Assembly (NCBI GenBank): GCA_013791885.1
Contig: VMSZ01000069.1
Span: forward strand, 1-49,998
Direction: 5' to 3'
DNA length: 49,998 bases
Source of the DNA: Sulfurimonas sp.
GTDB taxonomy: Bacteria; Campylobacterota; Campylobacteria; Campylobacterales; Sulfurimonadaceae
Shown: positions 1 through 49,998 of the stretch, in pieces
Position numbering within the stretch: the stretch's first letter is position 1
Layout: every line of letters starts with the position of its first letter
Program-made: the position numbers and the translations under genes
The notes under the pieces: generated by a model
Told to the model about the DNA's origin: nothing
The model's database searches: none
What the model saw: only the letters and a program-made list of their open reading frames with translations

Positions 1-388
1 AAGGCGATAAACAATGGGTAAATGAAGTAAGCTCTCTCAACGCAAACGAAAAAATAAAAGTAGCAGTAAATGAGAACACAACTCTTACCGGTGCAAGTAT
101 CACAAACCTAGATAAAGATGGTCGTGACAAAGGAAACTTAGAATTTACCACAAAGACATTAACAACAAACGATATAAAAGACCATGACACTTATGAGAGT
201 ACAACTATGGGAGTAGGAATTGGAACAAATGATAATAAACCATCACTAAACTCCTTTGAATACACAAACAACACCAAAGATAAAGAACAAATCAACAGAG
301 CAACCGTAGGAAAAGGAATACTCACAACAGACTCAGACACTACAAACCTAAACAGAGACACCTCAAAAACGCAGCAAATCACAAAAGA
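1..388 (+). repeat. Long direct repeat, copy 1 (copy 2 at 4995-5382)
   Basis: The two segments align base for base over 388 positions, with scattered substitutions around 121-160. They encode the same haemagglutinin-like residues. Homology probably continues upstream of the window. Such repeats permit deletion or exchange of the module between them. Confidence 0.9.
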
Positions 389-1763
389 CGAAAGCTCAAA
401 CCTAGAACTCTACGCAAGCGACAAGTCCATAAACGCTCTGATGGATCCAGAAAAAGCACTCAATAACATTCAACAAAGTGCAAAAGATGTAGGACTAGCC
501 GCACATAAAGAGATAGTAGAGAACCTTCCAAGTGCAAGTAAAGGTAAAGACGGTAAAGGGGATTTTATTGATAACACGGTAGGAACTGCATTAGACACTC
601 TTGGGACATTGACACTTGGAGCCATCCCTAATGCTGAAAATGACGGCGGTTATGTCTCTCAAATAGCTACACAACTCTTTGGAGATAATAGACAAGGTAT
701 AATCGTAAAAGATAAAAGCACACTTTTAGAAGCAGGTGTCACAGAAAAAGATATACAAGAAGTCACTCTTGTTAAAACAAAAGACGGTGTAAAAAAAGTT
801 GAAGATTTAAAACCAGATGATGTTGCACTAGATAGAGTAATAGTTTATAGAACAAACCCAGATAAATCAGTAGTCATAGGTAATCCAGAAGATAAAACAG
901 GGAATCCTAACCTTGAAGCTTACAAAATTCGCCTTAGTGCAGAAGATATAAAAAATTCAGGGATTGACCATCTCTTTACAAACGGGATGTTTAATTCTTC
1001 TGAAACAGCAGCATACAACCAGCAGACACAACAAGGGTACGCAGATAGTATGTTAAACTATAATCAACAACATGGAATAATAGGAGACTTCATAGAAAAC
1101 GCTCAAGATTATTTAGCACTAAACACAGGTGCAACAACTTTAAGTACAGGCGGAGCTAGACAAACAGGAGAAAGAGTGACACAAATGACAGAGATAACAC
1201 AAGGTGATTTAACAGTGGGTGCACACTCACAAGGGACACTTATGACCCAAAACGGAATGACGCTTAATAAAGAGGAACTCTCAAACATAGTACAAAACAA
1301 TCCAGAGAGTAAGTTTTTAGTGGGATATGCAGGTTCACCTGTAAATCATAATGATGGAGAAGCGTTGGTTAGGGATATTTATGGGGGAGAAGAAGCTATT
1401 AATGATAGATTTAATAATGAAGCAGGAATATCCAATGCATTCCGCTCCCAAGTCAATCCTCAGGATTTGGTAGGAAGTCTTTTAGGCTGGCAATCGGCAG
1501 GAGTCAACCAAAGTGAAAATATCTTAACAAATGTAGGGGAATCTATTCTGAGAACCCCTTCACTGTTTGTACCGACGGAAAACAATCCTTCAGCACACTC
1601 CTATTATCCCTGTGTTATAGGGTGTGGAGAAAAGAGTATTACTCCAAAAATGGATACATACTATAATCCAAGTGACACATCAAATAAACAACAAACTCCT
1701 CTTGAAGAGTATTACAAAACTTTGAATGTCGATCTCAATCTTTATACAAAGGAACGTAAATGA
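3..1763 (+). CDS. C-terminal part of a filamentous haemagglutinin/CdiA-like protein with a lipase-like effector tip (5' end outside window)
   Basis: The frame is open from the window edge, so the gene starts upstream; 586 residues are visible. The first ~130 residues are Thr/Asn/Asp-rich haemagglutinin-type sequence. Later residues match the C-terminal part of two-partner-secreted exoproteins. The end looks like an alpha/beta-hydrolase: nucleophile motif AHSQGT (Ser ~409 of the visible protein), PQDLVG (Asp ~488) and SAHSYYP (His ~532), in the Ser-Asp-His order of lipases. A tail YPCVIGCG with two cysteines follows. Family knowledge: such exoproteins carry toxic C-terminal domains for contact-dependent inhibition. 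The lipase activity is inference. The stop overlaps the start of the next lipoprotein gene (ATGA), as in toxin/immunity pairs. No VENN motif is visible. Confidence 0.8.
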   Translation, partial: GDKQWVNEVSSLNANEKIKVAVNENTTLTGASITNLDKDGRDKGNLEFTTKTLTTNDIKDHDTYESTTMGVGIGTNDNKPSLNSFEYTNNTKDKEQINRATVGKGILTTDSDTTNLNRDTSKTQQITKDESSNLELYASDKSINALMDPEKALNNIQQSAKDVGLAAHKEIVENLPSASKGKDGKGDFIDNTVGTALDTLGTLTLGAIPNAENDGGYVSQIATQLFGDNRQGIIVKDKSTLLEAGVTEKDIQEVTLVKTKDGVKKVEDLKPDDVALDRVIVYRTNPDKSVVIGNPEDKTGNPNLEAYKIRLSAEDIKNSGIDHLFTNGMFNSSETAAYNQQTQQGYADSMLNYNQQHGIIGDFIENAQDYLALNTGATTLSTGGARQTGERVTQMTEITQGDLTVGAHSQGTLMTQNGMTLNKEELSNIVQNNPESKFLVGYAGSPVNHNDGEALVRDIYGGEEAINDRFNNEAGISNAFRSQVNPQDLVGSLLGWQSAGVNQSENILTNVGESILRTPSLFVPTENNPSAHSYYPCVIGCGEKSITPKMDTYYNPSDTSNKQQTPLEEYYKTLNVDLNLYTKERK

Positions 1764-2650
1764 GAAAATATTTTTTTAGATATATAACTATATTTATATT
1801 ATTAATATTTACTGGATGTAGTTCTCAACAAATAGTGGACTCTTATACTGATTTGTCTATTAAATTAGCTGGAAATAGACCACCTGCATTTGTCCAATTT
1901 AAAGATGCAGATGAAATGAATCAATATCAATTTGATGGAAAAAACTTTACCGTTCTTATGCCTCTCGCAGAACAAGAAGATTGGAAAAACATGGAAGGAT
2001 GGCATGCTGGCTTTCATGGTGAAAATTTAAGCACTTTATACTTTTATAAATATGGTGCTTATCATATAGAGTTTTATTCATTCTTACATAAATGGACTGA
2101 TAAAGATAAAGAACTTGCAAACGGAAATGAAGAGTTTTTCAAAAAAAAAGAAGATGCATATTTTCAAAGAGAAAAAGCGGCATATCTTAGAGAGGAAAAA
2201 CAACGAATCAAGTATAAGAGAGATTTTAATAGAAGAGCTGGAAATTATGAAATATTAGCTGTTTCAAAACATATTGAACATCATGGTAAAGAAAATTATC
2301 AGTGTCTTGTAAACGAAACAGTAAGACAGTACACAAATGCGAAAAATAAATACTATAGTTGTTACAAATTTAATTCTGAGCGAACTAAAGTAAAAGGTGT
2401 CGAAATTAAATTAATCTACACAAATCCAAGCTTAAAAGAAACCTGCCCATCATGGATAAAAAAACAATGTGACCCAGAGAGCAAGGCATTTAACGCAGAG
2501 AAATTATGCGAACAAGCTAAGCAGACATGCTCTGAAGAAAATATAAAAAAGACGGAACAACTCTCAAAAGAATACACCTACGAAGATTTACAAAACAGAG
2601 CAAAAAGAGTCCTAGACAGCCTTTACATCAAAGACGGCTGGGAAAAATAA
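1760..2650 (+). CDS. Lipoprotein, candidate immunity protein for the upstream effector
   Basis: This 296-residue protein begins with a basic, hydrophobic signal segment and a lipobox-like TGC at about residues 19-21, so it is probably a lipidated envelope protein. The start overlaps the effector stop by ATGA and has an AAGGA ribosome site, so the two are translationally coupled. It is paralogous to the protein at 3872-4558: both have GN(R/K)PP near the start, then MP-A-QED and GW, and both end YTYEDLQ...RAKRVLDSLYIKDGW. It carries an extra Lys/Glu-rich stretch (~residues 110-155) and a Cys-rich insert (~230-255) that the paralogue lacks. I do not recognise a named family. Immunity is inferred from coupling and duplication with the effector; lipoprotein immunity is known for antibacterial phospholipases of type VI systems. 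Confidence 0.7.
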   Translation: MRKYFFRYITIFILLIFTGCSSQQIVDSYTDLSIKLAGNRPPAFVQFKDADEMNQYQFDGKNFTVLMPLAEQEDWKNMEGWHAGFHGENLSTLYFYKYGAYHIEFYSFLHKWTDKDKELANGNEEFFKKKEDAYFQREKAAYLREEKQRIKYKRDFNRRAGNYEILAVSKHIEHHGKENYQCLVNETVRQYTNAKNKYYSCYKFNSERTKVKGVEIKLIYTNPSLKETCPSWIKKQCDPESKAFNAEKLCEQAKQTCSEENIKKTEQLSKEYTYEDLQNRAKRVLDSLYIKDGWEK

Positions 2651-2666
2651 TTTCAAGGAGAAAAAT

Positions 2667-3107
2667 ATGAAATATATAAAAATAAGTTTATTGGCACTAA
2701 TGTCATTAATGTTTCAAGCGTGTGTAGCGGGTAAACATCTTTCAAATGAAGAGCTGTTTCAAAAAGCAATAGTTGGATGTCCAAATCCTGAAATGGCAAT
2801 AATCCTCATTCCATCACGAGGTTTGGCAGGTGATGCTATAGCAATAGCATCAGTGAAAACTATGGGTAGTGATGGAGGTTTTTCTAGCAACTTCTCGACC
2901 TATTTGAAATTAGATATGAAAAATATTGGAGTGTCATGTCCAAATGCACAAAAGTTAGAGGCGATACTTTTGAATAATTTTAGTTTGTATAAAAATAATG
3001 AACTAAAAGGTGTCGATATTTGTGCTATTGGTATCTCAAATAGTCAGGAAGTAGTAAGCGAAGCAACTAGAACAGGTGCTAGTGTTACATTTGTTCCTTC
3101 AAAATAG
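2667..3107 (+). CDS. Small predicted lipoprotein of unknown function in the effector cassette
   Basis: The 146-residue protein has an N-terminal signal segment ending FQAC (Cys ~19), so it is probably a lipoprotein. A strong AAGGAG site precedes the ATG, 16 bases after the immunity-like gene. The mature part has four cysteines (in GCPN, SCPN and DICA, besides the lipidated one) and a Gly/Ala-rich middle. I know no family for it. Its position, third after effector and immunity lipoprotein, matches that of the 68-residue lipoprotein at 4576, and the spacer before each start reads CAA(A)GGAGAAAAATATGAAA. After its TAG the frame continues without a stop into the orphan effector module, with which it shares a reading frame. 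Confidence 0.6.
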   Translation: MKYIKISLLALMSLMFQACVAGKHLSNEELFQKAIVGCPNPEMAIILIPSRGLAGDAIAIASVKTMGSDGGFSSNFSTYLKLDMKNIGVSCPNAQKLEAILLNNFSLYKNNELKGVDICAIGISNSQEVVSEATRTGASVTFVPSK

Positions 3108-3450
3108 ACCATCTCTTTACAGCATGGAATAATAGGGGACTTCCTAGAAAACGTTCAAGATTATTTAGCACTAAATACAGGTGCAACAACTTTAAGTACA
3201 GGCGGAGCTAGACAAACAGGAGAAAGAGTGACACAAATGACAGAGATAACACAAGGTGATTTAACAGTGGGTGCACACTCACAAGGGACACTTATGACTC
3301 AAAACGGAATGACGCTTAATAAAGAGGAACTTTCAAACATAGTACAAAACAACCCAGAGAGTAAGTTTTTAGTGGGATATGCAGGTTCACCTGTAAATCA
3401 TAATGATGGAGAAGCGTTGGTTAGGGATATTTATGGGGGAGAAGAAGCTA
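3107..3450 (+). repeat. Duplicated pre-tip segment of the effector gene (parent 966-980 plus 1071-1398)
   Basis: Bases 3123-3450 align without gaps to 1071-1398, with about eight mismatches by eye. Just before it, 3107-3121 equals parent 966-980. The parental bases between (981-1070) are missing, so the copy carries a 90-base internal deletion. Beyond 3450 the two effector tips diverge. Confidence 0.9.
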
Positions 3451-3875
3451 TAAAATCTCATATTAAAGATGCTAAAATTGCTGATGTCTTCCGCTCTAAT
3501 GTAACCCCACAGGATGCAGTCGGTTCTATACTTGGCTATCAAAGTGCAGGAATAAACAACTCTGAAAATTTAGAAAGTAATATGTGGGAAAGTTTACTCG
3601 TAGCACCAAGACTTTTCGGAATTGGAGGAGACTCTTCTCATTCGTATTACCCTTGTGTGATTGGATGTGGGGAAGAGAGTTTTACACCTCAAAAAGATTT
3701 TTACTTTAATCCAAATGCACCTGATAAAAGTAATGAGAGTCCAATGACAGAATACTATAAAGATAATTTTACTAATAAACAAGGTCAAGCTACAATAGAT
3801 ATGAATTTATTACCACAAACAGATAAATCTGATGCTACTCAAACTATTCTAAACACAACAGGAGGTCAACAATGA
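3228..3875 (+). CDS. Orphan lipase-like effector tip (no exoprotein N-terminus)
   Basis: This 215-residue reading frame repeats only the tip of the big exoprotein. It keeps AHSQGT (Ser 18), PQDAVG (Asp 96), SSHSYYP (His 138) and the YPCVIGCG tail, so the presumed triad is intact. The first ~75 residues are almost identical to the upstream copy and the rest is divergent. The chosen start is a GTG with AGGAG five bases upstream; the same sequence is internal in the parent gene. The frame is actually open back to 3108, immediately after the TAG of the preceding gene. It has no signal or haemagglutinin part, so it cannot be exported alone. This fits an orphan CDI-type module. ATGA overlap with the next gene is preserved. 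Confidence 0.65.
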   Translation: MTQMTEITQGDLTVGAHSQGTLMTQNGMTLNKEELSNIVQNNPESKFLVGYAGSPVNHNDGEALVRDIYGGEEAIKSHIKDAKIADVFRSNVTPQDAVGSILGYQSAGINNSENLESNMWESLLVAPRLFGIGGDSSHSYYPCVIGCGEESFTPQKDFYFNPNAPDKSNESPMTEYYKDNFTNKQGQATIDMNLLPQTDKSDATQTILNTTGGQQ

Positions 3876-4558
3876 GATATATCATATTATTTTTATTAAA
3901 TATAAGTTTTGTAGGCTGTTCAAGTAGTAGTATAGAAAATGCCATGGATAATAGCATGGTAGCTATAAGTGGCAATAAACCTCCTAAGTTTTTTAGAGTG
4001 GCAAATCTCCAAACTATGCAAGATTATATATTTGATATGGAAGATTATACGATTGCTATGCCAAGTGCAAAGCAAGAAGATTTTTCTAAACTTAATGGAT
4101 GGCAAGGTTTAACACATTATGATAAAGAGATTACATTGTACTTAGGAGCGGAGAAGTTTGGATATCCTTATCATATAACTGTTACCCCTTCTAAAGTTAA
4201 AGAGTACGGAAAAAAAGAAAAGGCTATTGATAATACTACTATCGAATATCCAAAGAAAAGAATCTTAAAAGACGGAGAAATTATTAATATAGATGTTCAT
4301 ACTGAATTTTATGGAAAAGAAAACTATGCATGTACAGTTGCACAATCTATGAATCAAAAGTTTAAAAAATATAAAATAGGGTATAGATGTTATAAATCCA
4401 ACCTTACAAAAACAAAAGTTAAAAATGTTTTACTTCTTTTAACTTACAACCAACCAAATGATTTACTTTTGAGAGATGAATACACCTACGAAGATTTACA
4501 ACAAAGAGCAAAAAGAGTCCTAGACAGCCTTTACATAAAAGACGGCTGGGATGAATAA
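3872..4558 (+). CDS. Lipoprotein, candidate immunity protein for the orphan effector tip
   Basis: A 228-residue paralogue of the protein at 1760-2650, coupled to the orphan effector by ATGA overlap and a GGAGGT site. It has a signal segment ending VGC (Cys ~16). Shared landmarks are GNKPP, the MPSAKQED stretch, YGKENYAC, RCYKSN and the C-terminal YTYEDLQQRAKRVLDSLY. The last ~73 coding bases (4478-4550) match 2570-2642 with only about three differences by eye, while most of the protein has diverged strongly. Variable middle sections between conserved ends are expected for specific immunity proteins swapped by recombination. Function is inferred. Confidence 0.65.
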   Translation: MRYIILFLLNISFVGCSSSSIENAMDNSMVAISGNKPPKFFRVANLQTMQDYIFDMEDYTIAMPSAKQEDFSKLNGWQGLTHYDKEITLYLGAEKFGYPYHITVTPSKVKEYGKKEKAIDNTTIEYPKKRILKDGEIINIDVHTEFYGKENYACTVAQSMNQKFKKYKIGYRCYKSNLTKTKVKNVLLLLTYNQPNDLLLRDEYTYEDLQQRAKRVLDSLYIKDGWDE

Positions 4559-4575
4559 AAACAAAGGAGAAAAAT

Positions 4576-4782
4576 ATGAAAAAAATTATTGTTTATAGTT
4601 TAATAGTTTTAATGAGTTTATCAGGATGCGCATCTTTAGAGGAATCTTCTAAACCGCAGTATTATCCATGCGTCATAGGATGTGGAAATGAAAGCTTTAC
4701 TCCTGCAAATGGATATTATTATGATCCTAAAGCACCTGGAAAACAAAGACCTCTTTCAGAGTTATATGAAAAAAATAAATAA
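4576..4782 (+). CDS. 68-residue lipoprotein carrying the effector tail motif
   Basis: The first ~18 residues are a clear lipoprotein signal ending LSGC. The mature part is almost entirely the effector tail: YYPCVIGCG, then SFTP, a Tyr-rich YYYDP and PLSELYEKN. These match YYPCVIGCGEESFTP...FNP...MTEYY at the end of the orphan effector. It has its own AAGGAG site 17 bases after the immunity-like gene. It could be a recombination product, or a working lipidated mimic of the tail. It lacks the Ser and Asp motifs, so it cannot be a hydrolase. Confidence 0.6.
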   Translation: MKKIIVYSLIVLMSLSGCASLEESSKPQYYPCVIGCGNESFTPANGYYYDPKAPGKQRPLSELYEKNK

Positions 4783-4784
4783 AA

Positions 4785-5397
4785 TAAGTCCAAAAGCAAC
4801 TCTAACCTCCGAGGAAGATACAACCCTAAAAGGTGCGACAGTAGATGCAAATGAGTTAGAAGTAACCGTAGGAAAAAACCTTGTAATGCAAAGCCTTCAA
4901 GATACTCAAACCATAAACGGCTCTTCAGCAGGCGGAACTGTTTCAGGGAAGTATGCAATGCCGACAGGAGTCTCTGTAAACACAGGAAGCACAAAAGGCG
5001 ATAAACAATGGGTAAATGAAGTAAGCTCTCTCAACGCAAACGAAAAAATAAAAGTAGCAGTAAATGAGAACACAACTCTTACCGGTGCGAGTATCACAAA
5101 CCTAGATAAAGACGGAACAGATAAAGCAAACTTAGAATTTAGCACAAACACATTAACAACAAACGATATAAAAGACCATGACACTTATGAGAGTACAACT
5201 ATGGGAGTAGGAATAGGAACAAATGATAATAAACCATCACTAAACTCCTTTGAATACACAAACAACACCAAAGATAAAGAACAAATCAACAGAGCAACTG
5301 TAGGAAAAGGAATACTCACAACAGACTCAGACACTACAAACCTAAACAGAGACACCTCAAAAACGCAGCAAATCACAAAAGATGTAGGGTGGTTGAT
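4785..5397 (+). pseudogene. Decayed fragment of the haemagglutinin-like exoprotein gene
   Basis: This stretch encodes about 200 residues of haemagglutinin-repeat sequence (TLKGATVDAN..., then KGDKQWVNEV...) with no start signal or secretion domain of its own. Bases 4995-5382 match 1-388 without gaps and with few mismatches. The match then jumps to the parent's CAAAAGATGTAGG at 481-493, a ~100-base deletion between short CAAAAGA repeats, and stops at 5388. The rest runs into the 3' end of the response regulator gene on the other strand. It also supplies the N-terminal side of the region, not visible for copy one because that lies outside the window. Confidence 0.75.
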
Positions 5398-5442
5398 ACT
5401 GAAGATTATAAAATTTACCTTATTGTCTAATCTGGTAAGGAA

Positions 5443-6129
5443 TTATAGAGTATAAATATGAAGTCTGTACCCGACACCGGAAATGTTTTCAATTGTATTT
5501 TCAGGCATTTTTTTTCTTAGTCCCCGAACCAATGAGCGTATCGCATCTTGGCTCATTCCCCCGTATTCCCAGATGGCTTTTTCTATTTCATCATACTTTA
5601 AAACTCTACTGTGATTCTCGGATAAAAGATCTAAAAAAAGTGCTTCGTTTTTTGTGAGTTTAATCTCATTGTTATGCGTAAAAATAGTTTTTTCGTAAGC
5701 GTTATAATACGAGTCTGCAGAGAGATGAAGATTGAATTTACTTTTGTCCTGCATTAAATCCAGTGATTTTTGTAAAGCCTCTACAAGCTTTTCTTTTGTA
5801 ATAGGTTTGATAATATATTTTACAAGTTGCAGTTCAACGGCTCTGAGAAGATTTTGTGTGTCTGAATGGGCCGTCGCTATGATTATCTGCACCTCTTTGT
5901 CCAAATTACGAATGTAGCTTGCCATATCAAGCCCGTTTAATCTCGGCATATTGATATCAGTTATAATGATGTCAGGTTTATGCTCTTTCCACACAGCTAT
6001 GGCATCTTTACCGTCTTTTGCTTCATAAACGGCTTTGGCAAGCCTGCGGAGATATTCAACAGCATTTTTACGAACAACAGTGTCATCTTCAACATACAAA
6101 ACTGTGAAGTTTTTCAGCATCTCCTTCAT
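5443..6129 (-). CDS. OmpR/PhoB-type response regulator
   Basis: The 228-residue protein has a receiver domain (about 1-125) with acidic pocket ED at 14-16, phospho-acceptor Asp 58 in DINMPRLNG, Thr/His in ATAHSD and Lys 108 in KP. A winged-helix DNA-binding domain follows (about 150-228), ending GVGYRLHIYTL. The start is chosen for AGGAG ten bases upstream; a second ATG lies three codons in. No histidine kinase gene is adjacent, so the partner is unknown. The gene converges on the decayed exoprotein fragment, whose insertion seems to have ended exactly at this gene. Confidence 0.9.
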   Translation of the reverse strand: MKEMLKNFTVLYVEDDTVVRKNAVEYLRRLAKAVYEAKDGKDAIAVWKEHKPDIIITDINMPRLNGLDMASYIRNLDKEVQIIIATAHSDTQNLLRAVELQLVKYIIKPITKEKLVEALQKSLDLMQDKSKFNLHLSADSYYNAYEKTIFTHNNEIKLTKNEALFLDLLSENHSRVLKYDEIEKAIWEYGGMSQDAIRSLVRGLRKKMPENTIENISGVGYRLHIYTL

Positions 6130-6155
6130 AAGCTCTGGCTCCTCTGTTTTTGGAT

Positions 6156-6161
6156 ATTATA
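6156..6161 (-). promoter_or_regulatory. -10 box for the response regulator gene
   Basis: TATAAT reads on the minus strand 27 bases upstream of the start codon. No clear -35 is visible, which is usual for Campylobacterota sigma-70 promoters. Confidence 0.5.
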
Positions 6162-6208
6162 CACGATAAATATAAAAGAGCCTTTTGGCTTTTACTTTGG
6201 AAAAAAGA

Positions 6209-6397
6209 ATGAATATACAAACGCAGTACTCGTACGAAAAAAATTGGAGCGATACAAAAGAGGAAGATCTTTTGAGAATTATTGCTGAAGAAGTTGGCCA
6301 TGCGGATCCAAAAGGAACGCTGATTTACATAAAAGAGGCCATTAAAGGCGGAAAAGTTATTATTGTGGGCTCTTGTAAATTCAGAGCTAAAGTATAG
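6209..6397 (+). CDS. Small protein of unknown function (62 residues)
   Basis: The ATG at 6209 is preferred over an upstream in-frame TTG because GGAAAAAAGA precedes it. The product is a soluble mixed alpha/beta-like sequence with an acidic N-half and a Lys/Gly-rich C-half (KEAIKGGKVIIVGSCKFRAKV). It lies nine bases before the DoxX-like gene and is probably co-transcribed. I recognise no family. Confidence 0.6.
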   Translation: MNIQTQYSYEKNWSDTKEEDLLRIIAEEVGHADPKGTLIYIKEAIKGGKVIIVGSCKFRAKV

Positions 6398-6405
6398 GAG
6401 AAAAA

Positions 6406-6795
6406 ATGTTTTTAAATATTGATATAGCAAGACTTATTTTAAGGCTGAGTGTCGGTGTGATGATGCTTTTTCACGGTGTGCATAAAATTATACACGGTAT
6501 TGATGCTGTAAAAAGTATGACTGTAAAAGCGGGACTTCCTGAGTTCATTGCTTATGGTGTTTTTTTTGGAGAGGTTTTTTTCCCTCTTTTGATTATTTTG
6601 GGTCTTTATGCCAGAGTCGCTTCTTTGTTCTTGGCGTTTAATATGCTGATGGCTATTTATTTGGCATATGGAAGTTCTTTTTTGAATCTTTCAGCCCACG
6701 GGGGACCAAACGCAGAGTTGGCACTGTTTTATCTCTTTATCTCTATTTCCATATTTTTACTTGGAAGCGGAAAATACGGAGTGAATAATAAATAG
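6406..6795 (+). CDS. DoxX family membrane protein
   Basis: The 129-residue protein has four predicted membrane segments (about 8-24, 46-66, 68-86, 102-120). It carries the DoxX-type pattern RLSVGVMMLFHGVHKI near the start, GEVFFPLLIILGLYAR in the second helix, and NLSAHGGPNAELALFYL before the last. DoxX proteins are small inner-membrane proteins linked to quinone or redox functions; the substrate here cannot be deduced. AGGAG precedes the ATG. Confidence 0.8.
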   Translation: MFLNIDIARLILRLSVGVMMLFHGVHKIIHGIDAVKSMTVKAGLPEFIAYGVFFGEVFFPLLIILGLYARVASLFLAFNMLMAIYLAYGSSFLNLSAHGGPNAELALFYLFISISIFLLGSGKYGVNNK

Positions 6796-6807
6796 CTCTA
6801 GAATTTC

Positions 6808-6925
6808 TTTCACATGCCTGTGAAAAGCTTTAGGGGATGGCAAGGACAATTTTGTCCTTGCCATCTAAATGGGCTTTATTCTGTACTTTGAAATGGCACA
6901 GAACACACAAGTGCTCATTTAGATG
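6808..6925. ncRNA. Three-hairpin intergenic element, copy 1
   Basis: Stem A pairs TTTCACA (6808-6814) with TGTGAAA (6819-6825). The linker AGCTTTAGGGG follows (6826-6836). Stem B pairs 6836-6849 with 6852-6865 over 14 bases. Stem C pairs 6863-6874 with 6913-6924 and shares three bases with stem B, so B and C may alternate. It ends GTATAA. It lies between convergent doxX-like and pssA genes, so it could act as a two-way terminator, a processed 3' RNA or a small repeat element. Copy 2 is at 21434-21519. Confidence 0.6.
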
Positions 6926-6931
6926 TATAAG

Positions 6932-7489
6932 TTATGGATGAGGCACTTTAAGTGTCGAGTTAAGGCTCCATCCGATGGCAACCATAAACGCAAGGACTCC
7001 AAACGCAGGTAAAAACGCGTAAGTGCTTGCCAAGTAAACCAACCACAAAAGTATCGCGCCAAGAGGTGTTGGTACACCTACAAAATATTTCGCTACTTCA
7101 CCCGCATCTGCATTTATATTAAACTGTATTAATCTTCTAAGCCCTGAAATAACATAGTAGATACTTACGATACCTGCAAGAACAAGTAATGCACCATCTA
7201 AGGTATGTGAATACACTGCCTGAAAAATTAAAAATACAGGAACCAAAACAAAACTCAAAAAGTCTGCAAAGCTGTCAAGCTGGACTCCAAATTCGTTGGA
7301 GAGTTTATATTTTCTAGCTATTTTGCCATCAAAAATGTCAAACGCGCCGCCAACCCAAGCTAAAATAATGGCGAGAAAAAAATTGTTTTGAGTGATGAAA
7401 TAGGTCGCCATGAGCCCCGCTGTAATGTTTACAAAGGTAAAAAGATTTGCGAGGTTAAAGTGAGATGCAGGATTAAAGAGAAATTTCAT
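6932..7489 (-). CDS. pssA: CDP-diacylglycerol-serine O-phosphatidyltransferase
   Basis: This inner-membrane enzyme makes phosphatidylserine, the precursor of phosphatidylethanolamine, from CDP-diacylglycerol and serine. The CDP-alcohol phosphotransferase signature DG-x2-AR-x8-G-x3-D-x3-D is intact (DGKIARKYKLSNEFG then LDSFAD). Several membrane helices follow. The start at 7489 (MKFLFNPASHFNLAN) gives 185 residues. An in-frame ATG at 7543 would place an obvious -10 box inside the gene and adds an atypical hydrophobic leader, so I reject it. Confidence 0.88.
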   Translation of the reverse strand: MKFLFNPASHFNLANLFTFVNITAGLMATYFITQNNFFLAIILAWVGGAFDIFDGKIARKYKLSNEFGVQLDSFADFLSFVLVPVFLIFQAVYSHTLDGALLVLAGIVSIYYVISGLRRLIQFNINADAGEVAKYFVGVPTPLGAILLWLVYLASTYAFLPAFGVLAFMVAIGWSLNSTLKVPHP

Positions 7490-7508
7490 AGCGGGCCTTT
7501 TTGGTGAA

Positions 7509-7514
7509 ATTATA
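7509..7514 (-). promoter_or_regulatory. -10 box for pssA
   Basis: TATAAT on the minus strand lies about 20 bases upstream of the preferred pssA start, giving a very short leader. It supports the start at 7489. Confidence 0.5.
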
Positions 7515-7553
7515 TCAAAGATAAACAAAATTATAAAAGGCATCTCTATTAAA

Positions 7554-7568
7554 TGATAAAGACTATCA
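7554..7568. promoter_or_regulatory. Fur box upstream of the porin gene
   Basis: TGATA-AAGAC-TATCA has the 5-5-5 layout of the classical Fur site (TGATAATNATTATCA). A second, weaker TTGATTATCATTCA lies at about 7594-7607. Both precede the porin gene, which is followed by feoAB, so iron repression is likely. Confidence 0.75.
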
Positions 7569-7631
7569 TTATTAAGATATATGTAAGTTGAGATTGATTA
7601 TCATTCACTAAATAATTCAAAGGAAAGCAAA

Positions 7632-8897
7632 ATGTTAGATGGACTTTATCTGGCGCAAGAAGAGATAAAACAACAAGGGCTTATACATACGAAAGTTTCA
7701 GGAAGATATGAAATAGTTCAAGAACTTCCAAAAGATGCAAATACTTTTGATGAGATATTTAATTATGCAGACGCATATGGAAACATTAGATTTGCATACA
7801 TTGATGATGTGCATAAAGCTTCTGCTTCAGCAACCAAAGAGCAGAAAAGTGCGAGTGCCATCGGTGGCGAGATAGGCATCAAAACTGCAGAATACAACGG
7901 GTTTAGTTTTAATATTTCGGCTTATGTCTCACAAAGCATAGGATTTTTAAGTCCACAAAAAGAAGATTTAAATCCCGACTTTGTAAATCTTAATCAAGAC
8001 TCTTTTGCGTACATAGCGCAGGCAAGTTTAAATTATGAGCATGAGCTCTTTCAAGCAAAACTCGGACGTATTCAAGTCGAGACACCGTATGCCAACAGTG
8101 ATGACATAAGAATGGCGGCAAATACTTTTGAGGGTGCATTTGCCAAAATAGACTACTCTGCAAACCTCAGTTCTCAAATTATGTTCTTAAACAGATGGGC
8201 AGGTTATGATTCTCAAGATACTCTGTCTCAAGATGTATTTAAAGAGTTATATGAAGACTCCAAAGGAGTGGGAATTGCATCTTTGACTTATGAATATGCT
8301 AGAAATTCCGAACTCTCTTTTTGGGTGAACCATATTGATAATATGAGCCAAATTGCTTATGCCGAGATGGTGGGTATCTTCTTTATAGACGGCGATGCGT
8401 TTCATTTAGATTATGGAGTACAGGGCAGTTCAATACGTGAATTGGGAGATTCAGGGATTGAAGGGAATGTGTATGGGCTGATGTCAATTATACATTATAA
8501 CGGCGCATTTTTAGGAATTTCCTATAACAAAGCTTTTGTAGATACAGATAAAAAAATAACAGACGGTTTTGGAGGAGGGCCTTATTATACCTCTTTGGAC
8601 GAAGCTACAATCGCTGCAATGTCGGAGGCCGTTCTCGGTGAGGACGTAGAAGCTTTTAGAATTGGCGGTGGCTATGATTTAAAACAAATCGGTTCCGGAG
8701 CTTTAAATGGTTTTATGCTCGAACTTGTATACGGAAAGCTGCAAAGCAAAGACAAAAGTGTGAATGAAAAGGATATTATCCTTAGTTATGAAATAGCTGA
8801 TAAATGGTATGTTGAAGGTATATATACAAAGTTTGATGCACCTTATGAAGGTAAGACCTTTGATAGAACTCTTGTAAGAGCTAATTATTCATTTTGA
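7632..8897 (+). CDS. OprD-like outer-membrane porin, apparently without a signal peptide
   Basis: The 421-residue protein looks like the beta-barrel of Campylobacterota OprD-type porins: alternating aromatic strands, a ~40-residue acidic/Asn loop pattern and a C-terminal Phe (RANYSF). The start is supported by AAAGGAAA. The sequence begins MLDGLYLAQEEIKQQG..., which resembles a mature porin N-terminus. No hydrophobic signal is encoded, and the frame closes with TAA at 7584-7586 upstream with no start between. It lies between two Fur boxes and before feoAB, so a role in iron uptake is plausible. Export would fail unless another start or frame is used. Confidence 0.7.
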   Translation: MLDGLYLAQEEIKQQGLIHTKVSGRYEIVQELPKDANTFDEIFNYADAYGNIRFAYIDDVHKASASATKEQKSASAIGGEIGIKTAEYNGFSFNISAYVSQSIGFLSPQKEDLNPDFVNLNQDSFAYIAQASLNYEHELFQAKLGRIQVETPYANSDDIRMAANTFEGAFAKIDYSANLSSQIMFLNRWAGYDSQDTLSQDVFKELYEDSKGVGIASLTYEYARNSELSFWVNHIDNMSQIAYAEMVGIFFIDGDAFHLDYGVQGSSIRELGDSGIEGNVYGLMSIIHYNGAFLGISYNKAFVDTDKKITDGFGGGPYYTSLDEATIAAMSEAVLGEDVEAFRIGGGYDLKQIGSGALNGFMLELVYGKLQSKDKSVNEKDIILSYEIADKWYVEGIYTKFDAPYEGKTFDRTLVRANYSF

Positions 8898-8924
8898 TTA
8901 ATTAGTTATTAACATGATATTTAT

Positions 8925-8939
8925 TATCATTATGAAAAT
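8925..8939. promoter_or_regulatory. Fur box upstream of feoAB
   Basis: TGATA-TTTAT-TATCA is a perfect 5-5-5 inverted repeat 18 bases before the feoA start. Fur with ferrous iron would block transcription of feoAB. Confidence 0.8.
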
Positions 8940-8957
8940 GGATATAAAGAAACAATT

Positions 8958-9185
8958 ATGAATAAACTTTCAACATGTAAAATAGGTGAAAAAGTAAAAA
9001 TCTTAAAGCTTCATGCTGACTCTGATTTAAAGCAGAGGCTGATATCTTTTGGGATTATGAAAGAGGCAGAGGTTGAAGTGCTTGAACATTCAGCTTCAAA
9101 GAGCACCATAGAGATCAAAGTCGGAAAAATGAGAATAGCGCTCAGATCGAAAGAAGCAGAATTAATAGAGGTTGTAAAAATATGA
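8958..9185 (+). CDS. feoA: Ferrous iron transport protein A
   Basis: A 75-residue SH3-like FeoA protein: LSTCKIGEKVKILKLHADSDLKQRLISFGIMKEAEVEV shows the family's pattern around RL-x2-GI. It is a small cytosolic partner of FeoB. The stop overlaps the feoB ATG (ATGA at 9182), indicating coupling. A Fur box stands upstream. Confidence 0.92.
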   Translation: MNKLSTCKIGEKVKILKLHADSDLKQRLISFGIMKEAEVEVLEHSASKSTIEIKVGKMRIALRSKEAELIEVVKI

Positions 9186-11320
9186 ATACCATGACAGGTA
9201 AAGCGTGCCCCGTAATAGCAAAACATATTAAGATAGCACTTGTCGGCCAGCCGAATGTCGGCAAGAGTATGCTCATTAACTCCATCTCAAATGCACATCT
9301 TCATGTGGGCAACTTCACGGGTGTAACAGTTGAAAAATCAGAAGTGCTATTTGATTATAAAGACTATCACTTTACCGTGGTGGATTTGCCGGGGACTTAT
9401 GCGTTTACGGATTATACCATTGAGGAGCGTGTGACACACAACTATCTTTGTGCAGAGAGTTACGACTTGATTATCAATGTTGTAGATTCAACAAATTTAG
9501 AAAAAAATCTTCAGCTTACTGCCGAACTTATGAGCATGAGCAAGAAGATTGTCATTGCCCTAAATATGAGTGATGAAGCGAAAAAAGAGGGCATTGAAAT
9601 TGATGCAGTCTATATGTCAGAGCTCTTGGGCATTGCCTGTGTAAAGGTTTCTGCACAGACAAAAGAGGGGATTGGAGAGCTTCTTGAAGCTTTGATTGCT
9701 ACACAAGAGAGAGAAATTCAAGAGCCAAAACTCATCTTTAGTGAAGCTGTGGAGGAGGAGATAGCAGTTATAAGCGAGTATTTGCAAAAGCACAAATATG
9801 AAGCGGTAAATTCTTATAGAAATATTGCAATCAATCTTTTGAAAAACAACAAAAGAACCTATATGAAACTCCATGATAATCCTATTTGGACGGAACTGCA
9901 GCCTCTGCTTATTGAGGCTTCCAAACATATAGAGTTACACCATGACAGCGATGATATTAAAGAATCTTTCGCAGAAGAGTATGCCTCTTTTAACCGCGGG
10001 ATAAGTGCAGAGGTTCTCAAACAGGAAAAACTCGAAGAGAAAAAAACACTCACGGAAAAGATAGACAGTGTTTTAATTCATCCACTTTTAGGAATTCCGA
10101 TATTTTTATTTTTTATGTGGGCTCTTTTTCAGCTGACTTTTGAAATCGGCTCTATTCCTATGGAGTGGATTGACGGATTTTTTGGATGGTTTGGAGATAC
10201 CGTCGGTGCTACAATAGGCAATGACGATATCCGTTCTTTGGTTGTGGATGGAATAATTGCCGGAGTCGGTGCTGTTGTTTTATTTGTGCCAAATATCATC
10301 ATCCTTTTTGTGGGCATCGCGCTTTTGGAAAGTACAGGGTATATGTCACGTGTTGCGTTTTTGCTTGATGGCTTTTTTCATAAATTCGGGCTTCACGGAC
10401 AGTCATTTATTCCTCTTGTAACAGGTTTTGGATGTTCCATTCCTGCGTATATGTCGGCGCGTATATTAAAAAATGACAGAGACAGATTACTGACTCTTTT
10501 CATTATCGGATTTATGAGCTGTGGGGCAAGACTTCCTGTGTATGTACTGTTTGCAGGTGCATTTTTTGCTCCTGATATGGCTGGAAATATTCTTTTTGTC
10601 ATATATATCTCGGGAGCACTTATTGGTCTGATTGCTGCAAAAATACTCAAGCTCACTGCGTTTAAAGGTGTCGATGAGCCTTTTGTAATGGAAATGCCAA
10701 AGTATAGACTTCCATCACTCAAACTCATTTGGCATACGGTGTTGACAAAAACAATGATGTACCTTAAAAAAGCGGGTACTTTCATTGCCGCGGCTTCTAT
10801 GCTTATTTGGTTTTTGAGCAATTATCCAAAAAATTTAGAACTAGTTAAAGTTTTTGAAGTAAAAATAGAAAACACTTTGAGTGAAGATGGAAAAAAACTT
10901 TTGGCGAATGAGCTTGCAACAGCTCAGCTCGAACAGAGCTATTTGGGAACTATAGGAAAATTTTCCGAGCCTATTTTTGCACCGCTTGGTTTTGACTGGA
11001 AGATGAGTGTGGCACTTCAAACAGGGCTTGCAGCCAAAGAAGTTGTAGTCTCAACACTTGGCGTTTTATATGCTTTGGGCAGTGATGTGGATGAAGAGAA
11101 CAACTCTCTCATAAACGCAATCAGTAAAAATATCTCTTTTGCTTCGGCGATGGCGTTTATAGTGGTTATTATGGTTTATTTGCCATGTTTGGCGGCTTCG
11201 ATTGTGTTCACTCGTGAAGCAGGGGGAATTAAGTACTTTTTTTATCTCTTGGCATTTACCTCAATTGTGGCTTATGGCCTTGCGTTTATAACCTACAATG
11301 TTGTGAGTGCATTTTTTTAA
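9182..11320 (+). CDS. feoB: Ferrous iron transporter B
   Basis: The 712-residue inner-membrane ferrous iron transporter has an N-terminal G domain with G1 GQPNVGKS (~27-34), the switch TVEKSE, G3 DLPGTYAF and G4 NMSD. A helical spacer precedes two Gate domains; GCSIPAY and SCGARLPVYVLFAGAF are conserved core motifs. The C-terminus lacks an obvious Cys-rich tail. Length is in the normal range. The start could instead be the ATG at 9191; I keep 9182 because of the ATGA overlap with feoA. Confidence 0.95.
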   Translation: MNTMTGKACPVIAKHIKIALVGQPNVGKSMLINSISNAHLHVGNFTGVTVEKSEVLFDYKDYHFTVVDLPGTYAFTDYTIEERVTHNYLCAESYDLIINVVDSTNLEKNLQLTAELMSMSKKIVIALNMSDEAKKEGIEIDAVYMSELLGIACVKVSAQTKEGIGELLEALIATQEREIQEPKLIFSEAVEEEIAVISEYLQKHKYEAVNSYRNIAINLLKNNKRTYMKLHDNPIWTELQPLLIEASKHIELHHDSDDIKESFAEEYASFNRGISAEVLKQEKLEEKKTLTEKIDSVLIHPLLGIPIFLFFMWALFQLTFEIGSIPMEWIDGFFGWFGDTVGATIGNDDIRSLVVDGIIAGVGAVVLFVPNIIILFVGIALLESTGYMSRVAFLLDGFFHKFGLHGQSFIPLVTGFGCSIPAYMSARILKNDRDRLLTLFIIGFMSCGARLPVYVLFAGAFFAPDMAGNILFVIYISGALIGLIAAKILKLTAFKGVDEPFVMEMPKYRLPSLKLIWHTVLTKTMMYLKKAGTFIAAASMLIWFLSNYPKNLELVKVFEVKIENTLSEDGKKLLANELATAQLEQSYLGTIGKFSEPIFAPLGFDWKMSVALQTGLAAKEVVVSTLGVLYALGSDVDEENNSLINAISKNISFASAMAFIVVIMVYLPCLAASIVFTREAGGIKYFFYLLAFTSIVAYGLAFITYNVVSAFF

Positions 11321-11363
11321 GACTATTAACTACTTATTAGCAGATATTGGTTAAACTTTGTTC

Positions 11364-12026
11364 ATGAAAAAAATATTAATGATTGAAGATGATTTAGAAT
11401 TAGCGGAGATACTTACAGAGTATCTCCAGCAGTTTGAGTTTGAGGTCGTAACGGAAGATGACCCTTTTAAAGCAGTGAGTATCTTAAAGTTAGAACCATT
11501 TGATTTGGTTATTTTGGATTTGACTCTTCCTGGTATGGACGGACTTGAAGTTTGTGAGGCTATTCGTGAACGTCAGGATATCCCTATAATTATTTCTTCT
11601 GCCAGAAGCGATGTCACAGACAAAATAAAAGCGCTTGAGCTAGGAGCAGATGATTATCTTCCTAAGCCTTATGACCCAAGAGAGCTTGAGGCGAGGATTC
11701 ACTCTGTTCTTCGCAGATACGAAGCAAGAAGTGAGGCAAAAGAAGATTCTAAAAGTGATTTCAAGTGCGACAAATCAACGATGCAAATTACCTATAAAAA
11801 CCGCAATATAGATTTAACAAACGCAGAGTTTGGAATTCTTTCTTATATGATTGCAAAGCAGGGTTTAGTCGTTTCAAGAGAAGATTTGATTCACAATGTA
11901 AACGCAATCAATGAAGACTCTTCCAATAAAAGTATTGACGTTATGGTAGGTCGTATCCGTAATAAACTAGGTGATAAAACTCTTATAGAATCTGTAAGAG
12001 GTGTTGGCTATAAGCTTTTAAAGTAA
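11364..12026 (+). CDS. OmpR-type response regulator paired with an ArsS-like kinase
   Basis: The 220-residue protein has a receiver domain with ED at 8-10, phospho-acceptor Asp 52 in LDLTLPGMDG and Lys in PKPYDPRELEARI. A winged helix ends VMVGRIRNKLGD...VRGVGYKLLK. The ATG at 11364 is preferred to a TTG two codons upstream. The kinase gene starts nine bases after the stop, so they form a two-component pair. In H. pylori the similar pair ArsR/ArsS senses acid; the signal here is unknown. Confidence 0.88.
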   Translation: MKKILMIEDDLELAEILTEYLQQFEFEVVTEDDPFKAVSILKLEPFDLVILDLTLPGMDGLEVCEAIRERQDIPIIISSARSDVTDKIKALELGADDYLPKPYDPRELEARIHSVLRRYEARSEAKEDSKSDFKCDKSTMQITYKNRNIDLTNAEFGILSYMIAKQGLVVSREDLIHNVNAINEDSSNKSIDVMVGRIRNKLGDKTLIESVRGVGYKLLK

Positions 12027-12035
12027 AAGAACTTT

Positions 12036-13311
12036 ATGCAAAAACATGCTGTTTTAATAACAATCCTCTTTGCTCTTGTGGTAACAGTAGTGAGTGTGAG
12101 TGTTGTTTTTTTAAAATTTCATAAGCTGAACAAACAGCAGTATATAGACCATATTTTTACAAAATACTCCGTTATTACCCAAATTTATAGGGCTCACACT
12201 CTCTCCAAGAGTTCAGAGATTATGCTTGAGGCAAATCTTGCTGTGTATAAACTTCTTGTTATCAAAGAAAAAAAAACTTGAAAAAGAAATTTTAAATGAT
12301 GCCATAGTTTTAAAACGTGAAGGTTTTAAAAGCATAGACTCTTCTATCATGCTCAACACACAGGGAATGTATACTCAAAATAACATCAGTGATTTGAGTG
12401 TAAGTATGTTAGAACATGAAAAAAATATTTACTTTTTTATGCAAACACAATCGGGTGCTATTCTTATTAAGGATGAAGACCTTAAACCTTACAGCGATTG
12501 GAGTGTACTGTATACCTACACGACAGTAATTGCTATTATCGCCATCTCTTACTTTTTAATTTTGCAAAAACTCAGACCTTTGATTCGTCTCAGAAGAAAG
12601 ATTGCCTCTTTTGGTAATGGGAATATGAAAATCTCTTTCAAAACAAAATCCTGTGATGAAATCGGCCTGGTTTCTAATGAACTCGAATCTGCAAGAAGAA
12701 AAATAAATACTATTTTAGAATCGCGTACACTTTTTTTACGCAATCTTATGCATGAGCTAAAGACGCCAATAGCAAAAGGAACAATAGCCACACAGATGCT
12801 CGATTCAAAAAAACAAAAAGACAGATTTGTTTCCATTTTTGGAAGACTTGAAGCACTTGTGACTGAGTTTGCCATGATTGAAGAAGTGACAAGTTTAGAT
12901 ACTCAAAATGGTTTTAAAGAGTACAGACTGGTTGATATTATAGATGGTGCAATTGACATGGCAATGGTTGAACGGGAGCATGTTACTATAGAAGTAAACG
13001 CAGACGTAAAAATTATGGCGAATTATAGACTTTATACGACGGCCATAAAAAATATGATAGATAATGGGATAAAATATTCACCGGATGGACATGTGAAAAT
13101 ACTTATGATAAATAATGAGCTTTGTTTTGAAAGTAAGGGCAAGTGTATTGCTCATCCGTTGCAGTATTATATAGAACCTTTTACAAAAGAAAATCCCTCA
13201 AAAAACAGTTTTGGGCTTGGACTTTATTTGGTTGACTCTATTTTAAAAGCCCATTCTCAGGTCCTTGCGCATGAGTATCATGCGGGGATAAACAGATTTA
13301 TATTCGCATAA
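12036..13311 (+). pseudogene. ArsS-family sensor histidine kinase, split by a frameshift in an A9 tract
   Basis: The first frame (12036-12281) encodes one membrane helix and part of the sensor domain, then stops just after A9 (12268-12276). With A8 the frame joins the rest, giving about 424 residues: helix 1 (~5-25), periplasmic sensor, helix 2 (YTYTTVIAIIAISYFLI), HAMP-like region, H-box FLRNLMHELKTPIAKG (His ~239), N-box NMIDNGIKYSP and G-box SFGLGLYLVDSIL. All downstream motifs are intact, so this is a single recent slip, a phase-variable tract, a site of slippage, or a sequencing error. The second frame alone lacks the first membrane segment. Confidence 0.85.
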
Positions 13312-13334
13312 GTTTATATAAGTAAACTTTTAGG

Positions 13335-14777
13335 ATGAATAAAACCACCAATGGCTTCTCTCTAGTACTGTTTGCATTGTCTTTTTTTGTTTTCGGATGG
13401 CTTAGTCATACTGCCTATATGCCTATTCACGAGATACAAAATCCAAGTATATTGGAAAAGATTAAAAAAGATAAAGTTTTAAATGTAGTGCTTTTAAATT
13501 CACCTTCAACTTACTATATTGGAACAGATGGAGAACAGGGATTCGAGTATGATTTACTCAAAGCTTACGCCGATTATTTGGGCGTTGCGCTCAAGATTAC
13601 TGTGGCGCATACAACAAAAGAAGCGATAGAACTGAGTAAAAATCCCGACATTCACATAACATCCGCAGGACTTGCCAAAACACAACTTCAAGAAGACCGT
13701 TTTAATTTTGGACCCTCATATCATGAAGTGCAACAGCAGGTTATCTGTTATAGAGGCATGTTAAATACTAAAAATTTTCCAAACGATGTTGAGGCACTTG
13801 CCGGTTTAAGAATTATGATAGGAGAAGAGACAAGCTATAGTGAAACTATACAGACATTGCAAAATGAAGGCTATGACTTAAATGTCACTTTAACCTCAGA
13901 GTATTCAACAGAAGAGTTACTGCAAAAAGTCTCAAACAATGAAATAGACTGTACCATTGCGAACTCTAACATCTACTCCATAAACCTGCGCTATTTTCCA
14001 GAGATTGCTATGGCATTTACTATTAGCGGCAGAGAACAGCTTGCTTGGGTATTAGCACCAGACTCAAAAGGCTTGGAAGCTAGTATGTACGCTTGGCTGA
14101 ACGGTTTTAACCAAAGCGGAGCAATGGCAGCTCTTAAGGACCATCACAGTGGTTATATAATGTTTTTTGATTATTATAATACGAAGATGTTTTACAATCG
14201 TATAAAAACAAGACTCCCAAGATTTCAAGAACTTTTTTCAAAAGCTTCAAACGATTATAGTATTGCCTGGACTCTTTTGGCAGCGATTGCATATCAGGAA
14301 TCACATTGGAACCCCAATGCGAAAAGTTTTACAGGGGTGCGTGGTTTGATGATGCTTACAAACAACACAGCTAAGATGTTAGGCGTAGAAGACAGAGTCG
14401 ACCCTGCACAGAGCATCGATGGCGGTACGAGACATATTGTAGAGATGCTTAAGTTGGTTCCTCCTGAAGTTCAAGGCGAAAACAGACTTAAGTTCGCACT
14501 CGCTGCCTATAATGTTGGAATGGCACATTTGCAGGATGCTATGGACTTGGCAAAAAAATTAAATAAAAATGAGAATGAGTGGAGTGATTTAAAGACAGTA
14601 TTGCCTCTTTTAGCTCAAAAAAAGTATTATAAGGATTTAAAGTACGGATATGCCAGAGGTGAAGAACCTGTGAAGTATGTGGAGTCAGTTTATAATTATA
14701 AAGATATTTTAGAAAACGCTCTCTCTGAGTCTTCGAGAGTGACTATAAGCACAGACACTCAAGCGTTGACGAAATAA
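13335..14777 (+). CDS. mltF: Membrane-bound lytic murein transglycosylase F
   Basis: The 480-residue protein has an N-terminal membrane anchor (~8-27), a substrate-binding-protein type 3 domain (~45-270; GFEYDLLKAYADYLGV) and a C-terminal SLT domain with catalytic Glu 322 in AYQESHWNP, then GVRGLMMLT and ALAAYNVGMAHLQDA. It cleaves peptidoglycan glycan chains in the periplasm. It follows the kinase gene by 23 bases and may share its transcript. The 3' end meets rsfS head on. Confidence 0.9.
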   Translation: MNKTTNGFSLVLFALSFFVFGWLSHTAYMPIHEIQNPSILEKIKKDKVLNVVLLNSPSTYYIGTDGEQGFEYDLLKAYADYLGVALKITVAHTTKEAIELSKNPDIHITSAGLAKTQLQEDRFNFGPSYHEVQQQVICYRGMLNTKNFPNDVEALAGLRIMIGEETSYSETIQTLQNEGYDLNVTLTSEYSTEELLQKVSNNEIDCTIANSNIYSINLRYFPEIAMAFTISGREQLAWVLAPDSKGLEASMYAWLNGFNQSGAMAALKDHHSGYIMFFDYYNTKMFYNRIKTRLPRFQELFSKASNDYSIAWTLLAAIAYQESHWNPNAKSFTGVRGLMMLTNNTAKMLGVEDRVDPAQSIDGGTRHIVEMLKLVPPEVQGENRLKFALAAYNVGMAHLQDAMDLAKKLNKNENEWSDLKTVLPLLAQKKYYKDLKYGYARGEEPVKYVESVYNYKDILENALSESSRVTISTDTQALTK

Positions 14778-14779
14778 AA

Positions 14780-14795
14780 GAGAGTTACAACTCTC
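14780..14795 (-). terminator. Short hairpin ending the nadD-rsfS transcript
   Basis: GAGAGT and ACTCTC pair around a four-base loop. Read on the minus strand, TTTTATTT follows. It overlaps the rsfS stop codon and sits between convergent genes. The stem is short, so this is tentative. Confidence 0.4.
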
Positions 14796-15117
14796 CTTCT
14801 CTTCCGTTTTTTAGTGAGGTTAAGAAAGTTTCCATATCGTACTTGATTCTGTACTCAGGAGTCATAATATGAATGAGAATGTCACCTAAATCTATTACAA
14901 TCCAGTCTCCGCTCTCGTCAATGTTATTAAATTTTTCTGCTGGTTTCAAATCTTTTTTTAAGTGATCTAAAAGTGCTACGGTATGTTTTGTCCCAAGAGA
15001 TGATGCTATGATTGCATAGTCAACAAAATAATTTTTTTCTCTTAAGTCAAATACTTCAATTGCCTCAGCCTTGTTCTTGTCAAGCACTGCTACGATGTTT
15101 TCTATTCTAGGTTGCAT
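14785..15117 (-). CDS. rsfS: Ribosomal silencing factor RsfS
   Basis: A 110-residue RsfS/Iojap protein. Family pattern: ENIVAVLDKNKAEAIEVFDLREKN, DYAIIASSLGTKHTVALLDHL and DWIVIDLGDILIHIMTPEYRIKYDME. It binds ribosomal protein uL14 and blocks subunit joining when nutrients are short. The start overlaps the end of nadD by 11 bases; nadD-rsfS is a common pairing. Confidence 0.92.
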   Translation of the reverse strand: MQPRIENIVAVLDKNKAEAIEVFDLREKNYFVDYAIIASSLGTKHTVALLDHLKKDLKPAEKFNNIDESGDWIVIDLGDILIHIMTPEYRIKYDMETFLTSLKNGREGEL

Positions 15118-15649
15118 TTTTTTCCTTGTAATATTTTATAATCTCTACTGCACAGCACTCTGGAAGCATTGCAGCATCCATCATTTTTCTCAAATACGAC
15201 GATGATACCTTTGCGTCTAAGTCGAGTGTCAAAAATTTTTCAGGTATTTTTATGTCACCTCTGGGGGCGACGATAAAAGTTACAAGCTTGGAGAGTTCTT
15301 CATAACTATTCCATTTTGGAAGATCAGCTATGTTGTCCGCACCAATAACGAGATAAATTTTTTTATACTTTTTTAGAAGGTATTTTACACTTTCTATAGA
15401 GGGCACTTGTCTATTTTGTTTGACTTCATAATCGTCGATTTTGACATTTTTATAAGAAGAAAATATCTTCTTTAGCCATTTTAGTCTTAACTCAGATGGA
15501 GCATGAGAAAGTTTTTTAAATGGGTTTAAAAAAGTCGGCATCAAAATAATTTCATCAATAAATTCTAGCTTCTGTAAAGCATTTACAACAGCCACGTGAC
15601 CGATATGCGGCGGGTCAAAAGAGCCGCCAAAAAGTGCAATAGATTCCAT
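15107..15649 (-). CDS. nadD: Nicotinate-nucleotide adenylyltransferase
   Basis: The 180-residue enzyme forms nicotinic acid adenine dinucleotide in NAD synthesis. The nucleotidyltransferase signature GGSFDPPHIGH is at residues 8-18. LVIGADNIADLPKW and the C-terminal SSSYLRKMM (the ISxT/SxxR motif) are present. It is divergent from gap, with about 64 bases between the starts. Confidence 0.93.
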   Translation of the reverse strand: MESIALFGGSFDPPHIGHVAVVNALQKLEFIDEIILMPTFLNPFKKLSHAPSELRLKWLKKIFSSYKNVKIDDYEVKQNRQVPSIESVKYLLKKYKKIYLVIGADNIADLPKWNSYEELSKLVTFIVAPRGDIKIPEKFLTLDLDAKVSSSYLRKMMDAAMLPECCAVEIIKYYKEKNAT

Positions 15650-15713
15650 ATTTAATGCGAATTATAACTAATTTTAGATAAAATAACCGAATTAAATTTA
15701 TGTAGGATATATA

Positions 15714-16715
15714 ATGGCGCTTAAAATAGCAATTAACGGATTTGGCAGAATAGGTCGTTGTGTGGCTCGTATCGCGGCAAAAAGGGATGATGTAGAGCTT
15801 GTTGCCATCAACGACATGGCGAGTATGGACATGATGATGTATCTTTTGAAAAATGACTCTGTTCACGGTACTTTTAAGAGTGAAGTTATTCAGCTTGATG
15901 AGCATAACATCAGCATTGACGGACAAAAGATAAGAGTATTCTCTGATCGTGATCCTAAAAATCTAAAATTTGCTGACTTTGGTGCAGATATGGTTTTGGA
16001 GTGTACGGGTGTTTTTTTAACACAAGAATCAGCTCAAATTCATATTGACAACGGCGTAGAAAAAGTTCTTTTCTCTGCTCCTGCAAAAGATAAGCTTACT
16101 CCTACATTTGTTCTAGGTGTAAATGAGGAGAAGTATGATGGACAAAAAATTGTTTCAAATGCTTCTTGCACTACAAATTGTTTAGGGCCTGTTGCCCGCG
16201 TTTTAGATGATGCGTTTGGAATAGAAAAAGGTCTTATGACGACTATTCATTCATATACAAATGACCAAAATATTTTAGATGTAAAACACTCTTCTGACAA
16301 ACGCCGTGCACGTGCCGGTGCCATCAACATGATACCGACGACAACAGGTGCTGCCAAAGCCATCAGTCTTGTAATGCCTCAACTTGAGGGAAAACTTCAT
16401 GGACAAAGTATCCGTGTTCCGACGCCGGATGTTTCCATGGTTGATTTAAATGTTGTTGTGTCTAAAAAAACGACAAAAGAAGAAGTAACGGCTGTATTTA
16501 ACGAAGTAGCGAATAACAGACTTAAGGGTCTATTGCTGATGGACAAAGATATGAGAGTATCTCAAGACTTTGTCGGTTCTGAATACAGCGCAATAGTAGC
16601 TGAAGATTTAACTCAGGTTATTGGCGGAGATATGGTGAAAATCATGGCTTGGTATGATAATGAATGGGGTTATTCAATGAGACTTATAGACATGGCAATA
16701 CATATTAGCAAATAG
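15714..16715 (+). CDS. gap: Glyceraldehyde-3-phosphate dehydrogenase, type I
   Basis: A 333-residue enzyme with the NAD-binding GFGRIGR at the N-terminus, the catalytic Cys in [10 protein letters not shown], and the C-terminal [11 protein letters not shown]. It is first in a gap-pgk-tpiA-fabI run with gaps of 1-8 bases. With pckA elsewhere in the window it may work mainly in gluconeogenesis, an inference from the likely autotrophic lifestyle. TAGGA precedes the ATG. Confidence 0.95.
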
Positions 16716-16723
16716 GACAAACT

Positions 16724-17923
16724 TTGGAATTATTAAATATTAAACAATTAGATTTAGCAGATAAAAAAGTATTTATAAGATGTGACTTTAATGTTCCTAT
16801 GGATGATTTTGGGAACATCTCTGATGACAGACGTATCCGTTCGGCACTTGCGACAATTAGTTACTGTTTAGATCAGAACTGTGCTGTTATTTTAGCATCA
16901 CATTTGGGTCGCCCGGATGGTGAAGTAGATATGAAGTACTCTTTAGCTCCGGTTGCAAGAAGACTGCATCAGTTACTTAAAAAAGAGATTATTATTGCTG
17001 CAGACGTTGTTGGCGAAGATGCAATGGCAAAAGCAGCAGCACTTGAAGGTTCACAGATTTTACTTTTAGAAAATATTCGTTTCGAAGCGGGTGAAACTAA
17101 AAACAATCCGGAATTTGCAAAAAAACTTGCAGGGATGGCTGAATTTTACATCAATGATGCTTTTGGCGTTTCTCACCGTGCGCATGCCTCAGTTGAGGGT
17201 ATTACACATTTTTATGATGAGAAGCACAAAGCAGCGGGTTATTTACTTCAAAAAGAGATTCAGTTTTTTGGTAAACTTATTGAACATCCGGTACGTCCTT
17301 TTGCAGCTATTGTTGGCGGTTCAAAGGTTTCAGGTAAACTCGAAGCACTTATAAATCTTCTTCCTCGTGTTGACAAAATATTTATCGGCGGAGGCATGGC
17401 GTTTACATTTCTCAAACAAATGGGCTACAACATTGGAGCTTCATTGGTTGAAGATGATTTGCTTGAAGATGCACAGCATATAATGAACGAAGCGAAAAAA
17501 CTTGGGGTAAAATTTTACCTTCCGGTTGATGTAATAGCAGCAGACAGATTTTCAGAAGATGCAGTGAGCAAGATTGTTACAGCTCAAGAAATTCCGGATA
17601 ATTGGATGGGGCTAGATATCGGGCCCGCAACTGTAAGACTTTACCGTGAAGGTTTAAATGATGTACAAACTGTTTTATGGAACGGACCTATGGGCGTTTA
17701 TGAAATGGAAAAATTTGCGCGTGGCTCATCTAAAATAGCACACTTTGTAGCAGACAGTTACGCAACAACAGTAGTTGGTGGCGGAGACACTGCAGACCTT
17801 GTGCAAAGAATAGGACTTGATGAAGAGATGACATTCATTTCAACAGGTGGTGGAGCTTCACTAGAACTTTTAGAGGGTAAAATCTTACCTGGTGTTTTAC
17901 CTCTTATTGTAAAAGAGGATTAA
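16724..17923 (+). CDS. pgk: Phosphoglycerate kinase
   Basis: The 399-residue enzyme transfers phosphate between 1,3-bisphosphoglycerate and ADP. Motifs: [23 protein letters not shown], the substrate-site [25 protein letters not shown] and the C-terminal GGGDTADLV...[13 protein letters not shown]. The start is a TTG ([11 protein letters not shown]...) preceded by AGGAC. No ATG fits the conserved N-terminus. Confidence 0.95.
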
Positions 17924-17924
17924 A

Positions 17925-18647
17925 ATGATTTTAGCTGCGAATTTAAAAACAAACCTGACTCGTGAAAAAACAAATAAGTATATGAAGGGTTTGGAGAGGT
18001 TTTTAGACGAGAGCAAATCAGCACAAGAAGTTTATGTTTTTCCAGCTACTTCGAGCTTGGATAAATACACTAAAAATGTAGTTGTCGGTGCTCAAAATGC
18101 ATACCCTACACTAAATGGTGCGTTTACTGGGGAAATTGGACTTGAGCAATTAGAAGAGTTTGGGATTAAGACTATTCTTATAGGCCACAGTGAACGTCGT
18201 CATATTTTAGGCGAAACGCAAGAAATTTTAGTTAAAAAATTTGCTTTTTATAAAGAGCAGGGCTTTAAAATAATTTATTGTGTCGGTGAACCTCTAAACA
18301 TCAGAGAAGCCGGACATGATGTTATGATGAACTATATCTCTGCTCAGTACGAAGGTATAGACACAGAGTATGAAAATCTTATTATTGCGTATGAACCGGT
18401 TTGGGCGATAGGCACAGGCTTAACCCCAACACTAGAAGAGATCGAAAATATTCATAAAGAACTTAAGAAAAAATCACCGGCGCCAATACTTTATGGCGGC
18501 AGTGTAAAAGTAACAAACGCTAAAGATGTTTTAGCACTGACAAGTGTAGATGGTGTTTTAGTAGGAAGTGCAGCACTTTATTTAGACCATTTTTGCAGCA
18601 TGATAGATGATGCAGAGGCAATAGAAAAAATAGCAGGAGAAAAGTAA
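17925..18647 (+). CDS. tpiA: Triosephosphate isomerase
   Basis: A 240-residue TIM barrel. It has AANLKTN at the start (catalytic Lys), IGHSERR (catalytic His) and AYEPVWAIGTG (catalytic Glu), and ends with the phosphate-binding YGGSVK and GVLVGSAAL. It begins one base after the pgk stop. It is slightly shorter than the E. coli enzyme, as is usual in this phylum. Confidence 0.94.
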   Translation: MILAANLKTNLTREKTNKYMKGLERFLDESKSAQEVYVFPATSSLDKYTKNVVVGAQNAYPTLNGAFTGEIGLEQLEEFGIKTILIGHSERRHILGETQEILVKKFAFYKEQGFKIIYCVGEPLNIREAGHDVMMNYISAQYEGIDTEYENLIIAYEPVWAIGTGLTPTLEEIENIHKELKKKSPAPILYGGSVKVTNAKDVLALTSVDGVLVGSAALYLDHFCSMIDDAEAIEKIAGEK

Positions 18648-19475
<828 letters not shown>

Positions 19476-19491
19476 TTTTCACTTCCTCTTT

Positions 19492-19528
19492 AAGAGTAAT
19501 ATATATTTATTACTCTTTCTTCTTTTTT
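19492..19528 (+). terminator. Rho-independent terminator after fabI
   Basis: AAGAGTAATA (19492-19501) pairs with TATTACTCTT (19508-19517) around a six-base loop. A T/C-rich run with six consecutive Ts follows. Confidence 0.75.
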
Positions 19529-19628
19529 CCGCATCATTTTAAAATTGATTAAAAATTAATCATATATCTGTATCTTCTGTATTCATTCTATGTAATAATT
19601 ATTCCATCAAAAATAAGAAGGAAACACA

Positions 19629-20327
19629 ATGAAATTATTAAAACTTAGTTTAGCAGCGGCAGTTCTTGCAACTGGAATATTAGCAGCTGAGGAATCAGAA
19701 ATCGGAATTAGTGCAAATGTAGCAGCAACAAGCAATTATGTTTGGAGAGGTATGACTCAATCAGATGATGCACCGGCAATTCAAGGTGGATTTGATTTAG
19801 AGTATAAAGGTTTTTATGTTGGGACTTGGGGTTCTAGTGTGCAGTTTGGAGATACTACAACTGCTATGGAAGCAGATTTATATGCAGGTTATGCAGGTGA
19901 GATTGATGCGTTTAGTTATGACGTAGGATATGTTCAGTTTATGTACCCTGGTTCTGCAGACGAATTAAACTTTGGTGAAGCATATGTAGGGTTAGGATAT
20001 GACTTTAAAGTACTCTCTGTAGGAGCTAAATACTATTTCGGTATAGATACAAATGATGTAGATGTTCCTGGAGATGAATGGGAGCCAGCAGATGCTATGG
20101 AAGCAAGTGTTTCTGTCCCACTACCGGCTGAAATCACATTTGATGGTCTTTATGGTCAATATGGAAAAGATGGCGATGACAATGGTGTAGGTAAATACTA
20201 CTCAGTAGGTCTTTCTAAATCATTTGGCAAATTTGATTTTTCTGTAGCGTACACAGGTATGGACTTTTTTGACGATGCAGCGGATGACCAAAACAACTTT
20301 CTTGGTACAATTGGAACAAGTTTCTAA
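19629..20327 (+). CDS. TorF/Gcw_chp-family outer-membrane protein
   Basis: The 232-residue protein has a Sec signal (cleavage probably after ILA-A at ~20), then SANVAATSNYVWRGMTQSDDAPAIQGGFD, the hallmark of the family described as putative TorF porins. GFYVGTWGS follows, with alternating strands ending in Phe. It probably forms a small barrel in the outer membrane; the substrate is unknown. It stands alone with its own AAGGA site and a terminator downstream. Confidence 0.85.
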   Translation: MKLLKLSLAAAVLATGILAAEESEIGISANVAATSNYVWRGMTQSDDAPAIQGGFDLEYKGFYVGTWGSSVQFGDTTTAMEADLYAGYAGEIDAFSYDVGYVQFMYPGSADELNFGEAYVGLGYDFKVLSVGAKYYFGIDTNDVDVPGDEWEPADAMEASVSVPLPAEITFDGLYGQYGKDGDDNGVGKYYSVGLSKSFGKFDFSVAYTGMDFFDDAADDQNNFLGTIGTSF

Positions 20328-20355
20328 TATACTAAACACCTGACTTTTTCTCCTC

Positions 20356-20391
20356 TTTTTATCCCCTTTTTCCTGTTTTAGGGGATAAAAA
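20356..20391 (+). terminator. Terminator after the TorF-like gene
   Basis: TTTTTATCCCC (20356-20366) pairs with GGGGATAAAAA (20381-20391). The arm is A-rich upstream and T-rich downstream, so it may work in both directions. Confidence 0.65.
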
Positions 20392-20415
20392 ATTCATTTT
20401 CGCTATACTTTCCCC

Positions 20416-21375
20416 ATGAGACACTTACTTAAAAAACTTTTTTACATTAGCTTTATGTTATTTCTTATCTCTCTTATCTCATTTTTAGCAATCCACGCAG
20501 CACCCAACAGTTTTTTTGGAGCGGGCGAACTCAATCCGAACATGACAAAAGAAGCGATAGAGCAATTGAAAGCTGTGTATGGCTTAGACAAGACACTATC
20601 ACAGCAATATATTGACTGGGTTGTAAATATACTCACGCTGAATTTTGGAGTATCTTTTGTTTCAGGCCAAGATGTCAGCTCTGAAATACTCAAACGCATT
20701 CCTGTCACACTTGTGATGAATTTTGTAGCACTGATATCTGTCTTTATCTTATCTTTATATCTTGGTATAAAAGCAGCGCTAAATTACGAAAAAAAATCAG
20801 ATTATATTATCCGCCAAATCTCTTTGGTCTCTTTCTCTATGCCTTCGTTTTATCTTGCTCTGATTTTCATTATACTTTTTAGCGTCAATTTAGATATTTT
20901 TCCAATTTCCGGGCTTCACTCTATAGAAGAAAAAACAGGCTTTGCAAACTACCTTGACATGGCATGGCACCTGACTCTCCCGATATCAGTCATGATTTTT
21001 GTAGGTCTAGGGAGTATGATAATCTACATCCGTTCTCTTACCTTAGAGATTTTAAAGAGTGATTATTACTATTTTGCACTCTCTCGCGGATTATCGCAAA
21101 AAAATCTGCTGCGTTTTTACATCTTGCCAAATCTTCTGCCTCCGATTATCACTCTTTTGGGTTTATCATTACCGGGTTTAATAGGCGGAAGTGTTATTCT
21201 AGAATCTATTTTTGGAATTGAGGGAATGGGACAACTCTTTTTTATGAGCGCACTCAGTAGAGATTACCCAATTATTATGGGAACGTTGATGATTACTGCG
21301 TTTTTAACACTGATTGGAAATATGATCGCAGATATAATTTTGTTGAGGCTAAACCCTTACATGAAACGCGGCTAA
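20416..21375 (+). CDS. OppB/DppB-type ABC transporter permease
   Basis: The 319-residue inner-membrane permease has six predicted helices and the EAA-type loop YYYFALSRGLSQKNLLRFYILPNLLPP. The extracytoplasmic region after helix 1 (PNMTKEAIEQLKAVYGLDKTLSQQYIDWV) is characteristic of OppB/DppB/NikB. No second permease, ATPase or binding protein is nearby, so partners must be encoded elsewhere. It ends head on to nusA. Confidence 0.88.
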   Translation: MRHLLKKLFYISFMLFLISLISFLAIHAAPNSFFGAGELNPNMTKEAIEQLKAVYGLDKTLSQQYIDWVVNILTLNFGVSFVSGQDVSSEILKRIPVTLVMNFVALISVFILSLYLGIKAALNYEKKSDYIIRQISLVSFSMPSFYLALIFIILFSVNLDIFPISGLHSIEEKTGFANYLDMAWHLTLPISVMIFVGLGSMIIYIRSLTLEILKSDYYYFALSRGLSQKNLLRFYILPNLLPPIITLLGLSLPGLIGGSVILESIFGIEGMGQLFFMSALSRDYPIIMGTLMITAFLTLIGNMIADIILLRLNPYMKRG

Positions 21376-21433
21376 GAAAGAAGAAAAGGGAATATTTATT
21401 AGTTTAATAGTGCGTCTGAACTTTTAAAAATCT

Positions 21434-21519
21434 CATAAAACTTGTTTTTATGTAGCTTTAGGGGGTTGTAGGGACCTTTATGTCCCTGCCACTATAATGG
21501 GCTTTGCTCATTATAGTGT
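21434..21519. ncRNA. Three-hairpin intergenic element, copy 2
   Basis: Stem A pairs CATAAAA (21434-21440) with TTTTATG (21446-21452). The linker AGCTTTAGGGG is at 21454-21464. Stem B pairs GTAGGGAC (21468-21475) with GTCCCTGC (21482-21489). Stem C pairs 21490-21502 with 21506-21518 over 13 positions around a TTT loop. It ends GTATAA like copy 1. Linker, GGGCTTT and end are conserved, while all three stems differ from copy 1 and remain paired. It lies between the convergent permease gene and nusA. Confidence 0.65.
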
Positions 21520-21524
21520 ATAAA

Positions 21525-22658
21525 TTAATTAAACAGTGCCTCAAGCGCGTCAACGCCATCTTTAGCTTCTTCGATAGTACCATTTTCATTTGTTTTTTCA
21601 TTTGTCTCTACAAGCTCTATCTGTAAACCGGTAAGCATTGAAGCAAGACGAATATTTATACCGCTTTTTCCAATAGCTTTAGACTTTTGGTCAGCAGGAA
21701 GTGTAATAATTGCTTTTTCATTTTCACCCTGAGCATTTTTAACTATTTCAACATGAGAGATAATTGCAGGGCTCATGACACGGGAGATAAACAATTCGGG
21801 AATACTTGAGTATTCAATACAGTCAATATTTTCACCGATTAATTCCTGACTCACTGCGTTTATACGAACACCTCTTACGCCAACTGTTGCTCCAACTGCG
21901 TCTACTTGCGGGTGTGTACTGATAAGTGCTATTTTAGCTCTCTCACCGGGGATACGTGCAGATTTTTCTACAATAACTACTCCATCAGCGATTTCTGGAA
22001 CTTCAAGTGCTAAAAGTTCTTCTAAAAATTTAGGAGAAGTGCGTGAGAGTTCTATTTGAATACCATTTTCTTTATCCATACCAACACGGCGAACTACGGC
22101 TTTAATATGGTCACCAACTTTAAACTTTTCACCTTTAATACGGTTTTTCATAGGAAGAACAGCACGGACTTCATCTACTTCGATGTAAGTTGCGTTTTGA
22201 CTGTCAACTCTTGTTACACGGCCTGAAACGAGCATACCGATTTTAGATTTGTATTTGTTGAAAAGTTCATCTTCTACAAGTCTTTGGATATGGTACTCAA
22301 TCTCGCGGTGAAGTTGAGATGCCGCGGTTCTTCCGTAATCTTCAATGTTGTGGTCAATTTGCAGTTGATCCCCTAAATCTACCTGATCGTCATACTCTCT
22401 TGCTTCTGTGAGTGAGATGTATGCCGGAGCTACTTCTTCATCTTGAAGTTTTTCATCATCGTCAGCTACAACAGTAATTATTTGTATGATTTTAACTTTT
22501 TTACTCTGTTTGTCTATTTGTGCTTCGAAAGCAAATTTATGATTGATTACGCGTTTTGCTGTTTGTACAAAAGCTGTTTTTAAAGCCTCTACAACCTGAT
22601 TTTGGTCTAGCCCTTTTTCACTTGCGATTGCTTCTGCAATTTCTAAAATTTTTTCCAT
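21525..22658 (-). CDS. nusA: Transcription termination/antitermination protein NusA
   Basis: The 377-residue protein has the NusA N-terminal domain (~1-125), S1 domain (~130-200; GMLVSGRVTRVDSQNATYIEV) and two KH domains (~225-345; GERAKIALIS, VGVRGVRI and the second GKSGINIRLAS). It ends in a short acidic tail and lacks the C-terminal acidic repeats of the E. coli protein. It binds RNA polymerase and controls pausing and termination. No rimP or infB is adjacent. Confidence 0.94.
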   Translation of the reverse strand: MEKILEIAEAIASEKGLDQNQVVEALKTAFVQTAKRVINHKFAFEAQIDKQSKKVKIIQIITVVADDDEKLQDEEVAPAYISLTEAREYDDQVDLGDQLQIDHNIEDYGRTAASQLHREIEYHIQRLVEDELFNKYKSKIGMLVSGRVTRVDSQNATYIEVDEVRAVLPMKNRIKGEKFKVGDHIKAVVRRVGMDKENGIQIELSRTSPKFLEELLALEVPEIADGVVIVEKSARIPGERAKIALISTHPQVDAVGATVGVRGVRINAVSQELIGENIDCIEYSSIPELFISRVMSPAIISHVEIVKNAQGENEKAIITLPADQKSKAIGKSGINIRLASMLTGLQIELVETNEKTNENGTIEEAKDGVDALEALFN

Positions 22659-22788
22659 ATGTATATCCTGTATAAAGGTCGTTTCACAAAAAATAAAATG
22701 TAATATTTGGGGGATTTCTTATGAAGTTCATCATTATATATAAAAACTGCTAAAAACATCTTTAATGCGCCTTTTAGTACTTTTTTAC

Positions 22789-22794
22789 TATAAT
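22789..22794 (+). promoter_or_regulatory. -10 box for the HP0268-like/miaB operon
   Basis: TATAAT lies 35 bases before the preferred start at 22829. It overlaps an upstream in-frame ATG at 22793, arguing that translation starts at 22829. Confidence 0.55.
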
Positions 22795-22828
22795 GCAAAA
22801 CTTTTTATACTATGGACAAGGAACAAAA

Positions 22829-23074
22829 ATGGATTTAAAATTTGCAAGAACAGAGATAACTTCAAAACCTAAAAAAGCAGAATTAGCAAAAATAGAGGCT
22901 GCTGTCGCAAAAGAAAACAGTGTAATTTTTTATTTTGACAGAGAAAACTCTCACAAAGATTTACTGGAACTTCAAGATTATTTTGAAGCAAAAGGTAAAA
23001 GTTTTTACATGAACGAAGTAAAATATGGTCTTGCTGACAATGAGTATATGTACCAAGTTCACATTGTAAGCTAA
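22829..23074 (+). CDS. HP0268-family nuclease-like protein
   Basis: This 81-residue protein matches the H. pylori HP0268 type as I remember it: an Asp/Lys-rich N-half, [16 protein letters not shown] and a C-terminal end YQVHIVS. HP0268 has been described as a small nicking endonuclease/ribonuclease. The start is chosen for AAGGAACAAAAATG and for the promoter just upstream. It is directly before miaB, as in H. pylori. Confidence 0.7.
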
Positions 23075-23084
23075 AGAGAGACAG

Positions 23085-24386
23085 ATGAGCAAGAAGTTAT
23101 TTATAGAGACTTTAGGTTGTGCGATGAACTCTCGCGACTCCGAACATATGATTGCGGAGTTGAAAGAGAAAGAAGGTTATGAAACAACCGAAAACTTCAG
23201 AGATGCAGACCTTATTCTTATAAATACATGCTCTGTTCGGGAAAAACCTGTACAAAAACTATTCTCGGAGCTTGGCGTTTTTTACAAAAAGAAAAAAGAG
23301 GGCGCAAAGATAGGCGTTTGCGGTTGTACTGCTTCGCACCTTGGTGCGGAGATAATTAAACGAGCCCCTTATGTGAGTTTTGTTTTGGGAGCGCGTAATG
23401 TTTCTAAAATAAGCGAAGTTTTGCACAGAGACAAAGCAGTCGAAATTGATATTAACTATGATGAAAGTGAATTTGCATTTAAAGACTTTCGCTCCTCTCC
23501 TTACAAAGGTTTCATAAACATTTCTATTGGCTGTGACAAGGCCTGTACTTTTTGTATAGTCCCTAAAACACGCGGTGAAGAGATTTCTATTCCGGATTCT
23601 CTCATCATTAATGAAGCAAAAAGAATTGTAGAATCAGGAGCCAAAGAGATTTTTCTTTTGGGGCAAAATGTTAACAATTACGGTCGCCGTTTCTCAGGTG
23701 AACATGAAAAAGTAAACTTTACAGAACTTCTTCGAAGACTGAGTGAGATTGACGCTTTAGAGAGAATTCGTTTTACCTCCCCACACCCTTTTCATATGGA
23801 TGATGAATTTATAGAAGAGTTCGCACGGAATCCAAAAATATGTAAATCTATGCACATGCCGCTTCAAAGCGGTTCGAGTAAAGTATTAAAAGATATGAAA
23901 CGCGGTTACACGAAAGAGTGGTTTTTAAACCGTGTTGCAAAGCTCAAATCTGAATGTCCCCAAGCGACTATCAGTACGGACATTATCGTCGCGTTCCCTG
24001 GTGAGAGTGATGAAGATTTTGCCGAGAGTATTGATGTTATGAAGCAGGTTGAATTCGATCAGATATTCTCTTTCAAATACTCTCCTCGCCCTGAAACTGA
24101 AGCTGAACATTTTACGAATACAGTCGATGAAGAAATAGCGTCCGATAGGTTGAATATGCTGCAGTCACTGAACAATGAGATTATAGACAAGAAAAACGCA
24201 AGACAACTCGGAAAAGTTTACAGAGTCTATTTCGAAGCTTTGAATAAAGATAATTATGTTGCAGGAAGAAGTGATAATAATATTCTCATTAAGGTCAAAG
24301 GCTCAGATGAGCTTTTGGGTGAATTTAGAGATGTGAAAATTACGGCTATAGGCCGGACAATTTTAACAGGTGAGATTCTTGCTTAA
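23085..24386 (+). CDS. miaB: tRNA-2-methylthio-N6-isopentenyladenosine synthase
   Basis: The 433-residue radical-SAM methylthiotransferase modifies A37 of tRNAs. It has an N-terminal MTTase domain ([14 protein letters not shown], cluster Cys residues at ~11, 47 and 81), the radical SAM motif CDKACTFC (~150-157) and a C-terminal TRAM domain. The start follows GAGAGACAG ten bases after the HP0268-like gene. The end overlaps the acyltransferase gene by 17 bases. Confidence 0.94.
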
Positions 24387-25002
24387 AAATCTCACCCGTT
24401 CGTTCGCTCTTCTTCTTTTACCTTTTATAGCCTCACTTTTTATACGATTTTTATACCTTACAAACAAAAAGCAATTTCATGCACCCAAAGAGATAAGCGA
24501 CGAGCCGATTATTTTTGCCTGTTGGCACGGAGAGCTTTTGATGCTTCCATACCTCTATTCTCATTACAGAAAAACACCTCATGCAAAAGTTTTAATATCG
24601 AGCCATTTTGACGGTGCATTTATTTCAAAAACCATAGAATATTTTGGTTTGGGAACGATAGCCGGTTCTACAAACAGAAACGCAGTCCGAGTACTCATAG
24701 AGGCCATTAAAGTTATTAAAGAAGGTTATGACATAGGAATAACTCCCGATGGGCCTAAAGGACCTCGCCATGAAGTTGCAGATGGTATAATAGTTATGGC
24801 GCAAAAGACAAAGGCTAAAATTGTCTTAGTAGAGATAAAGCCGACAAAGTTTTGGCGCTTTAACAGTTGGGATAAGTTTACCGTTCCAAAGCCTTTTGGC
24901 ACGCTTCACTATTATGCATCTGAAATGTTGGATGTAAGTGAAATGGAGCTTGAAGAGGCAAGAGAGTTTATTAAAAAGGGGTTGTTGAAACATGAATACT
25001 AA
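24370..25002 (+). CDS. DUF374 lysophospholipid acyltransferase-like protein
   Basis: The 210-residue protein has one N-terminal membrane helix, then [12 protein letters not shown] (the His motif of the acyltransferase fold), [28 protein letters not shown] and the DUF374 hallmark [17 protein letters not shown]. It probably acylates a lipid or lipid A-type substrate at the inner membrane; the exact substrate is not deducible. The start is GTG inside the end of miaB. The same order miaB-DUF374 occurs in H. pylori. Confidence 0.85.
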
Positions 25003-25447
25003 ATCTATTTTAGCCCTTGTGGCACTCTCTTTGGTCTCTGTAATGGGTGTGTATGTTTTAGTGAATCCATCCTATCAAAAGTCAATTCAAGCGAAGTACT
25101 TTTATGAAATAGGAAACTATAAAGAAGCTTTGAGCCTTGCAAAAGAGTCTTTTAGCATGGATGTTTATAACAGAATGGCCTCAACTGTTATGGCACAATC
25201 TGTCACTGCTTTAAAATATGTCTCTTACATAGAGATGGGCAAAAAGTATATGGCAGAAATAAATCTCATTGCAACGCATGAAAATATTACGGATGCCGAT
25301 AAGGCGAAAATACGAATAATGTGTGAAATTATGAATACAGAATACGTTAAGCTCGCTCCGAGCGTTATTACAGATGAATCACTCGTGAAAGAGACAGCAG
25401 AGTATAATCAAAAGTTTGAGAAACTCCTTGAAAAAGTTACTAGATAG
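24992..25447 (+). CDS. Membrane-anchored protein of unknown function
   Basis: The 151-residue protein has one N-terminal membrane helix (~5-24) and a helical, Ala/Glu/Lys-rich rest with a TPR-like start (AKYFYEIGNYKEALSLAKESF). It overlaps its neighbours on both sides (11 and 32 bases), so it is part of the miaB operon. I recognise no named family. Confidence 0.75.
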   Translation: MNTKSILALVALSLVSVMGVYVLVNPSYQKSIQAKYFYEIGNYKEALSLAKESFSMDVYNRMASTVMAQSVTALKYVSYIEMGKKYMAEINLIATHENITDADKAKIRIMCEIMNTEYVKLAPSVITDESLVKETAEYNQKFEKLLEKVTR

Positions 25448-26264
25448 ACAAAGAGTGGCTTTCTTGGAATTCCTTGAAAGCTTTAAGGGTTACTCAGATT
25501 TAACGGTTCAAAGTTATGACGAGTCCATAAAAGAAGCACTCGCTTGTATTGAGATTTTAGAAGAAGAGAAACAAATAATCCTCAATTTAATGCCTTACCG
25601 CATTAAAATTGCACACCTCAATGCAAAGACCATTTCAAAAAAATTAAGTGCTATACGAAGTTTTGCAGAATATTTGAGAGATAACGATTTTACTATTGTT
25701 CTCAAAGCAGATGACAGTGTAAAAGTAGCAAAAACATTGCCAAAACCAGTTTCACATAAGCATATTTTAGAAGCGCTTGCTCATGCAGATTTGGAAGAGC
25801 ACTTGGTTGTTGTCATGCTTTATACGCTTGGGGTGAGAATCTCAGAATTATCTAACATAAAACTCACAGATATTTCTGCTTCATGGATTCGTGTTCTTGG
25901 AAAAGGGAACAAGCAAAGGGATATTCCTTTGCTGGATAGTACAAAAAAGCTGCTTGATGAATATTTAACGAATAGCAATCCAAAAAAATTTCTTTTTGAA
26001 AGAAATAGAGGAAAATTAAGCGAAAATAGTCTAAGATATATCGTTACTAAAGTCTTTAAGAGGGTTGCCCTAAAAGTTACTCCCCATCAACTTCGCCATT
26101 CGTACGCTACCGCACTTTTAAACAGTGGAGCGCCCATAGTGGATGTAAGTGAGCTACTTGGGCACTCATCTATGGCTACAACACAAATATATACGAAATT
26201 AGGCAGTGCATTGAAACAACAAAATTACAATAAAGCACATCCTCTTTGTGGAGTGGGTGAGTAG
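25416..26264 (+). CDS. Xer-type tyrosine recombinase
   Basis: A 282-residue tyrosine recombinase with the full catalytic set: Arg 141 in GVRISEL, Lys 163 in GKGNKQR, His 224 and Arg 227 in HQLRHSY, His 250 in LGHSS and nucleophile Tyr 259. An N-terminal SAM-like DNA-binding domain spans ~12-95. It is embedded in a housekeeping operon, so it is probably the chromosome dimer-resolution enzyme (XerC/D/H role), not a phage integrase. Its length is closer to XerC/D than to the longer XerH of Helicobacter. The ATG lies inside the preceding gene; a later GTG near 25453 is possible. Confidence 0.85.
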   Translation: MRNSLKKLLDRQRVAFLEFLESFKGYSDLTVQSYDESIKEALACIEILEEEKQIILNLMPYRIKIAHLNAKTISKKLSAIRSFAEYLRDNDFTIVLKADDSVKVAKTLPKPVSHKHILEALAHADLEEHLVVVMLYTLGVRISELSNIKLTDISASWIRVLGKGNKQRDIPLLDSTKKLLDEYLTNSNPKKFLFERNRGKLSENSLRYIVTKVFKRVALKVTPHQLRHSYATALLNSGAPIVDVSELLGHSSMATTQIYTKLGSALKQQNYNKAHPLCGVGE

Positions 26265-27286
26265 TGCTAAGTAGACTATTTGAAGCTTTATACCTCAAAG
26301 TATTTGTAAATATTGTAATCAAGCGTGCTGTATGCACCGTATATATTGAGTTGCTTTCTAAAAAAAATGTCATCAAAAGTGTAGAAGAGAATTTTGATAC
26401 AAAATTTATGAATGAAAAAATGCTTGCGTTTATCTCTCGCTATACAAATGAATCTCCTTATTACTATATATCTGTCCTTGATAACTCTTCGTCTCAGGGG
26501 GCTATTCCAACCTGTTCTAAAAATCAGCTTGGGCAGTACCATGATATGACATCTTCTGAATATAGATGTTTTAAAGAAAAGTGGAGCTATTTTACTTCCC
26601 AATCAGATTTATATGCGCTCGAAAAGCAGTATAAACAGATAGGTTTGGATTTTCTTTTTTCACCTTTTGTTTTGTTGGCTAATTTTTTCAAAGATAAAAT
26701 AGACAATCATTTGGCAATGTTTGTTTTAGTAGAAGAAAATTATCTCTCTTTAGCTATTTTTGATAACTCCGAATTACTTTTTGCAAAACATCTTGATGTG
26801 AGAAACCACAAAGATGAGGATGCTGTTCTTGCGTATGAAGAAGATTCAAGTGATTTGAATTTTGATTTGGATGAGGGCATAGATCTTGATGATATAACTG
26901 CCATTGATGAACTGGATACTTTGGATGATTTTGGAAATATTGAGGATTTGGATTCTCTCGAAGAGATAGATGAATTTTCAGAATCAAAAGATTTGGAAGA
27001 GGAATTCTACCAGGCTAACCTGAACGCATCTGAGCAGAAAACATCTACGGGAATCAATGAAGATTATCAGAGATTTTTGCTGATTCAAAGTTCAGTAAAA
27101 CGCTTTTATGCTGATGACAAGTATGAGGGTACATTTATAGAGAGTGTTTATATTGCAGATGGCTGCGGAGTGAGTGCAGATCTTAAAGGTTATCTGGAAG
27201 AAGAGATGTTTTTAAGCGTGTATGTAAGAAAAATAGATTTAGCAATGCAGGTTTGTGAAATGGCAAAAGCGGAGTTGAACTCATGA
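26264..27286 (+). CDS. Unknown cytoplasmic protein with acidic insert, PilM-like position
   Basis: The 340-residue protein has no signal or membrane helix. Residues ~190-255 form an Asp/Glu-rich stretch (LDEGIDLDDIT..., LDTLDDFGNIEDLD). Folded-looking parts lie on either side. It overlaps the Xer gene by one base and the next gene by four. The order cytoplasmic protein, then two single-helix proteins with coiled coils resembles pilM-pilN-pilO of type IV pilus or competence systems. I see no clear actin-fold motif, so this is a hypothesis. Confidence 0.55.
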   Translation: MLSRLFEALYLKVFVNIVIKRAVCTVYIELLSKKNVIKSVEENFDTKFMNEKMLAFISRYTNESPYYYISVLDNSSSQGAIPTCSKNQLGQYHDMTSSEYRCFKEKWSYFTSQSDLYALEKQYKQIGLDFLFSPFVLLANFFKDKIDNHLAMFVLVEENYLSLAIFDNSELLFAKHLDVRNHKDEDAVLAYEEDSSDLNFDLDEGIDLDDITAIDELDTLDDFGNIEDLDSLEEIDEFSESKDLEEEFYQANLNASEQKTSTGINEDYQRFLLIQSSVKRFYADDKYEGTFIESVYIADGCGVSADLKGYLEEEMFLSVYVRKIDLAMQVCEMAKAELNS

Positions 27287-27855
27287 AATACAGCTACATA
27301 AAACCTAGAAAAAAATCTATTTTTACAGCAGAGCTTAAAATTACGATGACTTTTTTTATTATGACTCTTGGTATGCTTTTTTTAACATATACATTTTTAG
27401 TTTATAAAGATCTGCGTTTTTCTCAAGAGAGAGATGAGATTATTCAAAAAAGATTTGATTTTGGCGTTGCTATTGAAGATATGAAAGAGCAGATAGTTTT
27501 TATAGAAAAAGAAGCACTTTTAAGTGAGAGAATTTATACACAAAACGCAGTCTTAAAAGATTCTATCGCAAATCTTTTTGATTTGATTCCTCAGAGAATT
27601 ACGCTTTCTGAAGCCTCTTTGCTTGAGAACGGACTCATTCTTTTTGGAATTACTCCTAGCAAAGATGTGTATAATTTTATGCTTCAGGCACCGCTGCGTT
27701 CTATTTTTCACAAAACATACAGCAGTTTTTATCCACAGCCAAACGGCTGGCTGAAATTTGTTTCTACTAACTACATTGAAGAAGAGAGCTATGAAACAAA
27801 TATCTCCAATAGTAGAAATCAAGAGATAAAAGAGGAGAATGGAGATGAAAATTAA
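27283..27855 (+). CDS. Single-helix membrane protein, PilN-like layout
   Basis: The 190-residue protein has a short basic N-terminus, a membrane helix (~20-43; MTFFIMTLGMLFLTYTF), a coiled coil (~48-95) and a small periplasmic domain starting IPQRITLSEASLLENGLILFGITPSKDVYNFMLQAP. That phrase is typical of PilN/GspL-type proteins (I-x-L-x2-L...G..L.I.G.). It is coupled by overlap to both neighbours. Confidence 0.6.
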   Translation: MKYSYIKPRKKSIFTAELKITMTFFIMTLGMLFLTYTFLVYKDLRFSQERDEIIQKRFDFGVAIEDMKEQIVFIEKEALLSERIYTQNAVLKDSIANLFDLIPQRITLSEASLLENGLILFGITPSKDVYNFMLQAPLRSIFHKTYSSFYPQPNGWLKFVSTNYIEEESYETNISNSRNQEIKEENGDEN

Positions 27856-28408
27856 TGTTTCACGTCAAAATATTTATCTTATAGTCACATCAATTATTCT
27901 CTTGGCATTTGTTCTGCTTTTCTCTTTTTTGGTTTTAATTCCTGAGGGGAAAAATTACAGAGAACAGAGAATTGAGCTTAAAAAAGAGAGTACAGAACTT
28001 AAAAAATATAAAAACTTTCATGACGAAACATTTGAGACATTAAAACAGCTTCAGGGTGATAACAGACACATTATTGAGGCACTTGATGCTCCGTTTAATC
28101 CTCAAAGATTTGAGAAAATACATAAAGATTTTTTCTCTTCGCTCATTATTTCAGAGCCAGAGCAAGTTTCGGATGAAGAAGAATTCTACATTTATGAGGT
28201 CAATACAACTTCACACATTAACTCTCCACAAAGTTTTTACAACTTTCTCGAAGCTGTTAATAAAAGCGATTGGATTATAGGTATAAACTTTCCGATTAAC
28301 TTTAAACGCGATGGAGACCTTATAAAATCTTCTTTTACAATGAGGGTTTATAATGCAAATAAAAAGAAAAAAACAGAAGAAAAAAAAGAGTTAAATTCCA
28401 ACGAGTAA
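27839..28408 (+). CDS. Single-helix membrane protein, PilO-like layout
   Basis: The 189-residue protein has a membrane helix (~11-33), a coiled coil (~37-75) and a ferredoxin-like C-terminal part (EEFYIYEVNTTSHINSPQSFYNFLEAVNKSDWIIGINFPINF), consistent with PilO/GspM-type proteins. A Lys/Glu-rich tail follows. Its last 18 bases overlap the end of tilS on the opposite strand. The role is inferred from layout only. Confidence 0.55.
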   Translation: MEMKINVSRQNIYLIVTSIILLAFVLLFSFLVLIPEGKNYREQRIELKKESTELKKYKNFHDETFETLKQLQGDNRHIIEALDAPFNPQRFEKIHKDFFSSLIISEPEQVSDEEEFYIYEVNTTSHINSPQSFYNFLEAVNKSDWIIGINFPINFKRDGDLIKSSFTMRVYNANKKKKTEEKKELNSNE

Positions 28409-29392
28409 CTCTTTTACTCGCAAAAAAACCGCACTGTTTTCATAAAGATAAGCTCTGATTTTAGGGTCAAGTTTTAATTTTCTACACTCTTCTTTAAACT
28501 CTTTTGGTAAGACTGTTTCACTGCGTTTATATGGTGCTATAAAAACAAAATTCCCGCTATAGCTTACTAAAAATTTTCTTCCAAGAACAAGGCTTTCTTC
28601 TCCATTGAGCAACTCTCTTTCATTTGCACTGGGCATATAGCCTTGCGTTTTAAGATACTTGTCAACAGCATAAATATCACTGCGTTTATCCTGTGTTGAT
28701 TTAAAAAAAGCGAATTCTTCAAGTGAAGTTATCTGAGTGTTTTGAATGAGTGCAGCAACATCATCATCCATGTACTTAAAACTTTTTTTAATACCAAGAA
28801 GATGCTTTTCTAAAAGAGGCATTGTAATGGTGTGTCTGAATACGTTGCGTTTTATGCTCTCATCAGAGTTGCTCTCATCTACAAAATACTTCACTGCATT
28901 TGTGTGCAAATACTCCAAGAGTTCTGACTTGTCGAGATGTAAAAGAGGTCTAAGCAGCGTGTAGTTCTCCCTTACCTCCACATCTTTCATTCCTGCCATC
29001 TCAGCACAGCCTGCACCTTTACAAAACTGCATAAGCATCCATTCAAATCTGTCTCCAAGATGATGCGCTGTGAGCAGGTTCTCGTAAGAATGTTCTGTTA
29101 TAAGTGTATGAAAAAAATCATAGCGAATCTCTCTCGCTTTCGCTTCAAAGTTTTTTTTGATTAGGTCTGCGTTTAGGAGATGACATTTGAAATTATATGT
29201 TTTTGCTAATTCCTGAGCATAAGCAACTTCTTCCTTGCTTTGCGCTCTAAGAGCGTAATCAACAATGGCGATGTCAAACTTGATGTTGTTTTGCAGAAGT
29301 AAAAAAAGAAGAGCGGTAGAATCGACTCCCGCAGAAAACGCGAGGAGATTTTTTTTGTTTTGAAGTTTTTCTAAACTTGAGTGTTTAAGCAT
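28391..29392 (-). CDS. tilS: tRNA(Ile)-lysidine synthase
   Basis: The 333-residue enzyme converts C34 of tRNA-Ile(CAU) to lysidine. It has the PP-loop SAGVDSTALLFLL (~20-32, with SAG in place of SGG), ALRAQSKEE and the HHLGDRFEWMLMQFCKGAG motif. It is shorter than the E. coli enzyme, lacking most of the C-terminal domains, as is usual in this phylum. The start overlaps rimO by eight bases. Confidence 0.92.
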   Translation of the reverse strand: MLKHSSLEKLQNKKNLLAFSAGVDSTALLFLLLQNNIKFDIAIVDYALRAQSKEEVAYAQELAKTYNFKCHLLNADLIKKNFEAKAREIRYDFFHTLITEHSYENLLTAHHLGDRFEWMLMQFCKGAGCAEMAGMKDVEVRENYTLLRPLLHLDKSELLEYLHTNAVKYFVDESNSDESIKRNVFRHTITMPLLEKHLLGIKKSFKYMDDDVAALIQNTQITSLEEFAFFKSTQDKRSDIYAVDKYLKTQGYMPSANERELLNGEESLVLGRKFLVSYSGNFVFIAPYKRSETVLPKEFKEECRKLKLDPKIRAYLYENSAVFLRVKELLVGI

Positions 29393-30698
29393 TATCCACA
29401 GTAGCCGTCAAAATATTGCCGATGAGTTCAGTGACTTTTGCTTTATAAATAATACCAAAAGTCAGCTCTTCATCTTTTGTTTTGTCATTGACATAAATCT
29501 CGCCGTCAATGTCCGGTGCCCAAAGAAGTTTACGAGCACTTAAAAGATACTCGTGCTCATCGCTCTCGCCGTCAATGACAAGTTCAATTTCCTGACCAAC
29601 TTCTTTTTCAAGAGAGAGTTGTGAGCACTGTGCCGCGATATCGCCAAGAATTTGCGCGCGTTTTGCGATGGTTTTTACCGGAATTTTATCATCCATGTCA
29701 TATGCCGGCGTAGTCTCTTCATCTGAGTAAGAAAATACATTGATGCGGTCAAAACCAAAAGATGCGGCAAATTCGCACATCTCTTCAAACATCTCCTGCG
29801 TTTCGTTTGGATGCCCGACTATGAAGCTTGTTCTTACAAATGAGTTCGGTAAGCTTCTCATAAAGTTTAAAAGCTCTAGTGTTTTCTCTTTGCCAAAGCC
29901 GCGTTTCATTAAACGCAGCATTTCATCATTGATGTGCTGAATCGGCATATCGAAGTAGTTGTGAAATATTTCGCTTTTTGCGATGTTTTTAAGCAGAGAC
30001 ATTGTTGTAGTTGAAGGGTATAGATAAAGAATTCTTGCACTTTTAACACCCTCGATAAGCTCAATGCGTTGAATAAGCAGACTTAAACCGTCTTTGATGT
30101 TTTGGTCACGAAGGTATGAAGAGCTGTCTTGAGATACAAAGCTGAAATCGAAATACCCTTTTTTCACCAAGCCTTCAACTTCTCTGGCAATAGAGTCTAG
30201 AGTTCGTGAATTGAGTTTACCTTTAAAAGAAGGGATAGCACAAAAACTACAAGTTTGGTTACACCCTTCTGAGAGTTTAATGTAAGCGTGGTAAGTAGAA
30301 CCCGTTACAACTCTCTCGGCACCGTCAATGAGGTAAACCTGTTTAGAGAATCTGCTTTTTTTCTCAGCAAGAAGCTCGTCAATATGGTCGTAATCACCAA
30401 CACCGGTAAAAATGTCAACCTCAGGCATATCGAGTGCGAGCTCTTCTTTATAGCGCTCACTCAAACAACCTGCCATAACTAAAAGGGAGTCTTCTTTTCT
30501 TGCGTCATGAAGATTTAAAATGGTATTTATAGATTCTTGTTTAGCCGCATCTATAAAGCCACAAGTATTGACGATGATGACATCTGCGTTTTGACTGTCG
30601 TCCGTGAGTTCAAAGTTTTGGAGTTTTCCCATCATTACTTCAGTGTCAACGAGATTTTTTGTACATCCAAGAGATACTATGTGGAGTTTATTGTTCAT
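29385..30698 (-). CDS. rimO: Ribosomal protein uS12 methylthiotransferase RimO
   Basis: The 437-residue radical-SAM methylthiotransferase acts on Asp of ribosomal protein uS12. Its N-terminus HIVSLGCTKNLVDTEVMMG distinguishes RimO from MiaB. The cluster motif CNQTCSFCAIPSFKGKLNSR and a C-terminal TRAM domain are present. It is first in a rimO-tilS operon. Confidence 0.94.
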   Translation of the reverse strand: MNNKLHIVSLGCTKNLVDTEVMMGKLQNFELTDDSQNADVIIVNTCGFIDAAKQESINTILNLHDARKEDSLLVMAGCLSERYKEELALDMPEVDIFTGVGDYDHIDELLAEKKSRFSKQVYLIDGAERVVTGSTYHAYIKLSEGCNQTCSFCAIPSFKGKLNSRTLDSIAREVEGLVKKGYFDFSFVSQDSSSYLRDQNIKDGLSLLIQRIELIEGVKSARILYLYPSTTTMSLLKNIAKSEIFHNYFDMPIQHINDEMLRLMKRGFGKEKTLELLNFMRSLPNSFVRTSFIVGHPNETQEMFEEMCEFAASFGFDRINVFSYSDEETTPAYDMDDKIPVKTIAKRAQILGDIAAQCSQLSLEKEVGQEIELVIDGESDEHEYLLSARKLLWAPDIDGEIYVNDKTKDEELTFGIIYKAKVTELIGNILTATVDNA

Positions 30699-30758
30699 AT
30701 TTGCTACTTTGTATATTTAAAATTAGAATCGCATTATATCTAATGTTATAATACAAGT

Positions 30759-31901
30759 ATGAAAATATATGATGTTTTAATACTTGGAGCAGGTGCAAGC
30801 GGGCTGATGTGCGCTGCGCATCTTAATGATAAATTGAGTGTTGCCATGGTTGAGGGCAATGAAAAAGTTGCCAAAAAACTCAAAATTTCCGGCGGCGGAA
30901 AATGTAATATAACAAATGTGGCTGTAAGCGAAGCGAATTTTGATGGAGACTCTGAACTTGTAGAATATGCTTTAAGCGTTTTTTCAAAAGAAGATTTGCT
31001 TACGTTTTTAGAGCAAAATGGCATTGAACCGGAGATACGAAAAGAGCGCTACTACTTTTGCCAAGAGAGTTCAGATGAAATTATTAAGGTATTAAAAGAT
31101 AAAACGCAGCATTTTGAGACTTTATTAAACGCAGAGATATTTACGCTAAAAAAGGTGAATGAGATATTTGAACTTAGCACTTCTAAAGGCATTTTAAAAG
31201 CTAACAAAGTGGTAGTTGCAACCGGCGGAAAGAGTTATAAAAGTATAGGTGCGAGTGAAATAGGCTTAGATATTGCAAAAAGCTTCGGTATCAAAGTAAA
31301 AGAGTTTACTCCCGCACTCGTTGGAATGACACTTCAAAAAGAGCAATTTTGGATGAAAGAGCTCAGTGGACTGAGCTGTTATGTAAACATCACAGTTGCA
31401 GATAAAGTCTTAAAAGAAGAGATGCTCTTTGCACATAAAGGCATCAGCGGGCCGGCTGTTTTATCTGCATCGCTTTATTGGCACAAGGGCAATATGAGCA
31501 TAGACTTTTTACCAGAGTTAAATATCTTCAAACTTATAGAAGGCAATAAAAAACTTGTAAGTTCTGCCATACCGCTGCCAAAACGCCTTTCAAAAGAACT
31601 TTTAAAAGCTTTGGACGTAGAAGATGTTGAGTGCAGAAAACTGGGTAAAGAGGGGATGGAGAAACTTAAAAAAATTCATAACTACGAATTTGCTCCTGCA
31701 GGAAATTTTGGCTTTACAAAAGCGGAAGTTAGCCGCGGCGGTGTTTTGTCGCAAGAACTCAACAGATACACTCTCGAGTCGCTTGATGTACCCAACCTCT
31801 ACTTCATCGGAGAAGTAGTTGATGTAACAGGAGAACTCGGCGGGTATAACTTCCAGTGGGCGTTTAGCAGTGGAGTTGTGTGTGCAAATAGTATATTCTA
31901 A
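30759..31901 (+). CDS. HI0933-family FAD-dependent oxidoreductase
   Basis: The 380-residue flavoprotein has the FAD-binding GAGASGLMCA at the start, SGGGKCNITN (~45-54), VVATGGKSYKSIG, and the C-terminal TKAEVSRGGV...LYFIGEVVDVTGELGGYNFQWAFSSG, all hallmarks of the YhiN/HI0933 group. The substrate is not established for the group. It is divergent from rimO. Confidence 0.88.
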   Translation: MKIYDVLILGAGASGLMCAAHLNDKLSVAMVEGNEKVAKKLKISGGGKCNITNVAVSEANFDGDSELVEYALSVFSKEDLLTFLEQNGIEPEIRKERYYFCQESSDEIIKVLKDKTQHFETLLNAEIFTLKKVNEIFELSTSKGILKANKVVVATGGKSYKSIGASEIGLDIAKSFGIKVKEFTPALVGMTLQKEQFWMKELSGLSCYVNITVADKVLKEEMLFAHKGISGPAVLSASLYWHKGNMSIDFLPELNIFKLIEGNKKLVSSAIPLPKRLSKELLKALDVEDVECRKLGKEGMEKLKKIHNYEFAPAGNFGFTKAEVSRGGVLSQELNRYTLESLDVPNLYFIGEVVDVTGELGGYNFQWAFSSGVVCANSIF

Positions 31902-31964
31902 GGCTACTTGTCTTGTGTATAAGCTAAATATATTTATTTGCCTTAAAGTGCTAAAATCTGCACT

Positions 31965-32882
31965 ATGAAAAACTACCTTGATTTACTAAAACCTTTAAAT
32001 CTTATATATTATGAATATGATTCGAGAACAAATACTTTTTGTATAGATAATAAACATCCCACTTCTTACCATAGTATGGAATTAGTTAGTATTACTAATT
32101 TTCTGCGTTCGCATAAAATTAAATATGCGGTTGACAGAGAAAAGAATGTCATTTTAAATGCTGAAAATTCTCTCTATTCAAACTTTAAACGCTACTGCAA
32201 GTCAATTTATATGAATTATAAAAACAAAAACAAAAATATATATATTTTAAGCGATAAAAAAGTCAAGCTTGCAAAAAATTTACCTATGATAGAGATAGAA
32301 CCTATTGAAAAAAAAATAGATTATGCAAAGTATGATGCTCTGGTTTTTACTTCAAAAAATGCTATTCTTGTTATAAACGAAATGGATCAGGAGTGGAAAA
32401 AAAAGCCGTCATATGTTATTGCTCCACAAACTGCAAAAATAGTCAAAAAACTCAATGGCAGACTTGTTTTTACAGGTAAAACAAACCATGGGAACAGTTT
32501 TGCAAAAGAATTGATTGAGCCATTAAAAGGAAAAAAAGTTCTTTATTTGGGTGCTTTGGAAGTTGCATCAAATTTAGTCGTACTTTTAAATGAAAATGGT
32601 GTGTATTGTGATAATGAACCAATTTATAAGACAGTATGTAAAAAGTATGACAGTAAAATACAATTGCCAGAAAATTCTATAATTATATTCTCTTCACCTT
32701 CGACCATAAAATGTTTTTTTGAAAATATTGATTGGCAGAGCAGCTATAAAGCTGTGGCGATAGGTGAGACGACTGCCGAAAAATTCCCATCTGATATTGT
32801 GCCATATATTGCTGATACAACTTCTTTGGAGTCCTGTGTAAGTAAAGCATTGGAAGTAAGCATATTGGAAGATGAAAAATAA
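31965..32882 (+). CDS. hemD: Uroporphyrinogen-III synthase with an extra N-terminal domain
   Basis: The 305-residue protein has the HemD core from about residue 91: IYILSDKKV, YDALVFTSKNAI, PSYVIAPQTAKIV, KVLYLGALEVAS, PENSIIIFSSPSTIKCFF and VAIGETTAEKF. HemD closes the tetrapyrrole ring in haem synthesis. Typical HemD is ~210-260 residues. Here residues 1-90 are a Tyr/Asn-rich segment (YYEYDSRTNTFCIDN...) that I do not recognise. The spacing and lack of a better start favour the long form. The gene converges on the tRNA. Confidence 0.75.
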   Translation: MKNYLDLLKPLNLIYYEYDSRTNTFCIDNKHPTSYHSMELVSITNFLRSHKIKYAVDREKNVILNAENSLYSNFKRYCKSIYMNYKNKNKNIYILSDKKVKLAKNLPMIEIEPIEKKIDYAKYDALVFTSKNAILVINEMDQEWKKKPSYVIAPQTAKIVKKLNGRLVFTGKTNHGNSFAKELIEPLKGKKVLYLGALEVASNLVVLLNENGVYCDNEPIYKTVCKKYDSKIQLPENSIIIFSSPSTIKCFFENIDWQSSYKAVAIGETTAEKFPSDIVPYIADTTSLESCVSKALEVSILEDEK

Positions 32883-32892
32883 GTTTGAGTAG

Positions 32893-32967
32893 TGGTGGTC
32901 ACGGACAGATTCGAACTGTCGACCACTTCCTTGTCGAGGAAGCACTCTACCACTGAGTTACGCGACC
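32893..32967 (-). tRNA. tRNA-Val (anticodon GAC)
   Basis: The minus strand folds as a full cloverleaf of 75 nt with encoded CCA. The acceptor GGTCGCG pairs with CGTGACC (one G-T pair). The D stem is ACTC/GAGT, the anticodon stem CTTCC/GGAAG, and the T arm GACAG-TTCGAAT-CTGTC. The anticodon loop is TCGACAA, so the anticodon is GAC (Val). Position 33 is C rather than the nearly universal U. Confidence 0.9.
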
Positions 32968-33070
32968 ATAATTAAAAAAGAATTTTAGCCAAAAAAACTT
33001 AAACTAATTTTTGTTTCTTTATTTCCAAAATACTTGTAGATTTTTATATATAATTTAGGTGTAGTAAGTG

Positions 33071-33076
33071 TATAAT
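33071..33076 (+). promoter_or_regulatory. -10 box for pckA
   Basis: TATAAT lies 53 bases before the pckA start in an A/T-rich tract, leaving a ~45-base leader that includes a small AGCATT/AATGCT hairpin. Confidence 0.5.
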
Positions 33077-33128
33077 TTCAGCATTAAATGCTTTATTTGA
33101 GTATTCAAAAAGCACCACAAGGGTAACT

Positions 33129-34715
33129 ATGAATTTAACTGATTTAGAAGAGTTAGGACTAAAAAATGTCGGAAATGTGTATCGTAATTTAGATTATGAT
33201 GCATTGATTCAACATGAGCTTGAGCGTGGTGAATGTACACTGACAGACAAAGGTGCTACAAGCGTCGACACAGGTGTTTTTACAGGTCGCAGTCCGAAGG
33301 ATAAATTTTTTGTTGATAGAGATCCCTCAAACAAATATATTGCGTGGGGTGATGTAAACAAAAAAGTAAGTTCTAAAATCTTTGAAGAGCTTTTAGCAGT
33401 AGCACAAGAACAGCTTTCAAATAAAGATATTTACGTAACGGATGTTTTTTGCGGCTCAAGTGCAGCTTCAAAAAAATCAGTACGTTTTGTATCTGAGGTA
33501 GCATGGCAGTCTCATTTTGTAAAAAATATGTTTATACGTCCTACAGCTTCAGAGCTTGAAGTTTTTAAATCAGATTTCACTGTTTTAAATGCTTGTAAAG
33601 CGGTAAATACCAAATGGAAGGAACACGGGCTTCATTCAGAAGTTTTCGTTCTTTTTGATATTGAAAATAATATTGCGATTATCGGCGGAACCTGGTACGG
33701 TGGTGAAATGAAAAAAGGAATTTTTTCAATGATGAATTACTGGCTGCCACTTGAGGGGAAACTTGCAATGCACTGTTCTGCTAATGTTGGTAAAGAGGGT
33801 GATACTGCACTTTTCTTTGGTCTTAGCGGCACAGGAAAAACTACACTTTCAACTGATCCATACCGTGCTTTGATTGGTGATGATGAACACGGCTGGGATA
33901 ATCACGGCGTTTTCAATTTTGAAGGCGGCTGTTATGCAAAGGTTATTAATCTTGATCCAAGCTCTGAACCAGAGATTTACAGTGCAATAAAATCAGGTGC
34001 CTTACTTGAAAACGTTGCAATATCTGAAGATGGAGAAGTTGATTATGCGGATGACTCAAAAACTGAGAATACTCGCGTTTCTTATCCTATTGAACATATT
34101 CCAAACCACAAAGAAGACCTTATGGCAGGTCATCCGGAAAATATCATCTTTTTAACGGCTGATGCTTTTGGTGTGTTGCCTCCGGTTTCTAAACTCTCTA
34201 AAGAACAGGCTATGTACTATTTTTTAAGTGGATATACTGCAAAAGTTGCCGGGACAGAGCGCGGAATTACCGAACCTGTTGCAACATTCAGTGCTTGTTT
34301 TGGAGAGGCATTTTTACCATTGCACCCAACAGTATATGCAAAACTTTTAGGTGAAAAAATAGATGAGCATAAAGTAAATGTTTATCTTGTGAATACGGGC
34401 TGGACAGGTGGTGCTTACGGTGTCGGCAAACGTATGAGCATTAAAGATACCCGCGCTTGCATAAACGCAATTTTAGATGGAACAATTAACAAAAGTGAAT
34501 TTAGAACTACAAAAACTTTTAGATTTAGCGTACCAAATACCTTGGGTGATGTAAATCCTCATGTGCTTTTCCCTCGTGAAGCATGGGCAGATAAAGATGC
34601 TTATGATATTGCTAGAGATAAGTTAGCGCAAATGTTTATAGATAACTTTGCTAAATACCAGACTGAAGACAGTGAATTTGATTTTTCAAAAGCCGGTCCA
34701 AAAATAGGAAGTTAA
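33129..34715 (+). CDS. pckA: Phosphoenolpyruvate carboxykinase (ATP)
   Basis: The 528-residue enzyme interconverts oxaloacetate and PEP. It has [10 protein letters not shown] near the start, the substrate-binding [14 protein letters not shown], the P-loop [11 protein letters not shown] (~234-244), the metal-binding GDDEHGWD and the C-terminal [15 protein letters not shown]. It links the TCA cycle to the gap-pgk-tpiA enzymes. GGGTAACT precedes the ATG. Confidence 0.95.
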
Positions 34716-34741
34716 TTCTTCCTATCTTTTCTACATTTTCT

Positions 34742-34791
34742 TTTGCGTTTTCTAAAGAAACGCAAATAAAATTTACGTTTTCTAAAGAAAC
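34742..34791. repeat. Inverted and direct repeat between pckA and the DedA-like gene
   Basis: TTTGCGTTT (34742-34750) pairs with AAACGCAAA (34758-34766). The 16-base CGTTTTCTAAAGAAAC occurs at 34746-34761 and again at 34776-34791, 30 bases apart, the second copy covering the end of the DedA-like gene. The hairpin contains AAACGCA, the core of the word enriched across the window. No clean T run follows, so termination is possible but weak. Confidence 0.6.
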
Positions 34792-35360
34792 TTGGCCTTG
34801 GGTCTGCGTTTTGTAGCGTGTGTCATATAGAACCACAATGCAGCGCCAAAAACTACTAAGATAATTGGAGCAATCCAAGGCTTTTCACCTATAAACTCTG
34901 CAATTTTTACCAAAGCACTTCCTGAACAATAACTCCCCAAACCAATAGACAAAGCCCAAACGCCAGCGCTTAAAACGTTTAGTATAGCAAACTTTTTAAA
35001 GTCGTATTTTGTCAAACCTATGGCAATTGGTATCAGTGTTTTGATGCCGTAGATGAATTTTTGAAATAAGATTATCCATGAACCGTATTTTTTCATCATA
35101 ATGTGTGAGAGTGCCAGTTTTCTTCTGTGTTTACGAAGTCCTTCCATCATGACGCCTTTTTGGTAGCGTGCCATATAAAAGAGTAAAACATCACCGAGCG
35201 CATTTGCCACAAACGCAACCAAGATAACCAAAGTTAAATCCATTTTTCCCATATAAGAAAGCACTCCCGCAGCAATGAGCGCTACAAAACCACCACCTAA
35301 AGAGTAAAGAAAAAGCCCTATATAGCCATAAGTTGCTAAGTTACTAAATGTGTCTTCCAT
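34782..35360 (-). CDS. DedA/VTT-domain membrane protein
   Basis: The 192-residue inner-membrane protein has the VTT pattern: YLGYIGLFLYSLGGGFVALIAAGVLSYMGKMDL-like start, ANALGDVLLFYMARYQ and KFIYGIKTLIPIAIGLTKYDFKKF (the family F-R-x3-P-like loop), then further helices. It is a lipid scramblase/undecaprenyl-phosphate recycling-type family; the specific substrate is unknown. It follows uvrB by 18 bases in the same direction. The basic end (ATKRRPKAKFL) overlaps the local direct repeat. Confidence 0.85.
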   Translation of the reverse strand: MEDTFSNLATYGYIGLFLYSLGGGFVALIAAGVLSYMGKMDLTLVILVAFVANALGDVLLFYMARYQKGVMMEGLRKHRRKLALSHIMMKKYGSWIILFQKFIYGIKTLIPIAIGLTKYDFKKFAILNVLSAGVWALSIGLGSYCSGSALVKIAEFIGEKPWIAPIILVVFGAALWFYMTHATKRRPKAKFL

Positions 35361-35378
35361 ATATCCAAATCCTTAATT

Positions 35379-37361
35379 TTATAATTGTTTTATTTTTGCA
35401 ATTTCATCACGAAGTCTTGCTGCTTCTTCAAAGTTTAACTCTTTGGCGGCTTGCTTCATTCTGAGCATTAGCTCTTTTGTAATGGCTTTTCGCTCTGAAG
35501 CCGGTATTTTATCCATTTTTTTGTGCTTTTGATAAAGATCGCCATAATCCTCAACTTTGAGGTTCTCATCGAGGCTGCGTTTAGTAGTAGTTGGAGTTAT
35601 CCCATGCTCTTTGTTATGCGCTTCTTGCACTTCACGTCTGGCAGTTGTTTTATCAATAGCTCTTTGCATAGAACCTGTCATTTTATTTGCATAGAGTATA
35701 ACGCGTCCGTTAGAGTTTCTAGCTCCACGTCCTATGGTTTGAACAAGTGCTGTTTCACTTCGTAAGAATCCTTCTTTATCTGCATCTAAAATAGCCACTA
35801 AACTTACCTCAGGCAAGTCAAGTCCTTCACGCAGAAGGTTAATCCCAATGAGTACATCAAACTCACCTAAACGCAGTGCACGAATGATTTGATTACGTTC
35901 TATGGTATCTATGTCAGAGTGCATATATTGCACTTTTACACCTAAGTCTGCTAAGTATTTTGTCAGAGCCTCAGCCATTTTTTTTGTCAGAACGGTAATG
36001 AGTACTCTTTCATCTTTAACGGTGATTTTCTTAATCTCATCAAAAATATCTTCTACTTGATTGTCCGAAGATTTTATTTCTATTATCGGGTCGAGTAGTC
36101 CGGTAGGACGTATAATCTGATGAGCGGTTACGCTTGACATCTCCAACTCATACGGAGCAGGCGTGGCCGATACAAAAAGATAGTGCGGTGCTTTATTTAT
36201 GTATTCGTCTGCTTTAAGCGGTCTGTTGTCGAGCGCGCTTGGAAGTCTGAACCCGTAATCAACAAGCACCTCTTTTCTCGCTCTGTCACCTGCGTACATT
36301 CCACGGTATTGAGGCAGAGAAACATGAGATTCATCGACAATGACGAGATACTCCTTATGATGCAGTTCAAAGTAGTCAAGAAGAGTATAAGGTGCTTCTC
36401 CAGGTTGTTTATTTGTCAGTAAACGCGAGTAGTTTTCTACACCCTTACACATTCCCGTTGTCTGTAACATTTCAAGGTCAAATTCGACTCTTTGTTTGAG
36501 TCTTTGGTACTCAACAAGTTTGTCCTCAGCCTGAAAATATGCAAGTCTCTCATCGAGTTCTTCTTCTATGCGTTTAATCGCTACTGCCATTTTCTCCTGA
36601 GAAACGCTGAACTGTGAGGTGGCATAGATGGTGAATTGTTTATGCTCTTCAAGCTTTTTATTGTCAATGATGTCAAAGGTATAAATGGATTCTATTTCAT
36701 CCCCAAAAAACTCAATGCGGATAGCTTCTTGCTCGAAATAGGGAGGGTAAATATCCATAGTTTCGCCATTTACACGAATATGTCCGCTGTCAAACGCAGT
36801 GTCATTACGGGAATAACCCATCTCCACTAAACGCAGCAAAAGTTTTTTTTGAGGAATTTCATCGCCAACAGCCACAGACTGTACCATGTTTTCATACTCT
36901 TCTGGGTCACCTAAACCGTAGTTTGCAGAAACAGAAGCAACGACGATAACATCATCATAAGAGAGAAGATTTGCCGTAGAAGATAAACGCAGTCTCTCTA
37001 ACTCGTCATTGATAGCGCTGTCTTTTTCAATGAATAAATCCTGACGGGGAATGTAAGCCTCCGGCTGATAATAATCATAGTACGACACAAAATACTCGAC
37101 ATGATTGTTCGGAAAAAACTGACGAAACTCTGAATAGAGCTGTGCTGCTAAAGTTTTGTTATGCGTCATGATGATGGTTGGCATCTTCACATTCTCTATA
37201 ACACGCGCCATAGTGTGCGTTTTACCGCTGCCTGTGACACCTTCAAGAGTTTGGTAACGGTTGCCTTTGAGAATAGACTCGGAAAGTTCTTTTATAGCAG
37301 TAGGCTGGTCTCCAGCCGGCTGATAGTCTGATACGACTTTAAAATTTGGTTTATTTTTCAT
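35379..37361 (-). CDS. uvrB: Excinuclease ABC subunit B
   Basis: The 660-residue nucleotide-excision repair protein has Walker [13 protein letters not shown] (~40-51), the beta-hairpin region [34 protein letters not shown], helicase motif VI (QTIGRGARN) and a C-terminal UVR motif ([14 protein letters not shown]) that binds UvrC. Length and order are standard. The dedA-like gene follows. Confidence 0.96.
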
Positions 37362-37582
37362 TGGCGAAATTATAGCTTATTGTGGAAAATAGATGAGAAA
37401 TTTAGAAGTGTGGCTGTTATATGGCTGCCTAGAATTTTTTTGTTTATCTCGAAATCGTAACGCTCCAAACTCATTCATATCAAACTTTATCTTGTTTAAA
37501 GTACTGAATATAGGATTATTAAGAATAGATTTTAAGTATATAAGTTACACTCAACACATAATAGCTCTTAACTGGGTTAATC

Positions 37583-37607
37583 TCTCCTTTAAGAGTTTTA
37601 AAGGAGA
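37583..37607 (+). promoter_or_regulatory. Hairpin that covers the ribosome binding site of the PKD/FISUMP lipoprotein gene
   Basis: TCTCCTTTAA (37583-37592) pairs perfectly with TTAAAGGAGA (37598-37607) around a five-base loop. The 3' arm is the AAAGGAGA ribosome site, five bases before the ATG at 37612. No T run follows, so it is not a terminator. It could hold translation off until melted by heat, a protein or an RNA. Confidence 0.55.
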
Positions 37608-37611
37608 AGAG

Positions 37612-39642
37612 ATGAAAATTTTACTTAAAATACTTACATTATCGTTTGTAGTATTGTTAATGGGTGGGTGTAGTTCGAGTACAGATGGAAGTTCTGAAAG
37701 TTTTACTTTTGTGACGGGGCAGTTTGTTGATGACCCCGTAGAAGGGCTTACGTATGAATGCTCTTCTGGGGCTATAGATGTGACTGGTGTAGCTGGTGAA
37801 TATACTTGTGAAAATGGTGATAATGTTACCTTTAGCATAGGTGGTGTTCTTATCGGAACAGTTACTGCAGAAGCAGGAATTGTAACGCCTTATACTTTCT
37901 TTCCAAATGATTTAGATGCTGCAATTAATCTTGCTAGACTTCTACAGAGTGTTGACACAAACACAAGTGACAACGTTATTACCCTTGATTCAAATTTAGT
38001 TACTCTACTTGGTGTAAATACAGATTTTACAAGCCAGACTTTTGAAGCTGATGTTGAAAATGACTTGAATATTACACTTGTGAGTATAGAAGATGCACAA
38101 ACGCAACTCAATGAAACTATCGTTAGTGCAGGTGAAGTAATCCCAGCTGGAGCCAACATCCCAGTTGCAAATGCAGGTCTTGATCAAAACGTTCATAATG
38201 GAGACTCTGTTACTCTTAATGGCTCGGTCAGTTCGGATGCCGATGGAGACTCTTTGACGTATGCTTGGAGCATAACATCAAAACCAGGAAGTAGTAACGC
38301 TACACTCTCTGATTCAACAGTTGTGAACCCAAGTTTTACTGCTGATGAGAGCGGTATTTATGTTATACAGTTGATTGTCAATGATGGAAGTGTTAATAGT
38401 GCACCAGATGAGGTAAATATTACTGCTACATTTCTTAATGCGGCACCTGTTGCAGATGCAGGTTTAGATCAAAATGTAAATACAACAGATATTGTAGAGC
38501 TTAATGGTTCTGGTAGTACAGATGTAGATACTTCAGATACTTTAACTTATAGTTGGACTATTACTACTAAACCAACAGAAAGTATAGCTACTCTCTCAGA
38601 TGCAACAATAATCAACCCAACATTTACAGCAGACTTGAATGGTACATATGAAGTTCAGTTGATTGTAAATGATGGAACTATAGATAGCGCTCCAGACACA
38701 GTACTAATAACAGCTTCAACAGCAAACTCAGCTCCAGTAGCAAATGCAGGAGCTGATCAATATTTAGCTGCGGGCTCAACTGTGGGCTTAGATGGCTCTG
38801 GCAGTACAGATGCTAATTCAGATTCATTAACTTATCTCTGGAGTATGACTTCTAAACCGAGTGGTAGTAATGCTGTACTCTCAAGTACAACGGCAGTAAA
38901 TCCTACATTTGTAGCAGATGTTGAAGGGTCTTATGTGCTTAATCTTGTGGTAAATGATGGAACTGTAAACAGTGATAATACAGATACAGTATTAATTAAT
39001 TCTATCTTAGTAGCTCCTGTTTCTGTGCATAATGGGATTGGTTATAATGGAGTAGTATCACCGTATACGGGAAGAATTTGGCTAGATAAAAATCTTGGCG
39101 CAGTTAATGTCTGTGGTGCTTATAATGATACAGGTTGTTATGGAGATTACTATCAGTGGGGTAGAGGAACTGATGGGCATCAGCTCGCCAATAGTGCTAC
39201 GAGTTCAGTACAATTAACTGAAGTAAACAGTACTTCAAGTAGTTTTATAACTAGGGTCGATTGGGTTGATAGTGCTACAGATGACACTGGATTGGTAAGA
39301 ATTTTGAACTGGAGTAAAACAGATGGAACTTCAGTCTGCCCAGTAGGCTATAGAGTACCAACAAGAGCGGAAATAACTATTGAAACAACGGCACAAGGTA
39401 TTGCTGATAATCAATCAGCTTATTATAGTAATTTTCTTTTATTACCATCATCGGGTAGTCGTTCTTACTCTGATGGAAGTTTTGATAGTCTAACTTATGC
39501 AGCTCAATTATGGCTAGTTGATGTGGATACTGCCTATTCTTCGGCTACGCCTTATACTTTTTCCGCAATTGTAAGTGGTGCAGGTATATATTCACGTGCT
39601 CCTGGTCAGGGATTTAATGTTCGCTGTATTAAAAGCTATTAG
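37612..39642 (+). CDS. Surface lipoprotein with three PKD-type repeats and a FISUMP domain
   Basis: The 676-residue protein has a lipoprotein signal ending MGGC (Cys ~18) followed by Ser-rich sequence. An N-terminal adhesin-like part reads DPVEGLTYECSSG...GEYTCENGDNVTFSIGG. Three ~95-residue PKD-like repeats start near residues 184, 279 and 374 (PVANAGLDQNV...G..V.L.GS.S.D). From ~472 comes a FISUMP (Fib_succ_major) domain: GRIWLDKNLGA, GDYYQWGR, CPVGYRVPTRAE and a closing FNVRCIK. The frame is open back to 37393, but the lipoprotein signal and ribosome site fix the start here. It probably lies on the cell surface; the ligand is unknown. Confidence 0.85.
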   Translation: MKILLKILTLSFVVLLMGGCSSSTDGSSESFTFVTGQFVDDPVEGLTYECSSGAIDVTGVAGEYTCENGDNVTFSIGGVLIGTVTAEAGIVTPYTFFPNDLDAAINLARLLQSVDTNTSDNVITLDSNLVTLLGVNTDFTSQTFEADVENDLNITLVSIEDAQTQLNETIVSAGEVIPAGANIPVANAGLDQNVHNGDSVTLNGSVSSDADGDSLTYAWSITSKPGSSNATLSDSTVVNPSFTADESGIYVIQLIVNDGSVNSAPDEVNITATFLNAAPVADAGLDQNVNTTDIVELNGSGSTDVDTSDTLTYSWTITTKPTESIATLSDATIINPTFTADLNGTYEVQLIVNDGTIDSAPDTVLITASTANSAPVANAGADQYLAAGSTVGLDGSGSTDANSDSLTYLWSMTSKPSGSNAVLSSTTAVNPTFVADVEGSYVLNLVVNDGTVNSDNTDTVLINSILVAPVSVHNGIGYNGVVSPYTGRIWLDKNLGAVNVCGAYNDTGCYGDYYQWGRGTDGHQLANSATSSVQLTEVNSTSSSFITRVDWVDSATDDTGLVRILNWSKTDGTSVCPVGYRVPTRAEITIETTAQGIADNQSAYYSNFLLLPSSGSRSYSDGSFDSLTYAAQLWLVDVDTAYSSATPYTFSAIVSGAGIYSRAPGQGFNVRCIKSY

Positions 39643-39662
39643 ATTGAGTCTCTATAATTGCA

Positions 39663-39705
39663 ATACATTCTCATCCTGATGGTGGGGATGTATGGTCTTT
39701 TTTTT
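39663..39705 (+). terminator. Rho-independent terminator after the FISUMP lipoprotein gene
   Basis: ATACATTCTCATC (39663-39675) pairs with GGTGGGGATGTAT (39681-39693), including several G-T pairs, and is followed by nine Ts. The remaining ~200 bases to putA are A/T-rich with no other gene visible. Confidence 0.8.
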
Positions 39706-39911
39706 TCTGTGGATTACATAACTCTAAATAAAAACACTGATTACTAAGATTTTTTGTTGAAGAGAGCTATTTATTTGACAACTGATTGTCTCGTATATTT
39801 TGTAACTTCTATTTGCATATATGAAAACTAACCGGCTAATATTTAAAATAGTAATCAAAATAAGTTTGATTTAAATCTTCCCTGATACCATAAAATACGA
39901 AGGGATATAAA

Positions 39912-42900
39912 ATGCAAATAAGTAAAACAACATTTGAATCGGCAAAAGATGTAGCCGCTTCATGGCAAAGTAAGATTGACACAAACAGGGAAGCGAGTGA
40001 AAAAAAATTTCATGCGATAATGAAACGCATGCTGAAAAATCCTATGAATAAGATTTTTCTTATTGAGTTATTGGACCAAAGTTTCCGTGCTCATGATTCC
40101 AAGCGAATCGCAAATCAGCTAGAGTACATATTTTCAAAGTATAAAGGTACAGATATTTTTACGGACTTTGAGCAGTTACTTGTATGGTCGTTTCGTAATA
40201 TCGGGATATATATGCCCGATATCTCCGTTGAGCTATTTATCCAATATCTTCGTCAAGATATAAGTCAAATAGTTATAAAAGGTGAAGATACTACGCTCAA
40301 TAAGCATTTGCAAAAGCGACGCAAAGAGCATACAAGAGTCAACATCAACATAATCGGGGAAATGGTTTTGGGCGAGAAAGAGGCCGAAGCCAGAATACAA
40401 AAGTATATTAAGGCCCTGGAAAATCCGCATATTGACTACATCTCCATAAAAATATCCACCATATTTTCACAAGTCACTCCTGTTGCACATGCGTGGAGTG
40501 TTGGAGAAATCTCAAGTAGACTCGAACGTGTTTACTCAGCAGCGATGCAAAACAAATTTGTCAATTCAAAAGGCAAAGAAGAGTACAAGTTTGTCAATCT
40601 GGACATGGAAGAGTACCGTGATATAAACATAACCATAGACGCGTTTATGCAAACACTCTCAAAAGAGAAGTTTTATTCACTTGAAGCCGGAATTGTCTTA
40701 CAGGCATACCTTCCTGATACTCTGGAAAATCTCAAAAAGCTGGTAGGCTGGGCAAAAAAGAGAGCCGAGAATGGCGGTGCTCCTATTAAAATCCGTTTGG
40801 TAAAAGGTGCAAATCAGGAGATGGAACTCACAGAAGCTTCCTTACGCAATTGGCCTTGTGTGACTTACCTGAACAAGCGTGAAACCGATGCAAATTTTAA
40901 AATTCTAATGGATTATCTTATTGATGAAAAGGTGGCTCCTTATGTTCATGTAGGTATAGCTTCGCACAATCTTTTTGACCACGCATTGGCGATGTTGTTA
41001 GCACGAGAGAGAGGTGTTGAGGCCTACTGCAGTGCCGAGATGCTTGAGGGGATGAGCGAGACCGCGTACCATGTGCTCAAATATGAGAGCCTGAATGTTA
41101 TTTTATATGCACCCATAGCGACGAGAGAAACATTTACAAATGCTATTGCTTACCTTGTAAGACGCTTTGATGAGAACACCGCCGAGGAGAACTTTTTACG
41201 CCACAGTTTTGGGCTCAGTGTAAACTCACCTGCATGGAAAACACTCATAGAGAGTTATGATGCTTCCATAGAAGTTCTTCCTCAAATTGCTCTCACTCCT
41301 TTTCGAACCCAAAACAGAAATGAAGAAGTTTTTATTCCTGAATCAGATATAGAAAACTACACGTTTAAAAATGAGAGCGATACTGATTTTTCATTACCGC
41401 AAAACATAAAATGGGCAGATAATATCAGTGAGAAATGGAGAAATATTTCGCAAAATGGCGGTTTTCATGCAACTGCCGTTGTTGGCGGAGAATATATAAA
41501 ATCAGAAAACAGTGTGGATGTACTAGATAAATCTCAATACCACGACAGAGTGATTGTCGGAACTTATTCAAAAGCATCAGAGAGTGATTTAAACAAAGCT
41601 GTAGCAATTGCTAAAGCTGATGTTGACGGTTGGCGTACACTGAGTACAACTGTGAGACAAAAATTTTTAATGGATGTGGCACAGGAGTTTAGAAAAAGCA
41701 GGGCTGATTTAATCGGAATTGCAGCGGCAGAGGTCGGCAAAGTGTTTTTAGAAACTGATGTAGAGGTTTCAGAAGCAATAGATTTTTTGAATTTTTACCC
41801 TTACAGTGCTCACAAACTGGGGACACATGAAGGAATGGAAGCAGAGGGTAAAGGTGTAGGTCTTGTTGTTAGTCCTTGGAACTTTCCTATCGCTATTCCT
41901 GCGGGCGGAATAGCCGCGGCACTCTCAGCTGGTAACACTGTTATTTTAAAACCTTCATCCAATGCTGTACTATGTGCATACAGACTTTGCCAATGTTTTT
42001 GGGACGGGGGTGTGAGTAAAAACACTCTACAGTTCGCTCCATGCAGCGGAGAGACGGCAGGGAAGCATCTTATAACAAACAGTGATGTGGATTTTGTGAT
42101 TTTCACCGGCGGAGAGACAACTGCAAAGCAGATGATACAAAGCCGTCCTGACATTCATCTTAGCGCTGAAACGGGCGGCAAAGATGCAACTATTGTCACT
42201 GCATTGGCCGACCGTGATCAGGCAGTTAAAAATATTGTAGCATCTGCGTTTAACAACTCAGGACAGAAATGTTCTGCGACTTCATTGCTGGTTCTTGAGC
42301 GTGAAGTGTATGAAGATGAAAACTTTAAAAGCATGTTGATTGATGCGGCTTCTTCTTTACAAGTGGGCTCAGTGTGGGAACTTCAAAATCGGATAGGTTC
42401 TTTAGTAAATGTTCCATCAGGGAAACTCAATCAAGCACTCTCATCCTTAGAAAAAGGAGAAGAGTGGGCGCTTAAACCATCATATGCAGATAATAATCCC
42501 TACATGTTGAAGCCCTCCATCCGGTGGGGAACTTCGCGCGGCGATTTCTGCCATATGAACGAGCTTTTCGGTCCAGTTTTAAGTGTAATGTGTGCCGATA
42601 ATCTCGAAGATGCAATCGACATAGTAAACGCTACGGGCTATGGACTGACTTCAGGTTTAGAGAGTTTAGATGAGAGAGAACAGAATATATTTAAAGAAAA
42701 ACTCAATGCAGGGAATTTATATATTAACCGTATGACAACGGGTGCAATAGTAATCCGTCAGCCATTTGGCGGCATGGGAAAATCTGCTATAGGAAGCGGC
42801 AAAAAAGCCGGAGGATTTAACTATATAGGGCAATTTATGAAGCTGCGTTTAGAAGGGATTGGTTCTCTTTTAGATGAGGAAAATACAATTGTTTACTCTC

Positions 42901-43448
42901 TTGAAAAAGCATTGAGATTAACAAACGATTTCGCTCATTGGCTCGAGGCGCATTTTAACAAAGAACATGACTATTCAAACATAAGAGGGGAAAGTAATGT
43001 TATCCGCTATATTGGGGTAAAAAGTGTCTTGTTACGCTTTGGGGAAGATGATGTTTTATATGAGATGTTAGCTTCCATCGCTGCTGCGAAAATGGTGGGT
43101 GCAAAAGTTTATGTATCCATTCCAAAGAACCCTAAAAGTGAAGCTTTACTTTACTTGGAAGAGAAACAGTCTGTGTTGCTTGATGGGGAAGATACCTTTA
43201 GTGTTGAAGATGAAACTGCTCTGGCTTATGCAATGCAGAGTGCACAAAGAATCCGTTTTTTACAGCCTCCAAAGCTTTCGGTTTATGAGGCCGTTGCCCA
43301 GCATGCACTTTATATCGCGACGGAGCCGTTTATAGAGCATGGACGCATTGAACTTATGCATTATTTTATTGAGCAGAGTATTTCAGACAGTTATCACAGA
43401 TATGGCAATCTGGGACTTCGCGGTCTTATGCAAAAAGGAGAGAAATAA
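39912..43448 (+). CDS. putA: Bifunctional proline dehydrogenase/L-glutamate gamma-semialdehyde dehydrogenase
   Basis: The 1178-residue enzyme oxidises proline to glutamate. The proline dehydrogenase barrel spans ~110-440 (IKISTIFSQVTP, GIVLQAYLPDT, IRLVKGANQEMEL, VGIASHNLFDHA). The aldehyde dehydrogenase spans ~500-985 with SPWNFPIAIPAGGIAAAL, TGGETTAKQM, Glu in ETGGKDAT and catalytic Cys in NNSGQKCSA. A C-terminal ~180-residue part follows. There is no N-terminal ribbon-helix-helix domain, so it is unlikely to be a self-repressor. The stop overlaps putP (TAATG). Confidence 0.94.
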   Translation: MQISKTTFESAKDVAASWQSKIDTNREASEKKFHAIMKRMLKNPMNKIFLIELLDQSFRAHDSKRIANQLEYIFSKYKGTDIFTDFEQLLVWSFRNIGIYMPDISVELFIQYLRQDISQIVIKGEDTTLNKHLQKRRKEHTRVNINIIGEMVLGEKEAEARIQKYIKALENPHIDYISIKISTIFSQVTPVAHAWSVGEISSRLERVYSAAMQNKFVNSKGKEEYKFVNLDMEEYRDINITIDAFMQTLSKEKFYSLEAGIVLQAYLPDTLENLKKLVGWAKKRAENGGAPIKIRLVKGANQEMELTEASLRNWPCVTYLNKRETDANFKILMDYLIDEKVAPYVHVGIASHNLFDHALAMLLARERGVEAYCSAEMLEGMSETAYHVLKYESLNVILYAPIATRETFTNAIAYLVRRFDENTAEENFLRHSFGLSVNSPAWKTLIESYDASIEVLPQIALTPFRTQNRNEEVFIPESDIENYTFKNESDTDFSLPQNIKWADNISEKWRNISQNGGFHATAVVGGEYIKSENSVDVLDKSQYHDRVIVGTYSKASESDLNKAVAIAKADVDGWRTLSTTVRQKFLMDVAQEFRKSRADLIGIAAAEVGKVFLETDVEVSEAIDFLNFYPYSAHKLGTHEGMEAEGKGVGLVVSPWNFPIAIPAGGIAAALSAGNTVILKPSSNAVLCAYRLCQCFWDGGVSKNTLQFAPCSGETAGKHLITNSDVDFVIFTGGETTAKQMIQSRPDIHLSAETGGKDATIVTALADRDQAVKNIVASAFNNSGQKCSATSLLVLEREVYEDENFKSMLIDAASSLQVGSVWELQNRIGSLVNVPSGKLNQALSSLEKGEEWALKPSYADNNPYMLKPSIRWGTSRGDFCHMNELFGPVLSVMCADNLEDAIDIVNATGYGLTSGLESLDEREQNIFKEKLNAGNLYINRMTTGAIVIRQPFGGMGKSAIGSGKKAGGFNYIGQFMKLRLEGIGSLLDEENTIVYSLEKALRLTNDFAHWLEAHFNKEHDYSNIRGESNVIRYIGVKSVLLRFGEDDVLYEMLASIAAAKMVGAKVYVSIPKNPKSEALLYLEEKQSVLLDGEDTFSVEDETALAYAMQSAQRIRFLQPPKLSVYEAVAQHALYIATEPFIEHGRIELMHYFIEQSISDSYHRYGNLGLRGLMQKGEK

Positions 43449-44938
43449 TGGAAACACCGGTATTGATTTCATTTGCAGCATATATGTTGGCGATGATAGG
43501 GATAGGTTTTTATTTTTATTTTAAAACAGATGATTTGAGCGACTTTGTATTAGGCGGAAGAAGCTTAGGCCCAGGTGTTACAGCACTGAGTGCAGGAGCA
43601 TCGGATATGAGCGGATGGCTGCTTTTGGGTCTTCCCGGTATGATGTACAGCCAGGGTCTTGTCGGGAGCTGGATTGCTGTGGGTCTCATTATCGGAGCGT
43701 ACATCAACTGGCATTATGTAGCAAAGCCACTTCGCGTTTACACCCATCATCTTGGAGATGCGATTACCATTCCTGATTATTTTTCAAACCGCTTTCATGA
43801 CAGAGGAAATTCACTTCGGGTTGTAACGGCTGTGGTTATTCTGGTTTTCTATACTCTTTACACATCCTCTGGACTTGTCGGCGGCGCAAAACTTTTTGAA
43901 GCAACCTTTCACCTTGACTACGACACGGCACTTCTTGTTGGAAGTTTTGTAATAGTATCTTACACCTTTTTAGGTGGCTACAACGCTGTAAGCTGGACGG
44001 ATTTTATTCAGGGAATACTGATGATGCTCGCTCTTGCTGTTGTGCCTTTAGTTGTTATTTACGATGTCGGGGGATTAAGTGAAGGTCTGAGAATCATAGA
44101 GTCTGTTGAGCCCTCAAATTTGGATATTATCAGCGGAACATCCATAGTCAGTGTCCTCTCTTTGATGGCTTGGGGACTCGGATATTTTGGACAACCGCAC
44201 ATACTGGTTCGCTTTATGTCCATCAGACATGAGGATGAGATGCACCGTGCAAAAACTATCGGCATGACTTGGATGATAATTTCAATAATCGGTTCGTTGG
44301 CAGTAGGATTTTTCGGACTTGCTTATGTTGTCTCACACGGAGTCAATCTTCAAGACAGTGAAAAAATCTTTATTACACTCTCTCAACTGCTTTTCAATCC
44401 ATGGATTGCTGGATTTTTACTTGCGGCAATCTTGGCGGCAATCATGAGCACTATTGACTCTCAGTTACTCGTTTCCTCTTCTGTTCTCACGAGAGATATT
44501 TACCATGTGCTACTCAGAAAAGATGCAACGGACAAAGAGCTTGTATGGGTAGGTCGGTTCACTGTAATAGCCATTGCGCTCGTAGCCTGGTATATCTCCA
44601 CAGATGAGAATTCCAGTGTCTTAAAACTTGTAGCGTACGCTTGGGCAGGCTTTGGTGCTGCGTTTGGCCCGCTTGTCATTCTTTCACTTTACAATCACAC
44701 CGTCACTAAAAACGGAGCAATTGCAGGAATGGTTGTGGGTGCTTTGACGGTTATAGTTTACAAACAGCTTCAAGGCGGGATGTTTGATTTGTATGAACTC
44801 TTTCCCGGTTTTATAGCTGCGTGGATTGCCATACTAGTGTTCAGTAAAATAGGTGCTCAAAATTCTGAAGATGTGAAAGTGATATTTGATGAGGTTCAAG
44901 AGAGATTGAAAGAAAAAGTTTCAAAGGAAAATATTTAA
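43448..44938 (+). CDS. putP: Sodium/proline symporter
   Basis: The 496-residue sodium:solute symporter has about 13 membrane segments. Family landmarks: DFVLGGRSLGPGVTALSAGASDMSGWLLLGLPG (sodium and proline site region), SSGLVGGAKLFE, LGGYNAVSWTDFIQG, WGLGYFGQPHILVRFM and AAIMSTIDSQLLVSSS. It feeds putA, to which it is coupled by a one-base overlap. Confidence 0.94.
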   Translation: METPVLISFAAYMLAMIGIGFYFYFKTDDLSDFVLGGRSLGPGVTALSAGASDMSGWLLLGLPGMMYSQGLVGSWIAVGLIIGAYINWHYVAKPLRVYTHHLGDAITIPDYFSNRFHDRGNSLRVVTAVVILVFYTLYTSSGLVGGAKLFEATFHLDYDTALLVGSFVIVSYTFLGGYNAVSWTDFIQGILMMLALAVVPLVVIYDVGGLSEGLRIIESVEPSNLDIISGTSIVSVLSLMAWGLGYFGQPHILVRFMSIRHEDEMHRAKTIGMTWMIISIIGSLAVGFFGLAYVVSHGVNLQDSEKIFITLSQLLFNPWIAGFLLAAILAAIMSTIDSQLLVSSSVLTRDIYHVLLRKDATDKELVWVGRFTVIAIALVAWYISTDENSSVLKLVAYAWAGFGAAFGPLVILSLYNHTVTKNGAIAGMVVGALTVIVYKQLQGGMFDLYELFPGFIAAWIAILVFSKIGAQNSEDVKVIFDEVQERLKEKVSKENI

Positions 44939-44985
44939 TGAGAGGAGCTTTTGGTATAAAAACATAAAATATTTTTAAAATATAC

Positions 44986-45336
44986 TTATAATTTTATACC
45001 AAATTTATCAAGCACAAAGATGACGCTGTAGTAAGCAAAAACAGTTAAAAGAATAGAGATGAACATACTCAGGTAAAAGCCAAATTCTTTTTTTATTAAA
45101 ATTGGAAAAACTAAAAACAGTGTTATTGATGGAGCTATTAACCAAATAATTCTATTGGAAAATTCCACTGGACTGTTGCTGTTGTTTGTATCTATATACA
45201 TCCACGTCATGGCTAAAATCGATACCAAAGGAATGGCAGCCAAGATAGCACCTGCCAAACTGCTTCTTTTGGCTATTTCAGAGATTAACACAATGAGAAG
45301 TGCAGTAATAATTAATTTTGTTATGTAGTAAGCCAA
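44986..45336 (-). CDS. DUF3147-like small membrane protein
   Basis: The 116-residue protein has four predicted helices. The first section YYITKLIITALLIVLISEIAKRSSLAGAILAAIPLVSILAM fits the DUF3147 pattern. Function is unknown. Its end lies in an inverted repeat (44953-44961 with 44992-45000) shared with the region downstream of putP. Confidence 0.75.
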   Translation of the reverse strand: MAYYITKLIITALLIVLISEIAKRSSLAGAILAAIPLVSILAMTWMYIDTNNSNSPVEFSNRIIWLIAPSITLFLVFPILIKKEFGFYLSMFISILLTVFAYYSVIFVLDKFGIKL

Positions 45337-45615
45337 GCATCATCCTTATTTATATTACTTCCTGTAATATCTTTGAAATTTTGTTCTTTTTTCATGTTGA
45401 AATTATAGCTAATTGAATAACATCTCGCCTTTATCCTAAGTGAGCTATGGACAACTGTTTTGTCCGGAAGTCTACTCCTTGAGAAAAGACTTGAAAAGTT
45501 CGCTGCAACAAATGAGCTTGTCAGACGAAGCTTCAAGTGAAGATGTTTTAAAAGATTATGATTTAGTTATGTATAATACATAACTAAACAAGCTGAAAAG
45601 TCAAAGGATTTTATT
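45337..45615. other. Intergenic region with a possible small or decayed reading frame
   Basis: No convincing gene is visible. On the plus strand GTG at 45440 opens a 47-residue frame to 45583 ending in an acidic stretch (SDEASSEDVLKDYD). A second plus frame, without a start, encodes ~39 residues up to a TGA near 45540. Neither has a ribosome site; they may be remnants. The cyclase gene starts at 45616 behind AAAGGA. Confidence 0.3.
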
Positions 45616-47895
45616 ATGCTAAGCCAATTTACTAATTCACCCATTCATAGGTCTTATAAATTTTGGCCGTATATTGTAATTCTTGTTGGACTTCTCCTGA
45701 GCGCCTTCGCAGGATGGTTCACCAATCATCATTTTGAAGGAAAAGAGCAGATTCGCCTAAAGTTGATAAGTCATGAAATCACTGTCCTGGTAAAAACCCG
45801 TATGGCTGGATATGAACAAGTTTTAAGAAGCGGTGTTGGTCTTTTTAACGCTTCGAATAATGTTACTCGTGATGAATGGGGTAGATTCGTAGAAGAACAC
45901 AAGCTCAATGAAAATTTCAAAGGAATTCAAGGGTTTGGTTATTCTGAAGTGGTTTTGCCCAAGAATAAGCAGCAACATGAAGAGCGCGTAAAAAAAGAGG
46001 GTTTTGCCGATTATGTAATTAAGCCAGAGGGTGCAAGGGAGATGTATACCGCCATAATATATCTGGAACCATTTGATGAACGTAACAAAAGAGCGTTTGG
46101 GTATGACATGTTTTCTGAGAAAGTACGTAGAGAAGCCATGACACAAGCAATGCAAAGTGGTAAAGCCGCGCTCTCAGGGAAAGTGACTCTGGTTCAGGAA
46201 AACGACAAAAATATTCAGGCCGGATTTTTAATGTATTTACCTGTGTACAAAAAAGGTTCCAAGCTTGATACCCCGCAAGAGAGAATGTCAGCTATTCAAG
46301 GATTTATATACGCAGCGTTTCGTGCAAATGACCTTATGGCCGGAATTATAGGAAAAATGTTTTCTGACATAGATTTTGAAATTTATGACGGCAATCTTGC
46401 AAGCAAAGAAAATCTCCTCTACAACTCAGATACTGAACGCCAATACGTAAAACTATATAAAGAACAAAATATTATCATGAACGGGCGCACTTGGACGCTT
46501 GTCTATAAAACGGATAGCATATCGGCAGGTGAAAATATTTACATTGTTGTTCTCATCCCAGGCCTTGTATTGGTGCTGACTTTCCTGTTGGCTTTGCTGT
46601 TAAAAACATTGATTAAGACAGAAGAGACTGCACTGGAAATTGCAACAAAAGCAACCGAAAAACTGCATACCTCAGAAGAGAGACTTAGATTTGCGCTCGA
46701 GGGTGCCGGAGATGGCCTATGGGACTGGAATTTAAAAACAAATAAGGTCTACTTTTCTAAACGCTGGAAAGAGATATTAGGGTTTTCTGAAGATGAAATA
46801 ATCGATACTTTTGATGCGTGGAAAAGCAGAGTGCATCCAGAAGACCTGAAGCAGGTTAAGGCTGATATAAAAGCACATATTGAAGGTAGAAGCAGTATCT
46901 ATATAAATGAGCATAGAGTTAAATGTAAAGATGGTTCTTACAAATGGGTACTTACGAGGGGAATTGTAGCAAGTCGTGATGTTAATGGCAGACCTCTGCG
47001 AATAGTTGGTTCTCAAAGTGACATTTCTGAGCAAAAATATTCTCGATTAAAACTCGAAGAGTATATGTTGCTTGTTGATAAATATGTAATAACTTCAACA
47101 ACCGATTTGAGCGGGAAGATAACTCAAGCTTCAGAAGCATTCTGCGATATTTCCGGTTATAGCAAAGCGGAACTTGTGGGCAAGAACCATAGAATTATAA
47201 GACATGAAGATATGCCAAAAACTATCTACACAGAACTATGGAAAACCATACAGGCTGGCAATGTATGGCAAGGCGAGATTAAAAATAAACATAAAGACGG
47301 TTCATCGTATTGGACAGATGCAACGATATCTCCAATTAGGAATGAGCAAGGTGAAATAATCAGTTACACCGCAATACGTTATGATATAACAGATAAAAAG
47401 AGAATAGAGGAACTCTCCGTTACAGACAGACTCACTCAGCTTTACAATCGTCTGAAAATTGATGAGATTTTTGCTATGAAACTCGCATCAGCGGGAAGAT
47501 ATAAGACGCCTCTTTCTGTCATTATTATTGATCTTGACCACTTCAAACTTGTAAATGACACATGGGGGCATCAAGCAGGAGATGATGTCTTAAAAGAGTT
47601 TGCAGCACTTATAAAAAGCAATGTAAGAGAAACAGATATTGTCGGCAGGTGGGGAGGTGAAGAATTTTTAATATTATCAGATACAGATCTTGATAGCGCC
47701 ACGCAATTGTCTGAAAAATTGAGAGAGAAGGTATCTGCGTTTAAGTTCTCATTTGCAGGGCATAAAACAGGAAGTTTCGGAGTTAGCTCATACCATGCAG
47801 GCGATGATGAAAAAAGTATGATGAAAAGAGCTGATGAGGCTTTATATCGCGCAAAAGAAAATGGTAGAAATAGAGTTGAGGTAGAAGAGTATTAA
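45616..47895 (+). CDS. CHASE-PAS-PAS-GGDEF diguanylate cyclase
   Basis: The 759-residue inner-membrane protein has helix 1 (~18-36), a periplasmic CHASE sensor (~45-300; GYEQVLRSGVGLFNAS, GFGYSEVV, AFGYDMFSE), helix 2 (~312-335) and two PAS domains with PAC motifs (~350-475 and ~480-600). The GGDEF domain has GGEEF at ~680 and an intact inhibitory RxxD site (RETD) five residues before it. It should make cyclic di-GMP in response to an unknown periplasmic ligand. Active-site residues DLDHFKLVND and GHQAGD are present. Confidence 0.92.
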   Translation: MLSQFTNSPIHRSYKFWPYIVILVGLLLSAFAGWFTNHHFEGKEQIRLKLISHEITVLVKTRMAGYEQVLRSGVGLFNASNNVTRDEWGRFVEEHKLNENFKGIQGFGYSEVVLPKNKQQHEERVKKEGFADYVIKPEGAREMYTAIIYLEPFDERNKRAFGYDMFSEKVRREAMTQAMQSGKAALSGKVTLVQENDKNIQAGFLMYLPVYKKGSKLDTPQERMSAIQGFIYAAFRANDLMAGIIGKMFSDIDFEIYDGNLASKENLLYNSDTERQYVKLYKEQNIIMNGRTWTLVYKTDSISAGENIYIVVLIPGLVLVLTFLLALLLKTLIKTEETALEIATKATEKLHTSEERLRFALEGAGDGLWDWNLKTNKVYFSKRWKEILGFSEDEIIDTFDAWKSRVHPEDLKQVKADIKAHIEGRSSIYINEHRVKCKDGSYKWVLTRGIVASRDVNGRPLRIVGSQSDISEQKYSRLKLEEYMLLVDKYVITSTTDLSGKITQASEAFCDISGYSKAELVGKNHRIIRHEDMPKTIYTELWKTIQAGNVWQGEIKNKHKDGSSYWTDATISPIRNEQGEIISYTAIRYDITDKKRIEELSVTDRLTQLYNRLKIDEIFAMKLASAGRYKTPLSVIIIDLDHFKLVNDTWGHQAGDDVLKEFAALIKSNVRETDIVGRWGGEEFLILSDTDLDSATQLSEKLREKVSAFKFSFAGHKTGSFGVSSYHAGDDEKSMMKRADEALYRAKENGRNRVEVEEY

Positions 47896-48219
47896 AGCCT
47901 CTCTTGCAACTCTTTGTAATAATGCAGATTGTTTTCACTTAAATCGTAGTGTTTCAATTTACAATGCATTCCAGTCTCTATAGATTCGAAAATCAGAAAA
48001 CTCTTTTTGAAGATATTCCGCAAAATCCCGTAGGAATTTGTCACCTGCGTTTTTCTGTAAGATGAAATCGAGATAATATTGATTATATGCACTCGTTAAT
48101 GTATCTTTATAAAAGTAAGCAAAACGTTCTTCGTCAATATATGAATGCGGCTCTTGACTAACAACTTCATCGAGATTGACCTTTTGTAGAACCTTCATTT
48201 CGTTCTTAAGGCATATCAT
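47892..48219 (-). pseudogene. Decayed GGDEF-type gene fragment
   Basis: The minus strand encodes an 86-residue frame (47959-48219) containing DTLTSAYNQYYLDFILQKN, which resembles the start of a GGDEF domain (D-x-LT-x2-YN-R), and KFLRDFAEYLQKEFSDFRIYRD, which leads towards the missing GGDEF site. It then stops. A different frame continues to 47892 with KHYDLSENNLHYYKELQERL. A frameshift plus loss of the signature would explain this. It converges on the intact cyclase, overlapping its stop by four bases. Confidence 0.45.
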
Positions 48220-48403
48220 GCAGCGCCAAGTTTTTTCAATTCTTAAATAGCATTATCAGCATTTTTTTTGGTTTATGTATCCTGCTTGTTGTCAATATAA
48301 AACTTTAAATGAACTAAATCTAGAAATGTAACGCAGACAGGCATCAGAATAAAAGATACTTTCGGTTATAATTCAATGATAAAAAACAAAATAGGTTTTA
48401 TTA

Positions 48404-49998
48404 ATGCAGTTTTCTATTCGAATCATAAAAATATTATTATTGGGAGTCTTTCTTTGCGGAAGTATCCTTTTTGGCGGGAATAATATACTTAATGGTTTTT
48501 CTGAACCAATCAATACAATAAATGTTTCTCGTCAAACTCTTCCTAACGAGTTTACGCTTTGCACTGACTTTAAAAAGTTGGAAAAAGTGGATGTTTTTTT
48601 ACAACTCAATACCCCTCAAGAAACAAAACAGTTTTATATTGACTATTGTAAACATGCAGATACATTTGCGTGGAGCGACTCTTCATTGCGTTTGAATAAT
48701 CAGGCAATTGATTTGATTCAGTCAATAGAAGATTCTTATAATGAAGGCTTAAACCCAAACAAATACCATTTAAATTCTTTTATCGCACATATCAAACTTA
48801 TGGACAGTGATGCGAATCAAAGCAGTAAAACGGATTCTCTAAATCGTATAGACGTTCTTTTAAGCGATGCCTATATCACTCTTGCCAAAGATCTTTATTA
48901 CGGCATCACAGACTGGAAGCAATTCAAAGCAAGTAAGATAGAAAAAAAGAAAAAACTTGCTAAAAACCAAGAAATTGTTAAAAATGACAAAGAGGATATT
49001 ATTGAGTGGGAGAGGGCTAAAAAAACTCCCATCTATCCTGCTAAATACCTTGCAATAAATCTCGCAGAAAATAAAATATCTGATTCACTTCATAGGCTCA
49101 GCCCTGATGCACAAGAGTATCGCAGGTTAATGGAGTCATTAAAATATTACCGGACACTTTATGCAAACGGAGGCTGGGAAACAATTCCATCCGGGGCGAC
49201 CATCAGAATGGAACAAACAGATGAGAGGATTCCTTTGATTAAGAAACGACTGTATCTCTCAGGTGAATTACATGAACTGGAAAATAATGAAACTTGTTTG
49301 TACTCTGAGCCTCAGCTTATTGATGCGGTAAAATCATTCCAGACTTTTCATAATCTCACCCAAGACGGTTTAATCGGAGCAAAAACAATCAATGCACTGA
49401 ATATCCCCGTAACAAGTAAAATAAGTAAAATAATTTTAAATCTAGAACGTTTTCGATGGCTTAATCAGGGGATGGATGCATACCAGTCCTATATCAATAT
49501 TAATATACCGTCATTTCAAATGCAGGTTTTCGAATATGGAAAAGAAGTGATTGCCATGAAGGTAATTGTCGGTAAAAAAGAGAGACCTACACCTGTCTTA
49601 AACAGTAAAATCTCTTATGCCGTTTTAAAGCCATCATGGACAGCTCCAAAAACTATTGTCAAAGAAGATATCCTTGAAAAAGCGAATATGCAAGAGTATC
49701 TGCAAAGTCATAATATGCGGGTGTATTTAAATCTTGACGGAGAGATGTCTGAAGTAAATGCTGATGAGATAGACTGGAGTGTTTATGCTGAGGATGAGCA
49801 TATTCCTTATATTTTTAAAGCCGACTCAGGCGAAGCGAATCCGTTGGGAGAGGTGAAATTTATTTTCAACAACAGATTTTCTGTCTATATGCACGATACA
49901 AATCAACGCTATTTATTTAAAAACCAGTATAGAGCGTTGAGCTCAGGATGTTTACGATTGAATGAACCGATGAAACTTCTGACCTACCTTTTAGACAC
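48404..49998 (+). CDS. YcbB-like murein L,D-transpeptidase (3' end outside window)
   Basis: 531 residues are visible before the edge. An N-terminal signal/anchor (~8-24) precedes a scaffold domain with LTK-type helices. A peptidoglycan-binding domain (~278-335; AVKSFQTFHNLTQDGLIGAKTINALN) precedes the YkuD catalytic domain, with HDTNQRYLF and SSGCLRLNEP, where Cys 516 is the nucleophile. It forms 3-3 crosslinks in peptidoglycan. A Lys-rich insert (~186-205) is unusual. The start follows ATAGGTTTTATTA. The 184 bases upstream hold no visible gene. Confidence 0.9.
   Translation, partial: MQFSIRIIKILLLGVFLCGSILFGGNNILNGFSEPINTINVSRQTLPNEFTLCTDFKKLEKVDVFLQLNTPQETKQFYIDYCKHADTFAWSDSSLRLNNQAIDLIQSIEDSYNEGLNPNKYHLNSFIAHIKLMDSDANQSSKTDSLNRIDVLLSDAYITLAKDLYYGITDWKQFKASKIEKKKKLAKNQEIVKNDKEDIIEWERAKKTPIYPAKYLAINLAENKISDSLHRLSPDAQEYRRLMESLKYYRTLYANGGWETIPSGATIRMEQTDERIPLIKKRLYLSGELHELENNETCLYSEPQLIDAVKSFQTFHNLTQDGLIGAKTINALNIPVTSKISKIILNLERFRWLNQGMDAYQSYININIPSFQMQVFEYGKEVIAMKVIVGKKERPTPVLNSKISYAVLKPSWTAPKTIVKEDILEKANMQEYLQSHNMRVYLNLDGEMSEVNADEIDWSVYAEDEHIPYIFKADSGEANPLGEVKFIFNNRFSVYMHDTNQRYLFKNQYRALSSGCLRLNEPMKLLTYLLD

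What the first reader, a model, noticed from the sequence alone, without database searches (positions are those of the whole stretch)
6808..6925. Structured three-hairpin element with covarying stems (copy 1)
This element and 21434-21519 share AGCTTTAGGGG, GGGCTTT and a GTATAA end, in the same order with three stems. All three stems have different sequence in the two copies yet stay paired (for example stem C ACTATAATG there, ATCTAAATG here). That is direct covariation. Here stem C has a 38-base loop and shares three bases with stem B, so a switch between forms is possible. Both copies lie between convergent genes.
Basis: seen in the sequence. Interest (0 to 1): 0.66.

Follow-up and report, generated by a model that had tools for sequence, protein, structure and literature searches.

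The report
Dispersed folded mobile DNA relic
The two look-alike hairpin elements are worn copies of a small, gene-less jumping DNA element (a MITE) scattered tens of times through Sulfurimonas and related genomes; its folded three-hairpin core is kept by paired compensating changes even after the ends needed for jumping have decayed.

Summary
The element at 6808-6931 and its partner at 21434-21524 belong to a family with about 37 copies in this genome, copies in 29 of 60 relatives searched, and 67 in a complete genome of another family of the order. Named public hits are all Campylobacterota.
[quoted passage not shown] It has terminal inverted repeats CTGAnnTTACGCACTT...AAGTGCGTAAnnTCAG. It makes a 7-bp target duplication (21 of 70 full-length copies exact, 0.9 expected), with target TTANTAA. 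The 'GTATAA end' is the worn start of the right repeat.
Covariation of stems A, B and C is very strong. G-T wobbles outnumber A-C mismatches on the + strand, so a folded single strand, probably RNA, appears to be what is preserved.
In this genome only 5 of 30 copies keep a recognisable left end, yet 97% of stem pairs hold; the structure-based search favours such copies.
Location between convergent genes is not a rule (9 of 30), and no switch is supported.
The mobilising transposase was not found and the core's function is inferred. It is a new member of a known kind.

The parts
6808..6825 (+). copy 1, hairpin A (TTTCACA TGCC TGTGAAA)
   Evidence: 209 of 226 copies have a hairpin here, 51 different 5' arms, own arms 98% Watson-Crick against 57% between copies
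6826..6836 (+). copy 1, conserved unpaired motif AGCTTTAGGGG
   Evidence: invariant in the five-copy alignment A3
6836..6865 (+). copy 1, hairpin B (GATGGCAAGGACAA / TTGTCCTTGCCATC)
6862..6925 (+). copy 1, hairpin C with conserved GGGCTTT/GCTC apex, opened by a private 35-base loop insert at 6878-6912
6925..6931 (+). copy 1, worn start of the right terminal inverted repeat (GTATAAG for GTGCGTAAnnTCAG)
   Evidence: the right-end match of this copy is only 7 of 13, close to random
21434..21452 (+). copy 2, hairpin A (CATAAAA CTTGT TTTTATG)
21454..21464 (+). copy 2, conserved motif AGCTTTAGGGG
21465..21492 (+). copy 2, hairpin B (GTTGTAGGGAC / GTCCCTGCCAC)
21490..21518 (+). copy 2, hairpin C (CACTATAATGGGC TTT GCTCATTATAGTG)
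21519..21524 (+). copy 2, worn start of the right terminal inverted repeat (TATAAA)
   Evidence: right-end match 9 of 13

Best explanation
The two window elements are old, end-worn copies of a non-autonomous transposable element (MITE) family of Campylobacterota. Shown: the intact element is mostly 142-145 bp, with 116-bp and 123-bp subfamilies. It has inverted repeats CTGAnnTTACGCACTT at both ends, no gene, a 5' hairpin Z in the long form, and a core of hairpin A, TAGCTTTAGGGG, hairpin B and hairpin C. Insertion duplicates a 7-bp target, consensus TTANTAA. Shown: the core stems covary strongly, and non-canonical pairs favour G-T over A-C on the + strand. Inferred: a DDE-type transposase acting in trans, no longer (or never) encoded in this genome, moved it. 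TTANTAA contains TAA and TTA, so insertions may often fall at stop codons. Inferred: the core folds as RNA in read-through transcripts as a compact block that makes insertions tolerable or stabilises 3' ends, and is preserved for that reason after the ends decay.
For: Terminal repeats and full-length copies. Target duplication: 21 of 70 full-length copies with an exact 7-mer against 0.89 expected (maximum 6 in 2000 shuffles), 36 of 70 with at most one mismatch against 4.4; 8-mer 3 against 0.05, 9-mer 0; consensus TTANTAA. A homologous locus without the element: L086 against L189; most genus genomes lack an element at the nusA gap. Copy number: about 37 own, 29 of 60 relatives, 67 in G039. A second, unrelated 269-bp element in G039 has like ends CTGATGTTACGCAGT and 7-bp duplications. 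Covariation. Strand test: G-T 48 against A-C 17 in B and C (p=0.00015, fixed wobbles excluded), 16 against 5 in A under symmetric scoring. Ends worn in G000: 5 of 30 recognisable 5' ends and 9 of 30 3' ends. No ORF: longest 21 aa.
Against: No autonomous element with matching ends was found. Own-genome copies are equally common in both orientations within tandem genes (9 and 9), which gives no support to transcription of one strand only. The copies were found with a structure-based model, so badly broken cores are under-counted; seeking the ends instead, two of four own-genome elements had a broken or deleted core. No expression data.
Confidence: 0.9

Rival explanations
1. A cis-acting or small regulatory RNA family with a host function, dispersed by duplication; mobility would be incidental.
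For: Very strong covariation, + strand G-U preference, the core retained at an orthologous position (nusA 3' gap) in G000, G007 and G135 with changed but paired stems.
Against: Terminal inverted repeats, 7-bp target duplications and patchy copy number (0 to 67 per genome) are marks of a transposable element. No fixed association with a gene or orientation. No Rfam match.
Confidence: 0.2
2. REP/REPIN element mobilised by a RAYT (Y1 transposase).
For: Own genome has one Y1 transposase; REPs are intergenic palindromes in many copies.
Against: That gene is flanked by its own different repeat family. G021 (19 copies) and G035 (22 copies) have no Y1 match (G035 only 68% complete). Target duplications with TIRs are not expected of Y1 transposition.
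Confidence: 0.03
3. The stems stay complementary because of DNA-level quasi-palindrome correction (template switching), with no selection on a folded strand.
For: Can copy one arm onto the other; many different arm sequences in hairpin A (51 kinds).
Against: It should not distinguish strands, yet G-T exceeds A-C on the + strand (48 to 17 and 16 to 5), and two wobble positions are kept as G-U. The covariance-model alignment may lean slightly towards G-U; the hairpin A count does not.
Confidence: 0.15
4. Bidirectional intrinsic terminators between convergent genes.
For: Stable hairpins; both window copies lie between convergent genes.
Against: No T-run follows hairpin C in the copies displayed; only 9 of 30 own copies lie between convergent genes.
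Confidence: 0.05

Closest known systems
Bacterial MITEs (Nezha, Correia/NEMIS, ERIC, RUP, BOX, QMITE2; reviews PMC10969869, PMC3049150)
   Same: Small, gene-less, TIRs, short target duplications, AT-rich intergenic sites, stable folded transcripts; QMITE2 has 7-9 bp duplications (PMC10969869).
   Different: Different ends and target (CTGAnnTTACGCACTT, TTANTAA), Campylobacterota host range, and a core of separate hairpins with invariant unpaired motifs and many-fold covariation that persists after the ends decay. The paper searches made here returned no description of it.
IS4 family, ISPepr1 subgroup (possible mobiliser; Table 1 of PMC2266710)
   Same: 5'-CT ends (YT-AA-YTT---A; about 6 of 8 positions fit), 7-8 bp direct repeats, preference for AT-rich targets.
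   Different: No such insertion sequence with these ends was found; PF01609 has no match in the own genome, and the PF01609 loci examined have other ends.
REP/BIME/REPIN with RAYT
   Same: Many intergenic palindromes per genome.
   Different: TIRs and target duplications; no correlation with Y1 transposases.

Membership tests
MITE | terminal inverted repeats | tested here: met
   CTGAnnTTACGCACTT...AAGTGCGTAAnnTCAG in full-length copies; worn in the two window copies
MITE | target site duplication | tested here: met
   7 bp, 21 of 70 exact against 0.89 expected
MITE | small size, no transposase gene | tested here: met
   mostly 115-145 bp; longest ORF 21 aa
MITE | multiple copies in intergenic regions | tested here: met
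MITE | related autonomous element with the same ends | tested here: inconclusive
   not found among Y1 and PF01609 loci or near solitary ends; other transposase families not searched
REP/REPIN (RAYT-mobilised) | cognate Y1 transposase in genomes with many copies | tested here: not met
   G021 and G035 have 19 and 22 copies and no Y1 match
Known Rfam RNA family | match at gathering score | tested here: not met
   only a tRNA in the window; nothing meaningful at relaxed thresholds
Functional structured RNA | transcribed and folded in the cell | not testable with these tools
   covariation and strand asymmetry only

The most novel reading that the evidence does not exclude
A transposable element whose core has become, or carries, a functional structured RNA: tens of dispersed copies per genome lose mobility but keep a covarying A-B-C fold with invariant motifs (AGCTTTAGGGG; GGGC/GCTC apex) that an unknown RNA-binding protein or RNase recognises, forming a genome-wide post-transcriptional network in Campylobacterota.
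Probability: 0.2. Interest if true: 0.7.

Novelty: new member of a known kind. Interest (0 to 1): 0.42.

Why it matters
It defines an abundant, apparently undescribed MITE family of Sulfurimonas and relatives, with ends, target and anatomy precise enough to annotate it. Because many diverged copies keep covarying stems, it is a good natural test of whether bacterial MITEs carry RNA structures under selection or are shaped only by DNA-level palindrome repair.

Tried and rejected
RAYT/REP origin: Y1 searches show no correlation with copy number. Mobiliser hunt: solitary ends have no transposase beside them; PF01609 loci, best-scoring 30 or fewer of each search, lack these ends; IMG/VR has no exact end; phages none, plasmids one Sulfuricurvum kujiense hit without annotation. 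Switch idea: the alternative fold is confined to copy 1 and caused by its private insert. Terminator idea: no T-run seen, context not convergent. First alignment A1 had two copies on the wrong strand and was discarded.

Full report
CHECK. The finding is accurate. Stems A, B and C of copy 1 (6808-6925) and copy 2 (21434-21518) are present as described, and both fold much better than shuffled sequence (z -6.6 and -4.3). Only these two copies lie in the window. Rfam has no such family.

FAMILY. An exact two-motif pattern finds six copies in the 2.5 Mb genome and none in the reversed control. A covariance model of stems B and C finds about 37 places at E<=1e-3. 29 of 60 relatives searched (own genome included) carry copies, patchily: 0 to 22 in other genomes of the same genus and 67 at E<=1e-5 in G039, a complete genome of another family of the order. 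A scan of 84,980 species for an exact core returned more than 116 contigs, and all the titles listed are Campylobacterota: Sulfurimonas, Sulfuricurvum, Sulfurovum and unnamed relatives. Contig lengths and positions shared with that scan place the window's genus in Sulfurimonas (inference).

COVARIATION. Over 30 own-genome copies 97.0% of stem cells are paired (shuffles 86.9%), with 67 double changes against 17. Over 53 copies it is 128 against 30. Stem A, not in the model, has 51 different 5' arms among 209 copies; own arms are 98% Watson-Crick, arms from different copies 57%. Among non-canonical pairs G-T exceeds A-C on the + strand: 48 to 17 in B and C with the two fixed wobbles excluded, p=0.00015, and 16 to 5 in A under symmetric scoring. 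DNA-level palindrome correction should not prefer one strand, so a folded + strand, RNA or single-stranded DNA, is the likelier target. The covariance-model alignment may lean towards G-U; the stem A count does not.

WHAT IT IS. Better-preserved copies extend further: CTGAnnTTACGCACTT, hairpin Z, TTCTC, hairpin A, TAGCTTTAGGGG, hairpin B, hairpin C, GTGCGTAAnnTCAG. Of 70 full-length copies with distinct flanks, 21 have an exact 7-base direct repeat immediately outside the ends (0.89 expected, maximum 6 in 2000 shuffles), 36 with one mismatch allowed (4.4 expected); the consensus is TTANTAA. Length classes are 142-145, 115-117 and 123 bp. A homologous locus without the element shows the join (L086 against L189). 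The longest ORF is 21 aa. These are the marks of a MITE as defined in PMC3049150 and PMC10969869. G039 holds another, 269-bp element with like ends and 7-bp duplications but unrelated sequence inside, so one enzyme probably moved several passengers.

MOBILISER. Not found. Y1 transposases do not track copy number, and the one in this genome has its own repeat family. PF01609 transposases are absent from this genome, and the loci examined in relatives have other ends. The end consensus, 7-8 bp duplication and AT-rich target resemble the ISPepr1 subgroup of IS4 (PMC2266710). That is a lead, not an assignment.

STATE OF THE COPIES. In this genome only 5 of 30 copies keep a recognisable left end and 9 a right end, while 97% of stem pairs hold. 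The copies were collected by structure, so the contrast is biased. When ends were sought instead, four own-genome elements turned up and two had broken or deleted cores.

ORTHOLOGOUS COPY. Copy 2 lies between a transport permease gene and nusA. The same gap in 126 genus genomes carries the element, same orientation, in about ten; G007 and G135 share stem sequences, while G000 differs from them in A and C with pairing intact. This may be one old insertion or a repeatedly used site; other repeats also occupy the gap.

CONTEXT. Thirty own copies: 9 convergent, 18 tandem (9 each way), 3 divergent, all intergenic (by a simple longest-ORF rule). Many end within a few bases of a stop codon, as expected if TTANTAA is hit at TAA stops (inference).

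MECHANISM. Most likely: moved by a trans-acting DDE transposase with 7-bp staggered insertion (target duplication shown, enzyme inferred); the folded core is tolerated or useful when transcribed (inferred). Confidence 0.9 that it is a MITE family; about 0.2 that the core has a dedicated RNA function.

Noticed in passing
L323, L324, L326, L353, L368, L369, L373, L389, L397, L411, L412 (gap 3' of nusA in relatives): A second structured intergenic repeat, GAGGCAAGCTTTAGTGGCC...GCGAAGTAAAAGGGACTTTATTCCTTTTACGGACTAATTA, sits in the same permease-nusA gap in many Sulfurimonas genomes.
   Followed up: no
L462 2675-2943, L463 2763-3031, L464 2601-2869, L465 2747-2985, L466 472-740 (genome G039): A GC-rich element of about 240-270 bp with ends CTGATGTTACGCAGT and 7-bp target duplications, full of hairpins, present at least eight times.
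   Followed up: partly
L007 1441-1965 (-) and flanks 1210-1440, 2000-2270: RAYT-like Y1 transposase gene of the own genome surrounded by its own palindromic repeat family GGAAGCGATGG...CCATCGGTTCC, upstream of a nifH-like gene.
   Followed up: partly
L247 1465, L230 7889, L086 1618 (-), L139 2909 (-): An identical short palindromic insert, CGAAGTTTCTTTAGAAAAACG, sits in hairpin C of several copies; a similar reversed insert sits in hairpin A of L135.
   Followed up: partly
L338, L344, L360, L363, L414: Perfect palindrome TTGGCATGTGGAAATTTCCACATGCCAAG near the nusA 3' end in several Sulfurimonas genomes.
   Followed up: no
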